NCBI RefSeq assembly: GCF_005116675.2
Contig: NZ_CP050699.1
Span: forward strand, 2,317,001-2,381,000
Reading direction: 5' to 3'
Length of the DNA stretch: 64,000 bases
From: Desulfosediminicola ganghwensis
GTDB taxonomy: Bacteria > Desulfobacterota > Desulfobulbia > Desulfobulbales > Desulfocapsaceae
In this document: piece by piece, positions 1 through 64,000 of the stretch
Numbering within the stretch: position 1 is the stretch's first letter
Layout: every line of letters begins with the position of its first letter
Notes under the pieces: generated by a model
Databases searched by the model: none
The model's input: only the letters and a program-made list of their open reading frames with translations
What the model was told of the DNA's origin: nothing
Translations under genes and position numbers: made by a program

Positions 1-817
1 CTACGTTATCGGCCTTGGCCGGAATGGTGAAGGTATCGATCCAACCCAGGGCACCGCTTTTCGGGGCGATGAAATCGATATCAGGGTTCTCGGCGTGCAG
101 CTTCCAGCCACCATTCTCCCAACCCATGGCCACGGTTACCTCACCGCTACGTACCATCTCCAGCAGGGCGTCACCGTTTGACCAGTAGTTCTTTACGTAT
201 GGCTTGGACTGGATCATTTTTTGCGAAACTTCATCCATCAATGCCTTGTATGCTTTAGGATCATCATACTTGGCAAACGGATCTGCACCCCCGGCGAAAG
301 CGAGTCCGATCAGGGTCGGGCGCTTGAGACGGTAACTGATGCGACCATCATATGCCTGGTCAAGCAGCGCATCGTAATCTTTGGCTTCAGGAGCAAGCTT
401 GGTATTGACGATAAGGCCGGAGGTTCCGTAGCAAAATGGTACACCGAAAGAGTCATCACCGACCTTGGTGTTTTTCTTAACCGCGTCGAGCATTGAGGGG
501 ATGAACTGAGCGCTTTCCACCTTGCTGTAATCAAGTGGCTGATAGAGCTTGAACTCTGCCTGTACGGAAGAAATACGATCCTGGCTTGGCTGGGCAAGGT
601 CAAAGCCTGCACCGCGGGTGGCGCGGAGTTTGGCAATCATCTCCTCGTTGTTGCTGAAGGTCAGCTCAACTTTCATACCGGTCTCTTTTTCAAATTTTTC
701 AACCAGCTCCTGGGGGGCGTATCCTTTCCAGGTAAGAATCTTCAGGGTGTCCTGGGCCTGGGCAGTGGTGGCAAGGCCAATGAGCGCAACAGAGGCGAAA
801 GTCAGAAGTCTCTTCAT
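1..817 (-). CDS. Polyamine-type ABC transporter substrate-binding protein (partial, 3' end outside window)
   Basis: About 272 residues of a periplasmic solute-binding protein of the PotD/PotF (spermidine/putrescine) type. The N-terminus has a classical signal peptide (MKRLLTFASVALIGLATTAQA) followed by the family opening LKILTWKGYAPQELVEKFE. Further on come the hinge-type motifs GVPFCYGTSGLIVN and VAMGWENGGW. The start at 817 is preceded by AAGGAG seven bases upstream. The gene runs off the left edge, so the transporter partners would lie outside. The substrate is probably a polyamine or a related organic cation, but the ligand residues cannot be fixed from a partial sequence. The family call is firm and the ligand is inference. 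Confidence 0.85.
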   Translation of the reverse strand, partial: MKRLLTFASVALIGLATTAQAQDTLKILTWKGYAPQELVEKFEKETGMKVELTFSNNEEMIAKLRATRGAGFDLAQPSQDRISSVQAEFKLYQPLDYSKVESAQFIPSMLDAVKKNTKVGDDSFGVPFCYGTSGLIVNTKLAPEAKDYDALLDQAYDGRISYRLKRPTLIGLAFAGGADPFAKYDDPKAYKALMDEVSQKMIQSKPYVKNYWSNGDALLEMVRSGEVTVAMGWENGGWKLHAENPDIDFIAPKSGALGWIDTFTIPAKADNV

Positions 818-1242
818 GGTATTCTCCTTGTTTCAATGATAGGGTGATATTTCGAATGCAGGTTTATGAGAGCGTCATGTTCTATATAGCTATGGGTGGT
901 CTCAGGTCGTCTACCCCTTGGAACGATAGGATATAGTGACAGAACAGGGACAACCCTAAACCTTGAGACAGCGGGACGCAACGACTAATAGCATCTATAA
1001 AATGGCTTAACTGACATTTAATGAAAGATCAATGAAATTATAGAGTTTTGCTAAACAGATCTTAATGGAGATGTCGCTTTGCAATATTCGGGGGAGCGGA
1101 CGACAACATTGGGCAACACTCAAATATTGTTTTGTTCGTCTTAACCTGTACAATGGGCCGCTGATGTTGAAAAACTGGCAAGGGCATTGCTGATCGGATG
1201 CTTTTTGCCAAAGTAATAATCCATAGAGAACGTAAAGAAATT

Positions 1243-1950
1243 ATGACAGAGCAGAAAACAGCACTTATAACTGGCGGGAATAAAGGTATTGGTCTGGTAC
1301 TTACAGAAAAATTCATCGAGGCGGGATATACCGTTATCGTTGTCGCCAGAAATTTCGAAGACTTCGAATTCGCCGACCATCCCCAGGTGACAGTTGTACC
1401 TTTCGATTTAAGTAACATAGCCGGTATTCCGGAGTTGATCGCCGGTCTCCCAGCGGTGGATATTCTGATCAACAATGCCGGAGTACTCTTTTCCCTGCCG
1501 TATGATAACTATCCGCAGGAGAAGATGGAGCAGATGATTAAAATTAACCTCGAGGCTCCAGTGGCTCTGATCCGTGAAGTTTCAAAATCCATGGTAGAGA
1601 AAGGATACGGGAGAATTGTCAATAACTCCTCCATCGCCGGCCACATCGGTCACCCGGATCTCTGGTATGGTATCACTAAATCTGGCGTAATCAATATGAC
1701 CAAATCATATGCCAAGATTCTTGGTGGCTATGGCATCGTAGTCAATGCTGTTGCTTCGGGTCCGGTAGAGACTGATATGCTGTATACCATTCCTGAAGAT
1801 CGAAGAAACGCCATAAAAGCGAGCGTTTATACAGGTAGATTTGCAAAACCTGAGGAAGTGGCAGCAGCTATGTTCTGGCTGGCAACCGATTGTCCGGAAT
1901 ATATCAGCGGCACCTGTATCGATATAAATAACGGTGCATTTCCAAGATAA
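1243..1950 (+). CDS. Short-chain dehydrogenase/reductase (SDR)
   Basis: A 235-residue classical SDR, most likely a cytosolic NAD(P)H-dependent oxidoreductase. The Rossmann glycine motif TGGNKGIG lies near residue 10, NNAG near residue 80, the catalytic Ser in NNSSIAG near residue 132 and the YxxxK motif in WYGITK near residue 146. The C-terminal half has the usual substrate-loop pattern ending in a short conserved GTCIDINNGAF segment. The frame is open from 1198, but the homology starts at the ATG at 1243, which gives the family's normal length. The gene is single, with about 380 bases before the next one. It resembles FabG-like reductases, but nothing nearby identifies its substrate. Confidence 0.85.
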   Translation: MTEQKTALITGGNKGIGLVLTEKFIEAGYTVIVVARNFEDFEFADHPQVTVVPFDLSNIAGIPELIAGLPAVDILINNAGVLFSLPYDNYPQEKMEQMIKINLEAPVALIREVSKSMVEKGYGRIVNNSSIAGHIGHPDLWYGITKSGVINMTKSYAKILGGYGIVVNAVASGPVETDMLYTIPEDRRNAIKASVYTGRFAKPEEVAAAMFWLATDCPEYISGTCIDINNGAFPR

Positions 1951-1965
1951 CAAGGTATGGTATCT

Positions 1966-1996
1966 CCCCGGAAAAGTAGCTTTCGCTACGACGGGT
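1966..1996 (+). other. Hairpin downstream of the SDR gene
   Basis: GTAGC-TTTC-GCTAC forms a tight five-base-pair stem, flanked by an outer CCC/GGG pairing across CCCCGGAAAA and GACGGG. It lies 16 bases after the SDR stop codon. There is no T-tract directly after it, so it is at best a weak terminator or an mRNA 3'-end stabiliser. The rest of the 380-base gap up to the next gene (1951-2331) shows nothing else I recognise. Confidence 0.35.
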
Positions 1997-2331
1997 GAGC
2001 TTTGAGACGTTTTTGTGATAAATCGATGGGGATTGCAACAAGAATGTAATCCCCTGTTCCCAAATCTTTCCGGTTCTGATAAACTCCTCCCCCAATTATC
2101 AGGGTTCATGTCTTTATTTAGTTGTTAAATCAGATGGATAGGGAAATGTTTCTGATTTGCTTCATGCTGGCATCGTTCTTGATGAACGGCATCTATGCAA
2201 AATGCTGATTCGGGACGATTTGCACCATTTACAAAGCCTGACAGCGCGATGTGTTTATATTTTGTTTTAGCTCGCAGTAGCCGTGTAAAAGATAAAATAC
2301 AATAACGCCCCACTATCAATGGAGATGAATC

Positions 2332-3324
2332 ATGAAAAAGACACCGTTTTTCTTATGCAGCGTTCTGTTCGTTGCGCTGTTCTGCCTGCCAATCGGCTCA
2401 TTTGCTGAAAAGATTAAGGTCGCCGGCATTTATACCCAGCCAATTCAGCAGAAATGGGATGCCACTCTGCACAGGGCGCTCGTTGCCCTCGCCGATGAGG
2501 GAGAGGTTGAATATGTTTTTTCCGAAAAGGTCTCTAACACAGACTATATTCGGGTGTTGCGCGAGTATGCAGAATCCGGGGTGGCCCTGATTGTCGGTGA
2601 AGCATTTGGTATTTCCCGCGATGTTCGCAAGGTGGCGGCCGATTATCCCGAGGTAGCTTTTCTGATGGGTGATACCTTTGGCCCTTCTGGAAATAATCTG
2701 TCGGTTTTTGATAATTACATCCATGAGCCATGCTACCTGATGGGCATGATCGCGGCTACCATGACCAAGAGCAACAAGATTGGCATGGTCGGCGGATATC
2801 CAATCGGGGAGGTTAACCGCCTGTTCAACGCTTTTATGGCCGGAGCACGTTCTGTAAATCCCGATGTGGAGTTCAAGGTTTCGTTTATCGGCTCCTGGTA
2901 TGATCCGCCCAAGGCCAAGGAGTTTGCCTACGCGCAGGTTGAAGCCGGTGTTGATGTCATGTACGCCGAGCGTGCCGGTGTTGTTGATGCGGCAAGGGAA
3001 AAGGGCATTGTGGCATTTGGAAATGTGAATGACATGAACAAGGAAGAAAACGGCGAAAACGTTGTGGTTGCCTCCGCCCTGTGGCATATGGAGCCGGCAA
3101 TCGGGCACGCTGTCAAACTGGTGAAAGCCGGTGAGTTCAAGGCTGAGGATTACAGGGAGTGGACCATGATGGCCAAAGGTGGTGCGTCCCTTACTCCATA
3201 CTATGAATTTGAGGACAAACTGCCTGCAGAGATCAAGGAGAAGGTTGCTGAAACCGCTGCTGCGATCAAGGCTGGTTCTTTTGTTGTTGAAATTGACGAT
3301 GATGAGCCGAAATCGACCTTCTAA
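2332..3324 (+). CDS. BMP-family (nucleoside-type) ABC transporter substrate-binding protein
   Basis: A 330-residue secreted binding protein of the Bmp/Med (PF02608) family, which mostly binds nucleosides, purines or autoinducer-like ligands. A signal peptide ends near residue 25 (IGSFA-EKIKVAGIY). Family signatures are VALIVGEAF, NYIHEPCYLMGMIAA, KIGMVGGYPIGEVNR and ADVMYAERAG-like segments. The start is supported by GGAG seven bases upstream. It is the first gene of a compact operon with one ATPase, two permeases and a cytosine deaminase homologue, so a nucleobase or nucleoside ligand is the best guess. No lipobox cysteine is present at the cleavage site, so it is probably soluble in the periplasm. 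Confidence 0.88.
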   Translation: MKKTPFFLCSVLFVALFCLPIGSFAEKIKVAGIYTQPIQQKWDATLHRALVALADEGEVEYVFSEKVSNTDYIRVLREYAESGVALIVGEAFGISRDVRKVAADYPEVAFLMGDTFGPSGNNLSVFDNYIHEPCYLMGMIAATMTKSNKIGMVGGYPIGEVNRLFNAFMAGARSVNPDVEFKVSFIGSWYDPPKAKEFAYAQVEAGVDVMYAERAGVVDAAREKGIVAFGNVNDMNKEENGENVVVASALWHMEPAIGHAVKLVKAGEFKAEDYREWTMMAKGGASLTPYYEFEDKLPAEIKEKVAETAAAIKAGSFVVEIDDDEPKSTF

Positions 3325-3333
3325 GTTAACGAG

Positions 3334-3360
3334 CTGTCGGCGGTATTAGGCCGCTGACAG
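3334..3360 (+). other. Hairpin between binding-protein and ATPase genes
   Basis: CTGTCGGCGG and CCGCTGACAG form a ten-base-pair stem (one G-T wobble) with a seven-base loop, placed between the binding-protein stop and the ATPase start. There is no T-run. Such hairpins commonly protect the upstream message and give more binding protein than membrane components. Its role here is inference. Confidence 0.5.
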
Positions 3361-3375
3361 CGACGAGTTTTATCC

Positions 3376-4926
3376 ATGGACGGGAATAAACCGCTTCTCA
3401 GGCTTCAAGGTATTACCAAAACCTTCGGTCCGCTGGTCGCTAATGACTCCATAGACCTGAAACTGGACAGAGGAGAGATTCTGGCCCTGCTCGGTGAGAA
3501 CGGGGCCGGCAAGACCACACTTATGAATATCCTTTTCGGCCATTATGTTGCCGATCAGGGGAACATTGAAATCGACGGCTTGCCCTTGCCGCCGGGTTCA
3601 CCGAAAGAGTCGCTGGAAGCAAAACTGGGCATGGTTCATCAGCATTTTACCCTCGCGGACAATATGACTGTCCTCGACAATATTATGCTGGGGACCGAGC
3701 CGCTTTTTTCGTTTCGTCGTAAAGACAGTGAAGCGAAGGCGAAAATAAAAAAATTGTCAGATCAGTATGAGATCGATGTCAATCCGAACACATTGGTCAA
3801 CAGGCTCTCTGTTGGCCAAAGACAAAGGGTTGAGATACTCAAGGCACTGTATCGGGATACCAGAATTCTCATCCTGGATGAGCCAACGGCAGTTCTGACT
3901 CCCCAGGAGAGCGCTCATCTCTTTGCCACCCTTAAACTTCTGGTTGCAGAAGGATTGTCTATCATTTTCATCACCCATAAGCTGCGTGAGGTAATGGCTG
4001 TCAGTGATCGTTGTCTGGTGCTCAGGCACGGCAAGGTTATTCACCAGTGCAAAACCGCCGAAACTTCTGCCGATAAGCTGGCAAGAGAAATGGTTGGCGG
4101 TGAATTGCCGACGGTTGAGCGCAAGATAGCGTCACCGGGAGAACCACGTCTTGAACTGGCGAATATCAATATCAACAGTAACGACGGACATCAGCTGCTC
4201 AGAGAGCTGTCTCTGACTGTTTATAGCGGTGAGATCGTCGGTATTGCCGGAGTTTCCGGTAACGGTCAGGGGCATCTGGCCGATCTTGTCTCCGGTTTGC
4301 TTATCCCTTCTTCAGGCAAAATGCTTCTCGATGGCGAGGTAGTACGTTCGCCTTCTCCGCTCACTATGTTGCGGCAGGGGGTGGGAAGAATACCTGAGGA
4401 CAGAACTTCGACAGGAGTGATAGGTGATATGACGGTGGTGGAAAATGTTGCCCTGGAAAAGTATTGGAAGTCGGAGTTCAGTAGCTTCGGGATACTCAAC
4501 GGGGCAGCTCTCGCCAATCACACCGATGAACTGATTTCGACCTACGACGTACGCTGTGGCGGGCAGGATGCCAATGCCCGCACCATGTCTGGCGGAAATA
4601 TGCAAAAACTCATACTCGCGAGGGCATTGTCTGAAAAGCCCAAAGTCATCATCGCCAACCAGCCGACCTGGGGCCTTGATGTCGGGGCTACGGCCTTTGT
4701 TCATCGTCAGCTGATCGAGGCGAGCAGGGATGGTGCCGGAGTAATTATCATCTCAGAAGATCTCGATGAACTTTTCACAGTGGCCGATGTCATTCAGGTA
4801 ATGTATCAGGGTAGCCTGTCGCCACCTATAGATCCGGGCCAGACTTCTGCTGCAGAGCTGGGGCTTGCCATGAGCGGCCATCGGGATGTGCTTCATTCGA
4901 AGCAACTGAGGGAGGAGCAGTCATGA
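3376..4926 (+). CDS. Nucleoside-type ABC transporter ATP-binding protein (two ABC domains)
   Basis: A 516-residue cytoplasmic ATPase with two fused ABC cassettes, the layout of sugar and BMP-type nucleoside importers. Cassette 1 has Walker A GENGAGKTT (near residue 41), signature LSVGQRQRVEILKAL (near 142) and Walker B ILILDEPTAVLTPQE. Cassette 2 has a degenerate Walker A (GVSGNGQGHL, no GKS/T) and signature MSGGNMQKLILARAL. The degenerate second P-loop is normal for this family. It follows the binding protein by 51 bases and overlaps the first permease by four bases (ATGA), so the two are translationally coupled. Confidence 0.9.
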   Translation: MDGNKPLLRLQGITKTFGPLVANDSIDLKLDRGEILALLGENGAGKTTLMNILFGHYVADQGNIEIDGLPLPPGSPKESLEAKLGMVHQHFTLADNMTVLDNIMLGTEPLFSFRRKDSEAKAKIKKLSDQYEIDVNPNTLVNRLSVGQRQRVEILKALYRDTRILILDEPTAVLTPQESAHLFATLKLLVAEGLSIIFITHKLREVMAVSDRCLVLRHGKVIHQCKTAETSADKLAREMVGGELPTVERKIASPGEPRLELANININSNDGHQLLRELSLTVYSGEIVGIAGVSGNGQGHLADLVSGLLIPSSGKMLLDGEVVRSPSPLTMLRQGVGRIPEDRTSTGVIGDMTVVENVALEKYWKSEFSSFGILNGAALANHTDELISTYDVRCGGQDANARTMSGGNMQKLILARALSEKPKVIIANQPTWGLDVGATAFVHRQLIEASRDGAGVIIISEDLDELFTVADVIQVMYQGSLSPPIDPGQTSAAELGLAMSGHRDVLHSKQLREEQS

Positions 4927-5972
4927 GACTCGAACCTCGAGAAAACTCAACCCTGTTGCTCAAAGCCCTGGTACCGGTCAGCGCCGCCTGTATCGCCCTG
5001 TTTTGCTGCTCACTGCTCATTCTCTGGGCCGGAGCATCACCTGTTGATGCAACCATTTTGCTGGTAAAAGGCGCGGTTGGCTCACGGTTTGCCATCTCAG
5101 AGACACTGACCAGGGCTATTCCACTGATTTTTACCGGCCTTGCCGCCTCGGTGGCTTTCAGGGCCAAACTGTGGAATATCGGCGCCGAAGGCCAACTCTA
5201 CGCTGGTGCCTGCGTTGCCACCTGGCTCGGTACCGGCATGATTGATCTCCCTGCCGGGTTGATGATTCCCTTTCTTTTTCTGGCCGGGGCGTTAGCTGGT
5301 GGTCTGCTTCTGCTTGGGCCAACGATTCTGAAAACGAAATTTGGCGTTGATGAGGTTGTGACTACGTTGCTGCTCAACTTTATCGCGCTGCTCTTTGTCA
5401 ACTGGCTGGTGTTCGGCCCCTGGAAAGATCCGATGGCCATGGGCTGGCCCCAGGCTGCACCAGTGGTCGATTCAGCGATACTTGGCCATATGATTCCCAA
5501 GACCAGACTCCACTGGGGGCTGGCTATTGCCGTGGCCACTGCCGTATTTGTCTGGCTGCTGATGCGCTTCACCACCTGGGGCTATGAAATCAGGGCGGTG
5601 GGGTATAACCCGAAGGCGAGCAATTTTGTGGGTATCCCGGTAAACAGCACAATTATACGTACCGCTCTCATCTCCGGAGGCATCGCCGGTTTTGCCGGTG
5701 TTTCAGAGCTTTGCGGGCTCAGGGGCTACCTTACCCTGGATCTCTCTCCGGGATTCGGCTATTCGGGTATCGTGGTTGCCATGCTTGCAGCCCTGCATCC
5801 CCTTGGCGTTCTACTCTCCTCGCTCTTTATTGCCGTGCTCTCCATCGGTGCCGACTCCATGAGCAGGTCGTTGAATATTTCTAATTACATTGCTGATGTG
5901 GCTACTGCAGTCTCATTGCTCGCGGTACTCTTCAGCATGATGCTCACCAGATATCGTATCAGGTGGAGGTAG
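4923..5972 (+). CDS. Nucleoside-type ABC transporter permease 1
   Basis: A 349-residue inner-membrane permease of the BPD_transp_2 family (LivH/RbsC/YufP type). Around nine to ten hydrophobic helices are visible, with the conserved cytoplasmic segments WNIGAEGQLYAGA (near residue 84), TKFGVDEVVTTLLLNFIALL (near 140) and EIRAVGYNPKAS followed by GLRGYLTLDLSPGFGYSGI. These motifs are typical of nucleoside importers such as YufP/NupP. It overlaps the ATPase gene by four bases and is followed three bases later by the second permease, giving the heterodimeric membrane channel. Confidence 0.9.
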   Translation: MRLEPRENSTLLLKALVPVSAACIALFCCSLLILWAGASPVDATILLVKGAVGSRFAISETLTRAIPLIFTGLAASVAFRAKLWNIGAEGQLYAGACVATWLGTGMIDLPAGLMIPFLFLAGALAGGLLLLGPTILKTKFGVDEVVTTLLLNFIALLFVNWLVFGPWKDPMAMGWPQAAPVVDSAILGHMIPKTRLHWGLAIAVATAVFVWLLMRFTTWGYEIRAVGYNPKASNFVGIPVNSTIIRTALISGGIAGFAGVSELCGLRGYLTLDLSPGFGYSGIVVAMLAALHPLGVLLSSLFIAVLSIGADSMSRSLNISNYIADVATAVSLLAVLFSMMLTRYRIRWR

Positions 5973-5975
5973 CCA

Positions 5976-6917
5976 ATGGAGATCCTACAATTCCTCTTTG
6001 AAGTCGGTTTTTGGGCTGCGACTGTGCGTATGGCAACTCCGTTGATATTCGGTACTATCGGTGAGCTTATCTGTGAACGTGCCGGTGTTCTCAATCTCGG
6101 GATTGAAGGCATTATGGCTGCAGGCTGTATGACCGGCTGGACCTGGGTGTATTTCGGTGGAGACTTATGGACCGGGGTGCTGGTGGCAGCTGCGGTAGGA
6201 GCTTTGTTTGGGCTTTTGCATGCACTGTTTACCGTGTATCTGGGGCTGTCACAGCACGTGACCGGGCTGGGGATAACCATGCTTGCCACGGCCCTCTCAT
6301 CGTTCGTGTTCAGGATGCTGCTGCCCGATGTCACGACGCCCCCGAAGATTATCCCGTTTCAGCCTCTGCAGATACCTGTACTGAGCGATATTCCATTTCT
6401 GGGGGAGGTACTGTTTACTCAATCACCGATGACCTTGCTGGCCCTGCTATCAGTTGTGGCAGTGGCCTATTTTTTGAAGAAGACACCGGCGGGGCTTGCT
6501 CTATGCATGACCGGCGAGAACCCGATGGCAGTAGAATCCCAGGGGCTTTCAGTATTCGCCATCCGTACCGCAGCGGTGATGGTTGGCAGCGCCTTCATGG
6601 CCATTGGCGGCGCGTTTCTCACCATGTCCGCCTTTGATGCCTTCTATATTGGCATGGTCAACGGCAGGGGCTGGATCTGTATCGCTCTGGTTGTTTTCGC
6701 TTCATGGAATCCGGGTAAAGCGCTGGTGGGCACAATAATATTTGCAGCCTTTGACGCATTGCAGATGAGGGTCCAGCAGCAATCCGGCATGGTTATTCCC
6801 TATCAGTTCTACCTGATGATGCCCTATGTGGTGTCCATTATAGCTCTTATTATTATGTCCAGAAGATCTGCGTATCCCAAAGCACTGTTGGTACCTTTCA
6901 GAAAAGGCGAACGTTAA
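5976..6917 (+). CDS. Nucleoside-type ABC transporter permease 2
   Basis: A 313-residue permease of the same BPD_transp_2 family, resembling YufQ/NupQ. It shows eight or more membrane segments, the early motif ERAGVLNLGIEGIMAAGC (near residue 34), the helix pair around HVTGLGITMLATALS, and a late MVNGRGWICIALVVFASWNPG segment that is diagnostic of BMP-type importers. The gene starts three bases after permease 1 and ends nine bases before the cytosine deaminase homologue. The pair would form the transmembrane pore fed by the binding protein at 2332. Confidence 0.9.
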   Translation: MEILQFLFEVGFWAATVRMATPLIFGTIGELICERAGVLNLGIEGIMAAGCMTGWTWVYFGGDLWTGVLVAAAVGALFGLLHALFTVYLGLSQHVTGLGITMLATALSSFVFRMLLPDVTTPPKIIPFQPLQIPVLSDIPFLGEVLFTQSPMTLLALLSVVAVAYFLKKTPAGLALCMTGENPMAVESQGLSVFAIRTAAVMVGSAFMAIGGAFLTMSAFDAFYIGMVNGRGWICIALVVFASWNPGKALVGTIIFAAFDALQMRVQQQSGMVIPYQFYLMMPYVVSIIALIIMSRRSAYPKALLVPFRKGER

Positions 6918-6926
6918 GGAGAAACA

Positions 6927-8210
6927 ATGTTTGACTATCTCGTAAGAAATGCAATGTTACCGGGCAGCACAAGTCCTGTGGATATCGCGATTGATGAAGG
7001 TCGATTTGTGGCCATAGAGAGTGTTATTACCGGTGATGCGCATAATGAACTGGACGTGCAGGGATGTTTGGTAACCCCGCCATTTGTTGATTGTCATTTT
7101 CATCTGGATGCTGCTCTCTCACTTGGCGTACCGCGATATAACCAGAGTGGCACCTTACTGGAGGGTATTCAGATCTGGAGTGAGCTGAAGCCTGACCTTA
7201 CTGCCGAGGCGGTTAAGGAGCGGGCACTGAAGTTGCTTCAGTGGTCAATCGCCAAAGGGACACTGGCTATCCGAACCCATGTGGACGTAACCGATCCATC
7301 TCTGCTGGCAGTTGATGTGTTGCTTGAAGTTCGGGAAGAGATGAAAGAGTGGGTCGATATCCAGCTTGTTGCCTTTCCCCAGGATGGGGTACTCCGTACC
7401 GAAGGTGGTAAGGATTTGTTGCTGAGAGCGCTGGATAAAGGGGTGGATGTCGTTGGTGGTATACCCCATTTTGAGCGGACCATGTCCAAGGGCAGTGAGT
7501 CGATCAGCTGGCTTCTTTCCATTGCCGAGTCCCGTGGCCTGCTAGTGGACATGCACTGTGACGAAACCGATGATCCCATGTCGAGACATATCGAGCATCT
7601 CACTTTTGAAACGGAGCGCCTTGGGCTTGGTGGGCGGGTTGCCGCTTCCCATCTGACCAGCATGCATTCCATGGATAATTATTATGTCTCCAAGCTGTTG
7701 CCGCTTATGGCAGAAGCTGGTATCCAGGCGATCTGCAACCCGTTGATCAACATCCATCTGCAGGGTCGACATGATAATTATCCGAAGCGGCGAGGTTTAA
7801 CCAGGGTTCCCGAACTGCTTGAAGCAGGGGTTAATGTTGCCTTTGGGCATGATTGTGTCATGGATCCATGGTATCCGATGGGGAGCCATGACATGCTTGA
7901 GGTTGCCCACATGGGTGCCCATTGCCTGCAGATGATGGGCGCCTCCCAGGCACATACGCTTGTTGAAATGGTTACTTCACGAAGCGCCGGAGTTCTCAAT
8001 CTTGACGGCTATGGTATTTCCGTGGGCAATCAGGCGGACTTTGTGGTCTTGCAGGCTGTAAACGAAATGGAAGCACTACGCTTGAAACCCGCCAGGCTCT
8101 TTGTGTTTCGCAAAGGGCAAATCATCGCCTCAACACCGCATGTCGAGAGCACACTCCATCTGGACGGAGTGCGGTCTAAGGTATCTTTTCAACAAGGAGA
8201 TCCTGGCTGA
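6927..8210 (+). CDS. codA: Cytosine deaminase-like amidohydrolase
   Basis: A 427-residue metal-dependent amidohydrolase closely resembling E. coli CodA, which hydrolyses cytosine to uracil and ammonia. Metal and catalytic motifs are in order: CHFHLDAA (two His), RTHVDVTD, PHFER, HCDETDD (metal His plus catalytic Glu), SHLTSMH, NIHLQGRHDNYPKRRG and FGHDCVMDPWYP. The metal-binding Asp of FGHD is present, but the next residue, Asp314 in E. coli CodA, is Cys here, so substrate range may differ (for example isocytosine or another pyrimidine). The start follows AAGGAG. It sits nine bases after the permease as the last gene of the operon, which implies import of a nucleobase or nucleoside and intracellular deamination. 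Confidence 0.8.
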   Translation: MFDYLVRNAMLPGSTSPVDIAIDEGRFVAIESVITGDAHNELDVQGCLVTPPFVDCHFHLDAALSLGVPRYNQSGTLLEGIQIWSELKPDLTAEAVKERALKLLQWSIAKGTLAIRTHVDVTDPSLLAVDVLLEVREEMKEWVDIQLVAFPQDGVLRTEGGKDLLLRALDKGVDVVGGIPHFERTMSKGSESISWLLSIAESRGLLVDMHCDETDDPMSRHIEHLTFETERLGLGGRVAASHLTSMHSMDNYYVSKLLPLMAEAGIQAICNPLINIHLQGRHDNYPKRRGLTRVPELLEAGVNVAFGHDCVMDPWYPMGSHDMLEVAHMGAHCLQMMGASQAHTLVEMVTSRSAGVLNLDGYGISVGNQADFVVLQAVNEMEALRLKPARLFVFRKGQIIASTPHVESTLHLDGVRSKVSFQQGDPG

Positions 8211-8239
8211 GAAGACAGATTTTCAGCGCTTTACTACCT

Positions 8240-8262
8240 GGTGCCGGGATTCTCCCGGCACC
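8240..8262 (+). terminator. Hairpin ending the nucleobase operon
   Basis: GGTGCCGGGA-TTC-TCCCGGCACC is a perfect ten-base-pair stem with a three-base loop, 30 bases after the codA-like stop codon. It lacks a downstream T-run, so it may act with Rho or only as a 3'-end protector. The remaining 520 bases up to 8785 are AT-rich and I see nothing recognisable in them. Confidence 0.55.
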
Positions 8263-8785
8263 ACCATGTACCTATTCAATTCTGCCTCCTTGGGCTGATT
8301 CAAACTCTTTTCCTTCCTGTGATCATATAGTATCGATTTTATGAGTATAATTACCTGTTTCGCACTCCTTTTTTCTTGGTCAGCTATTTGTTTTATTAAA
8401 GAAAATCTGATTGCCATTTCAATGCAGATTAAAGTGAATCAGAAAAAACAGTGAGGTGGGAACGACGAGGATGGGAAGGCCTACCTGAATCGTTAAGCCG
8501 TGATGTAGGCATGTTGCCCATTGTTTTTAGAGTTGATCCGCGGCGGTGCTCGGCTGTGGTGAATAATTTGGTCAATTTGCTTGGAGTAATCAATCCAATA
8601 TGTTGTATTTGCTCGAATTAATTAATTTTTAAAAGGCATGAAATGGTGACTGGTGATAGTATAACAGAACCTCTGTGTGTAATGATTGTGATTGGCAGAG
8701 AATAAAGATTATGTGGTTGGCATAGACTTCAGGTTCTTCGATTCCAGATGTTTAAATTTCATCCAGATTCAAAAGGAACAGTGCA

Positions 8786-9742
8786 ATGCAAAGAGAAATA
8801 TGCGGTTTCTGGAGGCGGGCGGCATCGTTTTTTATTGATATTCTGATATTGGGTCTATTCGGAATACTGCTGGGGCTATTCTTTTCACAGCAGTTTGTTG
8901 TTCTTGGAGGTTGGGGAAGGATTGTTGGTTTTGCAATTGCTGCGTTGTATTTTGGGGTATTGAATAGTCGGATTTTGAATGGGCAGACAGTAGGTAAAAA
9001 GATCTTTGGGATTCAGGTCGTTGATGAAAATGGCCAACTCATAGACATCTGGAAGAGCCTGATACGATATTCCATAATTGGTGTGCCATTTTTTCTCAAT
9101 GGTGCACAGATTTCAGCCAATGTCTTGCACTCTGTATGGCTTTACCTGGTTGCTTTTCTGGTGTTCGGGGTTGGCCTCTCGATAGTATATTTACTGGTAT
9201 TTAACCGGAACACCCGTCAGTCATTGCATGACTTTCTGGTAGGGACGTATGTCATAAAAATCAGAAATGCTGAGATGAGCACGCTGAAAAGAGTATGGCG
9301 CTTTCACTACGGTGTATGCGCTACTCTTCTCGTGACGTCATTATGTATTCCCATTCTGGTAAAGCATCTATCGCAGACAGAATTTTTTGCAGAATTACTT
9401 GATGTGCAAGAGAGAGTTCAGAGTCTACCAACAGTGGCGCACGCTTCAATAAGCGATGGCAAGACGACGTTTAGGCCTGTTGATGGCGATGCGACTTTAA
9501 CCACGTATATAAAATGTGATGCCCTGTTATCTATAGATGAAACGGCTAATGAGGTTTTAGCTGCTGAAATTGCCGATGCTATTTTGGCCACACATACTAA
9601 ATCCAGTGAGCGAAATGTGATACATGTGGCATTGATTTATGGGTATGATATTGGGATTTCTTCTTTCTGGAGGAGTAATAGCTATAGTTTCAGCCCCGCT
9701 CAATGGAAAGAGAGAATAAAAAATACTTCTGAGTACCACTAA
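8786..9742 (+). CDS. RDD family membrane protein
   Basis: A 318-residue membrane protein. The first 170 residues are an RDD domain: FWRRAASFFIDILILGLFG contains the Arg and Asp that name the family, followed by NSRILNGQTVGKKIFGIQVVDENG and a third/fourth helix pair ending in NRNTRQSLHDFLVGTYVI. A further helix lies near residue 178 (FHYGVCATLLVTSLCIPIL). The remaining 120 residues look like a soluble domain outside the membrane, with no family I recognise. AAGGAA precedes the start. RDD proteins are implicated in transport or Na+/H+ exchange in a few cases, but the function here is unknown. Confidence 0.75.
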   Translation: MQREICGFWRRAASFFIDILILGLFGILLGLFFSQQFVVLGGWGRIVGFAIAALYFGVLNSRILNGQTVGKKIFGIQVVDENGQLIDIWKSLIRYSIIGVPFFLNGAQISANVLHSVWLYLVAFLVFGVGLSIVYLLVFNRNTRQSLHDFLVGTYVIKIRNAEMSTLKRVWRFHYGVCATLLVTSLCIPILVKHLSQTEFFAELLDVQERVQSLPTVAHASISDGKTTFRPVDGDATLTTYIKCDALLSIDETANEVLAAEIADAILATHTKSSERNVIHVALIYGYDIGISSFWRSNSYSFSPAQWKERIKNTSEYH

Positions 9743-9743
9743 G

Positions 9744-9864
9744 GCTCAGCTTCAAGAAGTGAGGGGAGAGGAGTAACAGCTTAAATCTAAAAAACTCTTC
9801 TCTACAGGCTGGTTGCATAAGATTCCTGGGGAGGGGTATTTGCCAACCTGTCACGTCTCACTTC
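9744..9864. repeat. Intergenic repeat copy A (inverted-repeat bounded)
   Basis: This block is recognisably related to the one at 45889-46000. Shared words, in the same order, are GCTCAGCT, GTGAGG, GAGTAACA, TCTTCTC, GGTTG, GATTCC, TTGCCAA, GTCAC and CTCAC. Copy A is bounded by the perfect inverted repeat GAAGTGAG (9756-9763) and CTCACTTC (9857-9864). It lies between the RDD gene and the phospholipase A2-like gene. Its size and terminal inverted repeats fit a small dispersed element or a structured RNA leader, but two copies cannot decide which. Confidence 0.55.
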
Positions 9865-9911
9865 GTGTCACTGTTTTTTAGAGGTAACCAGCAAGGTGTT
9901 TATAAATTGTT

Positions 9912-10385
9912 ATGGTCTTTAAAAGCACTTTTAACGCAATACTGATGAATAATATAATTTGTATTCTGATTTTTATCTTTATTCCGGTAACCTCGATTGC
10001 CGGCGAGTTAAAACCATTAACGACGGATGGTTGTAGTGTTTTTCCCGATGGTACCTTAAAACACCAGTCACTATGGGTGAATTGCTGTATCAAACACGAT
10101 ATTGCCTATTGGCAGGGCGGCGACTATGAAGAGCGGTTGCTGGCTGATAAGGTATTGGAGCAATGCGTCGCTCAAGTGGGTGAGCCGGAAATAGCGAAAA
10201 TTATGCTGACCGGTGTTCGTGTGGGAGGTTCTCCCTACTTTCCGACCAGTTACCGATGGGGATATGGTTGGCCATATCCCCGTGGTTATAAAGCACTTAC
10301 AGCAGAAGAAAAAGAGGAAGTTCGTTTAAAACTCAATGCCTTGGAAATATTGATCGAGGGGCTACTGGTTGAACTGCAACAGTGA
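9912..10385 (+). CDS. Small secreted phospholipase A2-like protein
   Basis: A 157-residue protein with a hydrophobic N-terminal signal or anchor (to about residue 31) and a mature part beginning GELKPLTTDGCSVFPDGT. The core motif VNCCIKHDIAYWQGGDYEER has the CCxxHD pattern of the phospholipase A2 active site, where His and Asp are catalytic. The Asp-Gly-Cys opening also fits the short prokaryotic PLA2-fold families. It is exported, so a periplasmic or extracellular lipid-related role is possible. No calcium-loop motif (YGCxCG) is evident, so hydrolase activity is inference. A later Met (9945) would give a shorter signal peptide. It stands alone between repeat copy A and a small membrane protein. 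Confidence 0.6.
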   Translation: MVFKSTFNAILMNNIICILIFIFIPVTSIAGELKPLTTDGCSVFPDGTLKHQSLWVNCCIKHDIAYWQGGDYEERLLADKVLEQCVAQVGEPEIAKIMLTGVRVGGSPYFPTSYRWGYGWPYPRGYKALTAEEKEEVRLKLNALEILIEGLLVELQQ

Positions 10386-10614
10386 AAAGTAGACGCATTT
10401 TTAGAAATGGTTTCCTTTCTGTTTAAATGCACCTGCAGGCATTGCAGGTATATCTGTTATCAATTGTATGAAATAATTAGAAAAATGTGGGTTGTTTCAG
10501 CTAAAATATTTTCAATTTCAATTGCTGCACAATCGACAGATGCTACTGCAACTTGAGTAGCATGTTCTTGCTCGCCTTTCAAAAGCGGGTACGCAAGAGA
10601 TAACGGAGAATAGA

Positions 10615-11049
10615 ATGCAAAAGTTCAAAGAGGCGGCTATAGCGTTACTATTGGGGTTGGTCGGTTGTAATTTCTATATACTGCTCAGTCAGTGGCTCTT
10701 TGAAATAGACCTTCTCAGGAACTATCATGGTTGGATTGATGGGATGCCCATTGCCTATCAGTATTTTGCCTCAATACTGCATTTTGCAGCCTCAGACTGC
10801 CTGGTGGTGTTTTTTACCGTAACAATGACTGGTATTTTGCTAGGTCTTATAGTTCCCCGCAATCCACTGGTATATGGAATCCTGGCTTCCATAGGATTTT
10901 CTTTTTTCCTGCTTGTCTCCTCCTCTTTTGGCATAGCGAGCCTCTTTATTGCACTTTTCCGTGCAGTTCTCTGGTGCGTTCTTGTTGTTGTGGCAGCCTC
11001 CACAGGTATGCGAATACGAACAAGGTGCCGACCTTCCCGGGCAGAATGA
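10615..11049 (+). CDS. Small four-helix membrane protein of unknown function
   Basis: A 144-residue protein I do not recognise. Four hydrophobic segments are visible: around residues 7-27 (AAIALLLGLVGCNFYILL), 49-76 (YFASILHFAASDCLVVFF), 80-90 with the next helix (GILLGLIVPRNPLVYGILA), and 95-135 (FFLLVSSSFGIASLFIALFRAVLWCVLVV). The C-terminus is short and Arg-rich (RIRTRCRPSR), predicted to stay in the cytoplasm by the positive-inside rule. The start is preceded by GAGATAACGGAGAA. The gene is isolated, with no operon context, in an AT-richer stretch than the flanks. Confidence 0.55.
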   Translation: MQKFKEAAIALLLGLVGCNFYILLSQWLFEIDLLRNYHGWIDGMPIAYQYFASILHFAASDCLVVFFTVTMTGILLGLIVPRNPLVYGILASIGFSFFLLVSSSFGIASLFIALFRAVLWCVLVVVAASTGMRIRTRCRPSRAE

Positions 11050-11342
11050 ATACCTGCCAGATGACACCTTGATCCCACCTTCATACGTTTAATCTTTCTC
11101 TGTATTTTGGCGTGCTCTTATGGTACACTGGTCCTCTACCTAACTATCAAAAGGTGTTTTATTGTCATGGCGTTATCAGTGGAACGTCAGGCAGGGTGGC
11201 CTGGAATCCCAGGGTAATTTATCTACATTGGGTGTGGGCAACATAAACGCAACAGGTCCAGCAAAAGAAGCGTCAAAACTCCGCTGTATTGAAACGGTAA
11301 TCCCATACTGCCAATAACGCACTGAGGTATTGAGGAGGGAAT

Positions 11343-12326
11343 ATGAAGAGCTTCAAGGTCGGAACATTCAATCTGTATAATCTGGTGCTGCCAAACCATA
11401 CATACTACGGCAATAGAAAATATTCTGTCGAGGATTTCGGCAGGAAGGTGCAATGGATTCGCAACCAGGTCGAAGAAATGGATACCCAGATCATGGGATT
11501 TCAGGAGGTCTTCCACAAGGAGGCACTGGTCACCGCCCTCGGCTCGACCAGCTTTTCGGCGGAAGACATTCATGTATTTGGCGAAACCGGGAACTCACCC
11601 GTGGTAGGTCTGGCGTCGACATTTCCTCTGGCGGGAGAGGCAGAGTCGATTTCACGAATTCCTGAAGAAGTAACTGAATCGATAGAAGGGGTTGCAGGTC
11701 ATTACAAAACTTTTTCGCGACCGGTTTTGAAAGCGAGGTTGAAATTGGCAGAAGACGTTATGGCGACGGTGATTGTAGCCCACCTGAAGTCGAAGCGGCC
11801 AAGCATCGCCGAAGGTGAGGATGATGATGACTTTTTGGTGCAGGCTATTGGGCAGACCAGGTCATTGTTGCGGCGATCTGTAGAAGCGACGGGCCTCAGG
11901 AAACTGGTACTTGATGCCTTGAGTGAAAACAACGACCCGGTGATTGTACTTGGCGATCTCAACGATGCGACCCGTTCAGTTACGAATTCCATTATCGCGG
12001 GGCCTATGCCCTGGAAATTCGATTCCAAGGCAAACAAGAAAAAGCATTGGGACAGGGCGCTGTACAGCGCTTTTGATATTATCTCTTTGAAATCATATAA
12101 GAATGAGTGGCCTACCCATATCTATAACGGTAATTATGAGTCACTGGACCATATTTACGTATCTCAGGAGTTCTTCTTTCGGAATAAAGAACGGCTTGGT
12201 GATGTGAATTTTGTCCATGTCCTGGACGATCATTTAAAAGACGATACTCTCTCAAGAGATAAACTGCCCAAGTGGCAATCGGATCATGGCCAGGTTGTGG
12301 CAAGTATTAGATTCAGGGATGAATGA
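11343..12326 (+). CDS. Endonuclease/exonuclease/phosphatase family protein
   Basis: A 327-residue protein of the DNase I-like fold. All the catalytic signatures are readable: TFNLYNL (Asn), MGFQEVF (metal Glu), AHLKSKRP (His), GDLNDATRS (Asp/Asn), SLDHIYVS and the terminal SDHGQV. There is no signal peptide, so it should be cytoplasmic. The family includes nucleases, lipid phosphatases and sphingomyelinases, and the sequence does not tell which substrate is used. A GGAGG sequence lies close upstream of the start (GAGGAGGGAAT). The gene is monocistronic and converges on the outer-membrane protein gene at 12411. Confidence 0.8.
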   Translation: MKSFKVGTFNLYNLVLPNHTYYGNRKYSVEDFGRKVQWIRNQVEEMDTQIMGFQEVFHKEALVTALGSTSFSAEDIHVFGETGNSPVVGLASTFPLAGEAESISRIPEEVTESIEGVAGHYKTFSRPVLKARLKLAEDVMATVIVAHLKSKRPSIAEGEDDDDFLVQAIGQTRSLLRRSVEATGLRKLVLDALSENNDPVIVLGDLNDATRSVTNSIIAGPMPWKFDSKANKKKHWDRALYSAFDIISLKSYKNEWPTHIYNGNYESLDHIYVSQEFFFRNKERLGDVNFVHVLDDHLKDDTLSRDKLPKWQSDHGQVVASIRFRDE

Positions 12327-12410
12327 TCTCTGGATTGAGCCGGCGGCCCAGAGAGAAGGGCACCGGCTTAATCTAGAGGTTTTGCATACTCTCTGTAAAA
12401 GAGTGAAATA

Positions 12411-13745
12411 CTAGAAATGGTATTGCAGATAGATGGTGTTGTAGTTCGCTCCACCTTTGATCCTGCCAAATTGTGAGGCCGATTCAAAAATTGCCGATCT
12501 GTGATGGATCGAGTAACCCAGATACCAGTTGCGCATGCGCTCGCTCTTGAAAAGATCACCAAGATCGACATCAACTGATAAATCCAGATAATTCATAAGA
12601 TTACTCGGTTCATAATCCTTTCTGTCCATTTCTGACTGCTCGATATACGTGATATCTGAAAGGTAGGAAAGACCTTCTGCAACACCAAAACGCCAGCGTG
12701 TTGGCCAGTTGAAAGTATAGTATGCTTTTATGGCCACTACGTATTCCTGGATAGAACTTTGTACCGACGAGTTCCAATGCCAGACCAGTCCGGGAGTAAT
12801 ATATACATCTATAGGGATACCGAACAGCTCGTCAGCGATCGGGTAGCCGTAAAAGATGGAGGTGAGCTGGTTGTTGTATTCGTCTGAGACGGTTCCACCG
12901 GTGATGATATCACCTATATTGGATTCCGTTGCCCAACCGTGGGCAATCCGTAAGTAAGGAGTATTGGAAAGAGGACGTTTTCTTGGTTTCTTTTTGTCGT
13001 TGAAAAAACCAATACCCAGTGAAAATTGGTCAATCCTGTCCTGGTCCACAAGTTGGGAATTTCGGATACTGTCACCAAGAAACGTTGTCTGTATATTGCC
13101 TATTGCGTAGAGATTCTGCCAGAGATGATAGCGAGCGTTTATGCCAATTGAGAACTCTGTGCCGCTACCCACACTGGTCTGATCATAGCCATAGTAATAA
13201 TCGTTAAATGTACTCGTGGAATAGCGGAGGTTGGCATAGGGCGAGAGTTCGAGATCGTCGTCGTGGTAGTTGTATTTGATACCGATATTTGAATGTACCC
13301 GGCCGTGATCATCGGTAAGAACCTCCAGATCACTGACAAGATGCTCAGTGGGAAAGAGACGCAATCTCAGCCCCAGATCAATGGTGTCGGCCTGGACATC
13401 GTTCTGATAGCCACCCGGAATGTCAACGAATCGCAGGCGACCAAACAGGTCCAGGCGATAATTCTGCTCTTCAATCAGTTTGACGCCGCCACCCATTCCA
13501 TCCAGAAAAAATCGTTCACCGTTGAAATAGAGCATCGGCACGAAGCTGCTCACGGTATTATTGTCGGATGCGTAGGGGATGGTAGCTGTACGTACAACAG
13601 CTGCAACACCCCATTCCTGTTCCTCTATGGTCTCGAACTCCTGAATGAGAGCGTTGCCGGTGCCGGGAAACCAAAGTATGGCAGACACAAGAGTAGTAAA
13701 GATCAGAGGCGATCGTTCTTTAGCAGGGTAACGTATTAACTTCAT
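12411..13745 (-). CDS. Outer-membrane barrel protein, MipA/OmpV-like
   Basis: A 444-residue protein with a hydrophobic signal peptide (to about residue 32) and a body rich in alternating amphipathic strands that ends in an aromatic (YLQYHF), the usual C-terminal signature of outer-membrane beta-barrels. The N-terminal half (WGVAAVVRTATIPYASDNNTVSSFVPMLYF, GERFFLDGMGGGVKL) matches the MipA/OmpV opening pattern. The C-terminal part has an HxS pattern (HHRSAIF) reminiscent of the lipid A deacylase PagL, though the matching catalytic Glu is not evident. No good ribosome-binding site is visible before the start. The role could be lipid A or murein related. Confidence 0.6.
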   Translation of the reverse strand: MKLIRYPAKERSPLIFTTLVSAILWFPGTGNALIQEFETIEEQEWGVAAVVRTATIPYASDNNTVSSFVPMLYFNGERFFLDGMGGGVKLIEEQNYRLDLFGRLRFVDIPGGYQNDVQADTIDLGLRLRLFPTEHLVSDLEVLTDDHGRVHSNIGIKYNYHDDDLELSPYANLRYSTSTFNDYYYGYDQTSVGSGTEFSIGINARYHLWQNLYAIGNIQTTFLGDSIRNSQLVDQDRIDQFSLGIGFFNDKKKPRKRPLSNTPYLRIAHGWATESNIGDIITGGTVSDEYNNQLTSIFYGYPIADELFGIPIDVYITPGLVWHWNSSVQSSIQEYVVAIKAYYTFNWPTRWRFGVAEGLSYLSDITYIEQSEMDRKDYEPSNLMNYLDLSVDVDLGDLFKSERMRNWYLGYSIHHRSAIFESASQFGRIKGGANYNTIYLQYHF

Positions 13746-14254
13746 AAAGGTAAAATATGAAATAAACTTTCAGGTGGTACTGTGAGGTAAACTACGAAGT
13801 ACTGCGGGCAACAGGCAGGCAGTTGTCGTATCACTTTATTTACGGGGCTTTTTCAGCAAGGCTTACGCCTGTTTTTGAAAATTAACAGAATGTTAAACGC
13901 AAATTTTCGACATAGCTTATAACAAAAACGCTTGTAAAAGGGCAAGGGCTTATGAAAAGTCGGGGAGATTTCGAATAATACGCGTTTGGGGAGGACTCCA
14001 GATGAGAAAACGAATAAAGTGGAGTGGTTGACAGAATCGTGATTGCAACAGTGATCTATAATGACTAATGCTATGAGCGCTATTATGTTTTTCAGCCCTC
14101 TTGTTCGCCCGATCTGACGACCCGACCGGGCCCCTGTATCCGTGGAGGATCTGCATTCCCATTGATTGCTGGATTTCTCTTCCCGGCTTTATCAGTGAAC
14201 AACTTTTCGTTCAGCTTACATTACGGTTATGGCGATGCTTTTCCAGGTTTATAT

Positions 14255-15418
14255 ATGATTCAAATTATTGCACTTCTGGCACTTCTTGCTGCTTTTCCCG
14301 CGCTATCCACAGATATGTACCTCGCTGCTATCCCCCTGTTGGTGAATGAATGGCAGCAGCCCCTGGTCATTGTCAACCTGACCCTTGTTGGCTTTTTTAT
14401 CACCTACTGCGGTTTTCTGCTCATCTATGGTCCCCTTTCAGATCGCTATGGCAGACGACCGCCGCTGCTCGCCGGGTTGATCATATTTGTCATTGCCAGC
14501 TTGCTCTGTTCCATGGCGGACGATGTCTTCACCATGATTGTTGCCCGGGTCATGCAGGGTGCCGGTGCTGCAAGTGCCTCGGCCATCTGTTTTGCCATCT
14601 GCAGGGATCTGTTTGATGGTAATATGCGGCAGCGGGTATTTGTACAGCTGGGGATTATTGTGGCGGCGGCGCCAATGCTGGGGCCGCTTATCGGTAGTTG
14701 GATTATTGACCACATTGGCTGGAATTGGGTTTTTGTGGTGCAAGCCGTTATGGGAACGATAGCGTTTCTGGGGGTATGGTGGTTGCCGGAATCATTACAG
14801 GAGAAAAGTACGGAAAAGCTGCGGCGGGTGATGTTGAGTTACGTGCGTCTTGCCAGGAATCCCAGGTTTTTCCTCCTGAACCTGGCCTTCTCAGTGCTCG
14901 GCATTCCCATCTTTGCTTTTATAGCAGTATCTTCAAATATCTACATAACCACCTATGGCTTCTCCGAGCAGGTCTACGGCTATTTCTTTGCTCTCAACGC
15001 TTCGGCATTTATGGCGGCTCCTCTTTTGTTCTCAAGGGTTTCCCGCAGCAAGCCACTGGCGAGGCTGTTACCGTTGAGTTATACGGTATTGCTGCTTGCG
15101 TCACTGCTGATGCTGTTGCCTCTTCCAGACCCTTACAGGCTGGCTGTACCAATGTGGCTGGTGACTTTTGCCTTCGCTTTCGGCAGGCCGCCAGGCAATA
15201 ACCTTCTCCTGGAGCAGGTCGAGCAGGATATCGGTGCGGCGTCCTCCCTGATGGTGTTTCTTTACTTTCTGACCGGTGCCATGGCCATGTGGTTCATCTC
15301 TCTGGATTGGCAGGATACTGTCCGTGTTCTGGGGATACTCGGTACCTGTTCCGCCACGCTGACTCTGACGGCCTGGATCGTGATCAATCGGGTATTCAAA
15401 TTGAAAATGGTGTCTTGA
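14255..15418 (+). CDS. Bcr/CflA-type MFS multidrug efflux protein
   Basis: A 387-residue inner-membrane drug/proton antiporter of the 12-helix MFS family. The diagnostic Bcr/CflA opening ALSTDMYLAAIPLL is near residue 15, and motif A in the loop between helices 2 and 3 reads GPLSDRYGRRPPLLAG. ARVMQGAGAASASAICFAI (helix 4/5) follows. The frame is open from 14162, but the family N-terminus (MIQIIALLALLAAFP) begins at 14255, giving standard length. It is divergent from the outer-membrane protein gene, with a 509-base gap (13746-14254) in which I see nothing distinct. Confidence 0.85.
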   Translation: MIQIIALLALLAAFPALSTDMYLAAIPLLVNEWQQPLVIVNLTLVGFFITYCGFLLIYGPLSDRYGRRPPLLAGLIIFVIASLLCSMADDVFTMIVARVMQGAGAASASAICFAICRDLFDGNMRQRVFVQLGIIVAAAPMLGPLIGSWIIDHIGWNWVFVVQAVMGTIAFLGVWWLPESLQEKSTEKLRRVMLSYVRLARNPRFFLLNLAFSVLGIPIFAFIAVSSNIYITTYGFSEQVYGYFFALNASAFMAAPLLFSRVSRSKPLARLLPLSYTVLLLASLLMLLPLPDPYRLAVPMWLVTFAFAFGRPPGNNLLLEQVEQDIGAASSLMVFLYFLTGAMAMWFISLDWQDTVRVLGILGTCSATLTLTAWIVINRVFKLKMVS

Positions 15419-15541
15419 TAAGGTCTTTCTCAGTAATGTATGATACGTGCTGATGCTGAAAGGCTATTATTTCTGCCGGACTCAGCGGATAGAAAGGGCA
15501 ATCTCCTCGAATATCGAACCTGTTTATATATAGGAGTATCA

Positions 15542-16228
15542 ATGAAAATAAAATCTTACGCTTCGGCCGCCATTCCTTTGGTATTTGCGGCTTTACTTGT
15601 ATCGTGTTCGGTAGCATCCGGGCCGAGCAATTCGTCCTCCGGCAGCGAACAATCCCTCCCAGCAGAAGAGGCAAAAACCTTTGTCTACCAATGTGATAAC
15701 GAGTTTGAATTTGTGGCCCGTGTTGGTGAAGAGAGTAGCTGGCTTTTTTTGCCAGAGCGGACTGTTGAGTTGCCGCGGGTGGTTTCCGGGTCAGGTGCAA
15801 AATATACCGATGGCGATACCACCTTCTGGAACAAGGGCGAGCGCGCGTGGTTTGCGGGGAACGAGGGAGAATACAAAGAGTGCCGGAACAACCGGCCAAA
15901 GGCTATCTGGGAGCATGCCAAATTGAGTGGAGTTGATTTCAGGGCCCAGGGCAATGAGCCTGGCTGGCATGTGGAGATCCGGCCGGATTCCATTATTTAT
16001 GTGGGAGATTATGGAAACGTGCAACATAGGTTCCAACGCCCTGAGCCACAGATTTATCAGCAGGAGCGGACGACAATCTATGAAACTGCTGCCGATGGTG
16101 TTTCATTCAACATCCGGATACGGGGCAGGGAGTGTCAGGATTCCATGAGTGGTGAGGAGTATTCCAGTGAAGTGACCATCTGGGTCAACGGGCGGGAACT
16201 TCACGGTTGTGGCAGGGCTCTGCACTGA
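15542..16228 (+). CDS. Lipoprotein with MliC lysozyme-inhibitor domain and COG3650-like domain
   Basis: A 228-residue lipoprotein. The signal peptide ends in a lipobox (LLVSC, Cys near residue 21). Residues about 42-110 form an MliC-type domain, with FVYQCDNEFEFVARVG, the Trp/Leu-rich strand and the C-terminal YTDGDTTFWNKG and AWFAGNEGEYKEC segments. MliC proteins block host C-type lysozyme at the cell surface. The second half (FRAQGNEPGWHVEI, YVGDYGNVQHRF, SFNIRIRGRECQDSMSG) matches the COG3650-type putative lipoprotein domain. Start 15542 is chosen for its AGGAG and its signal peptide. It is a single gene. Anti-lysozyme function is inferred from the family. Confidence 0.75.
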   Translation: MKIKSYASAAIPLVFAALLVSCSVASGPSNSSSGSEQSLPAEEAKTFVYQCDNEFEFVARVGEESSWLFLPERTVELPRVVSGSGAKYTDGDTTFWNKGERAWFAGNEGEYKECRNNRPKAIWEHAKLSGVDFRAQGNEPGWHVEIRPDSIIYVGDYGNVQHRFQRPEPQIYQQERTTIYETAADGVSFNIRIRGRECQDSMSGEEYSSEVTIWVNGRELHGCGRALH

Positions 16229-16439
16229 ATTCCGGCAGATGAGTAGCATTCTTTAAACGTGACCCTGAATCAGGGAGATGCTCTACAGCCGCCTGCAAAG
16301 CAGATGTGGGTGGCTTAGCTCTAAACGGGAAAAAATTGTTTGAGGCATGGTTGTGCTTGGCGTTGACACAGCCATTGCATAGCGGTAGGTGTGTTCCTGA
16401 AGGTTCAGTTCAGTTGTATCCTGTCACGGAAGACCGATT

Positions 16440-16469
16440 AGCCTGAGTAATCGCTATTCAGGTTTTTTT
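16440..16469 (+). terminator. Candidate intrinsic terminator in a 465-base gap
   Basis: CCTGAGTA-ATCGC-TATTCAGG followed by seven T residues forms an intrinsic terminator-like hairpin. It is more than 200 bases after the MliC-type gene, so it may end that transcript or a small unannotated RNA from 16229-16440. An outer pairing GGAAGACC with GGTCTTTCC surrounds it. I see no coding sequence in the gap. Confidence 0.5.
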
Positions 16470-16693
16470 CCTGGTCTTTCCATTCAAATAAGAAGGCTAT
16501 ATCATTCACACTGAGTGCAATTTGCATGAGAGGCCGGTTCACAAGTCCGTCTCCTGAATATTGCTGGTCTGCATCTTGATGTATATCTTTCAACTATTTT
16601 GAAAATCCGCACTTTTTCCGGGGGGGAAATGTAGCCTGCATAATGCAGAATATTGCCTGAACGGCGTACAAATTTCTAATGGAGAAAAATATA

Positions 16694-17002
16694 ATGATTT
16701 TTAAAAAAATACTCATGCTCATGGTAGCCAGCCTGGTGCTTGCAGGCACTGCAGCCTATGCAGATGATGAGGAAACTGTAATATTGGATCTTGAGACCCT
16801 AACCTGCAAAGAGCTCATGGCGGGTGACGACACGGAGCGTGCTGCTGGTTTTGGTCTGTATCAGGGGATCCTGGCGGGCGAAAAAGGCCAGCTTAAACTT
16901 GATGTTGATAAGGCCTACCAGCTCACTGAGGATGTGAAAGACTATTGCCTTTCCAACGCGACCAGTACAGTTCTGGATGCATTCAGGAAAGCCGACCAGT
17001 AA
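16694..17002 (+). CDS. HdeA/HdeB-like periplasmic protein
   Basis: A 102-residue secreted protein with a signal peptide to about residue 23 (VLAGTAAYA-DDEE). The mature part has two cysteines (TCKELMAG and EDVKDYCLSN) spaced as in HdeA-type acid-stress chaperones, with GFGLYQGILAGEKG between them and a C-terminal helix. In HdeA the two cysteines form the single disulfide. The start at 16694 is favoured over 16679 because GGAG lies nine bases upstream and gives a clean signal peptide. The gene is 17 bases before the glycine-zipper gene, probably one transcript. Function is by family analogy. Confidence 0.65.
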   Translation: MIFKKILMLMVASLVLAGTAAYADDEETVILDLETLTCKELMAGDDTERAAGFGLYQGILAGEKGQLKLDVDKAYQLTEDVKDYCLSNATSTVLDAFRKADQ

Positions 17003-17019
17003 TCATCAGGGAGGCTGAA

Positions 17020-17373
17020 ATGAACAAATTCGTTGTACTACTTGTCGTGCTGCTTGGGCTGCAGTTTTCTGCCTCTTTGGCAATGGCCAAAAATCACAAC
17101 AAGAAAGGAAATCACCGTCAATGCGACAGCTACGCTATAAGAAAGGCTGATCGCGACAATTCAAAAAGTAGTAACCGCACGTTAAAAGGGGCGGCCTACG
17201 GAGCGGCTTCCGGAGCACTTGTCGGAGCCGTTGTTGACGGTGGGTCAGGCGCCTGGAAAGGTGCCGCTGGAGGTGGCGGTGTCGGGGCCGTCGTCGGCAG
17301 TATTCGTAATGACCGTAAATGGCGTGACAACTACGATAAATATTATAGAGATTGCATGCGGGGTAGAAGATAG
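17020..17373 (+). CDS. Glycine-zipper envelope protein
   Basis: A 117-residue protein with a signal peptide to about residue 23 (SASLAMA-KNHNKK), then a lysine-rich segment and a glycine zipper at about residues 51-92 (TLKGAAYGAASGALVGAVVD followed by GAWKGAAGGGGVGAVVGSI). The C-terminus is charged and Tyr-rich (YDKYYRDCMRGRR). GGGAGG precedes the start. Glycine zippers pack as membrane-spanning helices in envelope proteins such as the Gly-zipper lipoproteins and YmgG-like family, but no lipobox is visible here. It is co-transcribed with the HdeA-like gene upstream and followed by a strong terminator. Function unknown. Confidence 0.7.
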   Translation: MNKFVVLLVVLLGLQFSASLAMAKNHNKKGNHRQCDSYAIRKADRDNSKSSNRTLKGAAYGAASGALVGAVVDGGSGAWKGAAGGGGVGAVVGSIRNDRKWRDNYDKYYRDCMRGRR

Positions 17374-17398
17374 CCGCTTGCTGGATATAAGAATAACA

Positions 17399-17433
17399 AA
17401 GCCTCGATGGGAATGTCCATCGGGGCTTTTTTT
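17399..17433 (+). terminator. Intrinsic terminator after the glycine-zipper gene
   Basis: AAGCCTCGATGG pairs with CCATCGGGGCTT around a six-base loop and is followed by a run of T. The stem begins 26 bases after the stop codon. This is a textbook Rho-independent terminator for the two-gene HdeA-like/glycine-zipper transcript. Confidence 0.9.
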
Positions 17434-17713
17434 ATATTGATCTGTGGCCTGTGCTGAAATAATTCGCAGATGTAAAAACTGGTTCAGGACAAGATACGGT
17501 TTTAAAAAAAATGATTGTGCAACGCGCAACAGGGTAACGCGAAGACTCATGCGGCGGAAGGATGTGGAATAGAACCAAAGGCTCTTAAAAGGCGCAAACA
17601 AGAAGAACGTACGGGTGAGGCGTTCGCAATTCAGTGTTGGCAACCATTTGAGATTCAATTTGAAAAAATCATGAAAACGTGCGGGTTAGTGCTCTTTCAG
17701 TAACTGTAGCATA

Positions 17714-18994
17714 TTAATTACCTATGTATCCGGCCAGCCACATGGAAAGTGGCGGATAGAAGGAGATGATGAGCAGGTCGACTATCAGTATCAGCAGAAA
17801 AGGGACAATCCTTCTGCTGATGGCACCGATATGCTCCCCTGAGATTGCACCTGAAACGATCAGGCAAATGCCCATGGGTGGGGTGAGCATACCGATGGCC
17901 AGGTTGGTGACCACGATAACCCCGAGATGGATCAGATCGATACCGAGGGCCGGCACCATGGTGACGATCATCGGCACCAGCAGGATAAGCGCTGCGGTGG
18001 TTTCCACAAAGGTGCCGGCGATAAGCAGTAGCAGGTTGATCAGTAGCAGCAGGATAATCGGATTATCCGAGATGGAGAAAAGTGTTTCGGCGAGTCGTGC
18101 AGGAAGATCTTCTATGGCTGCAATCCAGCTGAATACCGACGCGGTTGAGATGATAAACATGACCACTGCGGCGATGATCGAACCTTCTATGAAAACTGTT
18201 GAGAGGTCGCGGAGCCGAATTTTTTTATAGATAAACATTCCGACGGCCAGGGCATAAGCGACAGCTATTGCAGCTGATTCCGTGGCGGTGAAAATGCCGA
18301 ACAGGATGCCGCCTAAAACGATAATGGGTGCCCCCAGCGACAGCAGCGCCTGGCGCAGGGCTGTAAAAACCGCTTTGGTGCTGAAAACATTTTGCGCCTT
18401 ATAGCCGTGTTTGACCGAGATGAGGGTGGCGGTCGCAATCAGGGTCAATCCTATAAGAATGCCCGGCAGGATACCTGCGGCAAAGAGTTTGCCGATGGAA
18501 GCCCCTGTCAGAAAGCCAAAAATAATCATAGGAATTGATGGTGGAATAATAACGCCTATACTCCCCCCGGCCGCCTGCACCGCCGCGGCGAAATCTGCTC
18601 GATATCCCGATCCCCTCATTGCCGGGATGAGCAGTCCCCCAACCGCGGCGGTGTCGGCGGCCGCTGAGCCGGAGATACCTGCAAAGAACATGGCCGAGAC
18701 AATGGTCACAGCAGCAAGACCTCCAGGCAGCCAGCCGACCAGTGCATTTGCCAGATTGATGAGCCGCTCGCTTATGCCGCCTTTTTCCATCAACAGTCCC
18801 GCATACATGAACAGCGGTACCGCCATCAAATGAAAGGAATCGGCTCCGGAAAACATTCGCTGAATAACAACCATCAGGGAAAAATCGCTGCTGATTATCA
18901 TCACCGATACGGAAGCAAGGCCGATGGCGATTGCGATGGGCACATTGAGCAGAAAGAGTGTCAGCAGGAGTATCAGCAGTAACGATCCGCTCAT
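17714..18994 (-). CDS. dctM: TRAP transporter large permease (DctM)
   Basis: A 426-residue inner-membrane protein of the DctM family with 12 or more hydrophobic segments. Family signatures include LGLASVSVMI, MFAGISGSAAADTAAVGG (near residue 95), AAGGSIGVIIPPSIPMIIFG (near 140) and FVETTAALILLVPMI, LGVIVVTNLAIGMLTPPMG near the end. It forms the Na+-coupled channel of a tripartite periplasmic transporter. It overlaps the small permease gene by four bases and is the last gene of dctPQM. The substrate is a carboxylate or related acid by family, not fixed by sequence. Confidence 0.92.
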   Translation of the reverse strand: MSGSLLLILLLTLFLLNVPIAIAIGLASVSVMIISSDFSLMVVIQRMFSGADSFHLMAVPLFMYAGLLMEKGGISERLINLANALVGWLPGGLAAVTIVSAMFFAGISGSAAADTAAVGGLLIPAMRGSGYRADFAAAVQAAGGSIGVIIPPSIPMIIFGFLTGASIGKLFAAGILPGILIGLTLIATATLISVKHGYKAQNVFSTKAVFTALRQALLSLGAPIIVLGGILFGIFTATESAAIAVAYALAVGMFIYKKIRLRDLSTVFIEGSIIAAVVMFIISTASVFSWIAAIEDLPARLAETLFSISDNPIILLLLINLLLLIAGTFVETTAALILLVPMIVTMVPALGIDLIHLGVIVVTNLAIGMLTPPMGICLIVSGAISGEHIGAISRRIVPFLLILIVDLLIISFYPPLSMWLAGYIGN

Positions 18995-19563
18995 TTTTTC
19001 CCAATCCTTGTCTTTATCTCATCCTGCACTTTTCCGGGGCAGAGCTCAAAGAGGAGCATGGCCAGCCCGTGCAGGCTCAACAGGAGGCCGCTGGCGGGAA
19101 TGATTGAGAAGATAATCCATTTGGGAAGCATCAGGGCCGGCGTGGTCTGCAGCCGGACAAAGTAGGCGAACTCGATCCCATAGCGGATGATGATGAAGAA
19201 AAAGAAGAGGCAGAGCAGATGAACAAGAAGCCGGTTGAACAATTTAGCATGTGAGCCCAGGCGCGAATAGATGAGATCAACCCCGGGATGCATACCGCGC
19301 CAGTAGGCTACGGCGGCACCCAGGAAGGTCAGCCACACCAGTAGGTACCTGGCCAGCTCTTCAGACCAGAATAGTGAACTGTTGAGGACGTAGCGGCAAA
19401 ACACCTGGCTGACCACGACCAGTGTCATCAATGAACCGAGCCCAAGTAAACTGTGTTCAGTCAGCCTGTTACAAAAACAACTGAAACGGGCCGTCTGCAG
19501 CGCAAGCAGAGCCAGCAAACTGATCGACCGGTCCCTGGGCTCGGAGGGAATTAGAGGCAACAT
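18991..19563 (-). CDS. dctQ: TRAP transporter small permease (DctQ)
   Basis: A 190-residue four-helix membrane protein. The family motif FWSEELARYLLVWLTFLGAA is at about residue 65 and is followed by AYWRGMHPGVDLIYSRL. The first helix contains MTLVVVSQVFCRYVLNSSL. The N-terminus before residue 35 is not conserved and no clear ribosome-binding site precedes 19563, so a later start is possible. It sits 32 bases after dctP and overlaps dctM by four bases, and it supplies the accessory subunit that binds the large permease. Confidence 0.88.
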   Translation of the reverse strand: MLPLIPSEPRDRSISLLALLALQTARFSCFCNRLTEHSLLGLGSLMTLVVVSQVFCRYVLNSSLFWSEELARYLLVWLTFLGAAVAYWRGMHPGVDLIYSRLGSHAKLFNRLLVHLLCLFFFFIIIRYGIEFAYFVRLQTTPALMLPKWIIFSIIPASGLLLSLHGLAMLLFELCPGKVQDEIKTRIGKK

Positions 19564-19595
19564 TATCTTATGAAGATGAAAATAGTATTCTGAGC

Positions 19596-20576
19596 CTATT
19601 CTTTTGTTGCCTCAAGCACCCTGCCGAGAAGATCCTGTACTTTGGGTTCACCGAAAAGAGCAATGTTTTTCAAGTCTGAAACTTTTTCCCTGAAAGCAGA
19701 CCTGTCCAATTCTTCGATCACCACCATGCCTTTTGCTTTGAGAAGAGTAAGCCTGTCAGCGTCCTTGGCCCGATTATCGGCCCGTTGGAATCTGGCCGCC
19801 TCCTGCATCGCCTCAGTTATGAGCTGCTGCTCTTCGGGCTTCAATCTTTTCCACCAACTCAGGGAGGCCACGTCAATATGAGCCGAATAGACGTGGCGGG
19901 TCATACTCATATATTTCTGGATTTCAAAGAATTTGTAGACTTCCATAACCCAGAGAGGGTTTTCCTGGCCGTCGATGACTCCCTGCTCAAGCTCGGTATA
20001 GATGGGCCATGGCATGGGGGTGGGGTTGGCTCCGAGTCCCTGCCAGATCGCTTTGTGCAGGGCGGATGCCATGACACGGATTTTTAACCCCCGCACGTCA
20101 TCCGGGCTTTGCACACTTCGCTTGGAATTTGTCAGGTTACGAAAGCCATTTTCGGAAAAGCTGATGCCTTTAAATCCCGATGATTCAAGACTCTTAAGTA
20201 TTTCACTGCCAAGCGGACCGTCCAGTATCTCGTCGGCCTGATCATTGTCTTTAAAAAGAAACGGATAATCGATCACCCTGACTATCGGGTCGAAACTGTC
20301 AAAAGGACCGGAGGTGATAACACCCATCTGGATGGTGCCCATCTGTATTTGCTGGAGAATCTCGGTCTCATTTCCCAGGGAGGCGGAGTGGAAGATCTTG
20401 ACCCGAAACCTGCCTTCGGAGCGGGCTTCCAATAGTTCCTTGAATTTGTCGGCCACAATATTCTGGGCCGAACCCGGCTTGGTGACTACTCCAAGCTGAA
20501 TGGTGGTTGCAGCGTTTACTGAGGAAAGAAGAACAAGGCAAAGAAAAAGAGGGAACAGTAGAAAGGAGTGTCTCAT
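19596..20576 (-). CDS. dctP: TRAP transporter substrate-binding protein (DctP)
   Basis: A 326-residue periplasmic protein with a signal peptide (cleavage near VNA-ATTIQLG). Binding-protein landmarks are EARSEGRFRVKIFHSASLGN, GFRNLTNSKRSVQSPDD, GLKIRVMA (the conserved substrate Arg, near residue 167) and ELEQGVIDGQENPLWVM. The DctP-type organic-acid fold is unambiguous. It is the first gene of the operon with dctQ and dctM. The 437-base upstream gap (20577-21013) separates it from the divergent RidA gene and shows no recognisable operator. Confidence 0.9.
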   Translation of the reverse strand: MRHSFLLFPLFLCLVLLSSVNAATTIQLGVVTKPGSAQNIVADKFKELLEARSEGRFRVKIFHSASLGNETEILQQIQMGTIQMGVITSGPFDSFDPIVRVIDYPFLFKDNDQADEILDGPLGSEILKSLESSGFKGISFSENGFRNLTNSKRSVQSPDDVRGLKIRVMASALHKAIWQGLGANPTPMPWPIYTELEQGVIDGQENPLWVMEVYKFFEIQKYMSMTRHVYSAHIDVASLSWWKRLKPEEQQLITEAMQEAARFQRADNRAKDADRLTLLKAKGMVVIEELDRSAFREKVSDLKNIALFGEPKVQDLLGRVLEATKE

Positions 20577-21013
20577 AGCCTGCGTACTCGCGTTGAGGGT
20601 GAATGGAAAGACAATCGTTTCGGACAGTTCGGGAACTATATCATTTTGCGGTGAAATGTCAAAGAAAGCCCGAACCGTTTTACGTGTATTGAGGCTGGCA
20701 CAAGGGTGCGGGCAGTGTGGGAAACGGGTTGACTTAGTTGTACTGATCGGCTATGGGCTGGATTTATCCCTTAAAATTTTATAATGGAAGACATGGTTCC
20801 GGATTTGTGTTCCTATGGCTGCTCTGAAATGGTCGCTTACCCAGAGACCGGAAAAGAGCGCTGAGAGAAGGATGGGCTGACAGGATCATGCGGGGACCCT
20901 TTTGTATCGAAAAGGAGTCTCCGGGGCCCTGTCGGAGCCTGTAGTCGCAGCACATTGAACATGGTCAGATCGACAGAAAAGCATTCAATTGCAAACAAAT
21001 AGAGAACAGGAAA

Positions 21014-21370
21014 ATGACGATTACACGAATGGAAACCAAACAGCGGATGAGCAGGATCGTTATCCATAACGGTACAATTTATCTCTGTGGTCAGGTTGCG
21101 GAAGATGCGAGCAAGGGAATTAAGGAACAGACTGAAACGATGCTCGCCAAGGTTGATTCCCTCCTGGAGCAGGCAGGGAGTGACAGAAAACATATCCTCT
21201 CTGCCACCATCTATATCAAATCTATGGACTATTTTGCTGAGATGAACGAGGTGTGGGACAATTGGGTCCCTGAAGGGCATGCACCGGCGCGTGCCTGTGT
21301 GGAGGCGTCCATGGCCAGAGATGCTTTGCTGGTCGAGATTTCCGTCGTAGCGGCGGTAGTGGAAGAGTAG
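21014..21370 (+). CDS. ridA: RidA-family imine/enamine deaminase
   Basis: A 118-residue member of the RidA/YjgF/YER057c family, which hydrolyses reactive imines formed by PLP enzymes. Family motifs are [16 protein letters not shown] near the N-terminus, [23 protein letters not shown] in the middle and the catalytic Arg in [12 protein letters not shown] near residue 97, followed by [10 protein letters not shown]. Trimeric cytoplasmic enzyme by family. AGGAAA precedes the start. It belongs to the shorter subgroup with YxCGQVA. The neighbouring aminotransferase and deaminase genes make 2-aminoacrylate-type imines plausible targets. Confidence 0.85.
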
Positions 21371-21630
21371 TTGCAGCAGAGGGTCGTGGAATCTGTCCCA
21401 CCCAGGATAAGGTAATGTGGTAGAACCTGGGATCGTGCATGATTATCTGCAGAGCGTCCTTCTGCTGTTGTGAGGAGGGCGCTCGTTGTATTTACGCTGG
21501 GAGTCTGCCGGACTCAGCCCTCTTCAAACAACTCATCGTTCTCGAAGGGAAAATAATGTTGCAATATCAATCGTATGGCTCCGCTTATTTTCCTTCGATG
21601 CCTCGACAGAAAGCTCAGGAGAAATTCGGG

Positions 21631-21945
21631 CTAACGCGCAGAGGCTGGTGGGTTGAGATTGGTTATAAAGCTTGGGAAGGCTGTCCCACCAAGAACTTCT
21701 GCCAGCTTAGTAAATATTGCGGTAATGTTGGGCAGGAGTTCATCGGGAACGATCGCCTCGATTTTCGTTTGAGTGGAGTGGTGTACCACACGTTCAACAC
21801 CTCTGTATGTCTCTGTTTTAGCCTCACCTCTATTGAAAACCCGTATTTCCGCCGCCGCCACCGAAAGGGCTCCGGCTGCAAAAAGTTGTTCTTCAAATTC
21901 GGTAATCTGCATTGATGTGGGTAAAAACGCCTCAATTTTAATCAT
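21631..21945 (-). CDS. Divergent PII-like protein
   Basis: A 104-residue protein whose first 80 residues align with GlnB/PII without gaps: MIKIEAFLP at the N-terminus, the T-loop segment of identical length ending in TETYRGVERVVHHSTQTKIE, and the strand EAIVPDEL. The Tyr that E. coli uses for uridylylation (Tyr51) is Arg here (GVER), while the earlier Tyr (TYRG, position 46) is kept. The B-loop (TGxxGDGKIF) that binds ATP is absent and replaced by EVLGGTAFPSF. So it is a PII fold that is probably not uridylylated and may bind no ATP. It overlaps the upstream ACT-repeat gene by four bases (ATGA), so the two are translationally coupled. Ligand unknown. Confidence 0.65.
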   Translation of the reverse strand: MIKIEAFLPTSMQITEFEEQLFAAGALSVAAAEIRVFNRGEAKTETYRGVERVVHHSTQTKIEAIVPDELLPNITAIFTKLAEVLGGTAFPSFITNLNPPASAR

Positions 21946-22820
21946 CTCTTTTCCCCTAGTAGTGTCCCTTCTATAGATCTGGCCAGTTCTTCTGTTACAC
22001 CAGTGTTGCTGAGTGGCTTGAGGTAGTAAATGTCCTCTATACCATTCTCTCTTGCAGTGAAACGGGCGATCACGGTATCGAGCTTTTGCCGGCAGAAAAT
22101 TTCCTGCAATGATTTGCGGGCTGCGGTTACATTCCCTGTTGCCCTGATAATAAGCGCTGGAAGGTTGCCGCTGGCGTCCACTGTTATTGTAATATCATCA
22201 CAGACGGCTCCAGAACTGTCAGGCGGTGTTGATTCTGAAAGTTCTCCCTTCTCCAGCATATCCTTTATTTCATCCTGAAGACGCTGGATGTTGCCAACAG
22301 TTGGAGGAGCGGTTGTGAAGGTTATGAAATCTTTGTTACCTTGCCGGTATTTTCTGCCACCGGTAATGGCCATGTCCCTTATTGCGAGCACGTGAAAGAT
22401 TTTATAAAGAAAGCTGTGGTTAAGAGTTGAGTCGATTGTCATCCGGATGGAAGCTTCGGACAGGATACTTACCCGGCAATTCGCAGGAACAGACGACTGG
22501 GGAATGAGTTCTTCCATATCAGAATGAACATCGTTTTTCTCTTCCTTAAGAGGCATTCGAGCAAGAAATGACTGGCACGGGTATGACTGGATATCGACAA
22601 CGTTTTCAAGCGCGGAGAGTTTACCCACGAGCTCTGTCGGGTTTTCTCCGGTAAAGATTTCGACTCTGGTATCGGCGGAAGCATTTACGCTATCCTGGCC
22701 ACCCTTATGCCGGAAAGAAACGTCCAGTGCACCAACAAGACAAGGGGTGTCGGGCAAGTTACCAAGCAATTGAGTGAGTTCTTTCTGCTGGGTATACACT
22801 TCAATTTTGTGCATTTCCAT
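21942..22820 (-). CDS. Protein with GlnD-type ACT repeats, partner of the PII-like protein
   Basis: A 292-residue cytoplasmic protein I cannot name. Residues about 1-90 look like a ferredoxin-like alpha/beta domain (VNASADTRVEIFTGENPTEL, then ALENVVDIQSYPC). Residues about 117-190 resemble a GlnD-type ACT domain (TLNHSFLYKIFHVLAIRDMA, ITGGRKYRQG, DFITFTTAP). Residues about 210-290 look like a second one (LIIRATGNVTAARKSLQEIF, VIARFTARENGIEDIYYLKP, TEELARSIEG). There is no nucleotidyltransferase or HD domain, unlike GlnD. GAGG precedes the start. It is the first gene of a two-gene unit with the PII-like protein, suggesting a small-molecule sensor pair in nitrogen control. Confidence 0.55.
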   Translation of the reverse strand: MEMHKIEVYTQQKELTQLLGNLPDTPCLVGALDVSFRHKGGQDSVNASADTRVEIFTGENPTELVGKLSALENVVDIQSYPCQSFLARMPLKEEKNDVHSDMEELIPQSSVPANCRVSILSEASIRMTIDSTLNHSFLYKIFHVLAIRDMAITGGRKYRQGNKDFITFTTAPPTVGNIQRLQDEIKDMLEKGELSESTPPDSSGAVCDDITITVDASGNLPALIIRATGNVTAARKSLQEIFCRQKLDTVIARFTARENGIEDIYYLKPLSNTGVTEELARSIEGTLLGEKR

Positions 22821-23019
22821 CTGTTTACCTCATAAGTGAATATTCTTTTCTTACGAGGGTAAAAGCAATAAACGTGCCTGACCTTTGTTTGGTTAATTAG
22901 CTGTGATTATTTAACTAAAAGCTCGATTGTGGTAGTTGCGACGTTTGAGGATAGAGCGAGGCTTACCAACAAATATGTGTAGGATAGTTACAGAAATGTA
23001 ATGGCAGCTGAGGCTGGAA

Positions 23020-23044
23020 GGAGGCAGTGAACGTAACTGCCTCC
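23020..23044 (-). terminator. Hairpin downstream of the PuuD-like gene
   Basis: GGAGGCAGT-GAACGTA-ACTGCCTCC forms a perfect nine-base-pair stem 13 bases beyond the stop codon of the minus-strand gene that ends at 23057. No T-run follows in the direction of transcription, so it is a weak terminator at best or an mRNA 3'-end stabiliser for the dpp operon. Confidence 0.5.
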
Positions 23045-23056
23045 AGTAAATACAGG

Positions 23057-23782
23057 TTAGTTTCGATGACCGTTACTGGCAGTAACAAGCGCTGAGAAGA
23101 GACCGAGAAAATGGGTGTGTTTCAAGGTAAGGTCTTCAGGGTGCCATTGAACGCCGACGGCGAAGGAGTGGTCCTGGTGTTCGATCGCCTCGATGATCCC
23201 GTCGTCTGAGCGGGCGGTAACGGTAAAAGAATTGGCCACATCTTTTACTGCCTGGTGATGAAAGGAATTGACCATGAGCCTGGAGGACTTGAAAATTGAT
23301 TCAAGTTGGGATTTTTCTTCAAGTGTTACCGCATGATAGACTGAGTCCACCGGCATGTTTTTGGGAAGGTGCCCGAGAGAGGCATCAACCTGGCTGAAGA
23401 CATCCTGATACAGGGTACCGCCACAGGCGACGTTTAAGGTCTGCATCCCCCTGCAGATGCCGAGGATGGGTATGTTCTGCCGCATCGATTCAGTAATGAG
23501 GTGGACCTCGCTACAGTCACGCTCCGGACAGATGCATTCCAACTGACGAACTGGGTTTTCACCATAAAGCTGAGGGTTTACTCCTTCGTCTCCACCGGTG
23601 ATCAGCAGGCCGTCGATGATGGCCAGATAACGTTCCCGGGTCTCGGCATCAGCCACCACCGGCAACAGCAGCGGTATCCCCCCGGCTCGTTCAACGGAAT
23701 GAACATAGTTATTACTGACGGTGGCATACACTTTTTTGGCACCCTGGATAAGGGCGGTGGTAATTCCGATTACTGGTTTCAT
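23057..23782 (-). CDS. Gamma-glutamyl-gamma-aminobutyrate hydrolase family peptidase (PuuD-like)
   Basis: A 241-residue class I glutamine amidotransferase-like hydrolase of family C26. The nucleophile elbow ILGICRGMQTLNVACGGTL holds the catalytic Cys (near residue 112), and the His and Glu are in GVQWHPEDL near residue 218. NSFHHQAVKDV and a LLPVV opening match PuuD, which splits gamma-glutamyl-GABA to GABA and glutamate in putrescine degradation. GGAGAG precedes the start. It follows an RpiR regulator and a peptide importer on the same strand, so the substrate may be an imported gamma-glutamyl compound. Whether it is the true PuuD activity is inference. Confidence 0.8.
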   Translation of the reverse strand: MKPVIGITTALIQGAKKVYATVSNNYVHSVERAGGIPLLLPVVADAETRERYLAIIDGLLITGGDEGVNPQLYGENPVRQLECICPERDCSEVHLITESMRQNIPILGICRGMQTLNVACGGTLYQDVFSQVDASLGHLPKNMPVDSVYHAVTLEEKSQLESIFKSSRLMVNSFHHQAVKDVANSFTVTARSDDGIIEAIEHQDHSFAVGVQWHPEDLTLKHTHFLGLFSALVTASNGHRN

Positions 23783-23851
23783 CTCATCTCTCCAGCCAGG
23801 TAAAAAATATTATAAAACCGATTACTCGGTGCAGGCAATTCCGAGGTTTGG

Positions 23852-24697
23852 TCATGAATGACGGTAAAAGCGTTTATCATCAAAAAACTGCTGACGTTCT
23901 TCGAGAATATCCATCACTTTGTCTTTCTTGCGATACAGCACCATGGAAGAGACAAGGTTGACCCAGAACAGCGGGCCAATGAATGAATTGCCGAAAAACA
24001 TGGCATCTGTCGGGCAAAAAAAGGTATTTTCAGCCAGTTCTGCCAAGGGGCAACGCGGCGAATCTGTTATCACGGAGATGTGCACTTTGCGATCAGCCAG
24101 TCTTCGCACTGCTTCAATCACCTCAAGATTGTAGGGGGGGAATTCAAAAACAAGTAATATATCTCCAGCTTGTAAAAGTGTAGATTCTTCAAGTAAAGTT
24201 CCATGCTTACGTGTGATTGTGTTGCAGCGAATACCGGTCATCTTCATCCGCAGGGCGAAGATCTCAGCCAGATGGCCGGAGACTCCCCAGCTCATGGTAT
24301 GAATTTCACCAGCCTGCAGGAGCGCTTCCACCAACGTGTCGATCCGGTTAAAGTCTATAGATTCCAGTGTGTTGGAAATGTTTTCTTTTTCTTTTTGACA
24401 CAGTTCTGCAGCATCAAGATGGTAATGGCTGTTGATGACACTCTTCATTTTGCTGGCCGGAGAACCTTGCAGCAGTACTTCCTGTTGCAATACCTTCTTG
24501 AACTCGGCATAGCCTGAAAATCCTGCTTTGGTGGCAAAGCGCATCAAGGTGGTTTTTGAGATGTTAAGCGTCGATGCTACTCTGCCGATCGAGTGAAGGG
24601 CAAAAGTCTTGGCGTCTTTGGCCATCAGGTCATAGATACGTTTTTCATTGGCGGTCATCTCCTGGTAGCGGGTACCTATGCGTTCTATCAAGGTCAT
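23852..24697 (-). CDS. RpiR/MurR-family transcriptional regulator
   Basis: A 281-residue regulator with an N-terminal helix-turn-helix of the HTH_6 type (SIGRVASTLNISKTTLMRFA near residue 36) and a C-terminal SIS sugar-phosphate-isomerase-like domain (WGVSGHLAEIFALRMKMTGI near residue 138, VFEFPPYNLEVIEA, VISDSPRCPLA-like run). The gene overlaps dppF by four bases (ATGA), so it is part of the dpp operon and may autoregulate it. Ligands of this family are often phosphosugars, but the operon partners point to peptide or gamma-glutamyl compounds. The effector is unknown. Confidence 0.82.
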   Translation of the reverse strand: MTLIERIGTRYQEMTANEKRIYDLMAKDAKTFALHSIGRVASTLNISKTTLMRFATKAGFSGYAEFKKVLQQEVLLQGSPASKMKSVINSHYHLDAAELCQKEKENISNTLESIDFNRIDTLVEALLQAGEIHTMSWGVSGHLAEIFALRMKMTGIRCNTITRKHGTLLEESTLLQAGDILLVFEFPPYNLEVIEAVRRLADRKVHISVITDSPRCPLAELAENTFFCPTDAMFFGNSFIGPLFWVNLVSSMVLYRKKDKVMDILEERQQFFDDKRFYRHS

Positions 24698-25710
24698 TGT
24701 TTCCCCTCCGCAGCTTTTTGATCACGTTTGATATCCTGCCAGTGGTGGCAGGCGATCTGGTGTGGTTCGAGATCCCTTCGTATGATTGTCTCCAGCATGG
24801 GCTGCTTTTTTCTGCATATAGCAGTAGCGTAACGGCAGCGAGTCTGGAATTTGCAGCCTTCAGGAGCATTGATGGGTGAGGGGATTTCACCCTCAAGGCC
24901 TATTCGCTTTTTGCGCTGCCCCGGTAAAGCGGCGGGGATAGCTGAAATGAGCGCCTGGGTGTATGGATGCCGGGCCCCGTCCCGGAGGGCACTGCTTGGC
25001 AGCAGTTCCACAATGTTGCCCAGGTACATGACAGCGATGGAATGGGCGATATGCTTGACCACCGACAGGTCATGGGTGATGAACAGGTAGCTGACATGTA
25101 ACTGCTGCTGGAGACGTTTCATCAGGTTCAGCGATTTGGCCTGCACTGATACGTCGAGTGCAGACACCGGTTCATCGGCTATAACGATTGCAGGTTCGGT
25201 GGCCAGCGCTCTGGCGATACCCACCCGCTGACGCTGACCACCTGAAAATTCATGGGGATAGCGCTGGGCGTATTCTCTTCTGAGTCCGGTCAGTTCCATA
25301 TATTCATGGACCAGCTTCTCGCTCTCTTCTTCCGGCCGGTGAAACTTCACTGCCTCACCGACGATCTCACCTACAGTCATCTTCGGGTCGAGCGATGAAA
25401 ACGGGTCCTGAAAGATCATCTGCATCTGTTTTCTGAAGGGCTTCAATTCTGCCTCACTGCAGGAGAGAATATCCACGCCTTTGCAGGTGACTTCACCACC
25501 ACTAGCGGCGACAAGTCTGACCAGTGCCTTGGCCACGGTGGTTTTGCCGCAGCCGGATTCTCCAACCAGGCCAAGGGTTTTGCCGCGATACAAGTCGAAG
25601 GAGACACCGTCCACAGCCTTTACATGGCCTACAGTGTGCCTGAAGAGGCCTTTTTTCACCGGGAAATGGACCTTGAGATCTCTTACAGACAGTACTTTCT
25701 CATTATCCAT
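24694..25710 (-). CDS. dppF: Peptide ABC transporter ATP-binding protein (DppF/OppF-type)
   Basis: A 338-residue ATPase. Walker A GESGCGKTT is near residue 53, the signature FSGGQRQRVGIARALATEP near 162 and Walker B IVIADEPVSALDVSVQ follows. The C-terminal oligopeptide-specific extension (GCKFQTRCRYATAICRKKQP) carries the four-cysteine pattern of OppF/DppF. The frame is open from 25770, but the start at 25710 is chosen for AGGA upstream and the eight-base overlap with dppD. It ends by overlapping the rpiR gene. Confidence 0.9.
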   Translation of the reverse strand: MDNEKVLSVRDLKVHFPVKKGLFRHTVGHVKAVDGVSFDLYRGKTLGLVGESGCGKTTVAKALVRLVAASGGEVTCKGVDILSCSEAELKPFRKQMQMIFQDPFSSLDPKMTVGEIVGEAVKFHRPEEESEKLVHEYMELTGLRREYAQRYPHEFSGGQRQRVGIARALATEPAIVIADEPVSALDVSVQAKSLNLMKRLQQQLHVSYLFITHDLSVVKHIAHSIAVMYLGNIVELLPSSALRDGARHPYTQALISAIPAALPGQRKKRIGLEGEIPSPINAPEGCKFQTRCRYATAICRKKQPMLETIIRRDLEPHQIACHHWQDIKRDQKAAEGKQ

Positions 25711-26725
25711 TTTCCTGGACCTCTTCATGCTTGGTATCGGAGTAGAGCCAGCAGCAGGCATAATGCTCATTGCCGAAGCTGGTGCGGGGTGGTTCCTCGG
25801 TTTTGCAGCAGTTCATTCGCTTCGGGCACCGTGGTTCAAAATTACATCCCCCGGGCAGATCGAGCGGGTCGGGTACCGTGCCGTCGATGACGTCGAGCAT
25901 ATCCATCTCTTCATCAATATCGAGCACTGAGTTTATAAGGCCTTCAAGGTAGGGATGCCTGGCGTTGAAGAAAATGTCATTCACTTTGCCATATTCAACA
26001 ATCTGGCCACTGTACATCACCGCTACTTTATCCGCGGTTTCGGCAACTACGCCCATATCATGGGTGATAAGGATCACCGCCATGCCTATTTTTTGCTGCA
26101 GTTCGGCAATCAGTTCAAGAATCTGGGCCTGAATGGTTACATCAAGGGCACTTGTGGGCTCATCAGCGATGAGGAGTTCCGGTTTGCAGGCCAGGGCGAT
26201 GGCGATCATCACCCGCTGACGCATTCCTCCGCTTAACTGATGCGGGTACTCATCCACTCTGGCCCGGCCATCGGCAATTCCTACCATGGCCAGCAACTCT
26301 ATGGCTTTCTGCTTCGCCTCGGAGCGGGAGTACCCCTGGTGCAGAACCAGACTTTCACCTATCTGCTGCCCCACAGTCATGACCGGGTTAAGCGAGGTCA
26401 TCGGTTCCTGGAAAATCATGGCAATGGAGTTGCCGCGAATGCGCTGCATTTCATTACTGTTCAATTCCAGCAGATTTTCGCCCCTAAAGAGAATTTCGCC
26501 GCCGGTGATCTCGCCCGGCGGGTTAGGGATAAGCCCCAGGATGGACATGGCGGTAACCGACTTTCCGGAGCCGGATTCACCGACCACAGCCAGGGTCTCA
26601 CCTTTATTGACCGAGTAATTCACTTTGTCACAACCTTTGACAATACCGTCCTCGGTGTGGAACCAGGTTTGCAGATCTTTAATTTCCAGTAAGGGTGTTA
26701 TTGGAGGTGTTGTCTGTGATTTCAT
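25703..26725 (-). CDS. dppD: Peptide ABC transporter ATP-binding protein (DppD/OppD-type)
   Basis: A 340-residue ATPase of the DppD group. Walker A GESGSGKSVTAMSILGL near residue 42, signature LSGGMRQRVMIAIALACKP near 155, Walker B LLIADEPTSALDVTIQ, and a C-terminal cysteine cluster GCNFEPRCPKRMNCCKTEEP. The start 26725 is chosen over the open frame's earlier Met because AGAGGTGA lies upstream, 13 bases after dppC's stop. It overlaps dppF by eight bases. The pair powers the peptide importer. Confidence 0.9.
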   Translation of the reverse strand: MKSQTTPPITPLLEIKDLQTWFHTEDGIVKGCDKVNYSVNKGETLAVVGESGSGKSVTAMSILGLIPNPPGEITGGEILFRGENLLELNSNEMQRIRGNSIAMIFQEPMTSLNPVMTVGQQIGESLVLHQGYSRSEAKQKAIELLAMVGIADGRARVDEYPHQLSGGMRQRVMIAIALACKPELLIADEPTSALDVTIQAQILELIAELQQKIGMAVILITHDMGVVAETADKVAVMYSGQIVEYGKVNDIFFNARHPYLEGLINSVLDIDEEMDMLDVIDGTVPDPLDLPGGCNFEPRCPKRMNCCKTEEPPRTSFGNEHYACCWLYSDTKHEEVQENG

Positions 26726-26738
26726 AATTGCGTCACCT

Positions 26739-27758
26739 CTAAGCGTTGAGTCTGCTGTCAAGCGCGTCCCGCATACCGTCGCCGAACAGGTTGCAGGAGA
26801 GCACAATAAGCAAAATGGTTACACCGGGAACAACCGACATCAGCAGGTTGTCATGGAGGAATTGCTGACCGTTGGCAAGCATGCCCCCAAGACTCGGCAT
26901 CGGCGGCTGGATGCCAAGGCCAAGAAAAGACAGGCCTGCAATTACCAGGATGGTTTCACCGATTGAGAGACTGGCCATTACCAGAATTGGTGATATGCAG
27001 TTGGGAACTATGTGACGCGTGATAATGGCCGGGTTGGAGATACCAATAACCCGGGCAGCGGCAATGTAATCAGCCTCTTTTACCGTGAGCACCGAGCCGC
27101 GGATAATTCGGGCAAAAGCCATCAGGTTTGAAAGGCTGACAATCAGGATAAGTTTACCCACGCCGGTTCCCAGGGCAGCCATAATGGCAATAGCCAGCAG
27201 GATAAAAGGGATGGAATTCCAGATTTCCAGGGACCGCATGATGATTGAGTCGGTTCTGCCGCCGTAATAGCCGGCGATCAGACCGAGGAAGGTACCGATC
27301 AGGGTGTTGAGAATAACTGCGGTGATGCCAATGCCGAGAGCGACCCGGATACCGAACAGGGTGCGGGCAAAAATATCACGGCCGAGATCGTCAGTTCCCA
27401 GCCAGTGACTGCTGCTCATGCCCTGGGACAAGGCACCCCAATCCGTCTCAAGAGGGTCATGGGGGCTGACAAATGGTGCCAGCAGTGCGGCGTAAATGAG
27501 GATTATGAGTACCACCATGCCGAACATGGCGTTTTTGTTTTTTGAAAGTCTTTTCCACATCAGCTGGCCGGAGCTTTTTACTCTATTTGTAGCCATGCGC
27601 TGGTTACTCCTATTTATGGCATAGGCCATGAAGAGTGTAGCGGCTGTGAGGAGAGCGAAGAAACAATAGGAGATCAGATCCTGTCCGGCCTTGGGAGCGA
27701 AGCTCACCAGCAGGACAAAAGAAAAAAGAAAAAGATAAAAAGTTTTAACCCGCAGCAT
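26739..27758 (-). CDS. dppC: Peptide ABC transporter permease (DppC-type) with extended N-terminus
   Basis: A 339-residue permease of the OppC/DppC family. The BPD_transp_1 EAA loop reads DYIAAARVIGISNPAIITRHIVPNCISP near residue 237. The family N-terminus normally begins at about residue 55 (MATNRVKSSGQLMWKRL), but here about 54 extra residues contain two more hydrophobic segments (YLFLFSFVLLVSF and LISYCFFALLTAATLFMAY). AGGGGA upstream of 27758 supports the long start, and only eight bases separate it from dppB. The extension is odd for the family and unexplained. Confidence 0.85.
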   Translation of the reverse strand: MLRVKTFYLFLFSFVLLVSFAPKAGQDLISYCFFALLTAATLFMAYAINRSNQRMATNRVKSSGQLMWKRLSKNKNAMFGMVVLIILIYAALLAPFVSPHDPLETDWGALSQGMSSSHWLGTDDLGRDIFARTLFGIRVALGIGITAVILNTLIGTFLGLIAGYYGGRTDSIIMRSLEIWNSIPFILLAIAIMAALGTGVGKLILIVSLSNLMAFARIIRGSVLTVKEADYIAAARVIGISNPAIITRHIVPNCISPILVMASLSIGETILVIAGLSFLGLGIQPPMPSLGGMLANGQQFLHDNLLMSVVPGVTILLIVLSCNLFGDGMRDALDSRLNA

Positions 27759-27766
27759 AATATCCC

Positions 27767-28705
27767 CTATTCGTAACGCACCTGGGGATTGATTACCCCA
27801 TAGAAGAGATCAACGAGCAGGTTGACCAGTACATAAATGACCGAAAGAATCAGCACTGCCCCGAAGACCAGTGCTTCGTCGCGGCGAAAGATGGCGTTGA
27901 CAGCAAGCCTGCCTACTCCGGGCCAGGCAAAGACAGTTTCGGTGAGTACCGCACCGGCAAACAGTCGTGCCACCTGGTTACCGATATTGGTGGTAATTGG
28001 CATCAGAGCATTGCGGAAAGCATGCACCAGAATGACAGAGCTTTCCCTGACACCTTTGGCGCGGGCGGTGCGAATATAATCTTCGCGGATCACATCGAGC
28101 ATGGCCGAGCGGGTGATTCGGGTGGTGGAGGCCATCAGGGTAAAGGAGAGAACGAGCGCGGGAAGCAGCACGTGCCTGGCGCCATCGACGGTATAGATTG
28201 GGCCACCATACCCGGAAGCGGGCAGCCACTGGAGCTTTACGGCAAACAGATAGATAAGAAGAATACCGCTGAAAAATACCGGAATCGAGATGCCGAACAG
28301 CGCTGTGGTCATCGAGGCATAATCAAAAAACGAATTTCTTTTGATCGCTGAGACGATGCCTGCCGGAACGGAAACCACCACCGCCAGAAAGAGGGCGGAA
28401 AAGCCGAGCTCAAGAGTTGGTATCATACGCGACATCACCACTGAAATCACGTTATCGCGATAGTAGATGGAGTTCAATTCCCCGGTGAGGAAGTTCTGCA
28501 TCATCTTCAGGTATTGCACGATAAATGGTTGATCCAGAGCATATTTTTCCCGGGTCAGACGCAACAGTTCCTCGGTGGCACGGTCCCCCAGCAGGATCAT
28601 GGCCGGGTCACCCGGGGTGAGCTTTAAAATGGCGAAGATGATCACCGATATGGCAGCCAGTATCGGTATGAGCATCAAGAGTCGCCTGATGGTGTAGTTG
28701 AACAC
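27767..28705 (-). CDS. dppB: Peptide ABC transporter permease (DppB-type)
   Basis: A 312-residue permease. The N-terminal hallmark RRLLMLIPILAAISVIIFAI and LTPGDPAMILLGDRATEE are typical of OppB/DppB, and the EAA loop reads DYIRTARAKGVRESSVILVH near residue 206, followed by FAWPGVGRLAVNAIFRRD. It pairs with the dppC product to form the membrane channel. It is 102 bases downstream of the binding-protein gene, with a hairpin in between. Confidence 0.9.
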   Translation of the reverse strand: MFNYTIRRLLMLIPILAAISVIIFAILKLTPGDPAMILLGDRATEELLRLTREKYALDQPFIVQYLKMMQNFLTGELNSIYYRDNVISVVMSRMIPTLELGFSALFLAVVVSVPAGIVSAIKRNSFFDYASMTTALFGISIPVFFSGILLIYLFAVKLQWLPASGYGGPIYTVDGARHVLLPALVLSFTLMASTTRITRSAMLDVIREDYIRTARAKGVRESSVILVHAFRNALMPITTNIGNQVARLFAGAVLTETVFAWPGVGRLAVNAIFRRDEALVFGAVLILSVIYVLVNLLVDLFYGVINPQVRYE

Positions 28706-28752
28706 AGTGTTGTCCCTTGTGATTTCTTAATTGATTCTTGAAATCTTGATCT

Positions 28753-28784
28753 CTCCGGCGGGAAAAGTGAATATCCCGCCGGAG
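28753..28784 (-). other. Perfect hairpin between dppA and dppB
   Basis: CTCCGGCGGGA and TCCCGCCGGAG form an eleven-base-pair stem with a ten-base loop and no T-run. Located just after the dppA stop, it probably stabilises the upstream message or partially terminates, so that binding protein exceeds permease. A similar hairpin lies in the nucleoside operon (3334-3360). Confidence 0.6.
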
Positions 28785-28807
28785 TTACAGCAATTGCGCT
28801 CTGTTTG

Positions 28808-30352
28808 CTACTGAACGCTTACGTTACGTTTTTCGGTCACCAGGTGGAAATAATCCTGCGGGGAAGGCGCGAAGTCCTTCACCCGGTTGGAAGTGACTGC
28901 GGTAACGCTCTTGAAGACCAGCGGAATGTGCACATATTCCTGGGCCAGGGCGGTACGCATAACCTTTTTATACTGCTCACCACGCTCCGCGACGTCTACC
29001 AGTACGCGACCCTTGTCCAGCGCTGCGTCGATATCGGGGTTGGAGTATTTGGAAAAGTTCATGGAAGAACCGGTGTAGAAGATCTTGTAGGTCCAGCGAT
29101 CCGGATCGGGTACAGAACCCCAACCCATTACGTATATACCGAGATCGTTGCCCTTGAGGATCGGGAAGAGGGTACCCCACTCCAGAGATTCGACCTTGGC
29201 TTTGATGTCATATTTGCGAAGCTCGGTGGCAACTGCGGTGGCAATTTTGACCCGGAACGGGTTCTGGGAGGTGTAGATGGAGAACTCAAATCCTTTCGGC
29301 AACACTCCCTCTTGTCTCAACTCGTCAAAAAGGGCGGTGGCTTTTTGGGGATCATGCGGCAGGGCATGCTCTTTCATGTAGTTGGTGTCTTCAGGAACCA
29401 CACCGTTGGGTATCCAGGAGTAGGAACGTTCGCCAACGCCTTTCCAGATACCTTTGATGGCAGGCTCAAAAGGGACTGCATAGTAAACGGCCTGCCGGAA
29501 GCGCAGGTCGGAAAACGGTGCCTTGTTCACGCCAAAACCGAGGTAGGAGTTGGAAAGACCTGGGATGGTCATAACCTGCACGCGGTCGGAGCTTTCAAGA
29601 CGGGAAACATCCTGGGGCAGCAGCCGGTGGGCGATATCGATACCGCCGGACTCAACCTCGGCAGCCATAACTTCAGGCTTGGGGATAGGGCGGAAGATAA
29701 CCTTGTCGAGCTTTGGTTCAGTTAAGAAGTAGTCACTGTTTTTCTCGAGCACGATACGCTCATCGGGCAGCCACTCAACAAACTTGAAAGCACCGGTTCC
29801 AACCGGATGCTTGTCAAACTCATCCATGCCAACTTCAGTTACCAGTTTCTCAGGAATAATGCCTGAGGTGGCACTTCCCAAGGCGAGCATCAGCGGGGCA
29901 TACGGATCTTTCAGGTGCAGCTTTACGGTATAGTCGTCAACAACTTCCACGCTCTCGATCGGGGAGAAGAACTCCTTGCTTGGCGAGGCGTTGTCCGGGT
30001 TCATAATCGCTTCGATGGTGTACTTGACGTCTGCTGCGGTGAAATCCATACCGTTGTGAAACTTTACGCCTTTACGAAGCTTAAAGGTGTAGAGCTTGCC
30101 GTCCGGAGTGATATCCCAGCTCTCAGCCAGGGCTGGTGCCGGACTGGAAGGGCTCTCTTTAAAAGAAATGAGGGTGTCGAAAATGTTGCCGGCAAGTGCT
30201 TCACCAAATACACCGGGAATCAGGACCGGGTTGAGTTTCGCCGGTTCCTTGGCGATACCGATTGTCAGGGTGTTGTCGGCGGCCAGAGCATTAAAGCTGG
30301 CGCAGACCATCGCTGTCGATACTGCCAACGATACGAAAAGCTTTTTCATCAT
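28808..30352 (-). CDS. dppA: Peptide ABC transporter substrate-binding protein (DppA/OppA family)
   Basis: A 514-residue periplasmic binding protein of family 5. The signal peptide ends near SFNALA-ADNTLTIG. SBP_bac_5 landmarks are AESWDITPDGKLYTFKLRKGV, KFHNGMDFTAADVKYTIEAI, PVGTGAFKFVEW and KAPFSDLRFRQAVYYAV, with YAPLMLALGSATSGIIP. The family includes dipeptide, glutathione, nickel and opine binders, so the name dppA is only a class label. It is the first gene of a seven-gene operon that ends with a PuuD-like hydrolase, which hints at gamma-glutamyl or small-peptide uptake. Confidence 0.88.
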   Translation of the reverse strand: MMKKLFVSLAVSTAMVCASFNALAADNTLTIGIAKEPAKLNPVLIPGVFGEALAGNIFDTLISFKESPSSPAPALAESWDITPDGKLYTFKLRKGVKFHNGMDFTAADVKYTIEAIMNPDNASPSKEFFSPIESVEVVDDYTVKLHLKDPYAPLMLALGSATSGIIPEKLVTEVGMDEFDKHPVGTGAFKFVEWLPDERIVLEKNSDYFLTEPKLDKVIFRPIPKPEVMAAEVESGGIDIAHRLLPQDVSRLESSDRVQVMTIPGLSNSYLGFGVNKAPFSDLRFRQAVYYAVPFEPAIKGIWKGVGERSYSWIPNGVVPEDTNYMKEHALPHDPQKATALFDELRQEGVLPKGFEFSIYTSQNPFRVKIATAVATELRKYDIKAKVESLEWGTLFPILKGNDLGIYVMGWGSVPDPDRWTYKIFYTGSSMNFSKYSNPDIDAALDKGRVLVDVAERGEQYKKVMRTALAQEYVHIPLVFKSVTAVTSNRVKDFAPSPQDYFHLVTEKRNVSVQ

Positions 30353-30451
30353 TTCTCCTCCAAAGTTTGAAAAAATAACTACGGTTACATTTTATTCTCC
30401 TGGGATAACTTTGGTTACCTTATCGGAACTAGATGGAAATTGCGAATAAAA

Positions 30452-30481
30452 AACTTTTTCGATACATGTGCCGAAAAAGTT
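30452..30481. promoter_or_regulatory. Inverted repeat upstream of dppA, candidate operator
   Basis: AACTTTTTCG and CGAAAAAGTT form a perfect ten-base inverted repeat with a ten-base spacer, 100 bases upstream of the dppA start in the divergent gap before the heme-sensor gene. The two-fold symmetry with one helical turn between half-sites fits a dimeric HTH regulator such as the RpiR protein encoded in the operon. The link is inference. Confidence 0.45.
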
Positions 30482-30692
30482 TACGGGGCGGGCAGAATAG
30501 GTTGAAAAAAAACAGGTATTTAATTAAATGCTATACTTGACAGTTGTGATCCCACAAAATAGTATTGCAATAAAATTGTAATAAATTCGGACTAATAAGC
30601 TTTAATCGTTATGGCGTATGCCAGGTTGTCAGAAGCGCATATTCGTATATGCATTTGAGTTGCACTACCATTTTTCCCGAGGGGAATGGAGT

Positions 30693-31571
30693 ATGAGTAT
30701 CAGAGTACGGTTTATCTTGGTTATCGGCTGTCTTAGTCTGATTGCGACAGGTGCTTTTGCTTTCTTGAGTTACTCGTTCACTATTAACACAGCACTGGAC
30801 GAAGCACAGAAAAAGGGGGATATCGTATCGGCATTTTTGGAGTCATCCCTGGCTTTTTACAGGACTGAGCAGCGACCTCTTATCATGGATATGGTTGATA
30901 AAGAGCGCTTTCATCCGACCCTCATGTCCGGTTTTGCCATATCCCGGGGCGTGTGGGACGAGTTTAAGCAAAAGCTGCCGGGTTACCGGTTTAAACAGGC
31001 AACTGTAGACCCGCTCTATACTCCAAACAAGGCTGACATCGATGAAATCAGGCTTATTACCGATTTTAATGAAAATAAGAGTTTAGAGCGAAAATCAGGA
31101 ATAATGGAGAAAGATGGAGAGGATTTTTTCTATTATGCTCAGCCCATTGAGGTGAAAAAGGGCTGCCTTCGTTGTCATGGTAATCCTGCCGATGCACCTG
31201 AGGACCAGCGAAATATGTATGGCACGGAAAATGGCTACAATTGGGTCGCCGGCAGTGTGGTAGCCGCCTATGTGACCTATGTTCCAGTGCAAAACGCAAT
31301 TGATGATGCACGTAACTCGGCCATGACTCTCTTTGGTTATGGTGTGGCCGGAATCTTTGTGTTGTCGCTGGTAATCTGGTTTTTCTTTGAAAAAAAGGTG
31401 GTATTGCCAGTTAGGGCGTTGGAAAAGAGGGCCTCGGATATCAGTGTGGGTAAAAGGCTTGATGAGAAAATTGAAACTTCATCGGAAGATGAAATCGGCA
31501 AGCTCGCCAAGGCCTTGGAGAGAATGCGTATTAGTGTAGTGAAGTTAATTGAACGTCATAGCAGCAAGTAA
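30693..31571 (+). CDS. DUF3365 heme-binding membrane protein with HAMP domain
   Basis: A 292-residue membrane protein. The layout is TM helix (residues about 5-30), periplasmic DUF3365/Tll0287-like domain (about 31-210), second TM helix (GYGVAGIFVLSLVIWFFF near 226), HAMP domain (VVLPVRALEKRASDISVGKR) and a short C-terminal coil. The periplasmic part contains the c-type heme motif CLRCH. There is no kinase, receiver or methyl-accepting output domain, so any signal must go to another protein through the HAMP helix. GGAG supports the start over the earlier Met at 30618. It is divergent from dppA. Confidence 0.8.
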   Translation: MSIRVRFILVIGCLSLIATGAFAFLSYSFTINTALDEAQKKGDIVSAFLESSLAFYRTEQRPLIMDMVDKERFHPTLMSGFAISRGVWDEFKQKLPGYRFKQATVDPLYTPNKADIDEIRLITDFNENKSLERKSGIMEKDGEDFFYYAQPIEVKKGCLRCHGNPADAPEDQRNMYGTENGYNWVAGSVVAAYVTYVPVQNAIDDARNSAMTLFGYGVAGIFVLSLVIWFFFEKKVVLPVRALEKRASDISVGKRLDEKIETSSEDEIGKLAKALERMRISVVKLIERHSSK

Positions 31572-31636
31572 TCTCAGATACTGTATTTTTCAGCCAAAAC
31601 ACAAAAATTGATTACCCGCTGAAATCCGGTTCCAGG

Positions 31637-31671
31637 ATGTGAGGTGCGAGAGCGAGCGGGGAGGGGGAGAG
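31637..31671. repeat. Short GTGAGGTGCGAG-type tract
   Basis: This purine-rich sequence (GATGTGAGGTGCGAGAGCGAGC and onward) resembles the heptamer tract at 58353-58408, with repeated G-rich GTGAG/GCGAG units. It is degenerate and short. Such GTGAGGC-like tracts recur in intergenic DNA of Desulfobacterota-type genomes, but here it may be only low-complexity sequence. Confidence 0.3.
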
Positions 31672-31699
31672 GTTTAAGGCTGAGGATTGGTGGGAACCA

Positions 31700-31737
31700 G
31701 AAAACAAAAAAGGCGCTGCCGAACTATCGGTAGCGCC
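31700..31737 (-). terminator. Intrinsic terminator for the unknown gene at 31768
   Basis: Read on the minus strand, GGCGCTACCGA pairs with TCGGCAGCGCC (one G-T wobble, ten to eleven base pairs) around a short loop and is followed by a run of T (the A-tract at 31701-31711 on the plus strand). It is 31 bases beyond the stop codon of the minus-strand gene. Confidence 0.8.
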
Positions 31738-31767
31738 GATCCGGGTACCATTTTGATAATTACCTGA

Positions 31768-32217
31768 CTATTTGGTATCAACTGACAAATCCTGAGGTTT
31801 AAGGGTGCTGAGCAGCTCTTGTCTGTCTTCATTGCTGTCTATCTCGGCAAGGGCAGCCTCAATCACCTCCTGACGTGCGCTGTCGCTGTCATTTTGTAAC
31901 AGGCTGGCGTATGGTTCCATAGCCACAGCGGCGAAAGGGCCTACAAATTCGGCCAATTCCTCGGTAACTCGTCTAAGAAAGGCAGCTGGAGTGTGTTTTC
32001 CTGCTTCACTGCCGGACTCGCCAATGGCGAGAAAGTTGTGTGTCAATAACTGCTGTATCCCTTCCAGCCCTTCATTTTCAGCGACCATTGCCTGTCTGAT
32101 GATCTCGGACACGGTCCGCTTACCGTCTGCGAGTATAAAAAGCCTGCGAACTTTGCCATCCTTGATTGGAAGTGCTGTAAGTTCAATACATTTCCCGGGT
32201 ACTGATGATATATCCAT
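31768..32217 (-). CDS. Unknown protein with winged-helix-like N-terminus
   Basis: A 149-residue soluble acidic protein I do not recognise. The N-terminal 60 residues (ELTALPIKDGKVRRLFILAD, GKRTVSEIIRQAMVAENEGL) look like a small helix-turn-helix-like fold used in DUF4388/winged-helix proteins. The rest (RRVTEELAEFVGPFAAVAME) is reminiscent of DUF8082-type helical domains attached to kinases. No signal peptide or cysteine cluster. A strong terminator follows, and the gap to the next upstream minus-strand gene is 255 bases, so it may be a separate unit or the tail of the ATP-grasp operon. Domain matches are tentative. Confidence 0.5.
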   Translation of the reverse strand: MDISSVPGKCIELTALPIKDGKVRRLFILADGKRTVSEIIRQAMVAENEGLEGIQQLLTHNFLAIGESGSEAGKHTPAAFLRRVTEELAEFVGPFAAVAMEPYASLLQNDSDSARQEVIEAALAEIDSNEDRQELLSTLKPQDLSVDTK

Positions 32218-32472
32218 GGAATTACCCTTACGTGAGAAGATGCTGGACCGGCCAGACTGTGCCTGTCTATATACGGGTGAGCATTACTTCTACTATGTAA
32301 TAAGGCAGAGTAAAGGTCAAGATTAAATTTAGTAATAACAGGTATATAAGCTAGTCAAGTATGGCTGAAAGGGTTGAAAATACTGTTCTGGCGGCTGACT
32401 GAGGAAAACGTAAAAATGGACAATGTCATAATATGAAAATAGTGAGCCTCCTGGGTACCGCCGGCGGCCTCA

Positions 32473-33774
32473 TTATTCGGTTTCTGCGGTAGCTGTATCA
32501 GTAACAGGTTGATCTATGTTTTCTGTGTCCCGATCTGTCCCTTCATTTTCTGCCCTGCTGGTTTCGAGGCCCTGCTCAAGTTCTTCCAGGGACCGTTTAT
32601 GGCCGATATGAAAGAGGGCAAAACCGGGGCTGACAAACTGGTTTTGCGCTCTGCCGAGGATTGTACCGGCAACGGGTGAGTGGATGGCTACAGTGGTGTT
32701 ATCAAGCGGGTTGGAGATTTCTGCCAGCAATGCGCCTTTTTTCACAGATTCCCCGAGTTGTACCTTGTTGATCAGGATGCCGCCTGAATTGGAACGAACC
32801 CATTCACTCTCATAAAACACTGGCTGTGGGCTTGGCCAGAGGGTGATTTTATCTAGCATGCCAACAGATTGCAGAAAACTTCGAATTGAGCGCAGACCCA
32901 CCTCAACCTTATCTGTTTCAAGGCTCAGTGGTCCACCGATCTCCATAACAATAGTGGGGATTCCTGCATCTGTTGCTGCCCCACGGAGACTTCCTGCAGG
33001 AGCAACACTATGAAGTGCTGTAACGGCGCCGAATCCTGTTACCAGCTCAGCAACTTGTGGAACAGTGAGGTCAACTCTCAGTTGAGGCAGGTTTTCTCTA
33101 TAGAATGAACCAGTATGGAGATCGATGACCATATCGCCCCGCTGTACTATGGTGGTGAACAGACTGTGGGCAATACGGGACGGGTGTGAGCCTGATTCGT
33201 TACCGGGGAAATAGCGGTTCAGGTCTTTGCGGTCGCCCAGGTACCGTTCTTTTCGCCAGAATCCTTCAAGGTTGACGATTGGTACGCCAATTACAACTCC
33301 TTTCAGCCTCTTGGGGTTCAGCTCATGCAGGAAACGGCGGTTAATCTCAATGCCGTTGAGCTCGTCTCCATGGATCGCCGAAGTCATTACCAGTACGGGG
33401 CCGGGTTTAGCACCATTGACGACGATTACAGGTATCTCAATTCTTTTGCCGAGCGGTGATTGCAGAGAAGGCCATTCCAGAGTCCGGGTCGTGCCTGGGG
33501 CAACGGTGTGCCCGATGATTTCAAAAGGTTGAGCCTCTTTTACCTTAAACGTTTCAGCAAGATCCTGATGGACTTGATCGTCAGGTACCTGGACAGCAGC
33601 ACCCTCATCAACATCCTTTTCCGGCGTTTCTTGCTCTACAGGCTGCGTAGCCGGTTCAGTGATGGTGTCACTATGATCTTCGATGGTCTCTGTTGCGCGG
33701 GAAATTTCTACTCCCGAGCCCAACAAAAAGGCCCATATAAGAAAGCAACAGATCAGGTTTGAAGTGAATTTCAT
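32473..33774 (-). CDS. Periplasmic succinylglutamate desuccinylase/aspartoacylase-family protein
   Basis: A 433-residue secreted zinc carboxypeptidase-like protein. A signal peptide (SNLICCFLIWAFLLGSG) is followed by a Glu/Asp/Thr-rich linker to about residue 75. The AstE/M14 domain has the zinc motif SAIHGDELNG (near residue 128) and DLHTGSFYREN, followed by PTIVMEIGGPLS. The C-terminal part is a lipoyl-like barrel (INKVQLGESVKKGALLAEI, TVAIHSPVAGTI) common in this family, and the tail is acidic. Start 33774 is chosen because the signal peptide begins there. It is the last gene of an operon with an ATP-grasp ligase, a 7TM protein and a protease, so it probably trims a peptide or amide in the periplasm. 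Confidence 0.75.
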   Translation of the reverse strand: MKFTSNLICCFLIWAFLLGSGVEISRATETIEDHSDTITEPATQPVEQETPEKDVDEGAAVQVPDDQVHQDLAETFKVKEAQPFEIIGHTVAPGTTRTLEWPSLQSPLGKRIEIPVIVVNGAKPGPVLVMTSAIHGDELNGIEINRRFLHELNPKRLKGVVIGVPIVNLEGFWRKERYLGDRKDLNRYFPGNESGSHPSRIAHSLFTTIVQRGDMVIDLHTGSFYRENLPQLRVDLTVPQVAELVTGFGAVTALHSVAPAGSLRGAATDAGIPTIVMEIGGPLSLETDKVEVGLRSIRSFLQSVGMLDKITLWPSPQPVFYESEWVRSNSGGILINKVQLGESVKKGALLAEISNPLDNTTVAIHSPVAGTILGRAQNQFVSPGFALFHIGHKRSLEELEQGLETSRAENEGTDRDTENIDQPVTDTATAETE

Positions 33775-33808
33775 GGTTCTGATTGTTTCCTCGATGCCTT
33801 TTGTGTAG

Positions 33809-34765
33809 TTAAACTTTGGATAGATGCTCCATGGAATGTTCGGCACGTTCATGTGCACTGAGATTGGATATCACCAGGGACTGCATGGCATCGATGGCAT
33901 CGACCCTCGGTTGCAGGCCACTGCCGTTAGCTATCTGAATGGCGAGGCCTGGTCTGGCATTCAGTTCGAGTACCATTGGGCCCTTAAGTTTATCGAGTAC
34001 GATATCAACACCAAGATAACCGAGCGAAGTGATTTCATAACAACGTGATGCCAGCAATAGAAAGTCAGACCAGAGTGGTACCTCGAAGGTCTGCAGTGCA
34101 ACTCCCGTGTCAGGATGGTGGCTCACTGGCCGGTCAAACTGGACAGCACGCAGGGCCTGTCCGGTTTGTAAGTCGAGCCCGACTCCAACCGCACCTTGAT
34201 GCAGGTTTGCTTTTCCGTCTGATGCCTTGGTCGAGAGCCTGGTCATGGCCATCACCGGAAAGCCTTTATAGACGATGATGCGAATGTCGGGCACTCCCTG
34301 GAAAGAGAATCCGTCAAATGTATCAGAGAAATGGACCATTTCCTCTATCATTGCTACATCGTTGGCTCCACCAAGACTGTAGAGGCCGCTGAGAATGTTT
34401 GAGGAATGGCGCTGGAGCGAGCGGAGCCCGATAGTTTCGCCGCTCGCTTTGGTATACTCTCCGTCTGTATGGGAAGAGACCACAAGAATTCCTTTGCCGC
34501 CACTCCCCTTGGCAGGTTTGATGACGAAGGCCTGGTGTTTTTGCAGGAAATCTTCAAGTTCACGGATATTACCCTGGTGATGGACGACACCAAGCAGCTT
34601 GGGTGCTGAAATACCTGCCTTGGCGAGGATTTCTTTAGTCTTAACTTTATTGTCGACCAGCGGGTAGAGGCTGCGGCGATTGTTTCTGGCGATCAGCTGA
34701 ACATTTCGGCCGTTCATGCCGACCACACCAGCTTTGCGTAATTTTGCAGGTGAAACAAAAAACAT
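33809..34765 (-). CDS. RimK-like ATP-grasp ligase
   Basis: A 318-residue cytoplasmic ATP-grasp enzyme of the alpha-L-glutamate ligase-like (RimK-like) group. ATP-binding motifs are FVIKPAKGSGGKGILVVSS (near residue 96) and the metal-binding VLELNARPGLAIQIAN near residue 272. RimK-type enzymes add glutamate or another amino acid to a carboxylate, on proteins or on small molecules. Two bases separate it from the 7TM gene upstream, so the two are coupled. The acceptor is unknown. This subgroup is known to sit next to inactive transglutaminase-7TM and retropepsin-like genes, which is what is seen here. Confidence 0.78.
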   Translation of the reverse strand: MFFVSPAKLRKAGVVGMNGRNVQLIARNNRRSLYPLVDNKVKTKEILAKAGISAPKLLGVVHHQGNIRELEDFLQKHQAFVIKPAKGSGGKGILVVSSHTDGEYTKASGETIGLRSLQRHSSNILSGLYSLGGANDVAMIEEMVHFSDTFDGFSFQGVPDIRIIVYKGFPVMAMTRLSTKASDGKANLHQGAVGVGLDLQTGQALRAVQFDRPVSHHPDTGVALQTFEVPLWSDFLLLASRCYEITSLGYLGVDIVLDKLKGPMVLELNARPGLAIQIANGSGLQPRVDAIDAMQSLVISNLSAHERAEHSMEHLSKV

Positions 34766-34767
34766 GG

Positions 34768-36324
34768 CTATTCCCCTCTGGCGAGTGGCTCGAAGCGGCG
34801 CAGCTCAGTCAACCGATAGCCGGAGTAGGAGCCAATCATGATGATGATGGCCAGTACAACCAGTAATAACTCGGGAAACGAAAAAGTGAGATGTTTGAGG
34901 TAACTATTCGACATGGCAAAGTAGATAAGGCTTGCCGCGAAGAGGCTGCCGCCACCCTGCTTGAATACGTCGCGTGGGCCTTCTTCTTCCCAGAGTACAG
35001 ACATTCGCTCGATAGTCCAGGAGATGATAATCATCGGAAAGAAGGTGACCTGCATGCCTCCGGCAATGCCCAGTTTATGGCTGCCGACACTGATAGCCAC
35101 ATAAATGATAATTACGAAGACCAGTACCGCTGATATTCGAGGTACCAGTAATAAGTTCAGATGACTGAGGTAGGAACGAAGCACCAGTCCCACGCCCACT
35201 ACAGTAATGAACAGCACAAGTCCTGCTATCAACTTGGTTTGCAAAAAGACCAGAGCTATCAGGATCGGCATAAATGTACCGGAAGTTGGAATGCCAATAA
35301 GATTTCTGAGGACGACAACCACCAGCGCGCCTATGGGGATAAGCAGCAACAATTTGAAGGTGTTCTGGTCTTTGATCGGCAGGCTGTAGATGGAAAAATC
35401 GATTAATACGCTGCCGGATTGATGGCCATGGAGTACAGCGGCGCGTTCCGCAGCCATCCGGCCTCCAAGGATTGAAATTGCAACCTTGCCACCACTACCG
35501 CCAATAAGGTCGAGCAAAGGTTCATCATCAATTTGCCAGCTGAGGAATGTTTCTCTGCTTTCCGGTTGGGCCGTAGTGGGATTAAGGAGTACCAGCTTGT
35601 TGTTGTCAACGATTTCAATATAGGTATCCAGGCTGGCGTTGTTCTGGTCCCGAACCAGGTTGATGCCGCGAACAGGTCGTGCCTTGATGCCTGCCTTGTT
35701 CAGCACAGTCGCCGCAAGATTGGCTTTGGTCGGGAAAAATTTTGCCTCGCTGATGAGAACATTCGTGTCCGGTGATTCTGTATTGTTCAGTGCCGTAAGC
35801 AGATAAATGGCTTTTGTTATGGTTTCACTTTTTATGGTTTCACTTTTGATCAATGGGCTGTTTGTTCTGTTCTCAAGCCTTTTCTCAACCTCTGCTATTA
35901 TGTTGTTTGCTGCAGTGGTGGCTGGTTCCTTGAGTTCCCGTGCATACGGTTTAAAGGATGATGGCACCAGGTCCTGACCGCCTTTTAAGCTGGAAACCGT
36001 GGCTCTGAAAAATATCTTCTGGGCCCCTTTTGCCTGTTCGCGACTCCACTTGGCCTGGTTTTCCATCAACTCAAAGGTATAACCTGAGTCGATGCTCGAC
36101 ATATCAAGAACAGCAATATTATCGGAGGTGTTGGGCAGATTGAAAATCATTTCAACCGGACCGTCGTTGGCGGTAAAGGTTATGGCGGATTCAACAGTCC
36201 AGGTTCGGATACTTTCAGAAGGCAGAAAGGAAAAACCGAGAGAATAATGCTTGTAGATCGCCGAGCTTAAGCCAACAACAACGAGGGTGGTAACGATAAT
36301 GATAAGTTGTAGCCGTTGTTTCAC
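34768..36324 (-). CDS. Seven-transmembrane protein with inactive transglutaminase-like domain
   Basis: A 518-residue inner-membrane protein. An N-terminal TM anchor (residues about 5-22) is followed by an extracytoplasmic region to about residue 290 that contains a transglutaminase-like segment (EAKFFPTKANLAATVLNKAG, then RPVRGINLV and DTYIEIVDNNKLVLLNP) without the Cys-His-Asp triad. A seven-helix C-terminal domain follows (LLLLIPIGALVVVVLRNLIG, PTSGTFMPILIALVFLQTKL and five more). Such '7TM usually fused to an inactive transglutaminase' proteins are known by domain but poorly characterised. It lies four bases after the protease gene and two before the ATP-grasp gene. Confidence 0.78.
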   Translation of the reverse strand: MKQRLQLIIIVTTLVVVGLSSAIYKHYSLGFSFLPSESIRTWTVESAITFTANDGPVEMIFNLPNTSDNIAVLDMSSIDSGYTFELMENQAKWSREQAKGAQKIFFRATVSSLKGGQDLVPSSFKPYARELKEPATTAANNIIAEVEKRLENRTNSPLIKSETIKSETITKAIYLLTALNNTESPDTNVLISEAKFFPTKANLAATVLNKAGIKARPVRGINLVRDQNNASLDTYIEIVDNNKLVLLNPTTAQPESRETFLSWQIDDEPLLDLIGGSGGKVAISILGGRMAAERAAVLHGHQSGSVLIDFSIYSLPIKDQNTFKLLLLIPIGALVVVVLRNLIGIPTSGTFMPILIALVFLQTKLIAGLVLFITVVGVGLVLRSYLSHLNLLLVPRISAVLVFVIIIYVAISVGSHKLGIAGGMQVTFFPMIIISWTIERMSVLWEEEGPRDVFKQGGGSLFAASLIYFAMSNSYLKHLTFSFPELLLVVLAIIIMIGSYSGYRLTELRRFEPLARGE

Positions 36325-36328
36325 TCAA

Positions 36329-37003
36329 TTACTCCTCAGCCATCGATGAAGTGGTGTTCTTTCTGGAGACATCCACAATAAAATTACTGTCAAGTATGTT
36401 TCTGCCTATGAGCACCGGGAAGTCCAACTGGCTGCGGTCGGCAAGAGTAAACTCTTCGGTAAGGGTTTTATTACCCAGGCGAACCTTGAGGCGAATAACC
36501 GGTCGCCGATGGGATTCGGCATCTATTCTCTTGATCAGGACAAATTTAATAATCCTGTTCTCCAATTCAGCCACTTCACCCGTGGTACGCTCCAGCAGGT
36601 GGTAGCGGACCCATTTTTTGCCGTCGCGTTCAAATTCAGTGTAGTCTTCCACATCAAGAGAAGAAGTTGTAGCTCCTGTATCTATCCTGGCCTGCTTTAT
36701 CATCTTTGCCCGAACTATGGTGACAGGTTCGATCTCTCCGATTATCTCAGTCGCAGGTCTGGCAATCACGCTCGTATTTCTGCCAGTGACAGCTTCGGGA
36801 TTGATGATGATTTTTGCCGGTTCATCGATGATGGGCTCTTGAGGGCTGAGGTCGGGTGCGGGCAGCACTTCTTCAATAACGGATGGTTCAGTTGGTGGTT
36901 CATTAATGGTCACTTGCTTGTTCGGAGCGGAGCAGGCCGCCAGAAATAAAATAAATAAACAATTGAGTAAGGTGGCAAATAGATTACAGGTCCGAGACTT
37001 CAT
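36329..37003 (-). CDS. Retropepsin-like lipoprotein (ATP-dependent zinc protease family, PF05618-type)
   Basis: A 224-residue lipoprotein with a lipobox LAAC (Cys near residue 23) and a Pro/Glu-rich linker. The C-terminal domain has the aspartic-protease triad segment ARIDTGATTSSL (near residue 107) and the second family motif FPVLIGRNIL (near residue 195), as in the family misnamed 'ATP-dependent zinc protease'. Only one DTG is present, so it would work as a dimer like retropepsins. It is anchored in the periplasm next to the extracytoplasmic domain of the 7TM protein, and starts the four-gene operon. Confidence 0.75.
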   Translation of the reverse strand: MKSRTCNLFATLLNCLFILFLAACSAPNKQVTINEPPTEPSVIEEVLPAPDLSPQEPIIDEPAKIIINPEAVTGRNTSVIARPATEIIGEIEPVTIVRAKMIKQARIDTGATTSSLDVEDYTEFERDGKKWVRYHLLERTTGEVAELENRIIKFVLIKRIDAESHRRPVIRLKVRLGNKTLTEEFTLADRSQLDFPVLIGRNILDSNFIVDVSRKNTTSSMAEE

Positions 37004-37135
37004 GTTTTCTGTTGTGGTTGATTTTCGGTTGTTTTATTGGTCGGAAGGGCAGGCGCTCAAGAGTGAAACGGCAAACCGGACATTGGAACTGATTTGTATT
37101 ATTAAACAACTGAGATGAGAACACAAGGGTGGCGG

Positions 37136-37276
37136 GTAACAAATTGTGTACAAATCCATGGTTGGAAGGCCTGGGCTAACACCAGGGGCAAACATTGCGG
37201 TAACGGAGAGGTTGTCGATAATTGCGTAAATGATCATCGGGTTACCGGGAGGGATGAGAACACCGAGGTTGGTAAG
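37136..37276 (-). pseudogene. Fragment of a TRAP large permease gene (DctM remnant)
   Basis: The minus-strand frame reads LTNLGVLIPPGNPMIIYAII and then GVSPGLPTMDLYTICY. This matches the conserved DctM segment usually written GVLIPPSIPMIIYG...GVLPGLL. A stop codon lies upstream in the same frame and the homology ends after about 45 residues. It overlaps the end of the DctQ remnant in a different frame, so a large deletion removed most of both genes. No full DctM is nearby. Confidence 0.7.
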
Positions 37277-37692
37277 AGGCTACCAGGCATTCTGCCAACG
37301 AGGCTTTTCACAGCCTTGAGATCTTCCCTGTACTTGCTGATGAATTTTTCAACGATGCGGATGTTGATAGGCAGGAAGCAGGCATGAATAACAATTTCGA
37401 CGTGGGCTATAACTACCAAGAGGGTTGGAGAGATCTCAGTAAATTCCGAAGCGATCAGATGGGTGTCGTAGCATGCCCAAACCCAAACCAGAAAGAAATT
37501 GATACTGATCCATGAGGTGGAGCGAGAAAGCTCCTCTGTGAAGGCAAAGGAAGTGCTGAAAAAGGCTCTGGTTATAATCTGAACTACAAGGCACATGATC
37601 ATTATGGTCAGCAGAGACATGCAGGCATATTTTTCGAAATTTCGATAGAAATCTTTCTGATTACCCCCACAATTTTGCCCAATGCTCAGCAA
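37234..37692 (-). pseudogene. Degenerate TRAP small permease gene (DctQ remnant)
   Basis: A 152-residue frame. Residues about 24-64 resemble DctQ (SLLTIMIMCLVVQIITRAFF, FAFTEELSRSTSWISINFFL), but the usual GAAxAxRxxxHxxVD continuation is replaced by WACYDTHLIASEFTEI and the C-terminal helices are lost. The end runs out of frame into the DctM fragment. Together with the missing large permease this indicates gene decay. It is 220 bases downstream of an intact DctP gene on the same strand. It could still be translated, but could not make a working transporter alone. Confidence 0.65.
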
Positions 37693-37911
37693 CTCGTCCG
37701 GGAGCCAGATTGATTGTAAAGGAAGTGCAGGGAGGACTGATCTTTTTTCACGTAGTCCAGTGAAAACAAATCTGTTTCCGGGCTTAAAAAAGAAAAATTA
37801 AATCAGTCCTCTCGCCACAACTTGGATTGCAGTGCTGAGTTTCAAGGGTAATTTGATAATTATTTCATAGCTATTAGTATGTAAAAAATGCAATCCGGTC
37901 TTTTGGGAAGA

Positions 37912-38937
37912 TTACGGCGTATTCATGATTTCCAGCGCGCGGTCGATATTTTCTTTTCCCCCAACTGCTCTGTAAAACCTGGGCCAGAGGGCTCGGGCAC
38001 GTGCTTTCCACTCATGCTCATCACTGAGGCGGGTGATTTGCATGCCGTTGTCCAGACATTCCTGAAGTGCCAGCCGGTTTTGCTCGTCAGCCCATTGCCA
38101 CTGGTGGGCAACTGCTTTGCGGGCGGCACGATCAATCAGGGCCTTCAAGTTGGGCTCAAGGTTCTGGTACCAGCGCTCGGAAACCAGCAGCGGACCAACC
38201 CACAGCATATGGTGCAGGTCGGTGACGTATTTTTGAACTTCCCAGAGTTTCTGGTCACGATTGACGGAGTGAGGATTTACCTGCCCGTCAACAACGCCCT
38301 GTTCCAGGGCATTGACGGTCTCGGACCATGCGAGAGGATGTGGCTCTACTTCCCAGGAGCGGAACAATTCGAGTTGAATCGGCACCTCCGGGACCCTGAT
38401 TTTCAGACCCTGAAGATCAGCAATTCGGGTAATCGGTTTTTTGGAATTTGTCAGTGACCTGTAGTCGCTGATCATCCAGCCAAGAGGTCGGGTGAGACTT
38501 TCAGCAGCCACCCGATCGCCGAGCTCCGTTATGAAGTTGTTATTCTCAAAAAGCGTATATGCCTTCTCAATTTCAGGGAAAAGATAGGGCAGTACAGTTA
38601 TGGTTGCAGAAGGTGCAAATGGGGCAAGATCACTGGTGGCAACCGCTGCGACCTGGAGTTCTCCGGTGCGAAGCTGTTTGACATTGTCGAGCTCGTCCCC
38701 CTTGGAACCGCCGGTAAACAGGGTTACGGTTACATTGCCTTTGGACTCCTGTTCCAGGATTTCGGCAAATTTCTCAAGTGCCGTGACATGGACTGAACCA
38801 GCATGATTGGCAGTCGCTGCCATAATCCGTGTTTGAGGATATTCAATATCGGCAGCATGAATGGTCTGAAAGGAAAGCATCAGACAGACAAAAGCTGTAA
38901 CGAGAATTGTTCGCACATTTATACAACTCGATATCAT
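37912..38937 (-). CDS. Orphan TRAP substrate-binding protein (DctP)
   Basis: A 341-residue periplasmic DctP-family protein. The signal peptide ends near TIHAA-DIEYPQ. Landmarks are LEQESKGNVTVTLFTGGSKG, DYRSLTNSKKPITRIADLQG, GLKIRVPEVPIQLELFRSW with the conserved Arg, and NALEQGVVDGQVNPHSV. GGAGG precedes the start. It looks intact, but its small permease is degenerate and its large permease is only a fragment, so it is either a remnant or now serves another TRAP system such as the one at 17714-20576. Confidence 0.85.
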   Translation of the reverse strand: MISSCINVRTILVTAFVCLMLSFQTIHAADIEYPQTRIMAATANHAGSVHVTALEKFAEILEQESKGNVTVTLFTGGSKGDELDNVKQLRTGELQVAAVATSDLAPFAPSATITVLPYLFPEIEKAYTLFENNNFITELGDRVAAESLTRPLGWMISDYRSLTNSKKPITRIADLQGLKIRVPEVPIQLELFRSWEVEPHPLAWSETVNALEQGVVDGQVNPHSVNRDQKLWEVQKYVTDLHHMLWVGPLLVSERWYQNLEPNLKALIDRAARKAVAHQWQWADEQNRLALQECLDNGMQITRLSDEHEWKARARALWPRFYRAVGGKENIDRALEIMNTP

Positions 38938-38953
38938 CGGACCTCCGTTAGCT

Positions 38954-39082
38954 TCACGATTCTCCAGGCGCCTTCTCCTTGGCTACATGGAGACCTGTCT
39001 CATAAGCGGTATTGGCATAGATGAGTGTTCCTTCATCGTCTGAAATGCAGATAACTTCATATATGGCATTAAAATTGAGCAT
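38954..39082 (-). pseudogene. Short PAS-domain-like remnant
   Basis: A 42-residue frame just upstream of the orphan DctP gene reads YEVICISDDEGTLIYANTAY, close to the opening of PAS sensor domains as found in sigma-54-type regulators (xDGIYISDxEGxxxYxNxAY). In-frame residues continue upstream (FSYDPTLRM) to a stop codon, and nothing else of the regulator is left. The rest of the 816-base gap (38938-39754) holds no gene I can support. It fits loss of a TRAP-operon regulator along with the permeases. Confidence 0.4.
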
Positions 39083-39754
39083 ACGTAGCGTTGGATCATA
39101 GGAAAATTTCTGGGAACTGCTGTGCCGGCCTGCAAGGTGGATGTGCGGTTATTTATCGCGTGATGAATGGATTGTGGGGGCATACCTGGGACGGCGGCTA
39201 CGTTCTGTCAAACTGCTAAAGTTTCTCCCCGAACGGCTTCCTATTCTAGCTTTGGCTGCGAAAAGTGCAACAGTATCGTCCACTCTGTCACCGTGAGAAT
39301 AATAGTAACATCGATTTTCTGAATTTTTTATGTCGTGAAATGAAGTGATTAATCTATTTTTTATGCCAGGTGTTTTTTTTTGATTGCTGCTGTGGATGTG
39401 CTGAATAAACCGCCATAACAATGCAGTTCTGACCTGCTGGGGCAGTTCCATGAGGTCGATTCGGTATCAACTTGTATCGACTGCTGGTTGGGCAGTTGTC
39501 GTTTGAGCAACCTTTAGAACACCTTTTTCGTTGCAGAAGGTTGCAACGTGTTGCTTTGGCGATCGGTTGATGACAAATTCTGAGCGATATCGGGAATTGA
39601 GCTGTCGATCTTTTGCAGGGAAATGTGTAATATTCGATTCCACTCTGAAGTTGCACCCTTTGAGCCGGTCTGAACAGACGGCGCATTCCCGATGAAGAAT
39701 AATGCTTGAGTTGTTCAATATTTGTTGGAATTCAACAATTCAAAGAGGTTTTAT

Positions 39755-40291
39755 ATGTCATTTGCAGTGCTGGTTATTGATGTTCAGAGTGGCCTGTTTG
39801 ATCCGGAACCGAGACCATTTGAGGCTGATGTTGTGGTAAAAAACATTAACAGAGTTACTGCTGCTGCAAGATTGGTCGGTAAGCCCGTTATTTTCATACA
39901 GCATGAAAAGGCTGGTACCGTGCTGGAGTCTGGAGCAGATGGTTGGAAACTTCAGGCCAATCTGGAGATTGGTGATACCGATCACTACGTTCGGAAAACA
40001 ACACCGGACTCATTCCAGGGCACAGATTTGCAACAGCTTCTGGCCGATTATGGTGTCGAGAGCCTGATTGTTTGCGGATATGCATCTGAGTTTTGTGTCG
40101 ATACCACCGTTCGACGTGCTGCCGCTCTGGGTTTTTCGGTGCACATTGTAAAGGATGCACACACAACCCACGATAAAGAGCATATGGAAGCAGCCCGGAT
40201 ACGGGAACATCACAACAAAACGTTATGTAATATTCGAAGTTTTGGCCCTGAGATCAGAACTGTTTCAAGTGATGGGATTAGTTTCTCCTGA
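39755..40291 (+). CDS. Isochorismatase-family cysteine hydrolase
   Basis: A 178-residue cytoplasmic hydrolase. The catalytic triad is visible: Asp in VLVIDVQSGLFDP (near residue 9), Lys in YVRKTTPDSF (near residue 82) and Cys in VCGYASEFCVDTTVRRAAALG near residue 115. Family members hydrolyse amides such as nicotinamide, ureidoacrylate or N-carbamoyl compounds. Start 39755 has AGAGG seven bases upstream, while the open frame's first start is weaker. It is 80 bases before the class III aminotransferase on the same strand, so they may be a two-gene pathway. Substrate unknown. Confidence 0.85.
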   Translation: MSFAVLVIDVQSGLFDPEPRPFEADVVVKNINRVTAAARLVGKPVIFIQHEKAGTVLESGADGWKLQANLEIGDTDHYVRKTTPDSFQGTDLQQLLADYGVESLIVCGYASEFCVDTTVRRAAALGFSVHIVKDAHTTHDKEHMEAARIREHHNKTLCNIRSFGPEIRTVSSDGISFS

Positions 40292-40371
40292 TCTGGGTGA
40301 GAATAACTTAACGACATACTTCTGAAATAATTTCTGCTGCATTTCATTTAGGCTAAAGGTGGTGTGAGTCA

Positions 40372-41547
40372 ATGAATCACGTACTAAACTGTACCGGGCA
40401 TGAAATGAAAATGGATAATATCGTCAGGGCTGATGGTGTCTATCTCTTTGATGAAAATGGCAGACGGTACATGGACCTTGAGTCTGGTGTCTGGTGTATT
40501 TCTGTCGGCCACGGTAACAGGAAAATTATCGAAGCGGCAAAAGACCAGCTTGATTCGATCATGCACGCGGGGTTTTGTTACACCAGCAGTGTGATCGGAA
40601 AATCAGCCGGAAAACTACTTGACACTTGTGGCCTGGAAGATGGAAAATGTCTTTTTCTCTGTTCGGGGAGTGAGGCCATAGAAGTGGCACGGCAGGTTGC
40701 ACGTCACCTGACCGGCAGGAAAGTATCGATGACCTTCCACGACGCCTATCTTGGTGCATACAGCTCCGCCACAGATCGAAGCCGGGACTGGTATCTGTTT
40801 GACTGGAGTTATTGCCGGCAGTGCAAAAAAAACGACACATGCGATACTGACTGTCCGTCACTTGGTGATATACCGGTTGAGGTTTCGGATTTTATTTTCG
40901 AGCCGGGCAGTTCCTCCGGTTTTGTCCGCTTTCCTCCTGAACCGCTGGTGCGGAATATAGTAGATAAAGTGCGGCAGAATGGGGGACGGATAATCGTCAA
41001 TGAGGTGACGACCGGGGTAGGCCGTACCGGCCGCTGGTATGGTTACCAGCATTACAAGCTGGTGCCGGATATGATTGCGCTTGGTAAGGGGATAGGGAAC
41101 GGTTATCCAGTTAGTGCTGCTCTGTTCAGTGGCGAAGTGGCACGGGAGTTGACCCGAAAGCCTTTTAAGTACTCGCAGTCACATCAGAATGACCCGCTTG
41201 GTGCTGCTATTGCCGGCCAGGTTGTGGCTGAGATTACAGAACGTGATCTTATTGCCGAAGCAGAGAAAAAAGGATTCCTGTTCCTTGCGCAGTTACAATC
41301 ACTTGTCGATGGACAGATTGTACGGGCTGTTCGTGGAAGGGGTTTGATGTTTGCTATTGATCTGGTTGATGAAGGTCTGGCAGACAAAATTTACAACAGT
41401 CTTATAGTCAAGGGGTATATCATCGGTAATCGAGGTTCTACATTACGGATTGATCCGCCGCTTATAGTCAATGAGGCACAATTATCTGAATTTATTGATG
41501 AGTTCGGAAAAATCATAACACTAATAAAGAGCGCAGGCAGAAGTTGA
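40372..41547 (+). CDS. Class III aminotransferase with a cysteine-rich insert
   Basis: A 391-residue PLP enzyme of the class III (omega) aminotransferase family. Landmarks are DENGRRYMDLESGVWCISVG, CSGSEAIEVARQVAR, the PLP-Lys segment MIALGKGIGNGYPVSAALFS (near residue 242) and SQSHQNDPLGAA. Two oddities: the segment that normally carries the PLP-nitrogen Asp (DEVxTGxGRTG) reads NEVTTGVGRTG, with Asn for Asp, and a loop near residue 147 contains CRQCKKNDTCDTDC, a metal- or Fe-S-type cysteine cluster unusual for this fold. It follows an isochorismatase-family gene, which suggests a shared amine catabolic step. Substrate unknown. Confidence 0.82.
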   Translation: MNHVLNCTGHEMKMDNIVRADGVYLFDENGRRYMDLESGVWCISVGHGNRKIIEAAKDQLDSIMHAGFCYTSSVIGKSAGKLLDTCGLEDGKCLFLCSGSEAIEVARQVARHLTGRKVSMTFHDAYLGAYSSATDRSRDWYLFDWSYCRQCKKNDTCDTDCPSLGDIPVEVSDFIFEPGSSSGFVRFPPEPLVRNIVDKVRQNGGRIIVNEVTTGVGRTGRWYGYQHYKLVPDMIALGKGIGNGYPVSAALFSGEVARELTRKPFKYSQSHQNDPLGAAIAGQVVAEITERDLIAEAEKKGFLFLAQLQSLVDGQIVRAVRGRGLMFAIDLVDEGLADKIYNSLIVKGYIIGNRGSTLRIDPPLIVNEAQLSEFIDEFGKIITLIKSAGRS

Positions 41548-41597
41548 TGGTCGATTTTCCGGAGCCCTCATCCTCCGCAGGCGCATGAGGTGAGAGC

Positions 41598-42077
41598 ATG
41601 AAAATGAAATTTTTTTTATTGACGAGTATATTAGCTTTGTTATTATCAACGTCTGCGCTTCACGCGGCGGACAACATGAAAGCCTTTCCCGAGGCTGAAG
41701 AAGGGCTGGTCCGCTATGTTTTGAACCTTCCCGCACAAGAAAATGAATCCCACTACCGCGTGGAGCTTATTGTAGGCAAAACCGTCCAAGTAGATACCCA
41801 GAATAAATACTTTTTTGGTGGTAAAATAGAGAGCGAGACCATTCAGGGGTGGGGTTATACCCGTTACCTGGTCAAAGAGTTCGGGCCGATGGCCGGTACG
41901 CTGATGGCTGTTGATCCGAACGCAGAAAAAACAGAGCGTTTTATTCCTATCGGTGGTGAACCGTTCATGATTCGCTACAACAGTCGTCTGCCAGTGGTAA
42001 TTTATGTCCCTGAGGGTGTTGAAGTACGCTACCGGTACTGGGTTGCAGGTCCTGCTGCGGACGTGAATAACGGGTAA
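41598..42077 (+). CDS. eco: Ecotin, periplasmic serine protease inhibitor
   Basis: A 159-residue secreted protein with a signal peptide (LLSTSALHA-ADNMKAFP). The ecotin signatures are readable: AFPEAEEGLVRYVLNLPAQE, LIVGKTVQVD, GGKIESETIQGWGYTRYLV and the C-terminal VIYVPEGVEVRYRYWVA. Ecotins are dimeric inhibitors of trypsin-fold proteases, protecting the periplasm from host or predator proteases. The reactive-site residue lies in the GTLMAVDPNAEK region, normally Met or Leu at P1, and Met is present here. Single gene, weak link to neighbours. Confidence 0.88.
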   Translation: MKMKFFLLTSILALLLSTSALHAADNMKAFPEAEEGLVRYVLNLPAQENESHYRVELIVGKTVQVDTQNKYFFGGKIESETIQGWGYTRYLVKEFGPMAGTLMAVDPNAEKTERFIPIGGEPFMIRYNSRLPVVIYVPEGVEVRYRYWVAGPAADVNNG

Positions 42078-42319
42078 TAGACGTTTTTTGCTAGCGTTGA
42101 AACAAATCAGTATAATGCACTTGTGGAGTCCTGTATTAGCTGCGGGTGCATTCCTGTCGTATTGTAATCCTGAACTCTAGGCTGTTTTCACAGAATTTTA
42201 TCCAGGTAACAGCAGCGTATTAGGCGCATTACTTTCGCCCGCAGCAGATTCTCTCTGCTGTCGTTCTGCAGGCTAGTAGTTTCAGTCTCCTAATCATCCA
42301 ATTACACTCGGGAAATGCT

Positions 42320-43762
42320 TTGAAGAAAAAAATTCTTGTTGCCAATCGAGGGGAAATTGCCATTCGACTGATTCGTGCGATCCAGGAGTTGGACTGCACC
42401 GCTGTCGCGGTATTTGAAAAACCTGATGAACGTTCCAGGCATATCCGTCTGGCTGATGAAGCTGTGCTGCTGGGAGATGGTCCCAGAAAAGATTATCTCG
42501 ATATTGCCAAGGTGATCCAGGCAGCCAAGAGGACAGGAGCTGATGCGATTCATCCAGGCTATGGCTTTCTTGCGGAAAACCCTGAATTTGCCAAAGCCTG
42601 TGAAGCAGAGGGTATTGTCTTTATTGGTCCGTCATCGAAAGTGATTTCCGATCTGGGCAATAAAGTCATTGCCCGTCAGATCATGGCTGATGCCGGCATT
42701 CCGATGGTTCCCGGTACTGAAAACCTCTCCCATGGTGATGCCGGTGTCCAGGAGGCGAAGGCGTTTGGAGCCAGGTATGGGTATCCGGTTATGCTGAAGG
42801 CGACATCCGGCGGTGGCGGCAGGGGAATCCGGCTGATTGAAAATGAGTTCCAGTTAATTGAGCAGATTCCTGTGGCGCGTTCTGAAGCGCTGGCTGCGTT
42901 CAATGACGACTCAGTTTATCTCGAGAAGGTTGTGATTAATCCGAAGCATGTCGAGGTTCAGATCCTGGCCGATAAGGCTGGTAAGACTTTGCACCTTGGC
43001 ACCCGCGACTGTTCTATCCAGCGTCGTAACCAGAAGCTGATCGAAATTGCTCCCTCACGTGTGGGCAACCCTGAGTTGCTTGAAAAGATCTGCCAGACTG
43101 CTGTCAAAGCTGCCAAAGCTGCAAACTATCTTAACGCTGGTACCGTTGAGTTTCTGATCGACAAGGATTTCAACTACTATTTCATGGAGATCAATACCCG
43201 AATCCAGGTTGAGCATACTGTAACCGAGATGGTTACTGGTATTGATATAGTAAGGAACCAGATAAAGCTTGCTTTTGGCTACGAACTCTCTTTCGGGCAG
43301 GAAGATGTGCAGATTCGCGGCCATGCCATCGAGGTGCGCATCAACGCCGAAGATCCGAAAAACAACTTTATGCCTGAGGGCGGCAAGAAAGTGAGCGTCT
43401 ACCGTTCCACAGGTGGATTCGGGGTTCGCCTCGACGGTTTTGTCTATCAGGGCTATGAAATTCCAGAGGTTTACGATTCACTGCTGGTGAAAATGACAGT
43501 GCATGGTTTCACCTGGGATGAAACCGTTGAGCGTATGAAGCGTTGTCTCAAAAACTTTGCCATTGTCGGACCGAAGACCACCATTCCGTTTTACTTGAAT
43601 GTTGTTGATGACCCGGATTTCATAAAGGGAGACTTCAATACCTCATATCTCGATACCCACCCGCATCTTTTCCACTATGAAGAAGAGGTGGGGGAAGCAG
43701 GCAAGCTCGCCAAACTGATCGCAGAGATTCATCACCGTGGTGAGAATCCGTTTGCATCGTAA
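42320..43762 (+). CDS. pycA: Biotin carboxylase subunit (pyruvate carboxylase subunit A type)
   Basis: A 480-residue ATP-grasp biotin carboxylase. It starts at a TTG (42320) with MKKKILVANRGEIAIRLIRA. Motifs are IHPGYGFLAENPEFAKA, MLKATSGGGGRGIRLIEN (the glycine-rich ATP loop) and YYFMEINTRIQVEHTVTEM near residue 290, followed by GHAIEVRINAEDP. The enzyme carboxylates biotin with bicarbonate and ATP. It is followed 55 bases later by the carboxyltransferase plus biotin-carrier subunit, which makes a two-subunit pyruvate carboxylase of the kind seen in anaerobes. A stand-alone acetyl-CoA carboxylase AccC would normally neighbour accB. Confidence 0.85.
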   Translation: MKKKILVANRGEIAIRLIRAIQELDCTAVAVFEKPDERSRHIRLADEAVLLGDGPRKDYLDIAKVIQAAKRTGADAIHPGYGFLAENPEFAKACEAEGIVFIGPSSKVISDLGNKVIARQIMADAGIPMVPGTENLSHGDAGVQEAKAFGARYGYPVMLKATSGGGGRGIRLIENEFQLIEQIPVARSEALAAFNDDSVYLEKVVINPKHVEVQILADKAGKTLHLGTRDCSIQRRNQKLIEIAPSRVGNPELLEKICQTAVKAAKAANYLNAGTVEFLIDKDFNYYFMEINTRIQVEHTVTEMVTGIDIVRNQIKLAFGYELSFGQEDVQIRGHAIEVRINAEDPKNNFMPEGGKKVSVYRSTGGFGVRLDGFVYQGYEIPEVYDSLLVKMTVHGFTWDETVERMKRCLKNFAIVGPKTTIPFYLNVVDDPDFIKGDFNTSYLDTHPHLFHYEEEVGEAGKLAKLIAEIHHRGENPFAS

Positions 43763-43817
43763 TTTTCCGTATCTTGATTTCGCTGATCATTAAAAAACGT
43801 GAGGATTTAAAATAATC

Positions 43818-45725
43818 ATGGAAAGAATTATTCAGGGAACATCGGCGGGCGAGGTGCTGAAAAAACTTCGTGCGGCCAAGAGCTATTACATAACCAATAC
43901 CGCCCGTGACATCTCTCAGTCCGATTTCAAAAATCGCATTCTCCTGCACACCGATTTACTGGCGGCGGAGCAGCGGGATAAGGCGGGATATTATTCACTG
44001 GAAATCACCGGTGGCGCTTCCGTCCATGTGGATATGCTTAAAAAACAGGTAAATCCATTTACCAAGCTGGAGCTGTTGCGGGAGAAGATGCCGAACACTA
44101 TGTTTCAGACCCTTTGTCGGGGTGTGAACCTCTTTGGTTATCGGCCATATCCACAGAATGTAATTCGTTTTACTGTGCGGGAATTTGCCAAGTATGTGGA
44201 TGTCTGGCGCGTGTTTGACTTCCTCAACCACGTACCCAATATGCAGGCAGTGCTGGAAGAGGTTGCTCTTGCAGGTAAAATCAGTGAGCCGTGTTTGTGT
44301 TTTTCAACCGGTGATGAGCATACCAATGCATTTTATCTGAATAAAGTACAGGAAATACTGGATGTTACCGGGCCGGAGGCAGTGCTCTGTATCAAGAATC
44401 ATGGTGGTCTTGGCACCCCAAGAAGGATCGGAGAGCTGGTGGATGCGATCAAACAGCGTTTTCCTGATCTGGTTCTGCATTATCACGGTCACAATACCGA
44501 TGGCAATGATGTGGGACGAATTGCCGAGGCGGTGATTAAAGGTGTGACCATTATCGATGCGGCCGACGCAGCTTTTACCGGTTTTTACGGCCCGCCACCG
44601 GTACTGACAGTTATTCAGGTGTTGAAAGAGCATGGCTTTGATCCTGTAGGTATTGATGAAGAGGCGGTGATTGCCACCTCTGATATCATTCGTGACGAGC
44701 GTCAGCATTATCAGCAGTTTGAATCTCAGATCAAAGGTTTTCAGCCGACAGTGCAGATCCATAAACTGCCTGGTGGTGCCATGGGCTCAAGCCTCGAGCA
44801 GGCTGTGAAGGGTGGATTCCTGAAAGAGATGCCTGAGATACTGCATAAGGAGCTGCCCAGAGTTCAAAAAGATCTCGGCAATTTCTGGTCGGTTACTCCG
44901 GGTTCCCAGATTCTCTGGACCACTGCGGTATCCAACGTGCTTGGCGGAGAGCGTTACGGCAATCCATCCGGCGACCTGAAGAACCTGCTGCTCGGCAAGT
45001 ATGGTCCGTTTCCTTTCTACCAGCCGGCGGAGTGGATTTACGAGAAGGTCCTTGGTGAAGATTGGAAAGAGCAGCTCGCCAGTGAAGGTGGTGTGGATAC
45101 AATTGCCGACATCGATCTTGCCGAGGAGAAGGCGGCCCTGCATGAAAAAATTGGCAAAGAACCCACTGATCGGCAGCTGGTACTCTATCTGCAGCATCCC
45201 GTCGACGCGGTGGATTTTTTCAAGTTTGAAGAAGAGTACGGCATGGCCTATGTGCTGCCGCCATCTATCTTTTACCGTCAGGGTGGTTTTGAAGTTGGTG
45301 ACACCCTTTACTTTACTGACCTGGTAGGTAAAGAGCACATCGTTGAGATTGGTCCATCCCCAACGGTGGATACCGGTGAGACTGCGGTCTATATGAACGT
45401 TGACCATCATCCTATGGTGTATACCTTCCAGCCTGAGCGAAACGGTAGCGAAGCTGCAGCCCGCATACAGCTCAGCAAAGAGGAGATCATGGATCTGGCC
45501 ATGGCGGGTGATGTGCGCGCTGGATTTGCCGGCAACCTTGTTGAGGTTACTGTCGCTGAGGGTGATCAGGTGAAACGTGGAGACAAGGTCGCCATCATGG
45601 AGGCGATGAAGATGCAGACTCCTCTGGTCAGCGAAATCGACGGTATCGTTACCGTCATTACCGCCAAGAACGGGGCGGCATTGCAGCCTGGCGACAAGAT
45701 CCTGAAGATCGATTTTGACGAGTAA
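43818..45725 (+). CDS. pycB: Carboxyltransferase/biotin-carrier subunit (pyruvate carboxylase subunit B type)
   Basis: A 635-residue protein. The HMGL-like carboxyltransferase domain (residues about 25-290) keeps the metal ligands as read by eye: Asp in RDISQS, Lys in CIKNHGG and HxH in LHYHGHNTDG. The PYC_OADA domain follows (HKLPGGAMGSSLEQ, VTPGSQILWTTAV). A biotinyl domain closes the protein with IMEAMKMQTPLVSEIDG, where the Lys carries biotin. The start of the domain (RDISQS instead of RDGHQS) is atypical for pyruvate carboxylase, so another 2-oxo acid or oxaloacetate decarboxylase-like activity is possible. It is paired with the biotin carboxylase upstream and ends before a strong terminator. 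Confidence 0.8.
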   Translation: MERIIQGTSAGEVLKKLRAAKSYYITNTARDISQSDFKNRILLHTDLLAAEQRDKAGYYSLEITGGASVHVDMLKKQVNPFTKLELLREKMPNTMFQTLCRGVNLFGYRPYPQNVIRFTVREFAKYVDVWRVFDFLNHVPNMQAVLEEVALAGKISEPCLCFSTGDEHTNAFYLNKVQEILDVTGPEAVLCIKNHGGLGTPRRIGELVDAIKQRFPDLVLHYHGHNTDGNDVGRIAEAVIKGVTIIDAADAAFTGFYGPPPVLTVIQVLKEHGFDPVGIDEEAVIATSDIIRDERQHYQQFESQIKGFQPTVQIHKLPGGAMGSSLEQAVKGGFLKEMPEILHKELPRVQKDLGNFWSVTPGSQILWTTAVSNVLGGERYGNPSGDLKNLLLGKYGPFPFYQPAEWIYEKVLGEDWKEQLASEGGVDTIADIDLAEEKAALHEKIGKEPTDRQLVLYLQHPVDAVDFFKFEEEYGMAYVLPPSIFYRQGGFEVGDTLYFTDLVGKEHIVEIGPSPTVDTGETAVYMNVDHHPMVYTFQPERNGSEAAARIQLSKEEIMDLAMAGDVRAGFAGNLVEVTVAEGDQVKRGDKVAIMEAMKMQTPLVSEIDGIVTVITAKNGAALQPGDKILKIDFDE

Positions 45726-45784
45726 GGTATGTAGATTTATAGATCTATCGATCTGATACGATTGTTCTGTTACCCATTGACCCC

Positions 45785-45824
45785 AAAAGGCCTGAAAGAA
45801 TTGAATTTCTTTCAGGCCTTTTTT
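45785..45824 (+). terminator. Intrinsic terminator of the pycAB operon
   Basis: AAAAGGCCTGAAAGAA pairs with TTCTTTCAGGCCTTTT, a long perfect stem with a short loop followed by further T. It starts 60 bases after the stop codon of the carboxyltransferase gene. Confidence 0.92.
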
Positions 45825-45888
45825 GGTACTTTCAGTATCCAGGTGTATTGTTTCCCTTAGCTTTGTACTAATAAAAATATACACTAAC

Positions 45889-46000
45889 GCTCAGCTCTAA
45901 AGAGTGAGGAGTAACAACATAAAGCTGAAAGGTCTTCTCCAAAAGCCGGTTGAATAATGATTCCGGTGACTGGTACGATTGCCAATTGGTCACAGCTCAC
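45889..46000. repeat. Intergenic repeat copy B (inverted-repeat bounded)
   Basis: Copy B of the element described at 9744-9864, in the same orientation. It has GTGAG at 45904-45908 and CTCAC at 45996-46000 as terminal inverted repeats and, between them, GAGTAACA, TCTTCTC, GGTTG, GATTCC, TTGCCAA and GTCAC in the same order. It lies between the pycAB terminator and a methyltransferase gene, about 75 bases upstream of that start, as copy A lies about 50 bases upstream of the phospholipase-like gene. Confidence 0.55.
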
Positions 46001-46075
46001 GTTTATCTGATCACCTTTTCAAGCTGAAGAATTGAGGTAATCAGGTTAAAAAATACAAAGAAGACAACGCCGAAT

Positions 46076-46780
46076 ATGAAAAAAGCTCCAATGTATACCC
46101 GTTATGCCCGAGAATATGAGCGTGCTATAGAGGATAATATCTATAATGCCCGTTTCGAGCGGCCATCCCTGCTGTCGATGTTACCCGATGTGGCTGGCAA
46201 ATCAGTCCTTGATCTTGGCTGTGGTCCCGGAGTTTACGCAGAAATACTATTGCAGCGCGGAGCAGAGGTTACCGCGGTAGATGCTTCCAGCGAGATGGTG
46301 GCACGGGTGAAAGAAAAGTTTGGCTCAAGAATAAAAACGTACATCCAGGATGTGAGTGAGGGGTTGCCGCAGGAAGCCGACTTTAGCCATGATCTTGTCA
46401 TTTGTCCTTTGGCTGTTCACTATATTAAGGAGCTGGCGCCTCTTTTTCAGGAAATATATCGGGTGCTGAAGCATGATGGAACCTTTCTCTTTTCAACCCA
46501 CCACCCGATGATGGATTTTCAGTCATCTCCTTCGGGGAATTATTTCAGAAGGGAACTCGTTACCGAGACCTGGGATACTATCGGCAATCCGGTCGATGTT
46601 CAGTTTTACAGGCGTTCCTTAACCGAATTGTTCGGTTCGATTACAGAGGCTGGGCTATATATCTCGAATTTCAGCGAGGGTATACCAGACAAGATGATCG
46701 AAGAGGTTTCTCCTGCGGATTACCAGCGCTTGTCAAAACTACCAACGTTCATGTTCATTGAGTGCAAAAAGAACAATTGA
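46076..46780 (+). CDS. Class I SAM-dependent methyltransferase
   Basis: A 234-residue methyltransferase. Motif I is SVLDLGCGPGVYAEILLQRG (near residue 43), motif II (EVTAVDASSEM) follows, and the region near 104 reads DLVICPLAVHYI. It resembles the UbiE/Methyltransf_11 group acting on small molecules. Nothing nearby fixes the acceptor. The gene stands alone, preceded by repeat copy B and followed, convergently, by the MerR gene. Confidence 0.75.
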   Translation: MKKAPMYTRYAREYERAIEDNIYNARFERPSLLSMLPDVAGKSVLDLGCGPGVYAEILLQRGAEVTAVDASSEMVARVKEKFGSRIKTYIQDVSEGLPQEADFSHDLVICPLAVHYIKELAPLFQEIYRVLKHDGTFLFSTHHPMMDFQSSPSGNYFRRELVTETWDTIGNPVDVQFYRRSLTELFGSITEAGLYISNFSEGIPDKMIEEVSPADYQRLSKLPTFMFIECKKNN

Positions 46781-46943
46781 TATCTTTGGCGACCAGGCTC
46801 GGTTGTGGTTGCTATAGTAACAAGCTGTTCAGGCGTTGATTACGACGCTGTATGGCTTCAGGATAACAGAAAACGAGGCACAGCCGTTTTGCCTGAGACA
46901 GTGGTGGGGACTGTCTGAGCAATTCATCGACTGCAAAAAAATG

Positions 46944-47339
46944 TTATCGGCTGTTTAACATTTCGGTTATTCGAACCCGATATTCAACAATATCATTGCG
47001 AAGTGAGGAGAGGCTTGCCATCTTCTCGTCTACCTTGGAGATATGTTGATCGAGGATTTCGATAAGCTTAGGAGTGATGGTGTTGAAGTTTTGCGCGTTG
47101 ATGTCGAATATATCACTTAATTCCTGAATTTCTTTTAGAGATATTCCTAATTGCTTGAGCTTGAGAATAAACTTAAGTCTCAGCACGTCATCCTGGTTGT
47201 AGGTCCTGGTGCCACCGCCCAACCGTTCACTCGAACCCATAAGTCCGATCTCTTCGTAATACCGTATTGTTCTGGTGGTGATATTCAGCCGTTTGGCTAA
47301 CTCACCGATCTGTACAAACGGTTCATTTTTACTGGACAT
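46944..47339 (-). CDS. MerR-family transcriptional regulator (LiuR-like)
   Basis: A 131-residue MerR-family protein. The winged helix-turn-helix reads FVQIGELAKRLNITTRTIRY near residue 8, with YEEIGLM next. The C-terminal coiled-coil (LIEILDQHISKVDEKMASL) has no cysteine, so it is not a metal or redox sensor of the classical kind. MerR proteins of this length control branched-chain amino acid and fatty-acid catabolism in proteobacteria (LiuR). It is divergent from the acyl-CoA dehydrogenase gene, and sites with the core TTACGTAA lie in front of itself, that gene and fadL, supporting the same role here. Its effector is probably an acyl-CoA. Confidence 0.72.
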   Translation of the reverse strand: MSSKNEPFVQIGELAKRLNITTRTIRYYEEIGLMGSSERLGGGTRTYNQDDVLRLKFILKLKQLGISLKEIQELSDIFDINAQNFNTITPKLIEILDQHISKVDEKMASLSSLRNDIVEYRVRITEMLNSR

Positions 47340-47480
47340 TTTTTTAACCTCATAAAACTACAAAATTACCCTTGGATAATCGGGCATTTTTCATAAGTGT
47401 GGCTGATACCTGGTGAAAGGTTCACCCCGTTCTGAAACAACCTTATCAGGAATAAATTTAGTTGAAGCAACTCTTGGGAT

Positions 47481-47500
47481 TTACCTTTACGTAATTTTTC
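47481..47500. promoter_or_regulatory. Candidate MerR (LiuR-like) operator near merR
   Basis: TTACCTTTACGTAATTTTTC contains the eight-base palindrome TTACGTAA (47487-47494) and the preceding ACCT shared with the sites at 47609 and 53790. It lies about 150 bases upstream of the merR start, which would permit autoregulation. It is the weakest of the three, lacking the AAAC after the core. Confidence 0.45.
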
Positions 47501-47608
47501 AGAACAAGTTAGCATAGGGGATGAAGTGGTGTCAAATAAAAATAGTTAATTAGATGGTTTTGTAAAGATTGTGTGTGTAAAGCGATGTCCGCTCGATGTG
47601 AAAAATTC

Positions 47609-47639
47609 TTGACCTTTACGTAAACAAGGGATATATAAG
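47609..47639 (+). promoter_or_regulatory. MerR-type promoter of the acyl-CoA oxidation block
   Basis: TTGACC at 47609-47614 serves as a -35 box. The perfect ten-base palindrome TTTACGTAAA at 47615-47624 lies in the spacer, and TATAAG at 47634-47639 sits 19 bases after the -35 box (TATATA at 47632 would give 17). A long spacer with a palindrome in it is the hallmark of MerR-controlled promoters. It lies about 60 bases upstream of the acyl-CoA dehydrogenase start, between the divergent merR gene and this operon. Confidence 0.65.
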
Positions 47640-47697
47640 GGGGAATATTTCTGCATGATTTCACTTATTGCTCAGGTTATCAACTGGAGAGTGGTTT

Positions 47698-48843
47698 ATG
47701 ATCTTTGAACTAACGGAAGAACAGGCGCTTATTCGCAGCATGGTACGGGAATTTGCAGAAAAAGAAGTTGCACCTTCTGCAGGTGAGCGCGATGAAAATG
47801 AGCGTTTTGACCGGGAACTGATGTTTGATCGGCTGGCAGAGTTGGGCCTGACGGGCATCGTATTTCCTGAAGAATATGGCGGCGCCGGCGCCGATTACAT
47901 CAGTTATGCAATTGCTGTGGAAGAGCTTTCGAGGGTGTGCGCATCCACTGGTGTGACACTTTCGGCCCATCTTTCCCTGGGAGCCAACCCCATATTTCTG
48001 TTCGGTTCCGAGCAGCAGAAGCAGAAGTATCTGGCTCCTCTTGCTTCCGGTGAGAAAATGGGTGCTTTCGGGTTGACAGAGCCTGGGGCGGGATCGGATG
48101 CCGGTGGTACCAAAACCGTGGCCAGTCTCGATGGCGAGGAATGGGTAATCAATGGTTCAAAGATTTTTATAACCAACGGCGGCGATGCCGATACCTATGT
48201 GGTTTTTGCCCGGACAGACAAAGAGGCTGAAAAACATCATGGCATAAGTGCTTTTATCATTGAGAAAGGCACCCCGGGGTTTAGTTTTGGCAAAAAAGAG
48301 CAGAAGATGGGGATCCGCTCCTCACCTACGTTGGAGCTGGTCTTTGAAGATTGCCGTATCCCCAGGGAAAACCTGCTTGGTGAAGAAGGACAAGGTTTTC
48401 GGGTGGCGATGAAGACCCTTGATGGCGGGAGAATTGGTATTGCCTCCCAGGCATTGGGCATTGCCCAGGGCGCACTGGATGCCGCTGTGGACTATGCGCG
48501 GGAACGCAAACAGTTTAATAGCTCCATAGCCAGTTTTCAGGGCATTCAGTTTCAACTTGCAGATATGGCTACCCAGGTGGAGTCAGCGCGTTTGCTGGTT
48601 TATAACGCTGCCTATCGGGCGAGTAATGGCCTCGGCTACTCTCAACAGTCGGCGATGGCAAAGCTGATGGCCAGTGAAACCGCAATGAAGGTGAGTACAC
48701 AGGCTGTTCAGATTTTTGGTGGTTACGGCTATACCAGGGAGTTTCCGGTAGAGCGCATGATGCGCGATGCCAAGATCACCGAGATCTATGAAGGAACCAG
48801 TGAGGTGCAGAGAATCGTAATCGGTTCCGCTCTCACCAGATAG
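47698..48843 (+). CDS. Acyl-CoA dehydrogenase
   Basis: A 381-residue FAD-dependent dehydrogenase that makes the first trans-double bond of beta-oxidation or of branched acyl-CoA breakdown. Motifs are [19 protein letters not shown] (FAD and substrate binding, near residue 122), [14 protein letters not shown]-like strand, [20 protein letters not shown] and the C-terminal [17 protein letters not shown] that holds the catalytic Glu region. The start 47698 has GGAGAG upstream and gives the family's usual N-terminus ([20 protein letters not shown]). It is the first gene of a block with an Fe-S oxidoreductase and EtfBA. Chain-length preference cannot be read. Confidence 0.88.
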
Positions 48844-48940
48844 TAAACGAGTGGGCTTTATATGCAGTAAAAGGGCGTGGGCGAGGACGCCTGTTTTTGA
48901 GGCACGAGTGTAAGTACAAAAGAGTTCAATGGAGAGAGCG

Positions 48941-50920
48941 ATGGAATTTACCCGTGAGATTTATTGGAACGTGGGGCATGGCGCTGCAACCCTTGTCCCT
49001 ATGTATCTTCTAGTAGTCGTTGCTGTAGGTGTTGTTGTATGGGCTTTTCGAAAAAAACTGGATGTGTACAGGCAGGGGCTGCCGCTGGAACGAACGGATC
49101 AGCTCGGTAGCCGGATAGGCGCAATGCTGAACAATGCCATCTTCCAGAAAAAAGTAACCCAGGTGAAGATTCCTGGTCTATTCCACGGCATATTCTTCTG
49201 GGGCTGGTTTCTGCTGCTTATAGGAACCACGCTTATCGTTATTCAGGCGGATTTCACAGACCTGCTTTTCGGTTATAAATTTCTGGTCGGCAATTTCTAT
49301 AAAATCTTTTCAGTTACTCTGGATATCGCCGGACTCGCTTCAATTGTTTTTTTGAGCGCTCTCTTTGTCCGGCGGTATTTTTTTAGACCTGAAGGACTCG
49401 AGACCAAAAGAGACGATGCCATTATGCACGGGCTGATGACCATCATCCTGCTTACCGGCTTCGTAATTGAAGGTAGCCGCATGGCCGTCACCGAGCTAGG
49501 AACGCCGGTCGCGCTCTGGTCTCCCGTAGGTTATCTGCTGGCGCAGTCTGTAGCCTGGATGGGTGAAGACAGCCTGCGGCTTATCCATAAACTTACCTGG
49601 TGGTTTCATCTGCTGCTGGTGATGGGCTTTATTGCTCTTATTCCATTCACCAAGTTTCGTCATATACTTACTACCAGCGCGAATTACATTTTTGCAGACA
49701 GGGGCCCGAAAGGAAAGCTTCGTTCCCTCGATCTTGAGGACGAGGATGCTGAAACCTTTGGTGCAACTTCTGTAAAGGAGCTGACCTGGAAAGATATCTT
49801 CGATGCCGACGCCTGCACCCTGTGCAAGCGCTGTCAGGATCGCTGTCCGGCCTGGAATACCGAGAAACCTTTGTCACCCATGAAAGTGGTCAATCAGATC
49901 GGCGAGGTAGCCTACAACGATCCCGAGGCGAATCTGATAGAGACCCTCAGCCGGGACGTTCTCTGGTCATGTACCACCTGTCGGGCCTGTCAGGAAATCT
50001 GCCCGGCTTCCATCGAGCATGTGAGCAAGATTGTCGACGTTCGTCGCTCCATGGTGCTTATGGAGGGTGAGTTCCCTGATGATGCGACCATGGCAGCCAT
50101 GGAGGCAACCGAGGTCAATGGTAACCCGCTGGGACTGGGCTATGCCTCCCGTGGTGATTGGGCGGCTGAGCTTGGGGTGAAGACCCTGGCTGAAGATCCG
50201 GAAGTTGATGTACTCTACTTTGTCGGTTGTTACGCTTCATTTGATAAACGCAATATCGCAGTGGCCAGGAGCTTCATTCAACTCTGTGAGGCTGCAGGCG
50301 TGAAAGTGGGAATCCTCGGCAAGGAAGAGAAGTGCTGCGGTGAGCCGATGCGTAAGATGGGCAACGAATACCTTTACCAGAGTCTTGCCATGGAGAATGT
50401 TGAGCTGATCAATGGCTATGGTGTCAAGAAAATCGTTACAACATGCCCGCATTGTTACAACACTCTGGAAAAGGATTACCGTGACTTTGAGCTTGAAGCT
50501 GAAGTGGAAAGTTACACTGTATTCCTCGAGCGACTGTTGAAAACAGGCCGCCTCAAGCTCAAAGCCGAAGGGCTGGATTGCACCTATCATGACTCCTGCT
50601 ATCTTGGCCGTCACAACGATATCTACGATGCGCCTCGTGCGCTTATTGAAGCCGCTGGCGGGACCATCAGAGAGATGGAGAAAAGCAGGGCTGAAGGGTT
50701 CTGTTGCAGTGCCGGTGGCGGGCGTATCATGGCCGAGGAGAAGATAGGCGAAAGGATAAGTGTCAAGCGGGTGAATATGGCAGTAGAGACAGGTGCGCCG
50801 ACGCTTTTGTCAAACTGTCCTTTCTGTCTGACAATGTTTGAAGATGGTGTGAAGGGGGCAGAGGCCGAAGATAAACTGAGACCTCGTGACATCGCCGAGT
50901 TGCTTGCTGAGAGATTGTAA
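48941..50920 (+). CDS. Membrane Fe-S EtfAB:quinone oxidoreductase (HdrD/CCG-type)
   Basis: A 659-residue membrane protein. The N-terminal half has five to six helices (LVPMYLLVVVAVGVVVWAF, FFWGWFLLLIGTTLIVI and more). Two [4Fe-4S] ferredoxin motifs follow, CTLCKRCQDRCPAW (near residue 288) and CTTCRACQEICPASI. Then come two CCG cysteine-rich domains (VGCYASFDK, EKCCGEPM, TCPHCYNTLEKDY and YHDSCYLGR, GFCCSAGGG). This layout matches the EtfAB:menaquinone oxidoreductase (DUF224) proteins that pass electrons from acyl-CoA dehydrogenase through EtfAB into the membrane. GGAGAG before 48941 supports that start over 48929. It sits between the dehydrogenase and etfB genes. Confidence 0.85.
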   Translation: MEFTREIYWNVGHGAATLVPMYLLVVVAVGVVVWAFRKKLDVYRQGLPLERTDQLGSRIGAMLNNAIFQKKVTQVKIPGLFHGIFFWGWFLLLIGTTLIVIQADFTDLLFGYKFLVGNFYKIFSVTLDIAGLASIVFLSALFVRRYFFRPEGLETKRDDAIMHGLMTIILLTGFVIEGSRMAVTELGTPVALWSPVGYLLAQSVAWMGEDSLRLIHKLTWWFHLLLVMGFIALIPFTKFRHILTTSANYIFADRGPKGKLRSLDLEDEDAETFGATSVKELTWKDIFDADACTLCKRCQDRCPAWNTEKPLSPMKVVNQIGEVAYNDPEANLIETLSRDVLWSCTTCRACQEICPASIEHVSKIVDVRRSMVLMEGEFPDDATMAAMEATEVNGNPLGLGYASRGDWAAELGVKTLAEDPEVDVLYFVGCYASFDKRNIAVARSFIQLCEAAGVKVGILGKEEKCCGEPMRKMGNEYLYQSLAMENVELINGYGVKKIVTTCPHCYNTLEKDYRDFELEAEVESYTVFLERLLKTGRLKLKAEGLDCTYHDSCYLGRHNDIYDAPRALIEAAGGTIREMEKSRAEGFCCSAGGGRIMAEEKIGERISVKRVNMAVETGAPTLLSNCPFCLTMFEDGVKGAEAEDKLRPRDIAELLAERL

Positions 50921-51003
50921 TTGCGGTTGTAGTAAAGCAGCTCGGGCACTAGGCTTGAATTGAACAAAGCTGAAAAAAGCGAATCGTTATCGGAGGATGG
51001 AGA

Positions 51004-51777
51004 ATGAACATTCTGGTATGCATTAAGCAGGTTCCCGACATGGAATCAAAGTTTAAAGTTGCCGCGAACGGTACCTGGTATGACAATCAGGATCTGGCCT
51101 GGCGGATGAATGAATATGATGAATATGCAGTTGAACAGGCGGTTCAGCTGAAAGAGCAGGTCAAGGATGCTGACCTCACCGTGCTGTGCATCGGCTCGGA
51201 CAAGGTCAAGGAGACCATGAAGAAGGCGCTGGCAATGGGCTGTGATCGTGGCGCCCATATCGACGACGCTGATTCCTGGGCCAAGGAGCCTTTCGAAATA
51301 GCCGGAATTATATCTGAATACGCCAAGGATAAAAGCTTTGACGTCATTTTTACCGGTATGCAGTCCCAGGACCGCGGCAGTGGTCAGGTCGGCGTACTGG
51401 TGGCAGAGATGCTTGGTATTGCCAGTGTCTCAACCATCGTGGATTTCGCTTTTGATGATGGCACAATCAAGGCCAAGCGTGAACTTGAGGGTGGAATCAA
51501 GGCCAATGTTACGGTTCAGGTTCCGGCCCTGGTGACCTGTCAGCTTGGCTTGAACACCCCACGCTACCCTACCTTGCCTAATATCATGAAGGCCAAGAAA
51601 AAGGAGTTGCTTACTATTCCGGTTGCAGATGTGCTGAAGGTGGATGCACGTATGGAGACTTCTGCCATGTACTTCCCTGAGAAGAAGGGCGGCGGACTGG
51701 TGCTGGAAGGTGAGGCAGGTGATCTGGCTGACAAGCTGATTTCGATTCTCAAAGAAAAAACAAGTGTCCTGAAGTAG
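51004..51777 (+). CDS. etfB: Electron transfer flavoprotein beta subunit
   Basis: A 257-residue EtfB. It starts MNILVCIKQVPDMESKFKV and carries the AMP-binding/structural segments CDRGAHIDDADSWAKEPFEI, VIFTGMQSQDRGSGQVGVL and VQVPALVTCQLGLNTPRYPT. It pairs with EtfA, which starts ten bases after its stop, to take electrons from the acyl-CoA dehydrogenase. GGAGG stands upstream of the start. The gene lies 83 bases after the Fe-S oxidoreductase gene. Confidence 0.92.
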   Translation: MNILVCIKQVPDMESKFKVAANGTWYDNQDLAWRMNEYDEYAVEQAVQLKEQVKDADLTVLCIGSDKVKETMKKALAMGCDRGAHIDDADSWAKEPFEIAGIISEYAKDKSFDVIFTGMQSQDRGSGQVGVLVAEMLGIASVSTIVDFAFDDGTIKAKRELEGGIKANVTVQVPALVTCQLGLNTPRYPTLPNIMKAKKKELLTIPVADVLKVDARMETSAMYFPEKKGGGLVLEGEAGDLADKLISILKEKTSVLK

Positions 51778-51787
51778 GAGGGGAATC

Positions 51788-52702
51788 ATGAAAATAGTAT
51801 TGATCGCGGAATACAGGGATGGACAGATGCTCTCAGGCTACACCGAGTTGCTCGGCTTTGCCGAGACCATGGGAGCAGAAACAGTGATGTTTGTTGCCGG
51901 CAGTGATGCTGTTTTACCAGCCTATGACGGCAAACTTTATCTGGCAGATGCTGCTGTCTGTGGCGAATATAATCCTGATTTGCATAAGCAGATGATCCTG
52001 GATGTTGTTGCCAAAGAACAACCTGATATGGTTGCTTTTTGTCACTCATCTTATGGCTGGGATCTCGCCCCACGAGTGGCCTTTGGCATGAAGGCTGCCC
52101 AGGTCTCTGAAGTGGTTGAGGTAAAAGACGGAGCCATGGTCGCTCCCGCCTGCAACTCCAAGCTGCGCCGTACTGTAACTTGCAAGACCGGGCAGACAGT
52201 GGTGACCCTGCAGGCAGGCGCATTTGCCCCGGTTGAGGGCGGTGGTACTCCAGAGGTTGAGAAAATTGCCGTTGACGGTCAGGGACGAGTGGTCTTTGAG
52301 GGGTATGAGGAAGCTGAGGCCGGTGGCGTTGATCTGAGTAAAGCCGAAGTCATTGTCAGTGCCGGCCGTGGTATTGGCAAACCGGAAAATGTCGCGATGA
52401 TATCTGCTCTGGCTAAAGCACTCGGTGGGGAATATGGCGCAAGCCGTCCGGTTGTCGATTCTGAATGGGTTGAACATAACCGCCAGGTCGGCACCACCGG
52501 ACAGACGGTTGCACCCAAGCTCTATCTCGCCTGCGGTATTTCAGGTGCTATTCAGCATCTGGCCGGTATGAAGAAGTCTGAGTTTGTGGTTGCCGTGAAT
52601 ACCGACAAAGATGCACCCATTGGTGAGGTGGCAGACGTGCTGATAGTAGCCGATCTGTTGCAGTTTGTACCCGCGCTGACTGAAAAAGTTCAGGCGCTCT
52701 AA
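51788..52702 (+). CDS. etfA: Electron transfer flavoprotein alpha subunit
   Basis: A 304-residue EtfA. The C-terminal FAD domain reads VIVSAGRGIGKPENVAM, QVGTTGQTVAPKLYLACGIS, GAIQHLAGMKKSEFVVAVNT and DAPIGEVADVLIVADL, which contain the conserved FAD-binding residues. The length and lack of a ferredoxin domain fit the standard non-bifurcating type. It forms the heterodimer with EtfB and serves as the shuttle to the membrane Fe-S oxidoreductase. Only 23 bases separate it from the SCP2 gene. Confidence 0.92.
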   Translation: MKIVLIAEYRDGQMLSGYTELLGFAETMGAETVMFVAGSDAVLPAYDGKLYLADAAVCGEYNPDLHKQMILDVVAKEQPDMVAFCHSSYGWDLAPRVAFGMKAAQVSEVVEVKDGAMVAPACNSKLRRTVTCKTGQTVVTLQAGAFAPVEGGGTPEVEKIAVDGQGRVVFEGYEEAEAGGVDLSKAEVIVSAGRGIGKPENVAMISALAKALGGEYGASRPVVDSEWVEHNRQVGTTGQTVAPKLYLACGISGAIQHLAGMKKSEFVVAVNTDKDAPIGEVADVLIVADLLQFVPALTEKVQAL

Positions 52703-52725
52703 TTGCCATAGGGAGGAATCTGAAA

Positions 52726-53034
52726 ATGTTGGATGATACATTCAGCCAGATGGCTGAGTCCTTCGTCAAGGATGCGGTCGATGGGCAGAAGAGCTTCTAT
52801 TTCTCTTTAGCTGATGTGAAAAAGACTGTGGTGGTGAGTGGTTCTGAATGTACCATCACCGAGGGTAAAACTGTAGAGCAGGCTGATTGCGTTTGTAAGA
52901 CCAGCCCTGAGTTTTTTCTGCGGATCTGGGATGATGGCTATCGACCAGGAATGGCGGATTTTATGAAGGGCACGATCAAGTCGAATGATCCTTCTCTGCT
53001 GCAAACCTTTCTGAAATGTTTCGGTAAAGAGTAG
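52726..53034 (+). CDS. SCP2 sterol-carrier-like protein
   Basis: A 102-residue protein of the SCP2 fold (DGQKSFYFSLADVKKTVVVS, then DCVCKTSPEFFLRIWDDGY and MKGTIKSNDPSLLQTFLKCF). SCP2 proteins bind fatty acyl chains or sterols in a hydrophobic tunnel. It follows EtfA by 23 bases on the same strand and so belongs to the acyl-CoA oxidation block, where it may hold or deliver acyl chains. It lacks a signal peptide, so it is cytoplasmic. AGGGAGG precedes the start. Confidence 0.75.
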   Translation: MLDDTFSQMAESFVKDAVDGQKSFYFSLADVKKTVVVSGSECTITEGKTVEQADCVCKTSPEFFLRIWDDGYRPGMADFMKGTIKSNDPSLLQTFLKCFGKE

Positions 53035-53046
53035 GCTGAGAATCAG

Positions 53047-53108
53047 CACACCACGGTACCGTTTCGAAGGGATGGGAACTTAGGTGGCGACGGAGTTGCC
53101 GTGGTGTG
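53047..53108 (+). other. Long-loop inverted repeat after the SCP2 gene
   Basis: CACACCACGG (53047-53056) and CCGTGGTGTG (53099-53108) are a perfect ten-base inverted repeat around a 42-base loop. It is 12 bases after the SCP2 stop codon and 100 before the thioesterase start. It lacks a T-run, so it may be a read-through attenuator or a 5' structure for the downstream gene. Confidence 0.4.
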
Positions 53109-53211
53109 TGTTGTGCAAAGTGTTGAAATTGTAAATCTCAGTTGTGTTGAGTGTGCCTATCTTATAGGTGGTGATTTCATAATGTTTGTTAGACAGGGAT
53201 AGGGGAATTAC

Positions 53212-53613
53212 ATGGATGCTCTGACGGAAATTAAAGTACGTGGATATCATGCAGACTTTTACGGTCATGTTAATAACGCCAGGTACCTTGAGTTTTTTGA
53301 GGAAGATCGCTGGGCCAGGCTTGAATCCCATATAGATCTTATGAAATGGGCTGCCCGGGGGTTAGGTTTTCTGGTCGTGAATATTAACGTAAACTACCGA
53401 AAGGCTGTACAGGTCGGCCACACAGTTGTGGTTACCACTGGAATAGAGCAGGTCAATCAGAAGAGTGCGGTGCTGAAACAGGAGATACAATTCAAAGGAT
53501 CCAGCGAGGTTGCGGCCGATGCGATGATCACTTTTGTGATAATTGACTCGAGTGGTAAGGCGGTTCCCCTTGAGGGAGAAATTCTTGAAGAATTACAGAT
53601 GTTAGGACAATAG
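53212..53613 (+). CDS. Acyl-CoA thioesterase (4HBT hot-dog fold)
   Basis: A 133-residue protein with the 4HBT signature ADFYGHVNNARYLEFFEEDR near residue 17, which includes the catalytic Asp, followed by VVNINVNYRKAVQVGHTVVV. It hydrolyses acyl-CoA esters or intermediates. It follows the EtfA/SCP2 genes with a 177-base gap containing an inverted repeat, so it may have its own promoter. It belongs by function to the same acyl-CoA region. Confidence 0.85.
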   Translation: MDALTEIKVRGYHADFYGHVNNARYLEFFEEDRWARLESHIDLMKWAARGLGFLVVNINVNYRKAVQVGHTVVVTTGIEQVNQKSAVLKQEIQFKGSSEVAADAMITFVIIDSSGKAVPLEGEILEELQMLGQ

Positions 53614-53789
53614 GTATAAATAATTGAATTTCTACAGTATAAATAATTGTCCTGAATGAAATATCTTGACGAATCAACAGGTTTTACAACTTTTTAAGCT
53701 CTATTTATAGTTGACATTTGTGTAATTTATATTAGACAAATGAGAATATGACGATTTGCTGATCGTGGTGCTTGTGTTGTGAAAAAGAA

Positions 53790-53808
53790 TTCACCATTAC
53801 GTAAACGT
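53790..53808 (+). promoter_or_regulatory. Candidate MerR (LiuR-like) operator upstream of fadL
   Basis: TTCACCATTACGTAAACGT shares the pattern TTxACCxTTACGTAAAC with the promoter at 47609 (TTGACCTTTACGTAAAC) and has the TTACGTAA palindrome at 53797-53804. It sits 160 bases upstream of the FadL start. A separate TTGACA (53710-53715) lies upstream and may be another -35 box. The remaining 350-base gap has nothing else I recognise. Confidence 0.6.
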
Positions 53809-53963
53809 CATGTCATCCATTTGTTGTTCTGCTGGAAAGAGAGAGCTGGTAGGACGGAGATGTACCCGTAAAAAACACTTTGCTTCAGGTGGGCAGTTCG
53901 GCTGAAGCAGATTCAGGAGAGATGGGGCGCATCACACATCAATTGATAGAAGGGGAGATAAGC

Positions 53964-55187
53964 ATGAAAAAAGTATTATCCGTAGTAGCATTGGCTTCGT
54001 TGTTTGGAGCCACATCCGTAATGGCATCCGGTTTCCGTATTCCGGAGCAGTCTGTTGATTCTACCGCTAAGGCTGGCGCCAACATCGCCTCCGCCGATAA
54101 GGCGGACGCCGCTTACTTCAATCCGGCGATCATGAACCTGATGGAGGACACCTGGCATGTGGAGGCTGATCTTTCCTATATTTATCTGAGTGAAATAGAC
54201 TACGAAGGGACAGCGGGAGAAGCACCTTACCCGTTGCCAATTGATACCTCTTCTGAGAGGGAACACTTTTTTGTGCCCACCCTGTTTGTAGTTTCTCCAG
54301 ACTACAACGGCTTCCGTTTCGGTTTCGCTTCAGTAGCGCCTTTTGGGTTGGCCAAGCGCTGGCGGGAAGACCCGTATGCTAAGGCTCTCTCAAGCAGGTT
54401 CTCTCTGCAGGTGATTGAACTCAACCCTACCGTTTCCTACGCTTTCAACGAGATGTTCTCCATTGCCGGTGGCGTTCGCATGACCTATAGCAAGGCGACG
54501 GTTATCAATGAAGGCTTTGCCGTGCCTCCAGGTAGCAGGTATCTGGATGGAGATACAGTGGATTGGGGCTATAACCTGGCGGCCAACTTCAAGCCCAACA
54601 AGGACTGGAATTTTGCTGTCACCTACCGTTCCAACATCGATCTCGATTTTGAGGACGGTGATACAGAGATAACCATTAATCCGGAGATTACTGAGGGTGA
54701 TGTCACCGTTTCGACCCCGGGCGTTCTCTCCTTCTCTGCCGCCTATACCTACGACAAATGGACTTTTGACCTCACTGTCGATCAGACCCAGTGGTCCGAA
54801 TATGAAAGCCTGGATTTTACTTATAATAACGCTACTGGGGATTCCTATTATGATAAATTCAACCTCTCAGTAAAGGATTGGGATGATACCTGGGCCATCA
54901 GGCTCGGCGTGGAGTATGAGCTGAATCCGCAGGTGACCCTGATGGGCGGCATCGCCTATGACGAGAACCCGGTACCGGAAGAGACCGCTAGCTTCGAGCT
55001 GCCCGATTCCGACGCCTGGCTTTTCTCGGCTGGTGCACGCTATGCCTACAGCGATAATATGGAGTTTGGTTTAGCCATTCTTTATGATTACAAGGAAGAG
55101 CGCACCTTCAGCAACGAGTCGGTTGATGGTGAATTCTCCAACGCCTCCGCCTTCCTCGTCACTGCTGGTCTGAGCTATAAGTTCTAA
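53964..55187 (+). CDS. fadL: FadL/OmpP1/TodX-family outer-membrane long-chain fatty-acid transporter
   Basis: A 407-residue outer-membrane barrel. The signal peptide ends near SVMA-SGFRIPEQSV, followed by the family N-terminal hatch NIASADKADAAYFNPAIMNL (near residue 50, with the NPA motif that plugs the barrel). Many beta-strands follow, with a C-terminal aromatic (SYKF). It brings long-chain fatty acids or aromatics across the outer membrane. The start 53964 is preferred over earlier Mets because AGGGGAG precedes it and the signal peptide begins there. Candidate MerR operator upstream; strong terminator downstream. Confidence 0.88.
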   Translation: MKKVLSVVALASLFGATSVMASGFRIPEQSVDSTAKAGANIASADKADAAYFNPAIMNLMEDTWHVEADLSYIYLSEIDYEGTAGEAPYPLPIDTSSEREHFFVPTLFVVSPDYNGFRFGFASVAPFGLAKRWREDPYAKALSSRFSLQVIELNPTVSYAFNEMFSIAGGVRMTYSKATVINEGFAVPPGSRYLDGDTVDWGYNLAANFKPNKDWNFAVTYRSNIDLDFEDGDTEITINPEITEGDVTVSTPGVLSFSAAYTYDKWTFDLTVDQTQWSEYESLDFTYNNATGDSYYDKFNLSVKDWDDTWAIRLGVEYELNPQVTLMGGIAYDENPVPEETASFELPDSDAWLFSAGARYAYSDNMEFGLAILYDYKEERTFSNESVDGEFSNASAFLVTAGLSYKF

Positions 55188-55216
55188 AGCAGCAAATTCC
55201 CAGAATGTAATAGATA

Positions 55217-55249
55217 AAAGCCCCCTGGCTGACAGCCAGGGGGCTTTTT
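55217..55249. terminator. Bidirectional terminator between fadL and the radical SAM gene
   Basis: AAGCCCCCTGGCT pairs with AGCCAGGGGGCTT around a three-base loop, with an A-run before and a T-run after, so it works on both strands. It serves the convergent genes ending at 55187 and 55270. Confidence 0.93.
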
Positions 55250-55269
55250 CGTGTGGCAATGGTTTGAAC

Positions 55270-56139
55270 TTACAAAGCCCGCATATATTCAGGCTTCAAG
55301 TTCACCTTTCCCGCCAGCGCCTTTTGAATCAACTCAAGCGTCTTTCTCTTGTCTTCAGGCAATTTCGCCTTAATCGGCAGATAATTTGAAGCATGGTTGG
55401 CATGGAAATAGCCGTTGGTGAGTTCAGTTGCCGCCAGCATGGAACCAAGTTCTTCCAGCATTCCATTGGCATCCGGCAGTTGCCACCTTCCTTGTTGCTG
55501 ATCAGTGAAAAGTGGTGTGTTCGGGGTTAGCATCAGGCTCAAGGCCCCCACATATTCCGGGTCGATGGCAGACAAGACCCTGCCGGTCTCAGTGGCATGC
55601 TGCTGTGATCTTTCCGTGCCGCCTACTCCCAGCAGCACTGTGATCGAAAGCTTGATGCCAGCCGAACGAATCTTTCTGCCCATCTCAATCATTTTCGATG
55701 AATCGGCGCCTTTCTTGATTGCGGCCAGTGTTACATCATCTCCGGACTCAAGGCCCATATAACCGATACCAATTCCCAGTTGGTGTAACTCTTTCAGCTC
55801 ATCAACACTCTTTCTTTGTATACTTTTGGTGTTGGCATAGACGCCGATCCGCTCAAGCCATGGAAGTTTTTTCCGCACTGTCTCCAGTATCTTCACCAGT
55901 CGTTTTTGTGGAATTATCAAGGCATCACCATCGCAAAGAAACAGTCGGTTTTGCCTGCGGCAATGTTTGGCGGCAAAATCAATATCAGCCATGATGGTGG
56001 CGTCGTCTTTGATGGAAAACCTGGTGCCCTTATACATTCCGCAAAAGGTACATTTGTTGTGGGAGCAACCGGTGGTGACCTGTAACAGAATCGAATGCGC
56101 CTCGCTGGGTGGCCGAAAGATATTACCCTGATAATCCAT
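55270..56139 (-). CDS. Radical SAM protein
   Basis: A 289-residue radical SAM enzyme. The 4Fe-4S/SAM motif CSHNKCTFC (CxxxCxxC) is near residue 26, followed by FLCDGDALIIPQ, LGIGIGYMGLESGDDVTL and a KLSITVLLGVGG strand. This is the Elp3-like/HemN-related layout without a methylthiotransferase or TRAM domain. The start at 56139 follows AGGAGA; an upstream extension to 56250 would precede the family N-terminus. Convergent with fadL. A site resembling the MerR core in reverse (GACGTTTACGA at about 56149-56165) overlaps its start region, but it is incomplete. Function unknown. Confidence 0.8.
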   Translation of the reverse strand: MDYQGNIFRPPSEAHSILLQVTTGCSHNKCTFCGMYKGTRFSIKDDATIMADIDFAAKHCRRQNRLFLCDGDALIIPQKRLVKILETVRKKLPWLERIGVYANTKSIQRKSVDELKELHQLGIGIGYMGLESGDDVTLAAIKKGADSSKMIEMGRKIRSAGIKLSITVLLGVGGTERSQQHATETGRVLSAIDPEYVGALSLMLTPNTPLFTDQQQGRWQLPDANGMLEELGSMLAATELTNGYFHANHASNYLPIKAKLPEDKRKTLELIQKALAGKVNLKPEYMRAL

Positions 56140-56231
56140 GGATCTCTCCTTGTCGTAAACGTCATGGTGTATTTCCTGTAAAGATATAGTATACTCACTC
56201 TTTCTTTCGCAAGAAGATTTAATTATTTTAG

Positions 56232-58337
<2,106 letters not shown>

Positions 58338-58352
58338 GATGGTAGGAGATAG

Positions 58353-58408
58353 GCGTGAGGCGTGAGGCGTGAGGTGTGAGAGGTGAGGCGCGAGGAGTGA
58401 GAGCTGAG
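58353..58408. repeat. GTGAGGC heptamer tract
   Basis: A tract of GCGTGAGGCGTGAGGCGTGAG followed by GTGTGAG, AGGTGAGG, CGCGAGG, AGTGAG and AGCTGAG units, ending just before the FAH-family gene. It is a run of about eight heptamer-like units between convergently unrelated genes. Similar tracts occur elsewhere in related genomes; a degenerate one is at 31637-31671 here. It is too short to call a CRISPR and has no spacers. Confidence 0.6.
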
Positions 58409-58426
58409 GGAGTAGGAGAAGGAACA

Positions 58427-59041
58427 ATGGTGAAGGTGAAAATGACTGAAGGTGAAATTGCTCCGGCAAAAATTGTCTGTGTTGGCCGGAACTATGTGGC
58501 CCATATTGAAGAGTTAGGTAATGAGGTTGCCGAAGAGATGGTGGTGTTCTGTAAACCCAATTCTTCTATAGCCCCGGTTTTGTGTTCATCCCATGCTGGT
58601 CAGCAACTGCATTATGAAACGGAAATCTGCTATATGGTACAGGGCGGCCAGTTTGCGGCGGTTGCCTGCGGCCTTGATTTGACCAAGCGCGAGCTGCAAA
58701 GTGGTTTGAAAAAGAAGGGATTACCCTGGGAGCGGGCCAAGGCATTTGACGGTTCAGCCCTGTTCAGCCCCTTTGTACCGATACCGGACGGTGAGTCCGA
58801 GCTTACCTTAGAGCTGTATGTAAATGGGGAACTGCGCCAGCACGGCACTACCTCGATGATGATCTATTCCCCCCGGATTATTCTCCAGGAGATTTGTTCA
58901 TTCATGACCCTGGATGACGGCGATATTGTTATGACCGGCACTCCGGCAGGTGTTGGCCAGGTGCTTTCAGGCGACCAGTTTAAAGCACGCCTGCTGGCAG
59001 GAGAAAAGCTGCTTACAGAGGCAAGTTGGAAAGCGGTTTGA
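58427..59041 (+). CDS. Fumarylacetoacetate hydrolase (FAH) family protein
   Basis: A 204-residue metal-dependent enzyme of the FAH superfamily (hydrolase, isomerase or decarboxylase of keto acids). The metal ligands are in YETEICYMV (two Glu, near residue 64), and the conserved follow-ups are GLDLTKRELQSGLKKKGLPW, KAFDGSALFSPFVP and GDIVMTGTPAGVGQV. The start 58427 has AGGAGAAGGAACA upstream. The heptamer tract lies directly upstream of it. It is single, and the substrate is not apparent. Confidence 0.83.
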   Translation: MVKVKMTEGEIAPAKIVCVGRNYVAHIEELGNEVAEEMVVFCKPNSSIAPVLCSSHAGQQLHYETEICYMVQGGQFAAVACGLDLTKRELQSGLKKKGLPWERAKAFDGSALFSPFVPIPDGESELTLELYVNGELRQHGTTSMMIYSPRIILQEICSFMTLDDGDIVMTGTPAGVGQVLSGDQFKARLLAGEKLLTEASWKAV

Positions 59042-59063
59042 GGCTCCTGTCAAATCTGAATCG

Positions 59064-59534
59064 TTAATTTCTCAGGGTAGCCCGCAGCCTGTCGGGTACG
59101 AGCAGCAGGTCCAAGGCATCAAGTATGGACGTGGTTACCAGATCCGCAGCTTGCACTACACCCGAGGCTGCCCCTTCCTGCTGAATTATGCAGATGCCGA
59201 GGCTGGCAGCTTTCAGCATCTGCACATCATTTCTGCCATTACCAGCGGCTACAACAAACTGGGTACCAAGTTCTTCGACAAACCGCCGCTTCGCGGCAAC
59301 CTGATCCTGTAAACCTATGACATGCACGGCTATATCGGTGGCGCGTAATTTTTCCCTGACCGTACCGTGGGTGTCGGCGGTCAGGACATGAATTGTCAGG
59401 CTTCTGCGCAATTGTTCCAGGCGCTGGACTACTCCGGGCAGCAATTCACCATCAATCGCGATTGAGCCGTTATAATCCAAAACAAGATGGGTCAACGTCA
59501 AAGGGGCAGAGCCGGGTATATCAATGGTCAGCAT
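59064..59534 (-). CDS. Soluble HAD-superfamily protein (P-type ATPase-like group)
   Basis: A 156-residue cytoplasmic HAD-fold protein. Motif I reads LVLDYNGSIA, where the usual DxDG second Asp is Asn (DYNG). Motif II is HVLTADTHG, motif III Lys/Arg around KRRFVEEL, and motif IV VAAGNGRNDVQMLKAA. This matches the COG4087 group related to the P-domain of P-type ATPases, where DYNG is usual. No transmembrane segments. Convergent with the FAH gene, with the regulator-znu cluster on the other side. Function unknown, probably phosphatase-like. Confidence 0.75.
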   Translation of the reverse strand: MLTIDIPGSAPLTLTHLVLDYNGSIAIDGELLPGVVQRLEQLRRSLTIHVLTADTHGTVREKLRATDIAVHVIGLQDQVAAKRRFVEELGTQFVVAAGNGRNDVQMLKAASLGICIIQQEGAASGVVQAADLVTTSILDALDLLLVPDRLRATLRN

Positions 59535-59700
59535 AAGGCAAAGTACTCTCGTTGTGAATGTGCAAAATGTTACACTGATTTGAGCGGGCTAATAATCTCT
59601 TACCGTTGTCAGCCTTACCTCTGGTTACCTTTTCAGTCAAGAATAAGTTCAGGAATTGATAACGATAATTTCTCTTAAAATGCTACAGCTTCCTTGACCG

Positions 59701-59729
59701 GATCATGATCAGGTATTACATGGTAATAC
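59701..59729 (+). promoter_or_regulatory. Candidate operator of the RHH/zinc-ribbon regulator
   Basis: Two palindromes are adjacent: GATCATGATC at 59701-59710 and GTATTAC-ATG-GTAATAC at 59713-59729, a perfect seven-base inverted repeat with a three-base spacer. It ends 21 bases before the regulator's start codon. A possible -35 TTGACC at 59694-59699 puts the repeat across the -10 region, so binding should block transcription of the regulator and the znu genes. Confidence 0.6.
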
Positions 59730-59750
59730 ATACGAGAAAGGAGGTGTATT

Positions 59751-60020
59751 ATGAAAAAAGAACGGGTCTTTACCTTTAAGGCGGATGAAGAGCTTGCGGA
59801 AATACTCGACCGGATTCCCAATAAATCGGAATTCATCAGAAGGGCAATTGAAATGGCAATGGAAAATCGATGTCCCTTGTGCAACGGCACCGGCTCTCTG
59901 ACACCTGCGCAACATAATCATATGAAGCATTTTATGGCGGTGCACTCCCTTAAGCGTTGTGATGAGTGTGATGCGGTACACTTCGTGTGCGGTAAAGGGG
60001 AAGAAAAAGGATTGCACTGA
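59751..60020 (+). CDS. Ribbon-helix-helix regulator with C-terminal zinc ribbon
   Basis: An 89-residue protein. The first 45 residues fit a MetJ/Arc-type ribbon-helix-helix (beta-strand KKERVFTFKADEELAEIL, then IPNKSEFIRRAIEMAM). The C-terminal 45 residues have a zinc-ribbon-like arrangement CPLCNGTG and RCDECDAVHFVCG, with five cysteines, and an intervening HNHMKHFMAVH that adds histidines. A metal-dependent repressor is the obvious reading. It is 24 bases upstream of znuA and has a perfect inverted repeat at its own promoter. I do not recognise this as a named zinc regulator (it is not Zur/Fur). GGAGG precedes the start. Confidence 0.7.
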   Translation: MKKERVFTFKADEELAEILDRIPNKSEFIRRAIEMAMENRCPLCNGTGSLTPAQHNHMKHFMAVHSLKRCDECDAVHFVCGKGEEKGLH

Positions 60021-60044
60021 TCTGCAAAAAAAGAGGGTTGAGCG

Positions 60045-60926
60045 ATGATGAGATTTTTAGAAAAGCAAATAGCTTTTGTGGCTTTTGGCATAGCGCTGGT
60101 CTTCCCGTCTGCCGGCTGGGCCATTGATGTCTTTGTCACTGTCCCACCGCAGAAATGGGTGGTGGAGAATATCCTTGGCAATGGGGGAACAGTCAATGTT
60201 CTGGTGAAGAATGGTCAAGACCCTCATACCTTTGAGCCGACGCCAAAGCAGATAATGGCCCTTTCCAGGGCGAAAATCTGGTTTACCATGAACATGCCTT
60301 TCGAGAACAGGCTGCGGAACAAAGTCGGCCAGGTTGCTCCTGATCTGCGCATAGTCGATATGATCGGGGATATTGAGAAACATTCCATCCATGATGCTCA
60401 TGGTCATGACGATCATGACCATGAGGCCAAGGATCCCCATGTCTGGTTGTCGCCGGTCAACCTGGAGGTCATGGCGGCGACGACAGCAGCCGTTTTAAGT
60501 GAAGAAGATGCAGAAAACATGCAGCAATATAACCAGAATCTGCAAGCAGTGCAGAAAAGCCTGACAGAACTGCATGCCCGGATCGGGCAGCAATTGGCCC
60601 CATATGCAGGCTCTTCGTTCTATGTTTTTCACCCTTCCTTTGGTTATTTCGCAGAGGAGTACGGTTTGCAGCAGAAAGCTGTTGAAGCAGGCGGGAAGTC
60701 TCCGGGGCCGCGGCAGATTGCAGCGCTGGTGGCAAAGGCCAGGGAAGATCGGGTCAAGGTGATTTTCGTGCAGCCTCAGTTTGATCAGAAAAGTGGTGAG
60801 ACCATCGCCAGGGCAATCGATGGAGAGGTCGTCTCTCTGGATGCCCTGGCAGAGGATGTGCCCGCCAACCTCGCTGTGATGGCCGATAGCATTGAGCAGG
60901 CATTGAGTGACAGGGGGATAAAGTGA
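60045..60926 (+). CDS. znuA: Zinc ABC transporter substrate-binding protein
   Basis: A 293-residue periplasmic metal-binding protein of the ZnuA/TroA cluster. The signal peptide ends near SAGWA-IDVFVTVP. The metal ligands are in QDPHTFEPTP, DPHVWLSP and HPSFGYFAEEYGL, plus Asp in VQPQFDQKSGET. A histidine-rich loop (HSIHDAHGHDDHDHEAKDPH) near residue 113 is the mark of a zinc rather than manganese importer. It overlaps znuC by four bases (GTGA), and the RHH regulator is 24 bases upstream, so the four genes form one unit. Confidence 0.88.
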   Translation: MMRFLEKQIAFVAFGIALVFPSAGWAIDVFVTVPPQKWVVENILGNGGTVNVLVKNGQDPHTFEPTPKQIMALSRAKIWFTMNMPFENRLRNKVGQVAPDLRIVDMIGDIEKHSIHDAHGHDDHDHEAKDPHVWLSPVNLEVMAATTAAVLSEEDAENMQQYNQNLQAVQKSLTELHARIGQQLAPYAGSSFYVFHPSFGYFAEEYGLQQKAVEAGGKSPGPRQIAALVAKAREDRVKVIFVQPQFDQKSGETIARAIDGEVVSLDALAEDVPANLAVMADSIEQALSDRGIK

Positions 60927-61687
60927 CAGAGGGTAGCAGTCCGGCCATAGAAATTGAAGGGGTCGATTTTGGTTACGAGAACAGGCAGATTCTGATCGAT
61001 GTCAATTTGCAGATCGATGTCAAAGATTCGATCTGTATAGTGGGCCCTAATGGTGGAGGCAAGACCACCCTGGTAAAGCTGATGATTGGCTTACTGGCCC
61101 CCGATCGTGGCCGGATCACTATCTTCGGCAAGAAGGTCGAGGAGGGGAATCGGCTGATCGGCTATGTGCCCCAGTATGCAGAGTATGATAAGCAGTTCCC
61201 CATCTCGGTGAAAGAAGTGGTCTGTATGGGCAGGCTGGGCAATTCCTTTATGAACCGATACTCGAAGGCTGACTGGGAAAAAACAATGGAGGCATTGCGG
61301 GAAGTCCGGTTAGAGGACTATGCGGATCGATCATTTGCGGCTCTTTCGGGAGGGCAGCGTCAGAGGGTGCTTATTGCCCGTGCCCTTGCAGCGGGTGGCA
61401 AAATCATTATTCTCGATGAGCCCACCGCGAATATTGACCAGGAGGCAGAATCGCATCTCTTTGAGTTACTTGAAGGTTTAAATACCAGAATGACAATTTT
61501 GATGGTTACTCACGATGTCGGTTTTGCATCGAAATTTTTTAAGCGTATCGCCTGTGTCAACAAGAGGGTGGTTATTCACCCGACCAGTGAGCTGACCGGG
61601 GAACTGATAAAGGATATGTATGGGGGCGACTTACGCATGATCCGTCATGATCACACCTGCAGCGAGGAGGGACACCTGCATGAGTGA
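60923..61687 (+). CDS. znuC: Zinc ABC transporter ATP-binding protein
   Basis: A 254-residue ATPase starting at GTG (60923), overlapping znuA by four bases. Walker A is GPNGGGKTT (near residue 41), the signature ALSGGQRQRVLIARALAAGG near 143 and Walker B KIIILDEPTANIDQEA. The sequence is close to ZnuC/MntA-type cassettes. It overlaps znuB by eight bases. Confidence 0.9.
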   Translation: MTEGSSPAIEIEGVDFGYENRQILIDVNLQIDVKDSICIVGPNGGGKTTLVKLMIGLLAPDRGRITIFGKKVEEGNRLIGYVPQYAEYDKQFPISVKEVVCMGRLGNSFMNRYSKADWEKTMEALREVRLEDYADRSFAALSGGQRQRVLIARALAAGGKIIILDEPTANIDQEAESHLFELLEGLNTRMTILMVTHDVGFASKFFKRIACVNKRVVIHPTSELTGELIKDMYGGDLRMIRHDHTCSEEGHLHE

Positions 61688-62531
61688 GTTCCTCGCTGCT
61701 CTTATGGACCCGAATCTGCCTTTTATCCGGTATGCTTTCATTACAGGCATTCTTGCCTCCGTTCCTTTTGGCATCATAGGCACATTCGTGGTTGTGCGAC
61801 GAATCAGTTATATTGCCGGGGCAATTTCTCACTGTATTCTGGGCGGGATAGGTATTGGCCTGTATCTGCAGAATGCGGTAGGCGTTGGCTGGTTTACGCC
61901 GCTTTATGGGGCGGTAATTGTGGCATTATTGGCAGCGGTGGTGCTCTCTTTAGTGAGCATGTTTGCCAAACAGAGGGAAGACAGTGTAATAGGCGCGCTC
62001 TGGGCCGCAGGCATGGGAATTGGTCTGCTGTTTCTGGCAAAGACACCGGGCTACGTGGACCCGATGAGCTATCTGTTCGGTAACATTCTGCTGATAACCA
62101 GAACTGATATCTTTCTCGTGCTGGCACTGGACGTGCTGGTGGTGGGCGTCGTAGCGCTCTTTTATAATGTCTTTCTGGCGATCTGCTTCGATGATGAGTT
62201 CGCCGGGTTACGTGGCATCCATACCCATTGGTTTTATTTAGTATTACTTTGCCTTACAGCACTGACCATTGTGCTTCTGGTTCGGGTGGTCGGGATTGTG
62301 ATGGTGATTGCCTTGCTCACGCTGCCGGCGGCCATAGCCGGTAATTTTGCATCAAGTATCAAACAGATGATGATACTATCCGTGTTGCTCTGCGGTGTTT
62401 TTATCCTCTCCGGGTTGAGTACCAGCTACACCTTGGATTTACCCAGTGGGCCGGTAATTATTGTGATTGCTGCGGGAGTTTATCTCACGGTGGTGGTGGG
62501 CACAAAACTGTTTGCCCGGCGCCGTGCCTAA
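61680..62531 (+). CDS. znuB: Zinc ABC transporter permease
   Basis: A 283-residue ABC-3 family permease with eight or nine helices. The family motifs GTFVVVRRISYIAGAISHCILG (around residue 35), IGALWAAGMGIGLLF, YLFGNILLITRTD and DLPSGPVIIVIAAG are readable. Start 61680 is chosen for the eight-base overlap with znuC and a GAGGAGGGACACC upstream. It forms the zinc channel and ends before a hairpin. Confidence 0.88.
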   Translation: MSEFLAALMDPNLPFIRYAFITGILASVPFGIIGTFVVVRRISYIAGAISHCILGGIGIGLYLQNAVGVGWFTPLYGAVIVALLAAVVLSLVSMFAKQREDSVIGALWAAGMGIGLLFLAKTPGYVDPMSYLFGNILLITRTDIFLVLALDVLVVGVVALFYNVFLAICFDDEFAGLRGIHTHWFYLVLLCLTALTIVLLVRVVGIVMVIALLTLPAAIAGNFASSIKQMMILSVLLCGVFILSGLSTSYTLDLPSGPVIIVIAAGVYLTVVVGTKLFARRRA

Positions 62532-62572
62532 CCTTTTTCCATCTAAAGTAACTCTTGTGCGCCCCTCCCTTT

Positions 62573-62620
62573 GCCTGGTCGATACAATTCAACTGAATCG
62601 GCCAGGCCTTCTTCTCCTTA
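62573..62620 (+). terminator. Candidate terminator of the znu operon
   Basis: GCCTGGTCGAT pairs with ATCGGCCAGGC (one T-G wobble) around a 13-base loop and is followed by CTTCTTCTCCTT, a T-rich rather than pure-T tract. It starts 42 bases after the znuB stop codon. The remaining sequence up to 62832 shows no recognisable element. Confidence 0.6.
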
Positions 62621-62832
62621 TGAGCATATGTGCTCATTTCTAATTTTTTTCGTTTCGAGCCTATATTATCTGAAGATAGTTCAAAAAACAGCTGACAAAA
62701 TTGTATTTATGACGGTTTCGGTAGAATTATAGCTCGGCTTTTGCGGAAAAATGAGTTATGCAGACTGCTGCTTGATCAAATGCTAAGAGTAGTAATTGTA
62801 TTGTGAGGACCTTGCAGAAATAGGAGCAACAA

Positions 62833-64000
62833 ATGGAAGGATTGCAAAAGAAGTATGGTTTCTGGACCGCTACCGCCATGGTTATTGGTATCGTTATAGG
62901 TTCAGGTGTATTTTTCAAGGCTGATGATGTTCTGAAGGCAGCCAACGGCAGTTTGCCGATTGCACTGCTGGCATGGCTCATCGGTGGTTGCATCATGGTG
63001 GTGACCGCATATGTTTTTGCCAGAATTGCCACTCGAATTCAAAAGGTTAATGGCCTGGTCGATTATTTCGAAGAGGCATACGGCTGGCGTGCAGGCTATC
63101 TTGTTGCCTGGTTTATGACCTTTATCTACTATCCGACACTGGTTGCCGTTCTCGCCTGGGTTTCCGCAAACTATACAAGTGGATTGCTTGGCCTTGATGG
63201 TGCGGTCTGGTTGATTGCCGCCATTTATATGGTGTTCTTCTTTCTGCTGAATATACTTTCGCCTGTGCTTGCCGGTAAATGGCAGGTATCTGCAACCGTT
63301 ATAAAACTGATTCCACTTTTTCTGGTGGCAGTGGTTGGTATCTGCAGCGGTATTACAACCGGACAGACCTTTTCCAGTTTTACCGTCTCCGCCCAGAGTG
63401 TCTCAAACGGTGGCGGTCTGGCAGTGGCAACTCTTGCCACAGCGTTTGCTTATGAGGGCTGGATTATCGCGACCACCATTAACGCGGAACTGAAAGATGC
63501 CAAAAAGACTTTACCAAGGGCTCTTTTCCTCGGTTCGATCGCGGTAGTGATCATTTACATGCTCTACTATCTTGGTATTTCCGGTGTACTGTCAAATGAA
63601 GAAGTGATCCAGGCTGGCAATAATGCCCCTGTAGAAGTTATTTCCATGATTTTTGGACGCCTGGGCGGAACCCTGCTCACAGTGTTCGTAATCATTTCCT
63701 GTCTCGGAACCCTTAATGGTCTTATTATGGGCTCTTCCCGCGGGATGTTCTCTATCGCTTCGCGTGGACTGGGACCAAAGGCGAAATTCTTCGCAGCCAT
63801 CAATCACAGCTATAACAGTACGGTAAACTCTGCCATGGTCGGCTTTGTGCTATCCGCCTTCTGGCTCATGGTATGGTACGGCAACTTTGCAGGCTGGTTT
63901 GGTGCCTTTATGGATATCTCCGAGCTGCCCATTGCCTTCCTCTATGTGATCTATCTTTCCCTGTATCTCTGGGTAATGAAGACATTTACGGATCTGGGCC
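62833..64000 (+). CDS. APC-family amino-acid permease (partial, 3' end outside window)
   Basis: At least 389 residues of a 12-helix amino-acid/polyamine/organocation permease. The opening is GFWTATAMVIGIVIGSGVFF, the consensus substrate-binding IGSG of helix 1, followed by LLAWLIGGCIMVVTAYVFAR. Helix 6 reads LATAFAYEGWIIATTINAEL, and FVIISCLGTLNGLIMGSSRG is in helix 8. TAGGAGC precedes the start. The gene runs off the right edge. Substrate is probably an amino acid, not determinable from sequence. Confidence 0.88.
   Translation, partial: MEGLQKKYGFWTATAMVIGIVIGSGVFFKADDVLKAANGSLPIALLAWLIGGCIMVVTAYVFARIATRIQKVNGLVDYFEEAYGWRAGYLVAWFMTFIYYPTLVAVLAWVSANYTSGLLGLDGAVWLIAAIYMVFFFLLNILSPVLAGKWQVSATVIKLIPLFLVAVVGICSGITTGQTFSSFTVSAQSVSNGGGLAVATLATAFAYEGWIIATTINAELKDAKKTLPRALFLGSIAVVIIYMLYYLGISGVLSNEEVIQAGNNAPVEVISMIFGRLGGTLLTVFVIISCLGTLNGLIMGSSRGMFSIASRGLGPKAKFFAAINHSYNSTVNSAMVGFVLSAFWLMVWYGNFAGWFGAFMDISELPIAFLYVIYLSLYLWVMKTFTDLG

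Follow-up and report, generated by a model that had tools for sequence, protein, structure and literature searches.

A divergent PII-like protein and a GlnD-related ACT-repeat protein encoded side by side in Desulfosediminicola ganghwensis: a candidate non-enzymatic sensor pair

PII proteins read ATP/ADP as well as 2-oxoglutarate, and in many bacteria GlnD adds a further input by uridylylating them. Two overlapping genes that Desulfosediminicola ganghwensis shares with some other sulfate-reducing bacteria raise the question of what such a switch could still do when a PII-like protein without the sites for these inputs is encoded together with an ACT-repeat protein that carries no enzyme domain. 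The window analysed here is a stretch of 64,000 nucleotides (contig NZ_CP050699.1, positions 2,317,001 to 2,381,000), and the open reading frames of 104 and 292 amino acids that an earlier note had called in it from the letters alone were confirmed together with their ATGA overlap, as follows:

21942..22820, minus strand: gene 1, P0002, a 292-aa ACT-repeat protein (open reading frame; first gene of the pair)
21631..21945, minus strand: gene 2, P0001, a 104-aa PII-like protein (open reading frame, downstream of P0002)
21942..21945, minus strand: ATGA overlap of P0002 and P0001, 4 bases (read from the sequence; probable translational coupling)
22551..22820, minus strand: predicted N-terminal ferredoxin-like domain of P0002, residues 1-90 (low-confidence AlphaFold2 model)
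22245..22487, minus strand: predicted ACT domain 1 of P0002, about residues 112-192, with the motif GRK-x-RQG-xx-DF (model and hhalign to GlnD)
21951..22208, minus strand: predicted ACT domain 2 of P0002, about residues 205-290, with Arg235 and an IED-x-YYL strand (model and hhalign to GlnD)
21790..21807, minus strand: T-loop tip of P0001, Tyr-Arg-Gly-Val-Glu-Arg, equivalent to GlnB 46-51 with Arg at 51 (alignment)

Promoter and terminator scans gave no excess over shuffles.

A single-sequence search with P0002 gave matches in 3 of 58 genomes, its own included, and a three-member profile located the ACT gene in 7 of the 257 genomes of the order Desulfobulbales, again with its own: the window genome (G000), Desulfosediminicola flagellatus IMCC35005 (G003), Desulfogranum japonicum DSM 18378 (G168), the sister MAGs BRH_c16a (G084) and GWB2_56_26 (G085), G031, and G189. 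The PII-like gene lies 3' of the ACT gene, on the same strand and in the same order, at every one of the seven loci. The survey of co-occurrence that the earlier note had suggested found the homologues adjacent in 7/7 loci rather than alone and far apart, and the coupling it had read from the overlap is real. The PII-like gene is intact in six of the seven carriers, with intergenic gaps of -4, +2, -1, -14, -8 and +2 bases, and the copy in G189 is without about 48 internal residues. A search of the 257 genomes for a PII-like gene without an ACT partner (E 1e-18) found none as close as the five profile members and, since it missed the known G031 member at that threshold, shows only that much. 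Beyond the order, the ACT-profile search found no pair in a 395-genome sample of the phylum, and a scan of one species-genome collection with a single 10-residue pattern, which did not return G031 and G189 (they deviate from the pattern or may be absent from the collection), found none either. Carriage by mobile elements was considered and rejected: at E 1e-3 plasmid and phage records contained nothing related to P0002, and none of the seven pattern matches in viral contigs was a relative either. Among the open-access literature matches listed there was no account of such an ACT/PII-like pair.

The PII homology claimed for P0001 was borne out above chance by three kinds of comparison. In phmmer against solved structures P0001 matched E. 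coli PII at E 7.6e-7; the five-member PII-like profile, run as the profile search proposed earlier, matched solved PII in the PDB at E 7.2e-17; and hhalign of the PII-like set against 29 canonical PII gave 98.6% with a score of 87, the best of 20 column shuffles reaching 16. P0001 matched NCBIfam PII models at E 2.1e-7 and 31.4 bits, far below the equivalog cut-off of 202, and two of these models each matched 5/5 PII-like members at E <=0.01. In Pfam, P0001 stayed under the gathering cut-off of PF00543 (14.1 bits vs 25), a family that matched 3/5 PII-like members at E up to 10, with a best E of 0.0024. Identity to canonical PII was 25-30%. The predicted structure (pLDDT 86.5) returned PII chains for all of the best 50 of 1482 Foldseek matches in the PDB (E up to 10; 1ufl is a PII), and in VIA-align CutA, CPII, SbtB and PstA came out level with PII at Z of about 9-10, so that the fold alone cannot separate them. 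Judged by its sequence, P0001 is a divergent PII homologue, with homology detectable across the domain. CutA, SbtB, CPII, PstA and DUF3240 share the ferredoxin-like PII fold with P0001 and differ in that P0001 groups by sequence with true PII through the T-loop; no ACT-repeat partner is known for any of the five.

The six intact PII-like proteins were compared with 29 loci (L002, L003 and L009-L035) that came from the same PII searches and were all canonical. Gln39, Gly87, Asp88, Gly89, Lys90, Arg101, Lys58, Tyr46-Arg47-Gly48, Lys60 and Glu62, and likewise Arg103, were each present in 29/29 of this set, the open reading frames having been filtered on Tyr46-Arg47-Gly48, Gly87, Gly89 and Lys90 (29/29 loci passed, each with a filtered frame that overlaps the P0001 match). 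P0001 shares with canonical GlnB/GlnK (PF00543) the predicted fold, the length, the Tyr46-Arg47-Gly48 tip, Lys60 and Glu62, and these five residues were kept in 6/6 PII-like proteins; the PII-like proteins differ in that Gln39, Gly87, Asp88, Gly89, Lys90 and Arg101, as well as Thr29 (Ser or Ala instead) and Gly35, were kept in 0/6. Lys58 occurred in 3/6, and Arg103 in 1/6, where it is the last residue of P0001 and was taken as coincidence. In published structures, Thr29, Gln39, Gly87, Lys90, Arg101 and Arg103 contact ATP or dADP (PMC8395244; B- and C-loops in PMC7919409), and the site for 2-oxoglutarate and Mg consists of Gln39, Gly41, Arg9 and Lys58 (PMC8395244). The B-loop had been described as missing; its ATP-binding residues are indeed gone (0/6), while the loop itself is roughly kept in length and not in sequence. 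Arg in place of the uridylylated Tyr51, also claimed for P0001, was confirmed and holds in 5/6 PII-like proteins, Tyr51 being retained in Desulfogranum japonicum. With its defining sites tested and absent, the predicted P0001 protein is not a canonical PII.

What has been kept is the end of the output loop: the T-loop tip of P0001 ranks among the best-conserved parts across the six intact genomes, and YRGVxR is found in 5/6 PII-like proteins. I take the T-loop residue that plugs Amt to be Arg47. In published structures the T-loop is described as essential for target binding (PMC8395244, PMC7919409) and as sitting in the Amt exit channel, with the plugging residue named as Arg41 (PMC8395244).

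The origin of P0002 was visible at the level of the family. Alone, P0002 was assigned to no family by Pfam or NCBIfam and matched the PDB once, without significance (E 1.3); none of the seven ACT-protein members was recognised by a Pfam ACT family, and the seven-member profile A3 matched 0 chains in the PDB. Among 395 genomes drawn from the phylum, A3 gave matches in 65, its own included; the gene itself aside, every listed stretch begins at profile position 130 at least, and, with three exceptions, these stretches fall within open frames of 852-989 aa. The five A3 loci that were classified are GlnD (TIGR01693, E 2.2e-108 or better, the fragments being cut by locus ends), and 21 of 29 A3 loci (L047-L075) yielded an open reading frame with the GlnD-like motif D-[VT]-F-Y. 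Against 21 GlnD C-termini the ACT part reached 97.3% in hhalign (E 2.5e-11, 166 columns) with a score of 77, the 20 column shuffles scoring 21 or less and the reversed profile 14; ACT domain 1 taken singly gave 78.8% (E 1.7e-5) and ACT domain 2 95.8% (E 8.1e-9). Single members matched GlnD models at a best E of 8.6e-6, with 2/7 members or fewer per model. No nucleotidyltransferase, GlnD_UR_UTase or HD family was found in the seven members (Pfam, E up to 10), and P0002 has 292 aa vs the 863 of the GlnD frame in the same genome. The proposal of GlnD-type ACT repeats without an enzyme domain was thus upheld by the family profile and by single members, and not by P0002 alone, by the Pfam ACT families or by the profile search of the PDB; the search for the ACT origin did return GlnD C-termini. 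As far as these alignments go, the C-terminal 180 residues of P0002 descend from the tandem ACT region of GlnD. With no recognisable enzyme domains, P0002 is not itself a GlnD, from which it differs further by an extra N-terminal domain and by replacement of the DRPG-type ligand loops.

The AlphaFold2 model of P0002 had a pLDDT of 78-91 for residues 111-190 and of 73-91 for residues 201-290 (10-residue blocks), and residues of about 112-290 superposed on aspartokinase (Z 13.7, 143 residues, 2.8 A), the threonine deaminase regulatory domain (Z 10.8, 135 residues, 3.0 A) and CASTOR1 (Z 9.4, 145 residues, 4.0 A). These three share with P0002 the tandem-ACT fold alone, at an identity of 4-8%, which makes this a relation of fold, and ancestry points to GlnD. 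With P0002 as query, Foldseek returned a mixture of ferredoxin-like structures, many of them poor matches. The glycine of the beta1-alpha1 ligand loop, near-invariant in GlnD and ACR11/12 according to PMC3173338, was present in 0/7 members in ACT1 and in 1/7 in ACT2. The GlnD comparators had it in 9/11 (ACT1) and 8/9 (ACT2), counting rows with a letter there; own_G168, a wrong row of 23 aa, and two rows that end ahead of ACT2 were left out. Since GlnD's presumed ligand loops are changed, glutamine sensing cannot simply carry over to P0002. Arg235, in the ACT2 beta1-alpha1 loop two positions past the glycine site, was invariant (7/7). The motif GRK-x-RQG-xx-DF of ACT1 (P0002 residues 155-165) was absent in G031 and altered in G189.

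The two-ACT architecture given for P0002 held as far as the tandem goes, and has to be amended by the loss of GlnD's loop glycine and by an additional ferredoxin-like domain ahead of it, which was modelled with low confidence (pLDDT 35-77 in 10-residue blocks) as beta-alpha-beta-loop-beta-alpha-beta. Superposed on single ferredoxin-like domains from several families, this domain scored at most Z 8.0, which the tool describes as common, and the hhalign profiles linked it clearly to neither PII nor GlnD. A second PII domain, which the topology would allow, was rejected: canonical PII gave 0.3% with a score of 12.3, the shuffles reaching 13.1 and the reversed profile 17.0. A weak hint came from the PII-like set (10.7% over 8 columns, score 21.7, with all 20 shuffles at 15.4 or less). 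Cys82 of the N-terminal domain was invariant in the seven homologues.

A connection to nitrogen genes was found beside the pair in the two sister MAGs. In G085 an amtB gene (PF00909, E 9.5e-105) lies about 0.3 kb away in divergent orientation, with a canonical glnK behind it, and in G084 the pair is divergent from amtB at about 2 kb, again with a canonical glnK behind and with an L,D-transpeptidase gene between. The amtB genes beside the pair are 85% identical between G084 and G085, and as the two belong to one genus, the amtB-glnK neighbourhood was counted as one event. There was no Amt match on the pair's contig in G031, G168 and G189, nor within 1 Mb of the pair on the chromosome in G000 and G003. 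The stretches L090:704-4021 and L042:2100-7338, from these two MAGs, are the sole nitrogen-related neighbourhood noticed among the seven loci.

The reading I prefer, with a probability of roughly 40%, is that of a non-enzymatic pair whose ACT protein, and not nucleotides or uridylylation, would control the PII T-loop. P0001 would be a PII descendant that kept the fold and the T-loop tip and gave up ATP and 2-oxoglutarate as inputs, and most PII-like members would have given up uridylylation as well; P0002 would derive from the C-terminal ACT pair of GlnD, free of catalysis and with a ferredoxin-like domain added at the N-terminus. Given the loss of the canonical sites in both, the two halves would be without their classical inputs, with the tip of the output loop preserved. 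P0001 and P0002 would form a complex, in which P0002 may respond to a small metabolite; this would probably be an amino acid, and not necessarily glutamine. By non-covalent binding P0002 may hold or free the T-loop of P0001. The freed T-loop might then act on a target in the nitrogen network; retention of the T-loop tip and the amtB-glnK neighbourhood in the MAGs make an Amt ammonium channel the best guess. The small-molecule sensing module that the earlier note had considered possible survives here in its PII-like part without uridylylation and nucleotide sites, its GlnD-type ACT tandem and its coupling, and not as a simple transfer of glutamine sensing, the ACT loops being changed. Several points count against the pair mechanism: with the ACT loop glycine absent, P0002 may bind no amino acid; the predicted G168 protein keeps Tyr51 and the Pfam ACT families miss P0002; and the link to Amt comes from one genus (G084 and G085).

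The pair comes on top of the canonical set, because the window genome itself still has amtB-glnK-glnD, at 5.41 Mb, along with another amtB-glnK at 0.238 Mb; GlnD was found in six of the seven carriers and not in G189. Two canonical PII genes, each adjoining an Amt gene, would also provide partners for a different role, in which P0001 acts as a dominant-negative or tuning PII, entering heterotrimers with GlnB/GlnK or competing for AmtB, GlnD or other targets, and P0002 is a mere partner or stabiliser. The retained PII fold and T-loop tip agree with this, and Arg51, which cannot be modified, would be in keeping with a form barred from uridylylation. I consider it unlikely: it leaves unexplained why a GlnD-derived ACT protein is encoded upstream in 7/7 loci, and at only 25-30% identity between P0001 and canonical PII mixed trimers are uncertain.

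A precedent for a GlnD-like ACT repeat that works by binding is known from plants. With its GlnD-like ACT tandem and no recognised enzyme domain, P0002 would fit the architecture of ACR11 and ACR12 as described; these two differ in being chloroplast proteins with the conserved glycine retained. According to PMC4944146 and PMC3173338, ACR11 acts by binding a nitrogen-assimilation enzyme, the partner reported being Fd-GOGAT and not a PII-like protein. By analogy, ACR11 would count for the proposed mechanism of the pair, and it would equally fit an arrangement in which P0002, a GlnD-derived ACT pair without catalytic domains, is the active member and binds canonical PII, GlnD or an amino-acid enzyme (as ACR11 does GOGAT), P0001 being merely a structural subunit. 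The locus in G189 (84% complete) fits this arrangement too, and counts against the pair mechanism: an intact ACT gene is followed there by a 58-codon open reading frame (L044:2433-2610) in which both ends of the PII-like protein survive and a single deletion has removed 48 internal residues with the T-loop. A one-deletion model scored 73 against the G031 PII-like protein (60 shuffles reached 35) and also lay above the shuffles for G000, G003 (44 vs 43), G084 and G085; it failed against G168 (15, shuffles 24). The short frame may be a natural trimming, decay or an assembly error, and accordingly the ACT protein of G189 may work alone or the locus may be decaying. That P0002 is the sole active member nevertheless seems improbable, as few parts of P0001 are as well conserved across the other six genomes as the T-loop tip, which argues for P0001 as an active effector.

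Among the six intact pairs, identity ranged from 22-53% for the ACT protein and from 25-67% for the PII-like protein, and in 14 of the 15 genome pairs it was just 22-30% and 25-43%, respectively, with the open frames retained. The two identities co-vary (r 0.83 over the 15 genome pairs), a value driven by one close pair. In the sole pair measured, G084 vs G085, dN/dS was about 0.35 (0.33/0.95) for the ACT gene and about 0.15 (0.23/1.53) for the PII-like gene, and both genes are under purifying selection there. A patchy distribution (7/257 genomes), the loss of active sites in both halves and one damaged copy (G189) could suggest that a glnK-glnD region was duplicated and is now decaying, weakly constrained and with no present function. 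This is very improbable given frames that persist at such low identities, dN/dS below 1 in the two MAGs, and residues specific to the family (YRGVxR in 5/6, Arg235 in 7/7); the gene order, ACT-PII in the pair vs glnK-glnD in the window genome's canonical cluster, also speaks against it.

For the preferred pair mechanism a more specific version can be put forward, though only tentatively and with slightly less assurance than the mechanism itself: the PII switch would have been rebuilt without nucleotides or covalent modification, as a nucleotide-blind effector whose T-loop is gated non-covalently by a GlnD-ACT sensor with a changed ligand, alongside an intact amtB-glnK-glnD. If this is true, the input and output halves of the classic PII/GlnD system are able to come together anew as a sensor pair that works without covalent modification. 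The module would be a small one, made of two probably soluble proteins.

The genes around the pair in the window had been read as linked to it, RidA converging on it and a gamma-glutamyl hydrolase lying upstream. This link did not hold: at E 0.01 neither these two, the hydrolase being of the C26 type, nor the RpiR regulator had a match in the 9.9-20 kb around the other six loci, and the three were rejected as linked neighbours. Homologues of the hydrolase were found elsewhere, in G001 (62%, a genome without a match to the ACT protein), in G085 (37%) and, over a part, in G189 (40%), with weaker ones in G084 and G002. Outside the two sister MAGs, the shared neighbours were only of widespread families such as response regulators and kinases. 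In the window (17714-27758) the pair stands between TRAP-transporter-like genes (DctP by Pfam). RidA is found on one side of it; the other side has the C26 hydrolase, the RpiR regulator and oligopeptide-type ABC transporter genes, and this region looks like a cluster for the uptake of amino compounds. In G031, a DctP-like protein (27%) is encoded about 11 kb from the pair.
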